From an uncultured Bacilli bacterium (GTDB taxonomy: Bacteria > Bacillota_I > Bacilli_A > RF39 > UBA660): 36,202 nt of DNA. Position 1 is the first letter of the stretch, and the number at the start of each line of letters is the position of its first letter. The notes under the pieces were generated by a model. The model ran no database searches. It had not been told where the DNA came from and saw only the letters and a program-made list of their open reading frames with translations. Shown here piece by piece: positions 1 to 36,202 of this stretch. The position numbers and the translations under genes were made by a program. The stretch spans positions 1-36,202 of the forward strand of contig CANQGF010000006.1 of the NCBI GenBank assembly GCA_947601485.1, written 5' to 3'.

Positions 1-1
1 T

Positions 2-421
2 TTAAAAAATGGTTATGAAATAAAAGTTATTTATAATATCTTAAATAGAAGAAAACATAAAAAAGAAGAAAAAGAATCTGTAAATATCATTTCTTTAACT
101 AATGGCAAGTTTACTAAAGATGATTTCGAAAAGATTATTTCTTCTTTGGAATTAATGGATATAGATAGGGAATTAAAAGAAAGTTTTATTACGGAATTAG
201 TTACATATATTAATGTCCACACAAGCGATTTTACTGCTCTTACAGATACTTTAACTGATGTTTCTTATGAAGAATTAAAAGAAATAATGATGGACAGCAA
301 TCTAACTGAATTTACTGAAAAGTTAATTGAAAATATGTCTGAAACTTTTTGTATTTCTACAAGTGATTTAATAGGAAAAAAAGAAGTAGAAAAAGGTTTA
401 GCTAGAAAAATTAACAAATAG
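2..421 (+). CDS. C-terminal part of a protein of unknown function, truncated by window start; paralog of the next CDS
   Basis: Frame is open from base 2 to TAG at 419-421 (LKNGYEIKVIYNILNRRKHKKEEKESVNIISLTNGKFTKDDFEKIISS...). The tracked ATG at 146 is internal. The C-terminus aligns with the C-terminus of 431..1645 (DDFEKII...ITEL..YIN.H...). Confidence 0.75.
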   Translation, partial: LKNGYEIKVIYNILNRRKHKKEEKESVNIISLTNGKFTKDDFEKIISSLELMDIDRELKESFITELVTYINVHTSDFTALTDTLTDVSYEELKEIMMDSNLTEFTEKLIENMSETFCISTSDLIGKKEVEKGLARKINK

Positions 422-430
422 TGGTACTTT

Positions 431-1645
431 ATGGAAAAGAGAAATATTAGTCAAAAAAAGCAAGAAATTTTAAAGAAATATGGTCTTGATGTTACTTTAG
501 AAGAAGCTAGTAATATCAATATAACTGAAACATATGTTGATAGCCAATCTTCTTTTAAGTCCATTACATTTGTTAATCAAGGCACTGACGAAAAAATCAC
601 TTTTTACAGTGGTATTCCTGTTGATGATAACTTGGATTATAATACCACGGTTACTTTTAATAATGAAGAAATTGATTATAATTCTAAAGTAAAGAAAGAT
701 TACTTAAAATTAGATGATTTAAAAGGTGAAATTGTGAGAAAAAGAGCCTGGGCAAATGTTGATACTAAATATGGCAAGTTTTGCTTTTGTTTAGAAGAAG
801 ATAATTTTAAAAAAACAGTCCAACTTTTTTCTTCTAATTATGATGATATTTGGGAACCTTTATCTAGTTATGAAGAGAGCACTATTTTTACCATTACTTA
901 TGATAAAGCGCAAAATATGCATAAACTTTTATTAGGCAACCGCCCAAGTACTTTAGATTTTTTTCCAACCAAAGAAATTAATCTTTATGAAGTAGATAAT
1001 TCATCAATTTATACCTATTCTTCTCGAAATTATTGTCCTGATGAAGGCGTAATTCTTTTAAATGGTCAATTAACATCCCAAAATAATGAAACACTCAAGA
1101 AAATAGCAGAAAGTTTAAAAACAGCGGACAGCTATTATGAAGTAAGAGAAGCTGCTGACACCCAACATACGTCCAAAATTTATTTTGGTAATCTTAATGA
1201 TAAAATCCAAATTTTTAAAGATGATGACCAAATCCATATTATTTATAAGAGCCGTAGAGAATTACACTTTTTAATACCAATTTTTGATTTATGTATCTTA
1301 TCAGAAAATAAAGGCCCATTAACTCGTGATGATTTTGAAAAAATTATAATTGCTCTTCATAATATAGACTTGTTTGATAATTATCAAAACCAACGAATTA
1401 TTACCGAGCTAATAAATTATATAAATACGCATGAAAAAGATAATTTAAATATCCAATCCAAATCATTAAAAAATGTTACTTATGATTATTTATTAAATAT
1501 TATGCAAAATGGTAATATTGCCTTATTAGTAGAAAACTTAATTGATGAAATAAAAGATACATTTAATATTCCGATGGATGAATTATTAGGAACAAATCAA
1601 CAAGTAGAAAGAAGACTTGGCGATTTTGTAAGATATATGAAATAA
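431..1645 (+). CDS. protein of unknown function, tandem paralog of the preceding CDS
   Basis: 404-aa ORF starting 9 bp after the upstream stop, with coding-like composition and paralogy to the upstream frame. Confidence 0.8.
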   Translation: MEKRNISQKKQEILKKYGLDVTLEEASNINITETYVDSQSSFKSITFVNQGTDEKITFYSGIPVDDNLDYNTTVTFNNEEIDYNSKVKKDYLKLDDLKGEIVRKRAWANVDTKYGKFCFCLEEDNFKKTVQLFSSNYDDIWEPLSSYEESTIFTITYDKAQNMHKLLLGNRPSTLDFFPTKEINLYEVDNSSIYTYSSRNYCPDEGVILLNGQLTSQNNETLKKIAESLKTADSYYEVREAADTQHTSKIYFGNLNDKIQIFKDDDQIHIIYKSRRELHFLIPIFDLCILSENKGPLTRDDFEKIIIALHNIDLFDNYQNQRIITELINYINTHEKDNLNIQSKSLKNVTYDYLLNIMQNGNIALLVENLIDEIKDTFNIPMDELLGTNQQVERRLGDFVRYMK

Positions 1646-1664
1646 GTAAGGATTGGTAGCTTAT

Positions 1665-2456
1665 ATGGATTTAGTTAAATTATTATATAAGTATATAAAT
1701 AAATTTATTAATAGTAAAGAACTACTTGCTGATTTAAAGCAAATTGATTTAACAAAATATAGTGAAGATGAAATATTAAAAATAAAAGAGTTAATTAAAG
1801 ATTTAGAAAAAATAATTAAAGAAATACCTAATGAAATTGATGAAATAGAAAAGAAACGTTTAAAAGATATTGATAAATTATTGAATGCTTTAAATGATGA
1901 TAATATTTATAAAAGTTTAGATGATGAAGGCCTAGATTTTATTAAAAGGGAAAAAGATAGCCCAGAAAAAGATAAGAATGTAGTCAATGATGGTGGAAAG
2001 CTTTATGATACTGTAGTAGATCTATTAGATAATAATGAATTAATTAATAAATATTTTGATAAAATGAGTAATAAAGAAATGCTTGAATTTATAACCGAAT
2101 ATATTTCAGTTCCAATAACACCCGCTTTAACTCAAAGTGAGTTTGATGATCTTGTAATGGTGGGAATAAAAGAAGACAAAAGAGAAGCTTTATGGCGTCT
2201 TGCCTTTAATTACAATAATAAAAATAAAGATTTTACTAAAATAGTTGATTACTTCATTTTAAAAAGAGATGCTTATTATTTAGAAGAACTTGTAAGTGCT
2301 GTTAAAGAAGATTTAGATATGGAGCATTTACTTAAAAAAGTTAAGGAAACGAATGATAAAGATTTTATTAATGAAATAATTAGAAGAGGCAAAGACGTAG
2401 ACTATTTATTTAGTGATGAAGAATTAAGGAAAATAAAAGAATTTTTATTAAATTAG
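1665..2456 (+). CDS. highly charged, helix-rich protein of unknown function
   Basis: ORF with TAAGGA SD at 1647-1652 upstream of ATG 1665; the tracked TTG 1653 is too close to the SD. Confidence 0.75.
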   Translation: MDLVKLLYKYINKFINSKELLADLKQIDLTKYSEDEILKIKELIKDLEKIIKEIPNEIDEIEKKRLKDIDKLLNALNDDNIYKSLDDEGLDFIKREKDSPEKDKNVVNDGGKLYDTVVDLLDNNELINKYFDKMSNKEMLEFITEYISVPITPALTQSEFDDLVMVGIKEDKREALWRLAFNYNNKNKDFTKIVDYFILKRDAYYLEELVSAVKEDLDMEHLLKKVKETNDKDFINEIIRRGKDVDYLFSDEELRKIKEFLLN

Positions 2457-2473
2457 TCAAATTGTGTCAATTA

Positions 2474-2534
2474 TTGACAAGTATATAAGAAAATGCTATA
2501 TTTCTATTGACAACAAGATCTAAACTATTATATT
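2474..2534 (+). promoter_or_regulatory. two tandem sigma-A-like promoters
   Basis: P1: TTGACA 2474-2479, 17 bp, TATATT 2497-2502. P2: TTGACA 2507-2512, 16 bp, TATATT 2529-2534. Confidence 0.7.
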
Positions 2535-2559
2535 TATTAAAATTTTGTGGGGGATTTAA

Positions 2560-3276
2560 ATGAAAAATAAAGATGAAAAAAAAGATTTAGAATTAAATGA
2601 AGAAAATCAAAAAAAAGAAAATAAAGAAGATAGATTTGATAAAATTCAAAAAACTCTAGTAAGTTTAGCAATATTAATGGGCTTATTAGGAGGCACTATA
2701 ACAATGGCTGGAATCTATGATCAATCATTTGACCATACTGAAAAAGAATGTCCTTTTGCTAAAATTCTTCCTAAAAATGATTCAATTAATCATCAAAAAA
2801 ATGCAATGATTAGTGATTATGCATCCAAAGGTATTATTGCTGATGTTCAATATACTGAATTTGATGGAAATGAGCCAGTAAAAGCAGTTTATGCTCCGTC
2901 GGCAGCCTTTAATGTACCAGAGAATTATGAATTATTTACTGATGAAGAAGGTCGTCAATATTGGGTAACTTATGAATACGCTGAACTAATTAAAAATGAA
3001 ATAGATGGTAAAGTATATTATACTGTACCTGAAGGCTATACTATAGGTAGAGATAAAGATGGCAATCTTGTTGGAGTAAAGAAAAGAATTGCAAAAATTG
3101 ATTCCAATTCTTTTGAAGATGATGAAAACTATAAAATTATTAATGGAGTAGTATATATTAAAATAGCAGAAGAAAGTATTGCTCTAGATGGTTATGGTTA
3201 CCGTTCTAGTTATATAGAAAATAAACCAGATGGAACTATAGAAGAAAAATCAGAATATTTAAAATTATCAAGATAA
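2560..3276 (+). CDS. single-pass membrane protein of unknown function with charged N-terminus
   Basis: 238-aa ORF with GGGGGA SD; hydrophobic segment LVSLAILMGLLGGTITMAGI after a Lys/Glu-rich N-terminus. Confidence 0.75.
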   Translation: MKNKDEKKDLELNEENQKKENKEDRFDKIQKTLVSLAILMGLLGGTITMAGIYDQSFDHTEKECPFAKILPKNDSINHQKNAMISDYASKGIIADVQYTEFDGNEPVKAVYAPSAAFNVPENYELFTDEEGRQYWVTYEYAELIKNEIDGKVYYTVPEGYTIGRDKDGNLVGVKKRIAKIDSNSFEDDENYKIINGVVYIKIAEESIALDGYGYRSSYIENKPDGTIEEKSEYLKLSR

Positions 3277-3291
3277 TTATATATAAAAATT

Positions 3292-3343
3292 AAAAGATTC
3301 ATTATTAAGTTAAAGGAAATAACTTGTCAATGAATCTTTTTTT
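3292..3343 (+). terminator. intrinsic terminator
   Basis: AAAAGATTCATT ... AATGAATCTTTT followed by a T tract; inner stem AAGTTA/TAACTT. Confidence 0.75.
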
Positions 3344-3352
3344 CTGTATAAT
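3324..3352 (+). promoter_or_regulatory. sigma-A-like promoter of ftsAZ
   Basis: TTGTCA 3324-3329, 17 bp, TATAAT 3347-3352. Confidence 0.6.
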
Positions 3353-3380
3353 TAAGGTTAGGAAAATAGGAGTGACAATT

Positions 3381-4619
3381 ATGCGTAAGTTTATAGCTAG
3401 TTTAGATATTGGCTCATCACTTATAAAACTGGTTGTTGGTGAAATCGTTAAAAATAAAGTCAATATTTTAGCATGTGTTGAAACTCCTGCAAGAGGGATT
3501 AAAAAGGGGTATATTATTAATCCAGAAAGTGCTACGGAAGCTATTAGTGAAGCTTTTAAAAATGCGGAAAATATTATTGGCTTAAAAATAAAAAAGGTTA
3601 TTGTAACTGTACCAACCACTTATACTGAATGTTTTTTGTCTAGTGCAACGGTCGCTACAATTAGTGAAGATAAAGTAATAAGAAATGCTGATATTGTTAA
3701 AGCAATGCAAAAATGTGTTTATAATAAAATTATGGATCATAAAGAATTAGTAACAGTACTACCTACTAGTTTTGCAATTAATGATGAAATTGTAAGTAAT
3801 CCTCTTAATATGATTTCTGAAAAATTATCAATGAAAGCCATTGTGGTAATTGTACCTAAAAAAAATGTAGAAGGTATTAGTGCTTGTCTTAATCATTTAG
3901 GAGTTGAATTAGTTGATATTGTTATATCACCTTTAGCTGATTATTATGAACATCGGACTAAAGATACAAATAAACAAATTGGAGCAATAGTAAATATTGG
4001 TGAAGAAACAACTACTGTATCAATATTTAATCGAGGAATACTTACTAATTTAGAAGTTGTTGATATTGGTGGTTCAAAAGTTACAAATGATTTAGCTTAT
4101 GTTTATAAAATAAGTTTAGAAGATGCTCAATTTGTGAAAGAACATTTGGCTTTAGCTCATACTAGATTAGCTCAACCGAACGAGTCATTATCCTTTAAAG
4201 ATAAGTATGATGAAAATGTTAAAATTAACCAATATGATGCATCAGAAATCGTAATGGGAAGGCTTACAGAGATTATTAATTTAGCAAAAAAACAAATAAA
4301 TCTCTTAACAAAGAAAGAAATAAGTTATATAATACTTACAGGAGGAGTAACAGAAAGTGGCGATTTTGATATCCTTATGGAAGAATTACTTGGTAATTTA
4401 GGAATTATCGGTAAAGTTGAAGAAATTGGGGCAAGAGATAATAAATATGCTACTGCTGTTGGAATGATTAAATATTATAATAGTAGATTAAAATTAAGAA
4501 ATGTCGATTTTTCGATATTTAATTTAGAAGAACAAGAGGAATTAGGAGGAACACCAGGAATAAGTGTTTCAGATAATTCTTTACTTGGTAAATTATTTGG
4601 ATATTTTTTTGATAATTAA
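3381..4619 (+). CDS. ftsA: cell division protein FtsA
   Basis: MRKFIASLDIGSSLIKLVVGEI, actin-fold ATPase motifs (NIGEETTTVSIF, ILTGGVTESG), directly upstream of ftsZ. AGGAGTGA SD supports ATG 3381 rather than 3324. Confidence 0.95.
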   Translation: MRKFIASLDIGSSLIKLVVGEIVKNKVNILACVETPARGIKKGYIINPESATEAISEAFKNAENIIGLKIKKVIVTVPTTYTECFLSSATVATISEDKVIRNADIVKAMQKCVYNKIMDHKELVTVLPTSFAINDEIVSNPLNMISEKLSMKAIVVIVPKKNVEGISACLNHLGVELVDIVISPLADYYEHRTKDTNKQIGAIVNIGEETTTVSIFNRGILTNLEVVDIGGSKVTNDLAYVYKISLEDAQFVKEHLALAHTRLAQPNESLSFKDKYDENVKINQYDASEIVMGRLTEIINLAKKQINLLTKKEISYIILTGGVTESGDFDILMEELLGNLGIIGKVEEIGARDNKYATAVGMIKYYNSRLKLRNVDFSIFNLEEQEELGGTPGISVSDNSLLGKLFGYFFDN

Positions 4620-4628
4620 GGAGATGAT

Positions 4629-5687
4629 ATGATGAACGAATTACAAATGGATCAAATAGCTAAAATCAAAGTTATAGGTGTTGGTGGCGGTGGCTGCAAT
4701 GCTGTAAATAGAATGATTGAAGAAGGCGTTAAAAGTGTTGAATTTTATGTTGTTAATACGGACTTACAAGTATTAAATATTTCCAAAGCTCAAAATAAAA
4801 TTCAAATTGGTAAATCAATCACTGGAGGTCGCGGTGCTGGAGCTAATCCGGAAATTGGTCGTGCTGCGGCTTTAGAGAGTAAAGGCGAAATTGAAGATGC
4901 TCTAAAAGGTGCCGATATGGTCTTTATTGCTTGTGGTATGGGTGGTGGAACTGGAACAGGAGCTGCCCCAATTATTGCTGAAATTGCTCAAGAACTTGGA
5001 GCATTAACTGTTGGAATAGTTACTAAACCATTTAGATTTGAAGGCAAAAGAAGAAGTGAAAATGCTTTAATTGGTATTGAAGAATTAAAGAAACATGTTG
5101 ATACATTAATTGTTATACCTAATGATAAATTAAGAGATATTATTGATAAAACAACATCATTTGATGATGCCTTTAAAGAAGTAGATAATGTTTTACATAG
5201 AGGTGTTCAATCCATTTCTGACTTAATTGCTGTAACGGGAGTTATTAACCTTGATTTTGCTGATGTTAAAGCAGTTATGGAAAAGAGTGGTACTGCTATT
5301 ATTGGTATTGGTTGCAGTGCTGGAGAAAATAGAGCAGTTGAAGCAGCAAGACAAGCTGTTGCAAGTAGTTTACTTGAAGCCACGATTGATGGCGCAACTA
5401 ATGCGATTGTTAATGTTACTGGTGGTAGTAACCTTACATTATTTGAAATTGAGGATGCTGTTGAAACTGTTAGAGAAGCTGCTAAAAGTGATATCAATAT
5501 TATCTTCGGAGCTATCAAAAACGATAACTTATCTGATGAAGTTATTGTTACCGTTATTGCAACAGGTTTTGATGAGAGTAGTGAACAACAAATATATGAC
5601 ACTAATGAAGTGCCAAAAAGAAGAACGGTACCAACTGATGATGATTTAGAAATTCCACCATTTTTAAGAAATAACGATTTATTTTAA
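4629..5687 (+). CDS. ftsZ: cell division protein FtsZ
   Basis: Tubulin signature [11 protein letters not shown]-terminal [18 protein letters not shown]-terminal tail [10 protein letters not shown]. Confidence 0.99.
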
Positions 5688-5698
5688 TAATATTCCAT

Positions 5699-5728
5699 AA
5701 TACGACAAATTTTGCCGTATTTTTTTTA
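5699..5728 (+). terminator. inverted repeat / intrinsic terminator after ftsZ
   Basis: AATACG 5699-5704 / CGTATT 5716-5721 followed by T run. Confidence 0.6.
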
Positions 5729-5749
5729 TATAATATTTTTGGTGATGAT

Positions 5750-6499
5750 ATGAAAGTCTATGTTGATTTATTATTTGTTTTAAATTTAATATATGACTTT
5801 TTAATTTTAATGACTGTCAGTGTTACTTTAAAAAGAAAAGCTTCTTTTAAAAGAATATTCTTTGCATCTTTATGGGGTGCTTTAACGACTTTTATTATTT
5901 TTATTCCTTTAAATAAATATCTTTTACTAATTTTAAAAATATTAATGGGTCTTATTATGATTGTTATCGCCTATTCTTATAAAAATATTAAATATTTTTT
6001 AAATAATCTTTTATATTTGTATATGACTAGTGTTATTCTAGCTGGTTTTCTTTATTTTTTGAAAATCGAATTTAATAATTTAAGTTATTTACTTATTTTA
6101 AGTATAGCTCCTATAATTTTATATTTATATGTTAAAGAACAAAAGAATTTAAAAAAAGTAATAAATTATTATCGGGAAGTTATTATTACTTTAAAAAATA
6201 ATCAAATTATTACCTTAAAAGGATTTATTGACAGTGGTAATAAATTAAAAGATCCTGTTACTGGTAAATATATTATTTTAGTGAATAAAACTTTAATTGA
6301 AGGCATATATAATATAAGAAGTCCAATGTATGTACCAATTAAAACGGTCAATAAAAAAAGTTTACTTCCTTGCATTAGTATTAAAAATATTAAAATTGAT
6401 AATGTCATTTATAATAATTATTTACTTGGATTATCAGATGATTTAAAAAGTAATGATTTTGATTGTTTACTTAATTATCATTTATTGGAGGATATGTAA
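5750..6499 (+). CDS. spoIIGA: sporulation sigma-E factor processing peptidase SpoIIGA
   Basis: N-terminal multi-TM region (MKVYVDLLFVLNLIYDFLIL), aspartic protease motif GFIDSGNKLKDP, immediately upstream of sigE. Confidence 0.93.
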   Translation: MKVYVDLLFVLNLIYDFLILMTVSVTLKRKASFKRIFFASLWGALTTFIIFIPLNKYLLLILKILMGLIMIVIAYSYKNIKYFLNNLLYLYMTSVILAGFLYFLKIEFNNLSYLLILSIAPIILYLYVKEQKNLKKVINYYREVIITLKNNQIITLKGFIDSGNKLKDPVTGKYIILVNKTLIEGIYNIRSPMYVPIKTVNKKSLLPCISIKNIKIDNVIYNNYLLGLSDDLKSNDFDCLLNYHLLEDM

Positions 6500-7183
6500 A
6501 TGTTTAAAAAAATATTATTATTTTTAAAAAGGAAATATAGTGAATGCTTTTTTGTCGGAGCTACTGATAAATTACCCCCACCTTTACCTAAAAAAGAAGA
6601 ATTAGAATATTTAATTAGGGCTAAACAAGGTGATATTGAAGCCCGTAATATTTTAATTGAGCATAATTTAAGATTAGTAGTTTTCTTGGCTAAAAAGTAT
6701 GAAAATACTGGTTTTGATATTGAGGATTTAGTTTCGATTGGTTCGATTGGCTTAATTAAAGGGATTAATACTTATAAAATCGATAAAAATATTAAACTTG
6801 CTACTTACGCATCAAGATGTATTGCTAATGAAATACTGATGTTTTTAAGAAAAAATAAACGTAAAAAAGTAGAAATTAGTTTAGAAGAGACTCTTAATTA
6901 TGATGCGGAAGGTAATGAATTAAGACTTGAAGATATTTTAGGAACGGAACAAGATGTAGTACCAAAGGAATTTGAAAATACTTTAGATAAAGAACTTTTA
7001 AAAAGAGAAATTGCTACTTTAGATAGTAGAGAAAAAGAAATAATGACTTTAAGATATGGTCTTAATAATCGAAGAGAGTATACCCAAAAAGAAGTAGCAG
7101 AAATGCTTGGTATTAGTCAATCATATATATCTAGAATTGAAAAGAAAATTGTAAAAAGACTTCAAAATATTATGAAAATATGA
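6500..7183 (+). CDS. sigE: RNA polymerase sporulation sigma factor SigE with pro-sequence
   Basis: FVGATDKLPPPLPKKEELEYL..., sigma70 regions 2 and 4 (NLRLVVFLAKKYENTG, YASRCIANEILMFLR, ISQSYISRIEKKI). Confidence 0.96.
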   Translation: MFKKILLFLKRKYSECFFVGATDKLPPPLPKKEELEYLIRAKQGDIEARNILIEHNLRLVVFLAKKYENTGFDIEDLVSIGSIGLIKGINTYKIDKNIKLATYASRCIANEILMFLRKNKRKKVEISLEETLNYDAEGNELRLEDILGTEQDVVPKEFENTLDKELLKREIATLDSREKEIMTLRYGLNNRREYTQKEVAEMLGISQSYISRIEKKIVKRLQNIMKI

Positions 7184-7192
7184 AGTCTTTTT
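7154..7192 (+). terminator. intrinsic terminator overlapping the 3' end of sigE
   Basis: AAAAGACTTCA ... TGAAGTCTTTTT; right arm begins with the sigE TGA stop codon. Confidence 0.75.
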
Positions 7193-7239
7193 ATTTTAAT
7201 TGAAATATGTTAAAATAAATTCCTAATTAGGGTGATATT

Positions 7240-8475
7240 ATGGATTTAAGAATTCTTTTTTATGAAGATGTTTTAAAAGAGTTAGAATATTTAAAAAATA
7301 ATTATCCTTTTAAAAAAATGGATGCTCCTAAAACTTTTTATGGCATAGATATTCCATATTATACTTTAGGAAGTGGCCCTAACCATTTAGTAGTAGTGGG
7401 TGGTACCCATGGATCTGAAATAATATCTGTTGATTTTGTTTTAAGACTAATGATGGGGATAGCTTGCAAATCTGATCCTTTTAATACCCTAAATTTAGAT
7501 GATTATACATTCCATTTTATCCCTGTCCACAATCCCGAAGGATACATTATATCTTCATCGGTAATTAATACTTTAATTAATTCTAAATCTAGTAGCAAGG
7601 ATATTGAAAGTATAGCTAGAGCTTATTATCTTAACTATATGCTTGATGATTTAAAGGCCATCAATTATCCAAACGATAAAAAGCAAAAATTACATCAAAA
7701 ATTTTTTGCTGATGCTACTTATAAATGTATAAGTGAAAAGTATCATGATTTAAGAGAAAATGTTAAAAAGATTTATGATAATGAGGCTATTCCTAAAGGT
7801 AGCATGGTTATTCATCGAGGTAATGGTTTAGGGATAGAAACTAATCGAACTAATTTATTTTATACTCTTAATAAAGATTGTGATTGTTATGGCCCTTTAA
7901 GATACAATAATATTTTAAATAATATGGAAGGTCCTTTAGGAAGCATTCCCAAAGAAGATATCATTGAAAATATCTTTTTAAAAAATTTATTAAATAAATT
8001 ATATAAGGAAAAATTATATTGTGGTTTTATTACTTATCATTCTGCGGGTGGAGAAGTATATGCTTATTTAAGTGATGATGATGAATTATTATGTGATCAA
8101 TCATTAATAGACTATGAACAAAAATATCGGTTTAATGTTATCAATCATCTTTTGGCCAAAAACTATCAAGAAAATACTAAAAGTGAATTAATAAAAGATG
8201 GATACCAAATCCAAAACAGTGGTAGTATTAAAGATTATGATGAATATTTAAGATTATTATATCCTGCTACTTTATTAATTGAATTATCGCCTTTACTTGG
8301 TAATCCTTTAGGTCCTTATGCTTTACAAAGTAATTATGAAGACACTATTAATAGTAATCTAAAAGCTTTTTCTAATTATGCTAAATTAGTTAAACAATAT
8401 AAAAGCTTAATGTACAAGAGTGAATATGTTTTTGATGCAGAAGTATCTAAAAGAATGTTAAAAAATAGATATTGA
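7240..8475 (+). CDS. M14-family zinc carboxypeptidase-like protein
   Basis: HGSE zinc motif (VVVGGTHGSE), HNPEGY, TYHSAGGEVYAY, LLIELSPLLG. Confidence 0.8.
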   Translation: MDLRILFYEDVLKELEYLKNNYPFKKMDAPKTFYGIDIPYYTLGSGPNHLVVVGGTHGSEIISVDFVLRLMMGIACKSDPFNTLNLDDYTFHFIPVHNPEGYIISSSVINTLINSKSSSKDIESIARAYYLNYMLDDLKAINYPNDKKQKLHQKFFADATYKCISEKYHDLRENVKKIYDNEAIPKGSMVIHRGNGLGIETNRTNLFYTLNKDCDCYGPLRYNNILNNMEGPLGSIPKEDIIENIFLKNLLNKLYKEKLYCGFITYHSAGGEVYAYLSDDDELLCDQSLIDYEQKYRFNVINHLLAKNYQENTKSELIKDGYQIQNSGSIKDYDEYLRLLYPATLLIELSPLLGNPLGPYALQSNYEDTINSNLKAFSNYAKLVKQYKSLMYKSEYVFDAEVSKRMLKNRY

Positions 8476-8521
8476 ATAAAAAGAATTAAAAAGTGCCATA
8501 ATTTAGTTGAAAGGAATAGTT

Positions 8522-9298
8522 ATGGCAAGATATAAAGTTGATATAACGGGTATAAATACTAATGATTTAGAAGTTTTAAATAAAGATACTTCTGATAAAT
8601 TATTTGAAAGATATCATAATGGGGACGCAACCGCTAAAGAAGAATTAATTAATGGTAATTTAAGATTAGTTTTGTCAACAATTCAAAGATTTAGTAATTC
8701 AAAATTTAATATGGATGATTTATTTCAAGTTGGAGTAATTGGATTAATTAAAGCGATTGAGAATTTTGATACTTCTTTAAATCTTCGCTTATCTACTTAT
8801 GCAGTGCCTTTAATTTTGGGAGAAGTTAAAAGATATATTAGAGATAATACAGAAGTTAGAGTAAGTAGAAGTATTAAAGATTTAGCTTATAAAATAGTTC
8901 GTTTTCAAGATGATTATATGAGTGAACATGGAATATTACCCACCAATGATATTATTGCTAAATCTTTAGGAATTGAAGAATATGAAATTGCTTATGCTCT
9001 AGATTCTTTGAAAGATCCTATGAGTATTTTTGAACCAATATATAATGATGGTGGTGATACCATTTATTTATCTGATCAAATTGCTGATACTAAAGATTTA
9101 GCTAGTGATAAAGATATGTTAATTTCTTTAAGAAGGGCTTTGCAAAAAATAAAAGAAAGAGAAAAACAAATACTAATATCTAGATTTATTGTTGGTAAAA
9201 CACAAATGGAAATTGCTGATATAATGGGTATTTCTCAAGCTCAAGTTTCCAGAATTGAAAAAAACGCGATTGAAAATGTGCGAAAATTAATTAAATAG
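8522..9298 (+). CDS. sigG: RNA polymerase sporulation sigma factor SigG
   Basis: MARYKVDITGINTNDLEVL, NGNLRLVLSTIQRF, LFEPIYNDGGDTIYLSDQI, GKTQMEIADIMGISQAQVSRIEK; SD GAAAGGA supports ATG 8522. Confidence 0.97.
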   Translation: MARYKVDITGINTNDLEVLNKDTSDKLFERYHNGDATAKEELINGNLRLVLSTIQRFSNSKFNMDDLFQVGVIGLIKAIENFDTSLNLRLSTYAVPLILGEVKRYIRDNTEVRVSRSIKDLAYKIVRFQDDYMSEHGILPTNDIIAKSLGIEEYEIAYALDSLKDPMSIFEPIYNDGGDTIYLSDQIADTKDLASDKDMLISLRRALQKIKEREKQILISRFIVGKTQMEIADIMGISQAQVSRIEKNAIENVRKLIK

Positions 9299-9322
9299 CA
9301 TATAGTTTACTAAGGTGGTTTT

Positions 9323-9547
9323 ATGTTACTTAGTGACTTGCAAACGAAAGATATTATTAATGTTAAAGATGGTAATAATTTAGGACGCATTGTTGATGCT
9401 AAAATAGATAATACAGGTAAAATTTTATATTTTGTTTCCGAGCAAAGAAAATTAGTACGAAAAGTAACTCGAGGTGGCGACATATCTTTTAATTTTGAAA
9501 AAATCAAAAAAATTGGGGAAGATGTCATTTTAGTTGATTTAACGTAA
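9323..9547 (+). CDS. ylmC: YlmC/YmxH family PRC-barrel-like sporulation protein
   Basis: MLLSDLQTKDIINVKDGNNLGRIVDAKID; located directly after sigG as in Bacillus. Confidence 0.85.
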   Translation: MLLSDLQTKDIINVKDGNNLGRIVDAKIDNTGKILYFVSEQRKLVRKVTRGGDISFNFEKIKKIGEDVILVDLT

Positions 9548-9551
9548 AACT

Positions 9552-9580
9552 TTGACTTATCTTATAGACTTTATTATAAT
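9552..9580 (+). promoter_or_regulatory. sigma-A-like promoter of murE
   Basis: TTGACT 9552-9557, 17 bp, TATAAT 9575-9580. Confidence 0.7.
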
Positions 9581-9604
9581 TAGATTGGAAAAGAAGTGAT
9601 TTTT

Positions 9605-11137
9605 GTGCAAACTTATCATTTAAAAGATTATCTAAACATTTTAAAGGAAAATAATTTATTTGTTAAAACTAATATTAGTTCATTAGATGAAGAAGTTTTA
9701 AATATCTCTTATAATTCGAAAGAAATTAATAGTAAAACTTTATTTATTTGTAAAGGAATAAAGTATAAAGAAGAATATTTAGAAGAAGCTATTGAAAAAG
9801 GAATAATTTGTTATGTTGGAGAAAAAGATAAAATAATAAATGAAGACTTTCCTTATATAGAAGTAAAAGATATTAGAAAAAGTTTATCTTTAATTGCTAT
9901 TTTATATTATAATAATCCCGCTAGTAAACTTAAAACGATTGGTATAACTGGAACAAAAGGTAAATCAACAACAGCTTATTATATAAAAAGTATTTTAGAT
10001 AATTATATGGAATCTTTAAATAAACCTTTAACAGGTATTACTTCATCAATCGATGTCTACGATGGAAAGGATTTAGAAGAATCATTATTAACTAGTCCAG
10101 AGTCTTTAGATTTACAAAGACATTTTGCTAATGCCGTTAATGCTAATATAGAAAATTTTGTGATGGAAGTTTCCAGTCAAGCTTTAAAATATGATCGTGT
10201 TTATGGTATTAATTATGATGTTGGGGTATTTTTAAATATATCTCCTGATCATATAAGTGATGTTGAACATCCAACTTTTGAAGATTATTTTCATTCTAAA
10301 TTAAAATTATTTAAGCAAGTTAAAAATTTATGTCTTAATCTAGATACTGAACATTTAGAAGAAGTTATGGAATATTTAAAGAAAGAAAAAGATAATATAA
10401 ATAATATCATAACCTTTAGTACTAAAAATAAAGGGGCCGATATTTATGCCTATAAAATAAAAAAGATTGATCATAATACAATCAAATTTAAAGTAAGAAC
10501 TAAATCTTTTGAAGATGATATTATTCTTACCATGCCAGGGTTATTTAATGTAGAAAATGCTTTAGCAGCTATTTCAGTCGCGGAAATTTTACATATTCCT
10601 TATAAAAATATTTATAATGGATTAAAATTAGCTCATGCCAGTGGAAGAATGGAAATATCAGTTAGTAAAGATGAAAAAATTATTGCCATTGTTGATTATG
10701 CTCATAATAAATTAAGTTTTGAAAAATTATATAAATCAGTTAAAGAAGAATATCCAAATAAAAAAATTATTACAGTTTTTGGTTGTCCTGGCGGAAAAGC
10801 TTTTAATAGAAGAGAAGATTTAGGATTGTTATCAGGAGAAAATTCATTTAAAACATATTTAACTGCTGAAGATCCTGGGGTAGAAGATCCTTATAAAATA
10901 TGTGAAGAAATAGCATATTATGTTAAAAAAAATAATGGTGAATATGAAATAATTACTGATAGGGAAGAAGCCATTAAAAAAGCTATTTTAGATAATAAAG
11001 AAAGTGTTATTTTAATTACGGGAAAGGGTAATGAAACAAGACAAAAATATGGGAATAAGTATCTTCCTTGGAAAACTGATACTCTATGTGTAAAAGAAGC
11101 CTTAAATGAATATGAAAGTAGTGTAATTTCTAGTTAA
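9605..11137 (+). CDS. murE: UDP-N-acetylmuramyl-tripeptide synthetase (MurE family)
   Basis: Mur ligase P-loop GITGTKGKSTTAYYI, LLTSPESLDLQRHF, MEVSSQALKYDRV, GRME, DYAHNKLSFEKL. GTG 9605 better spaced from the AAGAAGTGAT SD than GTG 9596. Confidence 0.93.
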   Translation: MQTYHLKDYLNILKENNLFVKTNISSLDEEVLNISYNSKEINSKTLFICKGIKYKEEYLEEAIEKGIICYVGEKDKIINEDFPYIEVKDIRKSLSLIAILYYNNPASKLKTIGITGTKGKSTTAYYIKSILDNYMESLNKPLTGITSSIDVYDGKDLEESLLTSPESLDLQRHFANAVNANIENFVMEVSSQALKYDRVYGINYDVGVFLNISPDHISDVEHPTFEDYFHSKLKLFKQVKNLCLNLDTEHLEEVMEYLKKEKDNINNIITFSTKNKGADIYAYKIKKIDHNTIKFKVRTKSFEDDIILTMPGLFNVENALAAISVAEILHIPYKNIYNGLKLAHASGRMEISVSKDEKIIAIVDYAHNKLSFEKLYKSVKEEYPNKKIITVFGCPGGKAFNRREDLGLLSGENSFKTYLTAEDPGVEDPYKICEEIAYYVKKNNGEYEIITDREEAIKKAILDNKESVILITGKGNETRQKYGNKYLPWKTDTLCVKEALNEYESSVISS

Positions 11138-11169
11138 AAAAATTCTAAAGTTTGCCTTTAGAATTTTTT
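11136..11169. terminator. bidirectional terminator between murE and the convergent arginase gene
   Basis: AAAAAATTCTAAAG-TTTGC-CTTTAGAATTTTTT. Confidence 0.75.
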
Positions 11170-12033
11170 ACTATCTATCTTACTAATAATATTATTAATT
11201 AAGTTACAAGCTATATTATATGTTTTATCATCTTGATCGAATAAAGGATTAAATTCAACTAAATCAAGAGATACTATTTTATCTACATCTTTAAATAAAA
11301 TATCAATCGCTTTATAAGCATCTTCTAAATTAATTCCTTCACTTTCTGGGACTGATACACCTGGGGCTAATTTCGGATCAATTACATCAAGATCATAACT
11401 AATATGAATACCCAAAGTATTTTGACTAGCAATTTTTAAAGTTTCATTTAAAACTTTTTCAATTCCTAAATTTTTAATATCTTCCGTTGTAAATACTTTA
11501 ATACCGGCTTTTTTTAAATTGACAAGTTCTTCTTTATCGATTGAGCGAGCTCCCACAATAACGGTATTTTCATATTTTACAAAAGAAGAATGATGAAAAT
11601 TAGTTAGGGATGCATTGTCAAAACCAGTAATACTTGCTAAAGGAAGTCCATGAATATTACCGGTAATCGTAGTTTTGAAAGTATTATAATCCGGATGAGC
11701 ATCAAACCAAATAATTCCTATATTACCATGATTTTTTTGACTAGCAAGAGCACTACCAATCGCAATCGCATGATCTCCCCCTATAGTAAAAGGAAACTTA
11801 TCTTTATTTTCTATAATTGTTTGATATAATTTTTCATTAAAGATATTTATTTCTTCTTCATTTTTTCTTTTATTTAAAGGATTTTTATCTTTGACAAAAT
11901 TATCTCTATTTTTTATATAAATAACTTCTTTATTTAAATTTTCTAAATATTTCCCTAATTTTAAAGCCCCATCTTTAGCTCCATCAATACTGACTCCTGC
12001 ATCACTAGAAGCACTTATAATTAATGATTTCAT
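11158..12033 (-). CDS. rocF: arginase-family ureohydrolase
   Basis: Mn-binding motifs GGDHAIAIG, WFDAHPDYN, SYDLDVIDP; SD before ATG. Confidence 0.85.
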   Translation of the reverse strand: MKSLIISASSDAGVSIDGAKDGALKLGKYLENLNKEVIYIKNRDNFVKDKNPLNKRKNEEEINIFNEKLYQTIIENKDKFPFTIGGDHAIAIGSALASQKNHGNIGIIWFDAHPDYNTFKTTITGNIHGLPLASITGFDNASLTNFHHSSFVKYENTVIVGARSIDKEELVNLKKAGIKVFTTEDIKNLGIEKVLNETLKIASQNTLGIHISYDLDVIDPKLAPGVSVPESEGINLEDAYKAIDILFKDVDKIVSLDLVEFNPLFDQDDKTYNIACNLINNIISKIDSKKF

Positions 12034-12118
12034 TTTTCACCTCGTAAAAAAATTGTATCACAACTTGGGATATTTATCTATATTATTATAGGTGTTTTTA
12101 AATCATATAATTAGGTGA

Positions 12119-12148
12119 TTGACATAAAAAATATTCAAGATGTATAAT
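12119..12148 (+). promoter_or_regulatory. sigma-A-like promoter
   Basis: TTGACA 12119-12124, 18 bp, TATAAT 12143-12148. Confidence 0.65.
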
Positions 12149-12180
12149 ATGCTTGTAAAAGAAAAGGAGTTTAAGAAGTA

Positions 12181-15138
12181 ATGAAGTATTTAAAGAAAAT
12201 TTTCACTTATTTATTATTCACTATATCGATTTTTAGCCTTAATTTAATTACAACTTTTGCAATTACAAAGAGTGAAATGGCCGCTAAGATTCAATCATTA
12301 AAAACGAGTTCAAATTTAGGAGATGGTAAATATTATTCTCCTAATAGATATTATTATGGTCTACAATGTTATGCTTTTGCAAATGAAATGGCTGATAATA
12401 TATTTGGTAGTACTAGATATAATGCTCCAAATTTATGGAGTAATTATGATGATATGGTTATTGTCTATGTTGGTGATGTTATCGAATTAATTACATCTTA
12501 TGGAACACACGAAGTTATTGTTATTGATGTAAATGGTGATAATATAACTTTAGCAGATTCTAACTGGCATGGTGACGATATAATTCATTATGGTAGAATA
12601 GAAACTAGAGCTTCTTTGCGTAATCAACTTGTAACTAGATGGCATTATGATGCAAATAATATTACAACTTTAAAAAACACTTTTAAACCAAGTGGTTCAG
12701 TACAAAATTTAGGTAATACTTTTTATGCCCAAATTGTTCCTAAGGCTGCAACTAATTTAGCATTTTCCGCAACTGGTACTAGTAATGCTTCCAAATTAAC
12801 ATTACAAAGCAAAAGTTATACTGATGCCCAAATATGGAAATTTGAACGTCAAAGTGCGGGTTATTATGTTATAACTAATCAAAAAACTGGTTTAGTAATT
12901 GATATTGCTAATGAAGGTAATACTGAAGGTGATCCAGTATATGTATGGGTAAACAGCGGTGGCTTAAAAATGCGTTGGTATATCTACAATTATAATGGTG
13001 GTTATAGATTTGTACCGGAATCTGGCAAAAGTGATATGTTAGGTATTGATATAAGTGCTCGTAATTTTGCTGTTGGTGTTCAACCTCAATTATGGGGTGC
13101 TGAAGATAATGCTAATACAGCTCAAACATTCTTAATTCAAAAATTAGCAGAAAAAGTTGCTTTAAATAGTACAAGTGTTAGTATTGAAAAAGGTAAAACA
13201 TATACCTTAAAAGGAACAATAACTCCAAGTGATACAGCTGATAAAAGTCTTACTTGGACAAGTAGTGATACTGGTGTTGCTACGGTTAAAGATGGTGTTG
13301 TAACTGCTAAAGCCGTAGGGACAACTACTATTACAGTTAAAACTGTTAATGGTAAAAGTGCTAAAGCTACAATTACAGTTACTAATCCATCACTTGATAT
13401 TACAAGTGTTAGCTTAGATCATACAACTCTTACTGTAACAACAGGATATGCTAAAGATTTAATAGCAACAATTAATCCTAGTAATACAACCATGAGTACA
13501 AAATTAAAATGGAGTAGTGATAACGAGACAGTAGCTACTGTTACCGAAAGAGGATTAGTTATTGGAAGAAGTGCTGGTAAAGCAACAATAACTGTTGAAA
13601 CAGTTAATGGCAAAAAAGCTACTTGTTTAGTTACAGTTGAAGATGAATTTATCGATATAACAAGTGTTGGTCTAGATAAAGAAAAAGAAACCATTATTGT
13701 TGGTCAAACCTTAACCTTAACTGGTAAAGTATATCCAACATATACAACAAGAGACAAAACTCTTACCTGGAAAAGTAGTGATGATAAAATAGCTACCGTT
13801 GTAAATGGAGTTGTAACTGCTAAAGCAGTAGGTAAAGTTACTATTACTGCAACAAGTATTAATGGTAAAAGTGCCACTGCTACTATTACCGTAGTAAGCC
13901 CTACAACTGAAATTGTAAGTGTATCTTTAAATAAAACTACAGCTAGTCTTAATATAGGTAAAACAGTTTCTTTAACCGCTACAATAAATCCAAGTAATAC
14001 TACTCAAAGTAAAGAGTTAACTTGGACAAGTAGCAATACATCAGTTGCTACAGTAGATTCCAAAGGTGTAGTTACAGCTAAATCTGCTGGTACTACTACT
14101 ATTACAGTTAAAACAAGTAATGGTAAAACCGCAACATGCAAAATTACAGTTGAAAGCCCTATTACTAAAATTACTTTAGATAAAACATCAGCAACATTAG
14201 ATATTGGAAAAACTGTAACTTTAAAAGCTACTATTAGTCCAAGTAATACAACAATGAGTAAAAATTTAATTTGGCATAGCAGTAATGAAAGTGTTGCTAG
14301 TGTTGATGCAAATGGTAAAGTAGCAGCTAAAAGTGCAGGAACAACCACAATAACAGCAGTTACATCAAATGGTTTAGTTGCTACATGTACAGTAAAAGTA
14401 AATGCAAGCAATGATAAACCAGCTGATACAACTAAACCAGAAACAGATAATAAAGAAGATAGTACTGATAAAAATAATACAGATAATAACACTACTACTA
14501 ATACTGATAACACTGATACTAATAAAGATACTACTAAATTAAGCAATGATAATACAATTAAAACACTTATAATAGATGGTAAAGAAATAGAAGTTAGCGA
14601 TACAATTAATTATCAAACTAATAATGATGATATTTTATTAGAAATAACATTGAATAGTGAAAAAGCAACTTATGAAGTTATTAAAAATCCATTCACTGAT
14701 GGTATAAATAATGTTCTAGTATTAGTAACAGCTGAAGATGGAACATTAAAAGTTTATACAATAGTAGTTAATAAAGTGATTGGAAATTTAAGTAGTAATA
14801 CTAGTGTTAAAATTAAAGTTGATGATGAAGAAGTTAAATTTAAAGATAATGAGGCTTCATTAACTGTAGGTTACTTTAAAAACAAATTAAAATATAGTTG
14901 TATTACTGAAGATGAAAATGCTAAATGTAATATCGATTATAAAGATTTAAAAGTTGGTAAAAATAAAGTAACATTTAAAGTTGTTGCGCCAGATAATGCA
15001 AGTGTTACATACGTTTTAAATATTACAAGAACAGCAACATTACTATATATTTTGATTGCGGGTGGCATCCTTGTAGTAGCTTCTTTAGTGGTAATCATTA
15101 TTATAGTGGAAAAGAAAAAACAAGATAGTAAAAATTAA
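12181..15138 (+). CDS. large membrane-anchored surface protein: signal peptide, CHAP-like cysteine peptidase domain, ricin-B-like domain, five Big_2 Ig-like domains, Thr/Asn/Asp linker, cadherin-like beta-sandwich repeats, C-terminal TM
   Basis: QCYAFANEMAD and GTHEVIVIDVNGDNITLADSNW (CHAP-like Cys/His/Asx); QxW-type repeats (DAQIWKFERQ, KMRWYIYNYNGGY); five repeats of SLTWTSSDxxVATVxxxGVVTAKxxGTTTITVKT; C-terminal LLYILIAGGILVVASLVVIIIIVEKKK. Confidence 0.85.
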   Translation: MKYLKKIFTYLLFTISIFSLNLITTFAITKSEMAAKIQSLKTSSNLGDGKYYSPNRYYYGLQCYAFANEMADNIFGSTRYNAPNLWSNYDDMVIVYVGDVIELITSYGTHEVIVIDVNGDNITLADSNWHGDDIIHYGRIETRASLRNQLVTRWHYDANNITTLKNTFKPSGSVQNLGNTFYAQIVPKAATNLAFSATGTSNASKLTLQSKSYTDAQIWKFERQSAGYYVITNQKTGLVIDIANEGNTEGDPVYVWVNSGGLKMRWYIYNYNGGYRFVPESGKSDMLGIDISARNFAVGVQPQLWGAEDNANTAQTFLIQKLAEKVALNSTSVSIEKGKTYTLKGTITPSDTADKSLTWTSSDTGVATVKDGVVTAKAVGTTTITVKTVNGKSAKATITVTNPSLDITSVSLDHTTLTVTTGYAKDLIATINPSNTTMSTKLKWSSDNETVATVTERGLVIGRSAGKATITVETVNGKKATCLVTVEDEFIDITSVGLDKEKETIIVGQTLTLTGKVYPTYTTRDKTLTWKSSDDKIATVVNGVVTAKAVGKVTITATSINGKSATATITVVSPTTEIVSVSLNKTTASLNIGKTVSLTATINPSNTTQSKELTWTSSNTSVATVDSKGVVTAKSAGTTTITVKTSNGKTATCKITVESPITKITLDKTSATLDIGKTVTLKATISPSNTTMSKNLIWHSSNESVASVDANGKVAAKSAGTTTITAVTSNGLVATCTVKVNASNDKPADTTKPETDNKEDSTDKNNTDNNTTTNTDNTDTNKDTTKLSNDNTIKTLIIDGKEIEVSDTINYQTNNDDILLEITLNSEKATYEVIKNPFTDGINNVLVLVTAEDGTLKVYTIVVNKVIGNLSSNTSVKIKVDDEEVKFKDNEASLTVGYFKNKLKYSCITEDENAKCNIDYKDLKVGKNKVTFKVVAPDNASVTYVLNITRTATLLYILIAGGILVVASLVVIIIIVEKKKQDSKN
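13150..14405 (+). repeat. five tandem Big_2-domain coding repeats (about 250 bp each)
   Basis: Repeating TxTPSxTxxxKxLTWxSSxxxVATV...AKxxGxxTITV...NGKxA units in the translation. Confidence 0.85.
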
Positions 15139-15237
15139 ATATTAGAGATTGCTTAATGCATCTCTTTTTATTTTGATTAAGCCTGGGATAACTTTACATG
15201 ATCCTTAAAAATGTGATATACTTATTAAGTGATTCGT

Positions 15238-15693
15238 ATGAAGAAAAAAATCTTTATAATAACGGTTTTATTTCTTATATTAGATATAATAACTAAATTA
15301 TTAATTGATTTTAATATGAATTTATCTCATAGTATTACAATTATTAGTAGTTTCTTTTATTTGACTAAAGTATATAATTATGGAGCTTCTTGGAGTGTTT
15401 TATCAGGTTATAACATCTTACTTATTATAATTACGATAATTATGCTAATAATATTATATTTTTATCAAAAAAAATTTCGGGAAAATAAGAGAAATATTTT
15501 AGCCTTTGGTTTATTATATGGGGGAATTTTAGGCAATTTATTAAATAGAATAGTATATGGTTATGTTATAGATTTTTTAGATTTTAAAATCTTTAATTAT
15601 GATTTTCCAGTTTTTAATTTTGCTGATACTTTTATTGTATTTGGGCTTATTTTACTTATAATTGCCATTATTAAAAAGGAAGATGAAGTTTGA
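15238..15693 (+). CDS. lspA: lipoprotein signal peptidase (signal peptidase II)
   Basis: LDIITKLLI, NYGASWSVLSG, GGILGNLLNRIVYGYVIDFLDF, FNFADTFIVFG. Confidence 0.93.
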   Translation: MKKKIFIITVLFLILDIITKLLIDFNMNLSHSITIISSFFYLTKVYNYGASWSVLSGYNILLIIITIIMLIILYFYQKKFRENKRNILAFGLLYGGILGNLLNRIVYGYVIDFLDFKIFNYDFPVFNFADTFIVFGLILLIIAIIKKEDEV

Positions 15694-16586
15694 AAATAAT
15701 TGTTAATGATAATATAGATATTAGAATAGATAAATATTTAAGTTTATGTAACGATATAGCTTTTAGCAGGGAATTAATTACTAAAATGTTAAAAGATGGA
15801 TATATTTTAGTTAATGGTAAAAATATAAAACCTAGTTATAAAGTTAAATTAAACGATGAAATAGATATTGATGATAGTTATAAAATACATGATGATATCA
15901 TTCCAGAAGAAGTGGATTTTAAAATTGTTTATGAAGATGATTATTTAATGGTTATTGATAAACCTAGTGGTCTAGTAGTTCATCCTGGAAATGGTCATTA
16001 TGATAATACTTTGGTTAACGGACTTAAATATTATACGGATAATTTAAGTGATGTTGGGGGAGATGAAAGAGTAGGAATAGTTCATCGTCTTGATAAAGAT
16101 ACATCGGGTTTAATGATGGTTGCTAAAACTAATGAAGTCCATAATATTTTAGCTGAAGCTTTTAAAAATAAAGAAATTCACCGTGAATATGTAGCACTTC
16201 TTATTGGTGAATTTCCTAGTGATACAGCAAAAATTGATGCTCCGATTGGAAGAAGTAAGAAATATTTCAATCGTATGGAAGTAACCTCGACTGGTAAAAA
16301 AGCAATTACTAATCTTAAAGTTTTAAAAAGATATAAAGATTATACATTAGTTAGTTTAATTTTAGAGACAGGGAGAACTCACCAAATAAGAGTTCACTTA
16401 TCTTATATTGGCTATCCAATTTATAATGATCCTGTTTATCAAAATAAAAAAACAACGCCATTTGGTCAGTTTCTTCATTCTCGTCATTTAGAATTTACTC
16501 ATCCTATAACCAAAGAAAAAATGGCCTTTGATAGCCAAATTCCTAAACCTTTTCAAGATTTTTTAGATACTCTTTCAGTTAAATAA
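15690..16586 (+). CDS. rluD: RluA/RluD family pseudouridine synthase
   Basis: S4-like N-terminus; HRLDKDTSGLMMVAKT; GRTHQIRVHLSYIGYPI; TTG start overlapping the lspA TGA stop. Confidence 0.92.
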   Translation: MKIIVNDNIDIRIDKYLSLCNDIAFSRELITKMLKDGYILVNGKNIKPSYKVKLNDEIDIDDSYKIHDDIIPEEVDFKIVYEDDYLMVIDKPSGLVVHPGNGHYDNTLVNGLKYYTDNLSDVGGDERVGIVHRLDKDTSGLMMVAKTNEVHNILAEAFKNKEIHREYVALLIGEFPSDTAKIDAPIGRSKKYFNRMEVTSTGKKAITNLKVLKRYKDYTLVSLILETGRTHQIRVHLSYIGYPIYNDPVYQNKKTTPFGQFLHSRHLEFTHPITKEKMAFDSQIPKPFQDFLDTLSVK

Positions 16587-16899
16587 GAACTAAAATATTA
16601 GAAAAAACAAAGACAACAAAACCAAAATAAGGAAGACTTAATAATTGATAATGACCAAAAACTTTTTTGATTTTTCTAATTAGTAAGAAAGATAAAATGA
16701 CTAATGTCAAGCCAAGTAAAATATTGTAAACAAGATAACTTTTATTACCGAGTAATAAAGTTAAGATAAAAATAACAATGTAATTAGTACATAATAAAAA
16801 TGTGAGGTCATTATCTAGCTTATCATGCCAAACTATTTTGCAAATTGGCACTGTAATATAAATTATTACAGCCATATAAATAAGAAAAAATATATTCAT
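16579..16899 (-). CDS. small multi-TM membrane protein of unknown function
   Basis: 106-aa hydrophobic ORF with good SD (AAAGGGTGG) before ATG; convergent 8-bp overlap with rluD. Confidence 0.65.
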   Translation of the reverse strand: MNIFFLIYMAVIIYITVPICKIVWHDKLDNDLTFLLCTNYIVIFILTLLLGNKSYLVYNILLGLTLVILSFLLIRKIKKVFGHYQLLSLPYFGFVVFVFSNILVLI

Positions 16900-16959
16900 T
16901 ATTCCACCCTTTACTAATATTATGAAATGGGGTAGAATAATATGAAAGGAGTTAAATCA

Positions 16960-18117
16960 ATGAATGCAATAATGAGCGAAAAAGATGAAATAGTTATGAA
17001 ACTTGTCCACTATTTTGTTACAGAAGAGGATTATACCCCGATTAACGTTCAAGGGGCTAAAGATGAAATTTGGTTAGAAAATCTTCAAGGTCCTTATAAA
17101 ATAATTCGTATTAATTCTAAATATATTCATAATAATGAACAATTTGATTTTGATATATACAGAATGAATTATGTAGTTAAACAAATTAAAAGAAAAACAT
17201 TATCTTTAAAAATGAATGTTTTAAATATATGTCTAGATTTAGGAAATGCCGTTAATATTGATGAAAATGCAAAAAATATTCAAACAGTTAATGTCAGTAG
17301 TATTAATGATATTAAGAAAAATAATATTATTAAAAATGTCTTTCCAAAAGTTAAAGAAATGATTTTTAAAAAGAGTAATGGTATGCAAAGTTTTGAAGAT
17401 TTTATTCATATAACGGAAGATATCAATGACACAACTGATGCTAAAAATAAAAAATATGAAAAAGTTTTTAAACCCAAAAAAATTATTATTACTAAAATAT
17501 TAATATTACTTTGTATTGTTATGTATTTAGTTACTCTTTTTATTAGTGATGATTTTAACGAAGCCTTAGTTTTATTAGGAGCTAATAATCGTGGTTTAGT
17601 CTTAAACGGTGGAGTTTGGCGTTTAATTGCATCTGCCTTTTTACATGGTAATTTACTTCATTTAGTAGTTAATATGTATTCATTATGGATAATTGGTAGT
17701 CAAGTTGAAACTTATATTGGAAGATGGAAATTCTTATTTATCTATATATTAAGTGCTTTAATGGGTAATTTAATGAGTATGGTTTTTCTAGGAGATTACA
17801 ATATGTCTATTGGAGCATCCGGAGCAATATTTGGTTTAATGGGCTCTTTATTGTATTTTGGTTATCATTATCGTCTTTATTTATCAAGTGCTTTAACTAC
17901 ACAAATAATTCCAATTATTGTTTTAAATTTAGTTCTAGGTTTTATGGTAAGTGGAATAGATAATGCTGCCCATATTGGTGGTTTAATTGGTGGTTATTTT
18001 GCTACCATGATTGTAGGAATTAAATATAAAAGTAAAAAATCAGAAACAATCAATGGTATTATTGTTTACACGATTTTAGCTATTTTCTTATTCTTTATGG
18101 CTTATAAAATTGCTTAA
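16960..18117 (+). CDS. gluP: rhomboid family intramembrane serine protease (GluP/YqgP-like)
   Basis: GASGAIFGLMGS catalytic Ser motif, NAAHIGGLIGGYF catalytic His, FLHGNLLHLVVNM; long cytosolic N-domain with DEIWLE. AAAGGAG SD supports ATG 16960. Confidence 0.88.
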   Translation: MNAIMSEKDEIVMKLVHYFVTEEDYTPINVQGAKDEIWLENLQGPYKIIRINSKYIHNNEQFDFDIYRMNYVVKQIKRKTLSLKMNVLNICLDLGNAVNIDENAKNIQTVNVSSINDIKKNNIIKNVFPKVKEMIFKKSNGMQSFEDFIHITEDINDTTDAKNKKYEKVFKPKKIIITKILILLCIVMYLVTLFISDDFNEALVLLGANNRGLVLNGGVWRLIASAFLHGNLLHLVVNMYSLWIIGSQVETYIGRWKFLFIYILSALMGNLMSMVFLGDYNMSIGASGAIFGLMGSLLYFGYHYRLYLSSALTTQIIPIIVLNLVLGFMVSGIDNAAHIGGLIGGYFATMIVGIKYKSKKSETINGIIVYTILAIFLFFMAYKIA

Positions 18118-18131
18118 ATTTAGTATATTAG

Positions 18132-18185
18132 CCCCTTCACTTTAAAATATTTCGCATATCTTATTAGTGAAGGGGGTTATTTTTG
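18132..18185 (+). promoter_or_regulatory. strong hairpin whose 3' arm contains the SD of the next gene
   Basis: CCCCTTCACT 18132-18141 / AGTGAAGGGG 18166-18175; SD GAAGGGGG lies in the 3' arm, TTG start at 18183. Confidence 0.65.
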
Positions 18186-18914
18186 CAATTATTAAGTGTT
18201 CAAAATCCTGTTTTAAAAAAAGGTGTTCATTATATTACTCAAGATTATAAAACAAGAGAAGATGCAAATCATGAAGGAATTGATATGATTGGTAAAAATA
18301 AAGCAACGGATGATATTATTGCCATTTCTGATGGGATAGTTTATGATACAGGATATAATGATAAAGCTGGTTATTATGTTGAATTACAGCATCAAAATAA
18401 TTTAATTACTCGATATTTACATATGAAAAAGAACACGATAAAAGTAAAAAAAGATGATATAGTTGTTAAAGGGCAAACCTTGGGAAAAATGGGTTCAACT
18501 GGTGATTCGACTGGGGCTCATTTACACTTTGCGGTTTTTACTTTAGATAGAATACCACTTGACCCACTTCCATACCTCCAAGGTAAACTAGAATTTAATT
18601 CCGATTATTTCCGCATATTTGTAAAAGGTGTTCAATCTTCTTTGGGGGCAAAAGTTGATGGACTCCCAGGTAAAGAGACTTTAAAAAAAACAATCACAGT
18701 TTCCAATAAAGTAAATCGTAAACATAAAGTAGTTAAATTTATCCAAGATTATTTATATAATTTAGGTTATACTGAAGTAGGACCATCTGATGGCATAGCG
18801 GGTCCTAAATTTACCAAAGCTGTAAAACATTTTCAAAAAGATAATGGATGCGCTTCTGATGGTATTATTACTAAACAAAATAAAACATGGAAAAAGTTGC
18901 TCAAATTACTTTAA
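18183..18914 (+). CDS. M23 family metallopeptidase with C-terminal peptidoglycan-binding domain, no signal peptide (endolysin-like)
   Basis: HEGIDMIG and HLHF zinc motifs; YLYNLGYTEVGPSDGIAGPKFTKAVKHFQKDNGCASDGIIT resembles PG_binding_1; TTG start. Confidence 0.85.
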   Translation: MQLLSVQNPVLKKGVHYITQDYKTREDANHEGIDMIGKNKATDDIIAISDGIVYDTGYNDKAGYYVELQHQNNLITRYLHMKKNTIKVKKDDIVVKGQTLGKMGSTGDSTGAHLHFAVFTLDRIPLDPLPYLQGKLEFNSDYFRIFVKGVQSSLGAKVDGLPGKETLKKTITVSNKVNRKHKVVKFIQDYLYNLGYTEVGPSDGIAGPKFTKAVKHFQKDNGCASDGIITKQNKTWKKLLKLL

Positions 18915-18920
18915 TATTCT

Positions 18921-18952
18921 AAAAAATAGTGGTGTAAAAGCCATTATTTTTT
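18921..18952. terminator. bidirectional terminator
   Basis: AAAAAATAGTGG ... CCATTATTTTTT. Confidence 0.7.
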
Positions 18953-18958
18953 GATGAT

Positions 18959-19747
18959 TTAGGAACTTAAATAATATGAAATAATAAAACTTAATATAGC
19001 TATAATAATACTTATAATGTTTATATTACCTGGATAAATAAACAAAATAGATGAAATAATAAAGCCAATAATAGCACTATAAGTATAGCAAAAATGTCTT
19101 TTTAATAAATAATCCATCAGTTTAAGAATAAGATAACCACTAATTAAAAAAGATATAATAAAAGGAATAAATATTATAATAGTCTTAATATTGATAGCTA
19201 AAGGATTAGAAATAATGCCAAGAAAATATTTATAAATTCCTAAAAACATTAAAAGTGATGCTCCACTTATGCCAGGAACAATTTTACCAATAGCATAAAA
19301 AATACCTGCTATGGTCATTTTAAAAATACTAGGGTTACTAATAATTTCTTTAGTATTTTTTTCAAATATATATAAAATAATGCCCAAGATAAAAGAAATT
19401 ATAAAAGGTATTATAGCTAAATTTCTTTTAGTTTTATTTTTTATTTCTTTAAGTAAGTAGGGTATACATCCTAAAATTAAACCAATAAAAACATAAGAGA
19501 TAAACATTAAACGAAAGTTAAGAAGATATAAAATAATTTTACTAAAAAATAAGATACTTATTAAAATACCAACAACTAATGGAGTTAAATACAGTATATT
19601 ATTTTTAAAATCTTTATTAATATTTAGAATTCTTCTAATTATTTCATCATATATTCCTAGAATAGTAGCTAAAACTCCGCCCGATACTCCGGGAATAATA
19701 AAGCCAATCCCAATAATTATTCCAAAAATAAAGTTCTGTAAAATCAT
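18959..19747 (-). CDS. popT: DUF368 membrane protein (PopT-type polyprenyl-phosphate transporter family)
   Basis: IGIGFIIPGVSGGVLATILGIYDE and the repeated IGKIVPGISGASLLMFLGIYKYFL motif typical of DUF368. Confidence 0.88.
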   Translation of the reverse strand: MILQNFIFGIIIGIGFIIPGVSGGVLATILGIYDEIIRRILNINKDFKNNILYLTPLVVGILISILFFSKIILYLLNFRLMFISYVFIGLILGCIPYLLKEIKNKTKRNLAIIPFIISFILGIILYIFEKNTKEIISNPSIFKMTIAGIFYAIGKIVPGISGASLLMFLGIYKYFLGIISNPLAINIKTIIIFIPFIISFLISGYLILKLMDYLLKRHFCYTYSAIIGFIISSILFIYPGNINIISIIIAILSFIISYYLSS

Positions 19748-19815
19748 TTAAAATACCTCTTTATAATATGTATTAAAAAATAATTTATGTTATACTTACA
19801 AATGGGTGATAATAA

Positions 19816-20406
19816 TTGAAAAAATTTTTAAAAATAATATTAATTTTTGTTTTAGTTATCATATTAATGCTAGTTATTATAAATAGTATAGTTATTATTA
19901 GTACAAGTAAACAAATATATGAAAATGATGAAATTGCTCAAATAAATGATACTTATGATATAGGGATGGTTTTGGGATGTGGTATTAAAAATAATAAACC
20001 CAGTTTAATGCTTAAAGATAGACTTGATACAGCGATTAAATTATATGAAGAGGGAATTATTAAAAATATTTTAATTAGTGGGGATGAACATGATAATTAT
20101 AGTGAAGTTAAAGTAATGAAGAATTATCTATTAGAAAATAATATTAATGAAGAAGTTATTTTAGAAGATAAGAAAGGTTATAATACTTCTCAAAGTATGA
20201 TTAATTATAAAGATAGTTATTTAGATAAAAGTTTAATTATAATTACTCAAAAATATCATATGTATCGTTCTTTATATATTAGTAAAAAGTTCAATTTAGA
20301 TTCCATTGGAGTTAGTGCTAAAAATGCTAGATATTATGGACAATTTTTAAGAGATATAAGAGAAATAGTAGCTAGATGTAAAGATTTCTTACAATATTTA
20401 TTTTAA
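19816..20406 (+). CDS. YdcF/SanA-like (DUF218) membrane-anchored protein
   Basis: N-terminal TM; VLGCGIKNNKPSLMLKDRLDTAIKLYEEG, LISGDEHDNYSEVKVMKNYLLE, ITQKYHMYRSLYI. Confidence 0.82.
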   Translation: MKKFLKIILIFVLVIILMLVIINSIVIISTSKQIYENDEIAQINDTYDIGMVLGCGIKNNKPSLMLKDRLDTAIKLYEEGIIKNILISGDEHDNYSEVKVMKNYLLENNINEEVILEDKKGYNTSQSMINYKDSYLDKSLIIITQKYHMYRSLYISKKFNLDSIGVSAKNARYYGQFLRDIREIVARCKDFLQYLF

Positions 20407-20426
20407 TCAATTTAACTTACAAATAA

Positions 20427-20456
20427 AAAACTGACAGACCTAAGTCTTTGTCAGTT
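20427..20456. terminator. terminator between convergent YdcF-like gene and spoIVB (T tract on the minus strand)
   Basis: AACTGACA-gacctaagtctt-TGTCAGTT, preceded on + strand by an A run (minus-strand T run). Confidence 0.65.
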
Positions 20457-21434
20457 CTAAATATTGTTTTTTTCTCCTTCTTCTAACATTTTAGTAATAA
20501 ATAAACCGTAACCACTAGTTGGATTATCAACAATAACATGGGTTACAACACCAATAATTTTACCATTTTGCATAATTGGTGATCCACTCATTCCTTGAAC
20601 AACTCCACCTGTTTTATCTAATAAATTTTTATCTGTAATTTCAAAAGTAATATTTTTGGTATCACTAGTTTCATTGATTTTTTTGATTTTTATTTTAAAT
20701 TCTTCAACCTTTTCACCATCTAATACGGTATATAAAGTAGCATCTCCTATTTTAACATCATCTTTTGTACCAACCGGAACTAATTTTAAATCATTAATTC
20801 CTTTATTGTAAGTGCCAAAAATACCATGATTTGTATTTTTTATAATATTACCATACACCGTATTGTAATAATATTTAGCATTCTTACTGCCAGCTGTGCC
20901 AACTGCTGATTTATCAATAGAAACTATTTTATTTTTAAAAATTAGTCCTGTTTTAATTTCAACCATTTGTTTACTGCTGCTTTCAACAACCTCGTGACCT
21001 AAAGCCCCAAAAATTTTTGTTTCAGGATCAATATAAGTAAGTGTTCCAATTCCAAGAATACTATCTTTAACATACAAGCCAGTTTTATAAACGCCATCAT
21101 CTAATACTAAAGGAAGCATGGTATCATATTCTTTGTTACCTCTTCTATAAGTAACTTTAGCAACTCCTTCGCTCGTATATTTTTCGATTTCATTAGTTAA
21201 CTCATTTAAACTATTAATTTCGACGTTATTGATTTTTTCAATATAATCACCAACTTGTAAATTGGGGTTTCCTTTATTAAGTTTACCATCAATTTGATAG
21301 AAGCCTACAATTAAAACACCTTTACAGTCCAATTCTATCCCTAATGTATTTCCTCCTAAATAGATTTTATCAGAATAAGCGCTAACCTCTAAAGGCACTA
21401 AAAAAATGCAGAGAAATAATAATAATTTTTTCAT
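20457..21434 (-). CDS. spoIVB: SpoIVB peptidase (S55)
   Basis: PDZ region (QVGDYIEKINNVEINSLNEL), GALGHEVVE, GGVVQGMSGSPIMQNGKIIGVVTHV; SD AAGGTGAT before ATG at 21434. Confidence 0.93.
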   Translation of the reverse strand: MKKLLLFLCIFLVPLEVSAYSDKIYLGGNTLGIELDCKGVLIVGFYQIDGKLNKGNPNLQVGDYIEKINNVEINSLNELTNEIEKYTSEGVAKVTYRRGNKEYDTMLPLVLDDGVYKTGLYVKDSILGIGTLTYIDPETKIFGALGHEVVESSSKQMVEIKTGLIFKNKIVSIDKSAVGTAGSKNAKYYYNTVYGNIIKNTNHGIFGTYNKGINDLKLVPVGTKDDVKIGDATLYTVLDGEKVEEFKIKIKKINETSDTKNITFEITDKNLLDKTGGVVQGMSGSPIMQNGKIIGVVTHVIVDNPTSGYGLFITKMLEEGEKNNI

Positions 21435-21607
21435 TTTTATCACCTTACATTTTTATTATGGTTGATAGAGTTTAAAATAAAAAACCAATATATGGTTATT
21501 ACCAATTATTGGTTTGCTATAAAAAGGAGAAAAAACTTAACTTCTTTTTTCATTTGTTAATTATTTGTCAAATAAGAATAAATGTTTGTATTTTTATTAA
21601 AAAGTAC

Positions 21608-21637
21608 TTGAATACGAACAAAGATTTGTGATAAGAT
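21608..21637 (+). promoter_or_regulatory. candidate sigma-A promoter of the microprotein gene
   Basis: TTGAAT 21608-21613, 18 bp, TAAGAT 21632-21637. Confidence 0.4.
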
Positions 21638-21662
21638 ATTAACGAAAAGAAGGAGTGATATT

Positions 21663-21815
21663 ATGAGAAAAACATTATTGAATTTAGGAGGGCTTATATT
21701 ATTTTATTTAGTATTTGTTTTTGGGATAATTCTCCTTAATATGCGCTTTAGAGAGCTTAATCAGGATATTAGTTTCAGCAATTTAAATAATTATAGCGAT
21801 ATTGTTATAAAGTAA
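21663..21815 (+). CDS. 50-aa single-TM membrane microprotein (not in the supplied ORF track)
   Basis: AGAAGGAGTGATATT-ATG SD/start; MRKTLLNLGGLILFYLVFVFGIILLNMRFRELNQDISFSNLNNYSDIVIK*. Confidence 0.65.
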   Translation: MRKTLLNLGGLILFYLVFVFGIILLNMRFRELNQDISFSNLNNYSDIVIK

Positions 21816-21880
21816 GTAAAGCACTAGTTAATTAATTGTTTTATTTAAAAAATGAGTATATAATTAATATGAGGGATAAT

Positions 21881-23008
21881 ATGAAAAAGAAAATATTGGT
21901 TATGTATGCTCGATACGGATCAGGTCATAAAGCCATTGCTGAATATGTAGCATCATACATTGCGACACATAATGATTTTGATGTAAAAATGATTGACATT
22001 ACTGACTATGGTAATATATTAGCTAAGTTTACTGTTAAAACCTTTGATTTTGTTTTAAATCATCATCATGAAATGCTTTTTAATATGGGTTATGAACTTG
22101 CTGATAATCGTCTTACTTCTTTAGGTAATGGTCTTTTAACTTCAAAATTTTATGATAGTAAAAAGTTAAGAGATGAAATAGTAACGTTTAATCCCGATGT
22201 TACTATATCTACTCATTTTTATTGCAGTAATTTAATTACTTATTATAATAAACAAGGTTTAATTAAAAGTCGATTATTTACAATTATTACTGATTATCGG
22301 GCTCATGAATTTTGGATTAAAAATAAACAGTTAGAAGATGGCTATATTGTTGGTAATAAAATGGTGAAGGAAGAATTAATTAAAAGGGGTGTAGATAGTA
22401 AAAAAATATATCCTTATGGACTTCCTTTAAATATTACTAAAATTAGTAATTTAGATAAGGAAGAAGTAATTTATCAAAGATATAAATTAAAAAATAATGT
22501 TAAAAATTATTTATTTTTTGGTGGCTCATCTAGTGGTAGTATGTATTATTATAATTATTTTAAAGCCATAGCTAGTTTGAATTTACCAGTTAATATTATT
22601 TTTATTTGTGGCAAGAATGCTAAATTGAAGAAAAAATGTGATGCTTATGTTAAAAAGAATCATATTGAAAATATTTTAGTCTTTGGTTATTCAACCGATG
22701 TTTTAAATTTAATGAAAATTAGTGATCTTGTTATTAGTAAGCCAGGCGGAGCAACTGTTACAGAATGTTTGGAAATGAAAGTACCAATGTTATTAGTTCC
22801 AGGTATTGGTGGTCAAGAAAAATATAATGCTAGATTTATTGCAAGTAAAAAATATGGTCTTAAAGTAAGAGGTGTTTGGTCTTTTAAACGTAAGTTAAAA
22901 AGAATTACTCGTAATCCATCTCTTTTAAAGAAAATGGAAGAAAGACTAAATTTGCTTGATAATAATGAATCAGTAGTTAAGATTAATAATTTAATTAAAA
23001 GAGTTTAA
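21881..23008 (+). CDS. UgtP/MGDG-synthase-like glycosyltransferase
   Basis: KILVMYARYGSGHKAIAEYVASYI; GT28-type C-terminus SDLVISKPGGATVTECLEMKVPMLLVPGIGGQE; GAGGGATAAT before ATG 21881. Confidence 0.87.
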   Translation: MKKKILVMYARYGSGHKAIAEYVASYIATHNDFDVKMIDITDYGNILAKFTVKTFDFVLNHHHEMLFNMGYELADNRLTSLGNGLLTSKFYDSKKLRDEIVTFNPDVTISTHFYCSNLITYYNKQGLIKSRLFTIITDYRAHEFWIKNKQLEDGYIVGNKMVKEELIKRGVDSKKIYPYGLPLNITKISNLDKEEVIYQRYKLKNNVKNYLFFGGSSSGSMYYYNYFKAIASLNLPVNIIFICGKNAKLKKKCDAYVKKNHIENILVFGYSTDVLNLMKISDLVISKPGGATVTECLEMKVPMLLVPGIGGQEKYNARFIASKKYGLKVRGVWSFKRKLKRITRNPSLLKKMEERLNLLDNNESVVKINNLIKRV

Positions 23009-23024
23009 ATAAGTAGGAGTATTT

Positions 23025-24983
23025 ATGAGCAAAATAGAAGATAGTATAATTAATAATTTAAAAATATTAGCATTAGATATGATATCATCTTCTGGGAGTG
23101 GTGATGCTGGGATTATATTTTCCGGAGCCAATATTTTTTATGATTTGTTTATGAATCATTTAATATATGATCCCAATGATATTAATTTTATTAATAAAGA
23201 TCGTATTTTAGTGTCTAATCGTCTTTTACCATTATTATATAGTTGTAATTATTTATTTTACAAAGATATGTCTTTAGATGATTTAAAAGATTATAAAAGT
23301 TTTAAATCAGATTTAAGTGGTAATGCCAAAAAGAATAGTATCATCAATTATAGTAGCCTTTATAGTGGCGATGTTATATCATCCTCTGTTGGTATTGCCT
23401 TAGGCGAAAGATATTTAAAAAGTTTAGTTAATTTTGAAAACAATAAAAGTAAATTGGTTGATTTTAAAACTTATTGTGTTGTAACTTTAGAAGATCTAAT
23501 GAGTGGTATTGCTTATGAAGCAATGAGTTTTGCAAGTGCTCACGAATTAAATAATTTAATCTTTATTGTTATTAAAGATGAAGTTAGTAAAGATTCAAGT
23601 AATAAAGAAACTTTTAAAGAAGATTTAAAAGATCGTTTTATGTCTTTAAAATTTAATGTCGAGGAAATAAATGATAATTTAGGTACCATTGATGGTGCGA
23701 TTGCTGATGCTAAAGAAAGTAAAAAACCATCTGTTATAATAGTAAAAAGCCTTTATGGTAAATCTTCATCTATTGAAAATAGTAATAAATTATATAATAA
23801 ACCTTTAAATAAAGAAGAAATGGATAATTTAAGAAATAAATATCAAATTAATGCGCCCTTTGAAGTTAATAGTAATATAATTAATGAAATAAGAAAAACT
23901 ACTAGTAAACGTTTAAGTAAATATTTAATGAATTATCAAAGTCTAAAGCAAAATAGTATGGGTGATTTAAAAATTAGGGAAATAATTGATTTTCTAACTA
24001 AAGGCCATGTTGATATTGAACTTAATCCGGACAATATAAAAATTAATGATGAATATGAAGAAGAATTATTAAAAAGCAATAATCGAATATTAAATTTAGT
24101 TGCTAGTAAAAGTCCTTTTGTTTTAAGTGCTAGTGATGATAATTTTATTTATACTTTAAGTGAAATTAATAAAGCACAAATAATGACTAAAGAATGCCCT
24201 ATAGGAAGAAATATTTTAATTGGAAATCGACCTTTAGCTTTAGGAGGAATAACTTGTGGACTTGCTTTTTTAGGCTTTAAAGTTTTTGTTAGTACCCCTT
24301 TAGTTAATGAATCACTACTTAAAAGTTTTATTAAAATTAGTGCCTTAAATAATTTGGATATTACTTATATTTTTACAGATGATACTTTTACTAATGCCTA
24401 TTTAGATAATGAATATCATGCTGATAATGAATTAAATGATTTAAGAAGTATTAGTAATTTAGTTGTTTATCGTCCCGGTGATGTTAATGAAGTAATTGGT
24501 TCTTATTATACAATAGGTAAATTAAATAAAACTAGCGCTATAATTGTTGGTAGTAGTAGAGTGCCCAAATTAAAAGGAACAAATGAAAAATATGTTTTAG
24601 CAGGGGCATATCGTATCAAAAAAGAAAGTGATAAACTTGATGCAATCATTATTACAAGTGGTAGTGAAATTATTTTAGCTTTAAGAATTGTAGATGAGTT
24701 AAAAGATTTTAATTTATCTTTTAGAGTTGTTTCTATGCCATCAGCTAATTTATTTGCTATGCAAAGTGAAAAGTATCAAAAAATGCTTTTGCCTAATGAT
24801 GTTAAAACTTTTATACTAGAATTTAGTAATTCAAAATCTTTAGAAAAATATGCAACAAATAAGGACTACATATTTGGGGTAGATGACTTTTTTGTGGGAG
24901 GAACTAAAGAAGAAAAATTAAATTACTATCATCTTAATATAGATGCGATTAAGACTAAAATGATTGAATTATTAAAAAAATAA
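23025..24983 (+). CDS. transketolase-family protein lacking catalytic motifs (predicted pseudoenzyme)
   Basis: Collinear with transketolase over 652 aa (DRILVSN..., SGSEIILALRIVDEL, RVVSMPSANLFAMQSEKYQKMLLP), but SGHPG is SGDAG, GPLGQG is YSGDVIS, GDG is TLE, REHA/REFG is RPLA and GEDGPTHQP is absent. Confidence 0.85.
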   Translation: MSKIEDSIINNLKILALDMISSSGSGDAGIIFSGANIFYDLFMNHLIYDPNDINFINKDRILVSNRLLPLLYSCNYLFYKDMSLDDLKDYKSFKSDLSGNAKKNSIINYSSLYSGDVISSSVGIALGERYLKSLVNFENNKSKLVDFKTYCVVTLEDLMSGIAYEAMSFASAHELNNLIFIVIKDEVSKDSSNKETFKEDLKDRFMSLKFNVEEINDNLGTIDGAIADAKESKKPSVIIVKSLYGKSSSIENSNKLYNKPLNKEEMDNLRNKYQINAPFEVNSNIINEIRKTTSKRLSKYLMNYQSLKQNSMGDLKIREIIDFLTKGHVDIELNPDNIKINDEYEEELLKSNNRILNLVASKSPFVLSASDDNFIYTLSEINKAQIMTKECPIGRNILIGNRPLALGGITCGLAFLGFKVFVSTPLVNESLLKSFIKISALNNLDITYIFTDDTFTNAYLDNEYHADNELNDLRSISNLVVYRPGDVNEVIGSYYTIGKLNKTSAIIVGSSRVPKLKGTNEKYVLAGAYRIKKESDKLDAIIITSGSEIILALRIVDELKDFNLSFRVVSMPSANLFAMQSEKYQKMLLPNDVKTFILEFSNSKSLEKYATNKDYIFGVDDFFVGGTKEEKLNYYHLNIDAIKTKMIELLKK

Positions 24984-25049
24984 TTTCTTCGACACAAACT
25001 TACAATTATTTTAAAACTATTTTTATATAATAGTTTTAAGGTGATTAAA

Positions 25050-25466
25050 GTGAGAAGTTTTTATATATTTAAGATAAAAAATGAAATTAAAATATTAACT
25101 AAAGAGATACCTTATAACCTATTTAAAACAATCGATAATTTATATTATTTAGATAGTTCTAGTTTAGATGTCTCTTTTCAAATTTTTAATGATATCTTTG
25201 ATACTTTTGACATCTCATATATGAATAAAAGAATATATAATTTATTTAAAGATAATCGCCATTATCGTTATGAAAATAATACTCATATAATTGAAAATAA
25301 ATATCGTCCAGAAAATACTTATTTAAAAGTTTATAAATCACATATCTATCTTAAATCAGATGCCATTAATCCAACACTTTTAGTAAATTACTTAATGAGT
25401 GATAATTTATTTGTATGTGATTTTAAAAATAGAGATTACTTTTGGTTAAACGAGTTTGTTAGATAA
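25050..25466 (+). CDS. sirA: sporulation inhibitor of replication SirA-like protein
   Basis: N-terminal RSFYIFKIKNEI and C-terminal LFVCDFKNRDYFWLN resemble SirA; location directly after a tkt-family gene matches the Bacillus tkt-yneE(sirA) order. Confidence 0.7.
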   Translation: MRSFYIFKIKNEIKILTKEIPYNLFKTIDNLYYLDSSSLDVSFQIFNDIFDTFDISYMNKRIYNLFKDNRHYRYENNTHIIENKYRPENTYLKVYKSHIYLKSDAINPTLLVNYLMSDNLFVCDFKNRDYFWLNEFVR

Positions 25467-25473
25467 ATTTTAT

Positions 25474-25501
25474 TTGACAATGGAGTATTTTTGAGTATAA
25501 T
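25474..25501 (+). promoter_or_regulatory. sigma-A-like promoter
   Basis: TTGACA 25474-25479, 16 bp, TATAAT 25496-25501. Confidence 0.65.
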
Positions 25502-25532
25502 AGAGAGTAATTTTCGAAGGGGGTATTTTTTT

Positions 25533-26054
25533 ATGATTAAAAAATCGAAAATTGAATTAAAAAAAGGTGTAGCCTGTCTTTTAGCGGCGTTACAAATTGG
25601 GGTTGTAGCTGGTTGCAATAAAAAAGATATTTCATCTGATAGCACTGTTTATGAAAAAAGTTGGGAGGATAACGAAGATTATTATTCAATTTATTCACTT
25701 AATACTTTAGTTAATAATAATTTAAAAGAAACAGCTAAAATAAGTTATTATGTTAATGATCCAGTAGATAAGTATAGTGTACTTTCTTTTGAAGTCACTT
25801 TTAATAATGATGGTCAAAGCTCTTATACTTTAACTTTTAATAGATTTGATAAGAAAGTTAATTTTCAAATTACAGAAACTGACTATTTAATTTTAACTGA
25901 TTTATTAGAGTCTTATAAAGAAAATGAATCAGAGGATATTCTAGCATATTTTAGAGAAACATTAACATTTATGATTCAAAAATATGATAAAAATAATGAG
26001 TGTGATGAATTTATTGATGTTTTAAATGAACATAGAGCTAGAGCTTTAAAATAG
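25533..26054 (+). CDS. lipoprotein of unknown function
   Basis: MIKKSKIELKKGVACLLAALQIGVVAGCNKKD: signal peptide plus lipobox VAGC; SD GAAGGGGG before ATG 25533. Confidence 0.75.
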   Translation: MIKKSKIELKKGVACLLAALQIGVVAGCNKKDISSDSTVYEKSWEDNEDYYSIYSLNTLVNNNLKETAKISYYVNDPVDKYSVLSFEVTFNNDGQSSYTLTFNRFDKKVNFQITETDYLILTDLLESYKENESEDILAYFRETLTFMIQKYDKNNECDEFIDVLNEHRARALK

Positions 26055-26131
26055 TAGTTCTTAGGTTTTTTAAGTTTTTCTTCCTCTAGCAATAATTATT
26101 ATTTTATGCTAGAATTAAGGAAGTGATAATA

Positions 26132-26764
26132 ATGAAATTTAAATTAAATGATTATATAATTGAATATGAAGTTATTAGAAAAGATAATAAAAATCTTTAT
26201 TTTCGTTTTGATGAAAATTGCCGGCTTATTATCACAGCGCCTCGTTTTATTAGCGAACTAGAATTAAAAAATTTAATCACTAAAAATTCTAGTGCGATTT
26301 TAAAAATGTATGAAGATGCTGTCGAAAGAAGTAATAGAGATGGCTTATTTAAATATTTAGGCAAAAAATATAAAGTTATTTTTGATAATAGAGTTAAAGA
26401 AATTACTTTTGATGGTGATGTTATTACTTGTCATGATGAAGAGGCTTTAGATAAATTTTATGCTGATGAATGTCTTAAAGTCTTTAATGAAGAAATAGAT
26501 ATATGTAAAAAATGTTTTAATAATTTACCAAAATTTAAATTAAGAATTAGAAAAATGCGGACCCGCTGGGGTGTTTGTAATACTAAAAATAAAATTATTA
26601 CTTTAAATAGTGAACTTTTAAAAAAAGATATATCCTTAATTGATTATGTGATTATCCACGAAATGGCTCATTTCTATGAAGGCAATCATAGTAAAAACTT
26701 TTGGCATATTGTAGAAATGGTTTTACCGGATTATAAAGAAAGAAGAAAAAAATTAAAATATTAA
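26132..26764 (+). CDS. YgjP-like (DUF45) zinc metallopeptidase-domain protein
   Basis: RTRWGVCNTKNKIITLNSELLKKDISLIDYVIIHEMAHFYEGNHSKNFW. Confidence 0.9.
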   Translation: MKFKLNDYIIEYEVIRKDNKNLYFRFDENCRLIITAPRFISELELKNLITKNSSAILKMYEDAVERSNRDGLFKYLGKKYKVIFDNRVKEITFDGDVITCHDEEALDKFYADECLKVFNEEIDICKKCFNNLPKFKLRIRKMRTRWGVCNTKNKIITLNSELLKKDISLIDYVIIHEMAHFYEGNHSKNFWHIVEMVLPDYKERRKKLKY

Positions 26765-26851
26765 TTAGTAGAAAGAGTGTCAAATTAACCTCTTTTTTTC
26801 TTTTATTCAAATATAATATTTGTTACTATATTATTAAGTAGGATGATTAAT

Positions 26852-28144
26852 ATGTATCAAGATTATTTAAATGATATTTTTACTGATGCTTATAATAAAA
26901 TATTACCTTTAGTAGAATCTTTAAATAAAAAAGGTGTTTGTCCCTGCTGTGGAGGTATTTTTTTAGGTGGTGTTTGTAAATATTGCCATACTCCTAATTC
27001 ATCTTTACAAAATAATGTTCAAAAAATAGAAAATATTTTAACTATGGTTAGTGATAGTTTAGAAAATCTTCCAATAGAAAGAGTAGAATATAATGAGCTT
27101 TTTACATTATTATTAAAAATTAAGAATGTTAAAATTGACATAGTAGATAAACTTATAGCCAAATATCATTATGAAGAAGTTATTAAAAAAATTTATGAGC
27201 AAATAGTTTCTAAAGGTTATCAAGGAGAATCGTTAGATAAAAGCGAAATCTCAGTTAGTGAAGCTTTAATTAGTCAAAATTATTCTTTTTCTAGAGATAA
27301 AGATGTAGTTTTTAATTTAGCTTCAATATATATTAAAAAAATAATACTTAATTTTCTAAAAGATGATAAAGAATCAGTGATTAGTTATGACTTTTTTGCT
27401 GATTTAATTAAAGAATTTATGGAAGAACAAATTAAATTTGTATATCAAAATAGTAACTGTGAAATAAAAGAAGGTAAAGAAGAAGAGGAAGAAAATATGA
27501 CTTTTGGTGCGGCTTCTTATAATAATGTTACTCTTTATGATTATGATATTAAAACAATGTATTATGAAGGTAGTGAACATTTACTTAATACGATATTCCA
27601 TGAATTTACACATGTAAGACAATATGGTATTACTTATAAAAAGAAGTGTGTTTCACCCTTTGAATTTTTGGAATTAAAAGAAGAAATAATAAGTAAATTT
27701 GTTCCTTTTTATTATAAAGAAAATTATGAACATTTATCTTATGAACTAGAAGCTTTTTATTGTGGCTTTAGAGATGAAAGAATTGCCCTTAGTAATATTG
27801 GAATTAGTTTAAATGAAGAATCAAATAAGAGAGTAGATGCTATATTAAAAGAATATGAAGATGCCTTTTTAAATACAAAAAGAACTTTACATGGGAAAAA
27901 TGTAGATATTAATCAATTATTCGAAAATGTTTTAAAAAGTAGAAGTTTTTTATTAAATAATTATCCTTGTTTGAAAAATTTATATAAGATAGAAAATGGT
28001 AAAGTAGTAAGAAAAACTAATGAAGAATTACAAAGAACTTTAGCTCAAATATTAAGTGATGATCATATTAGTGAAGAAGATAAAAATAATTTTAGATTAA
28101 TGTTTAATTTAGATAGGGTAAATCATAAATTAACTTCTATATGA
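26852..28144 (+). CDS. zinc-ribbon plus HExxH putative metalloprotease of unknown family
   Basis: CPCCGGIFLGGVCKYC zinc ribbon; NTIFHEFTHVRQYG gluzincin-like motif; downstream YELEAFYCGFRDE could supply a third ligand. Confidence 0.7.
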   Translation: MYQDYLNDIFTDAYNKILPLVESLNKKGVCPCCGGIFLGGVCKYCHTPNSSLQNNVQKIENILTMVSDSLENLPIERVEYNELFTLLLKIKNVKIDIVDKLIAKYHYEEVIKKIYEQIVSKGYQGESLDKSEISVSEALISQNYSFSRDKDVVFNLASIYIKKIILNFLKDDKESVISYDFFADLIKEFMEEQIKFVYQNSNCEIKEGKEEEEENMTFGAASYNNVTLYDYDIKTMYYEGSEHLLNTIFHEFTHVRQYGITYKKKCVSPFEFLELKEEIISKFVPFYYKENYEHLSYELEAFYCGFRDERIALSNIGISLNEESNKRVDAILKEYEDAFLNTKRTLHGKNVDINQLFENVLKSRSFLLNNYPCLKNLYKIENGKVVRKTNEELQRTLAQILSDDHISEEDKNNFRLMFNLDRVNHKLTSI

Positions 28145-28168
28145 TGAGATAACAATTCTCATCTTTTA
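28143..28168 (+). terminator. intrinsic terminator
   Basis: GATGAGA-taacaat-TCTCATC-ttttatttt. Confidence 0.6.
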
Positions 28169-28216
28169 TTTTAATTAAAATTGTTGTACAATAAAAGTAA
28201 TTCAAAGGTGTATATT

Positions 28217-28936
28217 ATGTATTTAACAAGTATTAATAATGAAAAAGTAAAGTTTTGGGAAAAATTAAAGCAAAAGAAATATCGAGATATGTATCATTTG
28301 TTTTTGATTGAAGATGAACATTTAATTGCAGAAGCTTTAAAATATAAAATAATTAAAGAAGTAATTACTATTGATGAAAATGTAAAATATGATATTGATA
28401 CTTACTATGTTAATGATAAAATAATGAAAAAGATTTCGAGCCAAGTAAGTGGGGCCCATGTAATCGCGGTGGCATCTACTTTAAAAGAAAGAGAAATAAA
28501 GGGAAATATCCTAGTTTTAGATAATTTACAAGATCCCGGTAATTTAGGTACCATTATTAGAAGTGCAGTGGCCTTTAATTTTGATACTCTAATTTTAAGT
28601 GATACATCAGTTGATTTGTACAATCCCAAAGTAGTAAGGGCTAGTGAAGGTATGATGTTTCATCTTAATATAAAAAGATGTAATATTATTGATTTTCTGC
28701 AAAATTTGGATAGTGAATATCTAATTATTGGAACAGATGTAGTTAAGGGAAAAAATATTAAAGATCTTAAGTTTAATAAGTGCGCCCTTGTAATTGGTAA
28801 TGAAGGATCTGGTATAAGTAAGGAAGTTAAAGAATTATGTCATGAAATGGTTTATATACCGATGAATGAAAATTGTGAAAGTTTAAATGCTTCCGTATCA
28901 GCAAGTATTTTAATGTATGAGGTTAATCATGATTAA
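28217..28936 (+). CDS. TrmH/SpoU-family RNA 2'-O-methyltransferase
   Basis: LDNLQDPGNLGTIIRSAVAFNFDTLIL, ALVIGNEGSGIS, PMNENCESLNASVSASILMYE. Confidence 0.93.
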   Translation: MYLTSINNEKVKFWEKLKQKKYRDMYHLFLIEDEHLIAEALKYKIIKEVITIDENVKYDIDTYYVNDKIMKKISSQVSGAHVIAVASTLKEREIKGNILVLDNLQDPGNLGTIIRSAVAFNFDTLILSDTSVDLYNPKVVRASEGMMFHLNIKRCNIIDFLQNLDSEYLIIGTDVVKGKNIKDLKFNKCALVIGNEGSGISKEVKELCHEMVYIPMNENCESLNASVSASILMYEVNHD

Positions 28937-29423
28937 TTATTTGTTGATAGGTAAAATCATTAATACTTTTGGAATAAAAGGAGAAGTAAAAATACTTTCT
29001 GATTTTGAGTATAAAAAACGAATTTTTAAAGAAGGATTTACTTTATATATTGGTGAAGAACATCATAAAGAAATCGTAAATACTTACCGTGTTCATAAAA
29101 ATTTTGATTTACTTACTTTTAAAGGATATACTAATATTAATGAAATATTAAAATATAAAGGATGGAATGTTTATATTAATAAAGATGATTTAATGTTAGA
29201 TAGTAATGAATATTTACTTAATGATTTAGTTGGTTTAGAAGTCTATGATAATAATCTTTTAATAGGAATAGTTACTAGTTATGAAGATAATGGAGGTAAT
29301 ATTTTATTAAAAGTTAAAAAAGATAAATATTTTTATATACCTTTAGTGGATGAATATATTAAAGAAGTAAATATTAAAGATAGAAAAATAATAACGAATG
29401 GGGGTCATAATTTAATTTTATGA
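28929..29423 (+). CDS. rimM: ribosome maturation factor RimM
   Basis: LLIGKIINTFGIKGEVKI; PRC-barrel C-terminus (LVGLEVYDNNLLIGIVTSYEDNGG...); followed by trmD. Confidence 0.92.
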   Translation: MINYLLIGKIINTFGIKGEVKILSDFEYKKRIFKEGFTLYIGEEHHKEIVNTYRVHKNFDLLTFKGYTNINEILKYKGWNVYINKDDLMLDSNEYLLNDLVGLEVYDNNLLIGIVTSYEDNGGNILLKVKKDKYFYIPLVDEYIKEVNIKDRKIITNGGHNLIL

Positions 29424-30094
29424 AAATAGATATTTTAACTCTTTTTCCTAATATGTTTCAAGGCTTTTTAACAGAGTCAATTATTAAAAGAGCAATCGAA
29501 AAAAAATTAGTTGAAATTAATATCATTGATTTTCGTGAATATTCTCTTCTTAAACATAAAAGGGTTGATGATACGCCTTATGGTGGGGGAGCTGGTATGG
29601 TGTTAATGTGTGAGCCGGTAGTAAGGGCCATAGATGACTTAAGAAGAGATGATAGTTTAGTAATTCTTACTTGCCCTCAAGGAAAAACTTATCAAGAAAG
29701 TGTAGCGAGAAAGTTAAAAGATTATCATCATTTAATTATCATTTGTGGGCATTATGAAGGATATGATGAACGCATTAGAAATTTTGTCGATTTAGAGATA
29801 AGTATTGGTGATTATATTTTAACTGGTGGTGAAATACCTGCGATGGCCATTACGGATTCTGTTGTAAGACTTATAGATGGTGCGATTAATAAAGAATCGA
29901 GTACTGATGATTCTTATACTAATAATTTGCTTGATTACCCAACTTATACAAAACCTGCCGAATTTCGAGGGCTTAAAGTACCAGATGTTCTTTTAAGTGG
30001 TAATCATAAAAAAATAAAAGAATATCGCCTTAATGAGCAAATTAAGAAAACGAAAGAAAAAAGACCTGATCTTTTAGAGGATAAAAATGATTAA
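29420..30094 (+). CDS. trmD: tRNA (guanine37-N1)-methyltransferase TrmD
   Basis: MKIDILTLFPNMF, DDTPYGGGAGMVL, ICGHYEGYDERI, SIGDYILTGGEIPAM. Confidence 0.98.
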   Translation: MKIDILTLFPNMFQGFLTESIIKRAIEKKLVEINIIDFREYSLLKHKRVDDTPYGGGAGMVLMCEPVVRAIDDLRRDDSLVILTCPQGKTYQESVARKLKDYHHLIIICGHYEGYDERIRNFVDLEISIGDYILTGGEIPAMAITDSVVRLIDGAINKESSTDDSYTNNLLDYPTYTKPAEFRGLKVPDVLLSGNHKKIKEYRLNEQIKKTKEKRPDLLEDKND

Positions 30095-30461
30095 ATTAGA
30101 AGATGTTAAATGTGATTTTAAAATTGTCGATATGGAAGAAGGAGAGGGACTTACTTTAAATAAAAAAAGTCAAGATCTTAAAGTAACTATTTATGATGAA
30201 AATGAAATTATAAAATTAATTGAAGATAATTTTAATAAAAAATATCGTTCCCTTCTTTATATTATTATGAGTCTTAATGAAAGCGAAGATACGACAGAAT
30301 CAGATACTACTTTAGCTTTTCTTAAAATTGAAGATTTGAAAAATAAATTATTAAATAAATATTTTAAATTTTTAAACCCTCAATTATTAGATAAATATTT
30401 AAATATGTTAATGTTTTTAGAAACTAAAATACCAATTATAGAAAATCACCGTGGTCGTTAA
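30087..30461 (+). CDS. protein of unknown function, overlapping the trmD 3' end
   Basis: 124-aa ORF, 8-bp overlap with trmD, coding-like composition. Confidence 0.65.
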   Translation: MIKLEDVKCDFKIVDMEEGEGLTLNKKSQDLKVTIYDENEIIKLIEDNFNKKYRSLLYIIMSLNESEDTTESDTTLAFLKIEDLKNKLLNKYFKFLNPQLLDKYLNMLMFLETKIPIIENHRGR

Positions 30462-30479
30462 AAAATTTTTAAAATTTAG

Positions 30480-30508
30480 TTGAATCTCACTTCTAAAAAA
30501 TATATAAT
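30480..30508 (+). promoter_or_regulatory. sigma-A-like promoter
   Basis: TTGAAT 30480-30485, 17 bp, TATAAT 30503-30508. Confidence 0.6.
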
Positions 30509-30545
30509 TATATTGGATATATTTTATAGGAAGGGGATTTTTTAT

Positions 30546-31421
30546 ATGAAAAAAAATAAAATAATTTGGACTTTTTTAATCATTTGGGCTTTAGTTCTTT
30601 GCGTTTTTATGGGTAAAATTTTAATTGATAAAAATAAAGCTAAAGAGAATAATAATGGCGCTACATTTAATGGAGTAGTTGGTGGTAAAATTAATATTTT
30701 TAATCATGCTGTTACTACTACAGTAGCCATAGATGATAATTTAGCATTAAATACTAAAACTGAAAAAACTCAAACTACAAAAGATATAAATACTAGTAGT
30801 CAAACAGTTAAAGAGGTAGAAAATAAAACATTAAATGAAGAAAAAACTACTAAAACTAATGTTGTAACTGAAAAAAATATTGTTTTTGAAAAATATGGAA
30901 CAGTTATTTATGATGAAATCACTTATGAGATTATAGATGATGAAAAAGTTAAAAAAAGTAGTGAAAGAAAAGTTGATGCTTCTAAATATGATGCTTCCGT
31001 GGAAGATTTATTGAAAGAAGCTAGTAATTTAGTGAGTGATAATAAAAAAATTTATGAAGAAGTTGTAAATTATACTAATGCTTACCGCAAAGAAGTTTCC
31101 AATAAAGACTTAATTCTTGATGATAAATTAACTTTAATTGCAACCTTTAGAGCTTTAGAAATGGCCTATACCAATAATTTTAGCCATGAACGCCTTGATG
31201 GTAGTTATGTTTATGATCTTGCTAAGGATTTAAAGATATCTTATCATACTATGGGTGAAAATATTGCCTATGGTTATCCATCTAGTGAAAGCGTAACAGT
31301 AGGATGGCGAAATTCAGAGGGACACTACAAAAACATGATTAATAAAGAATTTAATAAAATTGGAGTTGGGATGTTTAAATTTAATGGTAATATTTACTGG
31401 GTTCAAGTTTTTAGTGACTAA
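30546..31421 (+). CDS. membrane-anchored CAP/SCP-domain protein
   Basis: N-terminal TM; CAP domain YTNAYRKEVSNKDLILDDKLTLIATFRALEM...FSHERLDG...MGENIAYGY...GWRNSEGHYKNMINKEFNKIGVG. Confidence 0.88.
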   Translation: MKKNKIIWTFLIIWALVLCVFMGKILIDKNKAKENNNGATFNGVVGGKINIFNHAVTTTVAIDDNLALNTKTEKTQTTKDINTSSQTVKEVENKTLNEEKTTKTNVVTEKNIVFEKYGTVIYDEITYEIIDDEKVKKSSERKVDASKYDASVEDLLKEASNLVSDNKKIYEEVVNYTNAYRKEVSNKDLILDDKLTLIATFRALEMAYTNNFSHERLDGSYVYDLAKDLKISYHTMGENIAYGYPSSESVTVGWRNSEGHYKNMINKEFNKIGVGMFKFNGNIYWVQVFSD

Positions 31422-31450
31422 TCATAAAGTCTTTGGTATATCAAAAATTG

Positions 31451-31479
31451 TTGAAACTAGTAGAAACATATGGTATAAT
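31451..31479 (+). promoter_or_regulatory. sigma-A promoter of rplS
   Basis: TTGAAA 31451-31456, 17 bp, TATAAT 31474-31479 (TGG before the -10). Confidence 0.75.
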
Positions 31480-31483
31480 TATT

Positions 31484-31550
31484 GGTGCCCAAGGGGTATG
31501 TAATCCGCTTAAAATAAATATATATTAATGATTACAGGTAATATTATTTA
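31484..31550 (+). promoter_or_regulatory. candidate structured 5' UTR (possible L19 ribosomal leader)
   Basis: TGTAATC 31499-31505 / GATTACA 31530-31536 stem between the rplS promoter and SD. Confidence 0.45.
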
Positions 31551-31566
31551 GAAAGGAGTGTATGTG

Positions 31567-31908
31567 ATGGCTAATTTAGTTGATAAAATTAATGCTCGTC
31601 AAATACGTAATGACATTCCTGAATTTCGTGTAGGAGACACAGTTCGTGTTGATGTTTGGGTAAAAGAAGGTAAAAAAGAAAGAATCCAAGCTTTTGAAGG
31701 CTTAGTAATCGCTAAAAATGGTGGCGGTGTATCTGAAACTTTCTCAGTACGTAAAACTTCAAGTGGTGTTGGAGTAACAAGAATTTTTCCTGTTAATGCT
31801 CCTACTATTGATAAAATTGTAGTTATCAAAAAAGGAATGGTTAGAAGAGCCAAACTTAACTTTATTAAGAAAATGCGTAAAGGCTATAAAGTTAAAGAAA
31901 GAAATTAA
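31567..31908 (+). CDS. rplS: 50S ribosomal protein L19
   Basis: FRVGDTVRVDVWVKEGKKERIQAFEGLVIAKNGGGVSETFSVRKTSSGVGVTRIFPVNAPTID. Confidence 0.99.
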   Translation: MANLVDKINARQIRNDIPEFRVGDTVRVDVWVKEGKKERIQAFEGLVIAKNGGGVSETFSVRKTSSGVGVTRIFPVNAPTIDKIVVIKKGMVRRAKLNFIKKMRKGYKVKERN

Positions 31909-31952
31909 GCTTATAGGACTTAATTTCTTTTATTTGAAAAGGAGAACTAGTT

Positions 31953-32438
31953 ATGAAGGTAATTAAAAATTTAATTCCCTATTTAGCAATTATTGCGTTA
32001 GTTATGATGATTAGATCTTTTATTGCTACTCCGATTATTGTTCAAGGTGATAGCATGAAACCAACATTAAATGGTAATGAAATTATGATGTTAAAAAAAT
32101 ATGATAAGAATTTTGAAAGATTTGATGTGGTAGTTGTTAATAAAAGCGTCGAAGGAGATAACTTAATTAAAAGAGTTATTGGCATGCCAGGGGAAACTAT
32201 TGAATATAAAAATGATCAATTATATATTAATGGCAAAGTAATTGATGATCCTTATGGTACTGGTATTACAGGTGTTATCAAACCTATTACAATGGGTGAA
32301 AATGAATATTTCGTAATGGGTGACAATCGAACCGTCTCTTTAGATAGCAGAGTTTTAGGAGTTATTGCAAAAGACGAAATAGAAGGTACGGTTAACTTTG
32401 TTATTTATCCATTTAAAAAATTTGGAAAATTAAACTAA
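31953..32438 (+). CDS. lepB: signal peptidase I
   Basis: VQGDSMKPTL, IKRVIGMPGETI, YFVMGDNRTVSLDSRVLG. Confidence 0.96.
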   Translation: MKVIKNLIPYLAIIALVMMIRSFIATPIIVQGDSMKPTLNGNEIMMLKKYDKNFERFDVVVVNKSVEGDNLIKRVIGMPGETIEYKNDQLYINGKVIDDPYGTGITGVIKPITMGENEYFVMGDNRTVSLDSRVLGVIAKDEIEGTVNFVIYPFKKFGKLN

Positions 32439-32464
32439 ACAACGTAAAAAGTGTTTAGTTTTTT
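32435..32464 (+). terminator. intrinsic terminator after lepB
   Basis: CTAAACA-acgtaaaaag-TGTTTAG-TTTTTT. Confidence 0.75.
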
Positions 32465-32465
32465 A

Positions 32466-32494
32466 TTGACATTTTTTGTTTGTAAAAGTACAAT
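32466..32494 (+). promoter_or_regulatory. sigma-A-like promoter
   Basis: TTGACA 32466-32471, 17 bp, TACAAT 32489-32494. Confidence 0.65.
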
Positions 32495-32534
32495 TATCTC
32501 AAAAGGAGGACATACTTTTTAGAAGTATTATTTA

Positions 32535-33566
32535 GTGGATATGGATAAGGAAAAGAAAGAACAAGTTGAAAAAAAGGTGGCTGAAGCCAAAAGAACAGTT
32601 GATAAAGCTGTAGTTAAAACAAGAGCTAAAGTTAGCAAAAAAGTAAAAGAAATTAAAAATGATGTTGCTGAAATTAAGGAAGAAGTAAAAGAAATTACGG
32701 AAAGAAAGCAAAAACCATTAGTAACAAGTAGAATTCTTTTTATTAGTGTATTAGACAAAATTTATTTAGTAATTTTAGGATTAATCTTCTTATTTGGTAC
32801 TTACAATATTTTTGCGGGTTCTATTGCTAGTTTAAATTATGGTTTCTTTGGTAGAATAGGTAGAGAAATATTATTTATTTTCTTGATGGTATTACTTTAC
32901 TTATTATTTAATTGGATTTATAAATGCGCTGTTAAAACTATTTTATGTTTAACTAAAAATCAGGTTTATAAAGAAAGTTATTTCCCATTTAAAAGAAGCG
33001 AAGAGACAATACCTTTAAATAAAATAACTAAAGTAAGCACTATTAATTTATTTTGGATTTTTAGAGCAATTATCATTCATCAATATCATCATTTACCATT
33101 AATATTTTGGACATGGAATAATCAAGAATTTAAAGATAAACTTTCTGAATTAATTACAACAGAAAAAGAAAAAGTCTTAAATGCCTACGAAGATAAGAAT
33201 ATTCTTGATAAGTCGATGTATAAATGTGTAGAATATGTTTTGGGTGCTTTGATTGTTATCATTTTCTTAATTGGTATAATAAAATTTGGTTTCTTCTTAT
33301 TTGGTAGTGAAAGAAGAATGGCTGGAACATATAATTATAATAACAATTCTGTTACTTTAAAATCTGATGGCACTTGTGAATTAAAAGGAATTAGTAATAA
33401 CGTAGAAGATTGTGAATGGTCTTATACAAGTAAAACAGGAATGGTAAATATAAATTATAAATATAGTGGTTATTATTATGATTATTTATTTGATAATTCT
33501 ATTCAATTAAAATATGATAAGCAAAATAAAACTCTTGAATATAATGGTATGATTTTATCAAAATAG
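32535..33566 (+). CDS. membrane protein with Lys/Glu-rich coiled N-terminus, possible bacterial PH-like domain and extracytoplasmic C-terminal domain
   Basis: Four hydrophobic segments; central KTILCLTKNQVYKESYFPFKRSEETIPLNKITKVS resembles bPH domains (fold call is inference); C-terminal AGTYNYNNNSVTLKSDGTCEL. Start GTG 32535 or ATG 32541. Confidence 0.7.
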   Translation: MDMDKEKKEQVEKKVAEAKRTVDKAVVKTRAKVSKKVKEIKNDVAEIKEEVKEITERKQKPLVTSRILFISVLDKIYLVILGLIFLFGTYNIFAGSIASLNYGFFGRIGREILFIFLMVLLYLLFNWIYKCAVKTILCLTKNQVYKESYFPFKRSEETIPLNKITKVSTINLFWIFRAIIIHQYHHLPLIFWTWNNQEFKDKLSELITTEKEKVLNAYEDKNILDKSMYKCVEYVLGALIVIIFLIGIIKFGFFLFGSERRMAGTYNYNNNSVTLKSDGTCELKGISNNVEDCEWSYTSKTGMVNINYKYSGYYYDYLFDNSIQLKYDKQNKTLEYNGMILSK

Positions 33567-33576
33567 TAAATGTTTG

Positions 33577-33604
33577 AAACTTGGCTTAATAGTCAAGTTT
33601 TTTT
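33577..33604 (+). terminator. intrinsic terminator
   Basis: AAACTTG-gcttaatagt-CAAGTTT-TTTT. Confidence 0.7.
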
Positions 33605-33720
33605 CAATATTATTGAATTCTTAATATAAAAATGCTAATATTATTTCGGGATTAGATAGAATTAACTAGGATAGAAAATTTAAAATATTAAAAAACTTTC
33701 ATTAGAATTAGGGTGGTTTT

Positions 33721-34380
33721 TTGAAAATTGATGATTTAAAAGAAACATATGATAAAATGCAAATTAAATATGGTGCCAAAGAGTTAGATTCAATATATAA
33801 TGGTGGATGTGAAGAAAATCCTGATATATGCTTTGTTTTCATGAACCCCACTGGTAGAAATATTGCTAGTGATAAATCATGGAAAGGAAGAAAGTCTCCT
33901 TGGTTAGGAACAAAAAACATTTGGAAATTATTTTATAAAGTCAATTTATTAAGTGAAAAATTGTTTAATCAAATTCAAGAAATGAAGCCTAAAGATTGGG
34001 ACTATAAATTTTGCGATACTGTTTATGAAGAAATAGCTAATAATAAAGTCTTTATTACAAATTTAGGAAAATGTACTCAATTAGATGCTAGGCCACTATC
34101 TAATGAAGTTTTAAAAAAATATCTTGCTTTATTATTTAAAGAAATAGACATAGTAAAACCTAAAATTATTATTACTTTTGGTAATCAAGTTAGCTCTATA
34201 ATTTTAAATAAAAAGATTTTAGTTTCTGAAAATAGAAAAACTTACTATGAAATTAAAATAAATAATAATTTATATAAAGTTTATCCTGTTTATTATCCAG
34301 TTGGTAATGGTATATTTAATATTGATAAGGCAATAGAGGACATCACTTGGATAATAGAAAATGAAATAAAAAAGTACTGA
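33721..34380 (+). CDS. uracil-DNA glycosylase superfamily protein
   Basis: ICFVFMNPTGRNIASDKSWKGRKSPWLGTKNIWKLFYKVNLL, FITNLGKCTQ, KPKIIITFGNQVSSIIL, VYPVYYPVGNG; SD AGGGTGG before TTG. Confidence 0.7.
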   Translation: MKIDDLKETYDKMQIKYGAKELDSIYNGGCEENPDICFVFMNPTGRNIASDKSWKGRKSPWLGTKNIWKLFYKVNLLSEKLFNQIQEMKPKDWDYKFCDTVYEEIANNKVFITNLGKCTQLDARPLSNEVLKKYLALLFKEIDIVKPKIIITFGNQVSSIILNKKILVSENRKTYYEIKINNNLYKVYPVYYPVGNGIFNIDKAIEDITWIIENEIKKY

Positions 34381-34396
34381 ACTTCATACATTTACT

Positions 34397-34468
34397 TTAA
34401 GTGTTACTGAACGGTTAAAAAGCAGATTTTATCAAAAAATAACAGGAATTTATTTATTCATCTTATAG
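34397..34468 (+). pseudogene. fragment resembling the RhuM-family C-terminal region
   Basis: Frame reads LSVTERLKSRFYQKITGIYLFIL*; resembles the recalled RhuM segment ...SERRFYQKITDIYATSIDYD... Confidence 0.4.
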
Positions 34469-34511
34469 TGTTTATTAAAGATTTGGAAATTACAAAAAAT
34501 TTTTAAGACAA

Positions 34512-34778
34512 TTATGCCTTTGTAAAATTCTTATAATATTTTAAAATTAAAAAATCTACTATAAATAAAAGAATTAAATCTACAATAGTTCCAATATATA
34601 CTACGATATTTTGTTTTGTAGTAAAAATATAAATTGACCAACTGATTAAAGCAATTAGTTGTAAAGTTAACATACTTAAACTATAATCATGGCTCGATTT
34701 AGTTTTAATTAATTTAATAATTTGGGGTATTGTCTCAATATAACTACATATATAATATATTGTACAAAAAATAGTCAT
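34512..34778 (-). CDS. PQ-loop / SemiSWEET-like small membrane protein
   Basis: SYIETIPQIIKLIKTKSSHDYSLSMLTLQLIALISWSIYIFTTKQ, single PQ-loop repeat with three TM segments. Confidence 0.8.
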   Translation of the reverse strand: MTIFCTIYYICSYIETIPQIIKLIKTKSSHDYSLSMLTLQLIALISWSIYIFTTKQNIVVYIGTIVDLILLFIVDFLILKYYKNFTKA

Positions 34779-34962
34779 AATAAATCATTCTTTCAGCAAT
34801 TAGATAATAACATATTTTTAGATTTAATAAAAGATATAAATTAAATGTAATGGACAAATATTTTGAGATACTTGACTTTATAAAAAGTGATAAATATGGT
34901 ATAATGTCTTCTAATGAAACTGTAGAAAATATTAAAATATGAAAGCATTTTTTTGTAGATAA

Positions 34963-35058
34963 AAATACCACACTAAAGTACTTAAGGAATATATGATAAA
35001 AGGTTTTACTTTAAACGATAAAAGATTTATAAATAGGAATAAATTATTAGAAAAATGA
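34963..35058 (+). pseudogene. RhuM-family gene remnant
   Basis: Frame reads KYHTKVLKEYMIKGFTLNDKRFINRNKLLEK* with a stop just upstream; matches the recalled RhuM core ATKVLKEYIIKGFVLNDERLK. Confidence 0.55.
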
Positions 35059-35112
35059 TATAGAAGGATATTGGCAATTTTATAATAAAAATTTAGAAAG
35101 GATGTGATTTTT

Positions 35113-35991
35113 ATGATAGATAAAAAAACAAATAAGGTAGTAAATAAAAATAAAAAATATACTGGTAATACTTTTGAAAGTATAAAACATTTAGATGATT
35201 ATGGAAATGAATATTGGTATGCGCGTGAATTACAAAAGGCGTTAGATTATAAAGATTGGAGAAATTTTGAAAAAGTAATAGATAAAGCAATCGTATCAGC
35301 AAAAAATAGTGTTTCAACTAGAGAAGATTGGGTTGTTGAAGTCAACAAGCCAATAAAAACTGGTAAAGGAAAAGAAGAAATTATTAAAGATTATAAATTA
35401 TCTAGGTATATATGCTATCTTATAGTACAAAATGCTGATCCTAGCAAAGAAGTTGTTGCTTTAGGACAAACTTATTTTGCTATTCAAACAAGAAAACAAG
35501 AAATTACTGAGCAAGAATATGAAGCTTTATCAGATGATGAAAAAAGGTTTTATCAAAGAAAGCTAACTAAGCAAGGTAATTATACGCTTCAAAAGGTTGC
35601 TTCATCTGCTGGTGTTAAAAATATGGCAGAATTTCATAATGCAGGATATAGAGGATTATATAATGGTGAAACAGCTGATGATATTTTTAAAAGAAAGAAA
35701 TTACGTTATAGAGAAGATATACTAGATAATATGAATGAAGATGAGTTAGTAGCTAATTTATTTAGAATAAATCAAACAAAGCAAAGACTAATTAGAGATA
35801 ATGTTCAAGGTGAAGAGAATGCTAAAGCTGTTCATTACGAAGTTGGAAAGAAGGTACGAAAAGCTATTCAAGATATTGGGGGAATGATGCCTGAAGAAAT
35901 GCCAACCCCAAAGAAAAGTTTAAAAGAACTTGAAAAAGAAAAGAAAATATTAGAAAATAAAAAACAAGAAAAACTTAAAGAAGTTAAATAG
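35113..35991 (+). CDS. dinD: DNA damage-inducible protein D (DinD) homolog
   Basis: ESIKHLDDYGNEYWYARELQKALDYKDWRNFEKVIDKA, DYKLSRYICYLIVQNADPSKEVVALGQTYFAIQTRKQE, AEFHNAGYRGLYNGETADDI; SD AAAGGATGTGAT before ATG 35113. Confidence 0.92.
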   Translation: MIDKKTNKVVNKNKKYTGNTFESIKHLDDYGNEYWYARELQKALDYKDWRNFEKVIDKAIVSAKNSVSTREDWVVEVNKPIKTGKGKEEIIKDYKLSRYICYLIVQNADPSKEVVALGQTYFAIQTRKQEITEQEYEALSDDEKRFYQRKLTKQGNYTLQKVASSAGVKNMAEFHNAGYRGLYNGETADDIFKRKKLRYREDILDNMNEDELVANLFRINQTKQRLIRDNVQGEENAKAVHYEVGKKVRKAIQDIGGMMPEEMPTPKKSLKELEKEKKILENKKQEKLKEVK

Positions 35992-36070
35992 TTTATGGAA
36001 GTGATAAAAACGTTTTTGAGAAAAAAAGTTTTATTTGAAATATGTTTGATTAAAATTAGGAGGTGAATAT

Positions 36071-36202
36071 ATGTCTAATAAAATTTTAGAAGTTCAAAAT
36101 ATTAAAATAAATGTTACAAATATATATGATAATGATTATATTTGCATTTCTGATTTTGGTAAATTTAAAGAAGGAAAATCAAAAGCTGATGATGTGATTA
36201 GA
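36071..36202 (+). CDS. KilA-N domain protein, truncated by window end
   Basis: AGGAGGTGAATAT-ATG; MSNKILEVQNIKINVTNIYDNDYICISDFGKFKEGKSKADDVIR resembles the KilA-N N-terminus (DYISLTDIAKYK...DDVIRNW). Confidence 0.75.
   Translation, partial: MSNKILEVQNIKINVTNIYDNDYICISDFGKFKEGKSKADDVIR

Follow-up and report, generated by a model that had tools for sequence, protein, structure and literature searches.

A full-length transketolase homologue without an active site, under purifying selection beside sirA in a genus of uncultured Bacilli

The tkt* locus and its conservation in the genus

The window analysed here is a stretch of 36,202 nucleotides from an uncultured Bacilli bacterium (contig CANQGF010000006.1, assembly GCA_947601485.1). 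It carries a transketolase homologue, which we call tkt*, whose 652 codons start with ATG behind a good ribosome-binding site (AGGAG). Its position, its domains and its neighbours are given in Table 1. The first-pass annotation, made from the sequence alone, described the protein as collinear with transketolase over its whole length, and this is what we find. The profile of bacterial transketolase, TIGR00232, matches residues 8-649 (E 7.8e-99) with 331.8 bits, less than half of the curated equivalog cut-off of 682 bits. The best match to a transketolase in the PDB has an E-value of 7.6e-71, and a profile-profile alignment of the tkt* proteins of the genus with active transketolases covers 643 columns (probability 100, E 2e-128). 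The PP, Pyr and C-terminal domains are colinear with those of the transketolase family, and PF00456 and PF22613 both score above their cut-offs; the Pyr domain is recognised by PF02779 only at E 0.033. The curated score for DXS is 26 bits, with a cut-off of 466. AlphaFold models of the protein from the single sequence and from a two-sequence alignment have mean pLDDT of 32 and 38. Judging by its sequence, tkt* has probably kept the fold and the dimer of transketolase.

Table 1. Features of the tkt* locus (window coordinates).
Feature	Position	Strand	Remarks
50-aa membrane-type ORF	21663..21815	+	upstream; conserved across the genus and in other genera
ugtP-like glycosyltransferase	21836..23008	+	directly upstream, 16-nt gap; beside tkt* in nearly all of the genus
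tkt*, 652-aa homologue of transketolase, full-length but lacking the active site	23025..24983	+	profile, PDB and site alignment
Former TPP pyrophosphate-binding (PP) domain, residues ~1-319	23025..23981	+	limits from E. coli TktA numbering; PF00456 at residues 5-295
Former pyrimidine-binding (Pyr) domain, residues ~320-515	23982..24569	+	Glu411 to Pro403, H473 to Tyr464
Transketolase C-terminal domain	24570..24980	+	PF22613 at residues 527-632, E 8.7e-21
sirA promoter	24988..25031	+	Spo0A-box-like TTCGACA 24988-24994; TATAAT 25026-25031, 31 nt further on
sirA homologue	25050..25466	+	PF10747 26.1 bits, cut-off 26; family profile against PDB 4tps SirA, E 1.5e-5

Genomes in this dataset are drafts, mostly 70-95% complete. 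Within the genus, which is one of gut-type Bacilli, 35 of the 37 genomes (that of the window counted) carry tkt*, always as an open frame, with lengths from 552 to 655 residues. Identities are 42-69% over the full length, but drop to 32-36% for four species in which the protein is shorter. The two exceptions, G021 and G036, also lack ygjP, and G036 lacks sirA as well, so the assembly may miss the locus, or the whole block may have been deleted; a missing locus and a specific loss of tkt* are equally likely. Gene order around tkt* is largely fixed in the genus: orf50, ugtP-like, tkt*, sirA, ygjP, spoU, rimM, trmD. A scan of contigs with the window protein alone returned one relative, labelled 'uncultured Bacilli bacterium', with a sample name hinting at rabbit. 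Elsewhere in the window, at 26843-28144, lies a fast-evolving ORF of 433 residues without family match (23-47% identity in the genus), which is missing from the same place in some species.

The first-pass annotation had considered that true transketolase activity might have moved to another gene. We found no canonical transketolase in the 25 genus genomes searched with PF00456, and no second transketolase in the window genome, which is 94.7% complete and 1.37 Mb in size. Its only other PF00456 match is a weak one (32 bits) to a frame of 624 residues, which by its length and score is presumably DXS. As far as the examined genomes go, relocation of the activity is thus ruled out.

Loss of the active site and selection on the protein

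To map the active site, we compared the window protein with the sequence of E. coli TktA at 22 cofactor, metal, catalytic and substrate positions, chosen in view of transketolase structures. These positions are intact or nearly so in active relatives; in the window protein 21 of the 22 are replaced, according to two independent alignments. The ligands of TPP and Mg2+ have become L155 (from D155), D185 (from N185) and V187, a conservative change from I187; D155 is gone from every member of the genus and N185 from most. The catalytic Glu411 is P403 in the window protein, and no genus member has a Glu there. All residues for substrate binding and proton relay are replaced: H26 by D27, H66 by R66, H100 by N100, H261 by Y257, R358 by L349, S385 by Y376, H461 by D452, D469 by L460, H473 by Y464 and R520 by S510. 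Further changes affect G114 (L112), L116 (S114), E160 (S160), F434 (P425) and F437 (N428). In the loops of the PP domain, the former H26, H66, H100, G114, D155, E160, N185 and H261 are all altered. Only D381 (D372 in the window protein) is retained. Replacement is comparable in all 34 genus relatives. The lost motifs that the first-pass annotation had listed are right in every item when set against the actual TktA sequence.

One might imagine that the protein is still a transketolase whose cofactor ligands sit at shifted positions, given its strong overall homology and the retention of RPE and RpiB, which implies that pentose phosphates are still handled. We find this barely credible. An HMM-HMM alignment of two separately aligned groups, the genus and the active enzymes, gives the same residue at every site as the first map, and no GDG..N cofactor motif was found elsewhere in the window protein. 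Moreover, the positions of the old site vary freely among relatives and several of its loops are missing from the short forms. The activity of transketolase has almost certainly been lost, and from its residues tkt* would be unable to bind either thiamine diphosphate or sugar phosphates.

The intact frame had been taken in the first-pass annotation as a sign of selection, and the comparison among relatives that it proposed bears this out. In 20 close pairs, at synonymous distances of 0.2-0.9, dN/dS of tkt* (Nei-Gojobori) is 0.03-0.17, and pooled values are low in every domain (PP 0.139, Pyr 0.133, C 0.112); such estimates are approximate where synonymous distance exceeds 1. Hence, purifying selection acts on the tkt* protein. 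The protein is an enzyme homologue without the conserved catalytic motifs and kept by selection, i.e. a pseudoenzyme. Could the frame nevertheless belong to a decaying gene, open by chance on its way to loss? The protein does change more quickly than those encoded around it, with 42-69% identity where most values for sirA, ugtP and ygjP are 60-83%, and other genera of the order have lost tkt outright. Yet, simulated neutral drift of the frame accumulates about 5 stops already at 0.05 changes per site and would put stops in nearly all copies, and all 35 frames are open; dN/dS is low at substantial synonymous distances, and constraint is even over the three domains. Decay is therefore refuted for the genus and highly improbable as a general account, although it may still hold where a single species is concerned, as with G178 or G081. 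The frame might also be kept for the DNA itself, as a segment holding the promoter of sirA or another regulatory element, and a conserved sirA promoter does follow immediately 3' of tkt*. But this promoter is not part of the frame, being placed in the gap behind it, and selection at the level of amino acids along the whole frame, with its uniform dN/dS, makes such a cause most unlikely.

Constraint is distributed very differently from that of an active enzyme. The 22 former functional positions have a mean entropy of 2.09 bits in tkt*, against 1.42 elsewhere; in active relatives of the family the values are 0.12 and 1.54. In four species the protein is down to 552-554 residues, having lost segments at residues 19-26, about 95-113, 188-194, 246-263, 276-286, 455-464 and 617-631, and most of these are loops that bore or flanked former active-site residues (H26, H100/G114, N185, H261, D469/H473). 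In the PP domain, 21 columns are conserved at 95% or more within the genus, where the active set has 52; in the C-terminal domain the genus has 26 such columns and the broader active set 6. Since the active set spans far more divergence than the genus, these counts tell us only how the domains stand relative to one another. Thirty-nine columns are invariant across 26 genus members. Most of them are glycines, structural residues or residues already present in active relatives, e.g. the frozen Y344, K339, K362, K522 and F596 are also found in active enzymes of genus g33. The frozen F78, K141 and A526 are novelties, or near-novelties, of the genus.

These new invariant residues might point to a new enzyme that gave up the transketolase reaction and acquired a different activity, in a pocket that is new or remodelled; pseudoenzymes may indeed have migrated catalytic residues, as noted in a review (PMC10211241). 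We consider this unlikely. The positions of the old cleft are the most variable part of the protein and its loops are cut out of the short forms, most of the invariant residues belong to the classes just named, and independent losses in other genera took place without the new residues.

Origin of tkt* in the order and its relation to sirA

In this dataset, one family of the order has at least 75 genera. Of 146 genomes sampled from the order, 20 carry a degenerate transketolase and 30 none; the other 96 have one that is active by its sites or is known from its PF00456 match. We class as putatively active the copies with the sites present or, in genomes covered by PF00456 alone, with a high score. 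In most of 40 loci of the order outside the genus, tkt lies directly upstream of sirA, whether active or degenerate. Since most sampled genera share this arrangement, the window gene sits at the ancestral locus, and conversion would therefore have occurred in place, without a duplicate. The gene order tkt-sirA of Bacillus agrees with this. The earlier suggestion that an ancestral tkt locus had been turned into something else is thus supported.

Degeneration is not restricted to the genus. Full-length degenerate copies occur in genera g54, g87, g77, g46, g66, g90 and g41; g45 has one that is shorter. Two genera are of mixed state: in g77 and g66, G195 (19 of 22 sites) and G144 (21 sites) have kept the active site beside degenerate species. 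On the gene tree it takes six changes of state to explain the pattern, at least five of them forced by strongly supported branches, and seven clades are degenerate if loss is taken as irreversible. The tree thus implies between five and seven separate losses of the active site in the order. The degenerate copies of g77 and g54 have dN/dS of 0.13-0.27 at synonymous distances above 1, which makes these values approximate. Outside the genus of the window, estimates of selection after loss are for these two genera, the degenerate copies of G178, G081, G117, G086 and G167 being single-species cases.

In G186, of the otherwise active genus g33, tkt is broken into two frames with stretches of 124 and 589 residues (locus L100), which is either a recent inactivation or an assembly error. 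Outside the order, G198 of family f15, with a genome of ~0.7 Mb that reads TGA as Trp, has a transketolase-like frame of ~616 residues (locus L132) in which N185 alone is left of the 22 sites; this is probably a further pseudoenzyme of independent origin, from a mycoplasma-like lineage. Split transketolases of other orders, with N-terminal pieces of about 270-300 residues, were set aside as a different and known arrangement.

Why the order should lose this activity so often may be related to its metabolism. No transaldolase (PF00923) was found in any of the 146 genomes searched, which makes that enzyme useless as a correlate of transketolase state, and RPE and RpiB are nearly universal in the order, independently of that state. 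In such a background the transketolase reaction may have been of marginal use and readily lost.

The gene downstream of tkt* matches both the SirA family PF10747 and the solved SirA structure 4tps. Its start is probably the GTG at 25050, because the alternative GTG at 25041 overlaps the ribosome-binding site and relatives begin with MRxFYxFKI. In B. subtilis, SirA is made under the control of Spo0A~P and inhibits DNA replication through DnaA (PMC4285326). The first-pass annotation had raised a link of this kind, in which tkt* would act with the adjacent sirA as a regulator that blocks DNA replication at the entry into sporulation. The two genes are strictly adjacent within the genus and often so across the order, and Spo0A, SpoIIGA, a sigE-type sigma factor and SpoIVB are all present. 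But sirA has a promoter of its own. An exact Spo0A box is found in the gap between tkt* and sirA in 8 of the 35 species, with 0.1 expected, and a box with at most one mismatch in 26 of them, with 3.2 expected; all 30 scored loci have a -10-like hexamer ahead of the ribosome-binding site, mostly placed 31 or 21 nt after the box where one is found. With such a promoter, sirA is probably switched on by itself, and some species (loci L022, L024, L025) have a terminator-like hairpin after tkt*.

The two genes also come and go independently. Over the 146 genomes, sirA is absent from 8 of the 30 without transketolase, hence present in 22 of them, from 2 of the 20 with a degenerate copy and from 13 of the remaining 96, and there is no association between sirA and degenerate tkt (Fisher p = 1.0 for genomes with a degenerate copy against the others that have a transketolase). 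Furthermore, canonical tkt stands beside sirA in most sampled genera, so the adjacency predates the loss of the active site, and an inherited neighbourhood is weak evidence of a shared role. A function of tkt* with SirA, DnaA or sporulation thus seems quite improbable, and this part of the earlier interpretation is not supported. As for sirA itself, a Spo0A-box-like element and a TATAAT before the gene across the genus are consistent with control by Spo0A as in B. subtilis, and Spo0A was found in 21 of 21 genomes. The window also contains genes for the SpoIVB peptidase, SpoIIGA and two sporulation-type sigma factors (20457-21443 and 5750-9298).

A proposed non-catalytic role of transketolase

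What remains of the first-pass interpretation is a full-length pseudoenzyme at the ancestral tkt-sirA locus, kept by selection in genomes without a canonical copy. We think it somewhat probable that this pseudoenzyme, a descendant of the ancestral single-copy tkt, is kept for a non-catalytic role as scaffold or regulator, a role that would itself be ancestral. The single-copy tkt was converted in place into a protein that, by its sequence, binds neither cofactor nor substrate, and selection shows that it is retained for another job, which would be carried out by protein-protein contacts through its intact three-domain body. The non-catalytic role would have existed beside catalysis in the active enzyme of the order and outlived the chemistry. 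Two observations lead us to this: the site was lost five to seven times with the frame kept, and many of the frozen residues are already found in active enzymes of the nearest genera. Loss of both the cofactor and the substrate sites argues against a sensor of sugar phosphates at the old site, and the free drift of that site, together with the deletion of its loops, against a remodelled activity there. The supposed second role must be dispensable in some lineages, since about one in five genomes of the order (30 of 146) carry no transketolase.

Pseudoenzymes usually arise from a duplicate, with the parent gene keeping the job. With the bacterial transketolases of TIGR00232, such as B. subtilis Tkt and E. 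coli TktA, tkt* shares colinearity, three domains and the ancestral position beside sirA, but it lacks the residues for TPP, Mg2+, catalysis and substrate, and scores well below the family cut-off. A parallel is human TKTL1, a relative of transketolase believed to be without its activity; the corresponding model, TKT-delta38, binds no cofactor and is inactive (PMC3485151). Yet, TKTL1 is a duplicated gene that coexists with an active TKT, and it is damaged mainly by a single deletion of 38 residues, whereas the tkt* event is bacterial and recurrent, no active copy is present and the whole site has drifted. In B. subtilis, PykA takes part in replication, and GapA and enolase in RNA degradation (PMC9009071, PMC8152036). 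These are also central-carbon enzymes with non-catalytic roles through partners, but they stay active, whereas in tkt* only the putative second role would remain. The iRhoms, rhomboid pseudoproteases described in PMC3149277 as conserved, devoid of catalytic residues and acting through protein contacts, have another fold and are eukaryotic; the analogy is one of logic only. We found no earlier report of a bacterial transketolase pseudoenzyme in the literature searched, whose coverage is incomplete.

These results are compatible with a broader proposal, which to us stands at an even balance: the transketolase of this order would have a second, non-catalytic function, of such weight that lineages shedding the chemistry would repeatedly keep a pure pseudoenzyme, without duplication. 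Within one order, a single-copy housekeeping enzyme has apparently turned into a pseudoenzyme at its own locus on several occasions, and some genera include both states. These conversions provide a natural series of separation-of-function mutants, whose conserved residues would point to a putative non-catalytic role of transketolase. Meanwhile, annotation by homology would credit organisms with a working non-oxidative pentose phosphate pathway that they do not have.
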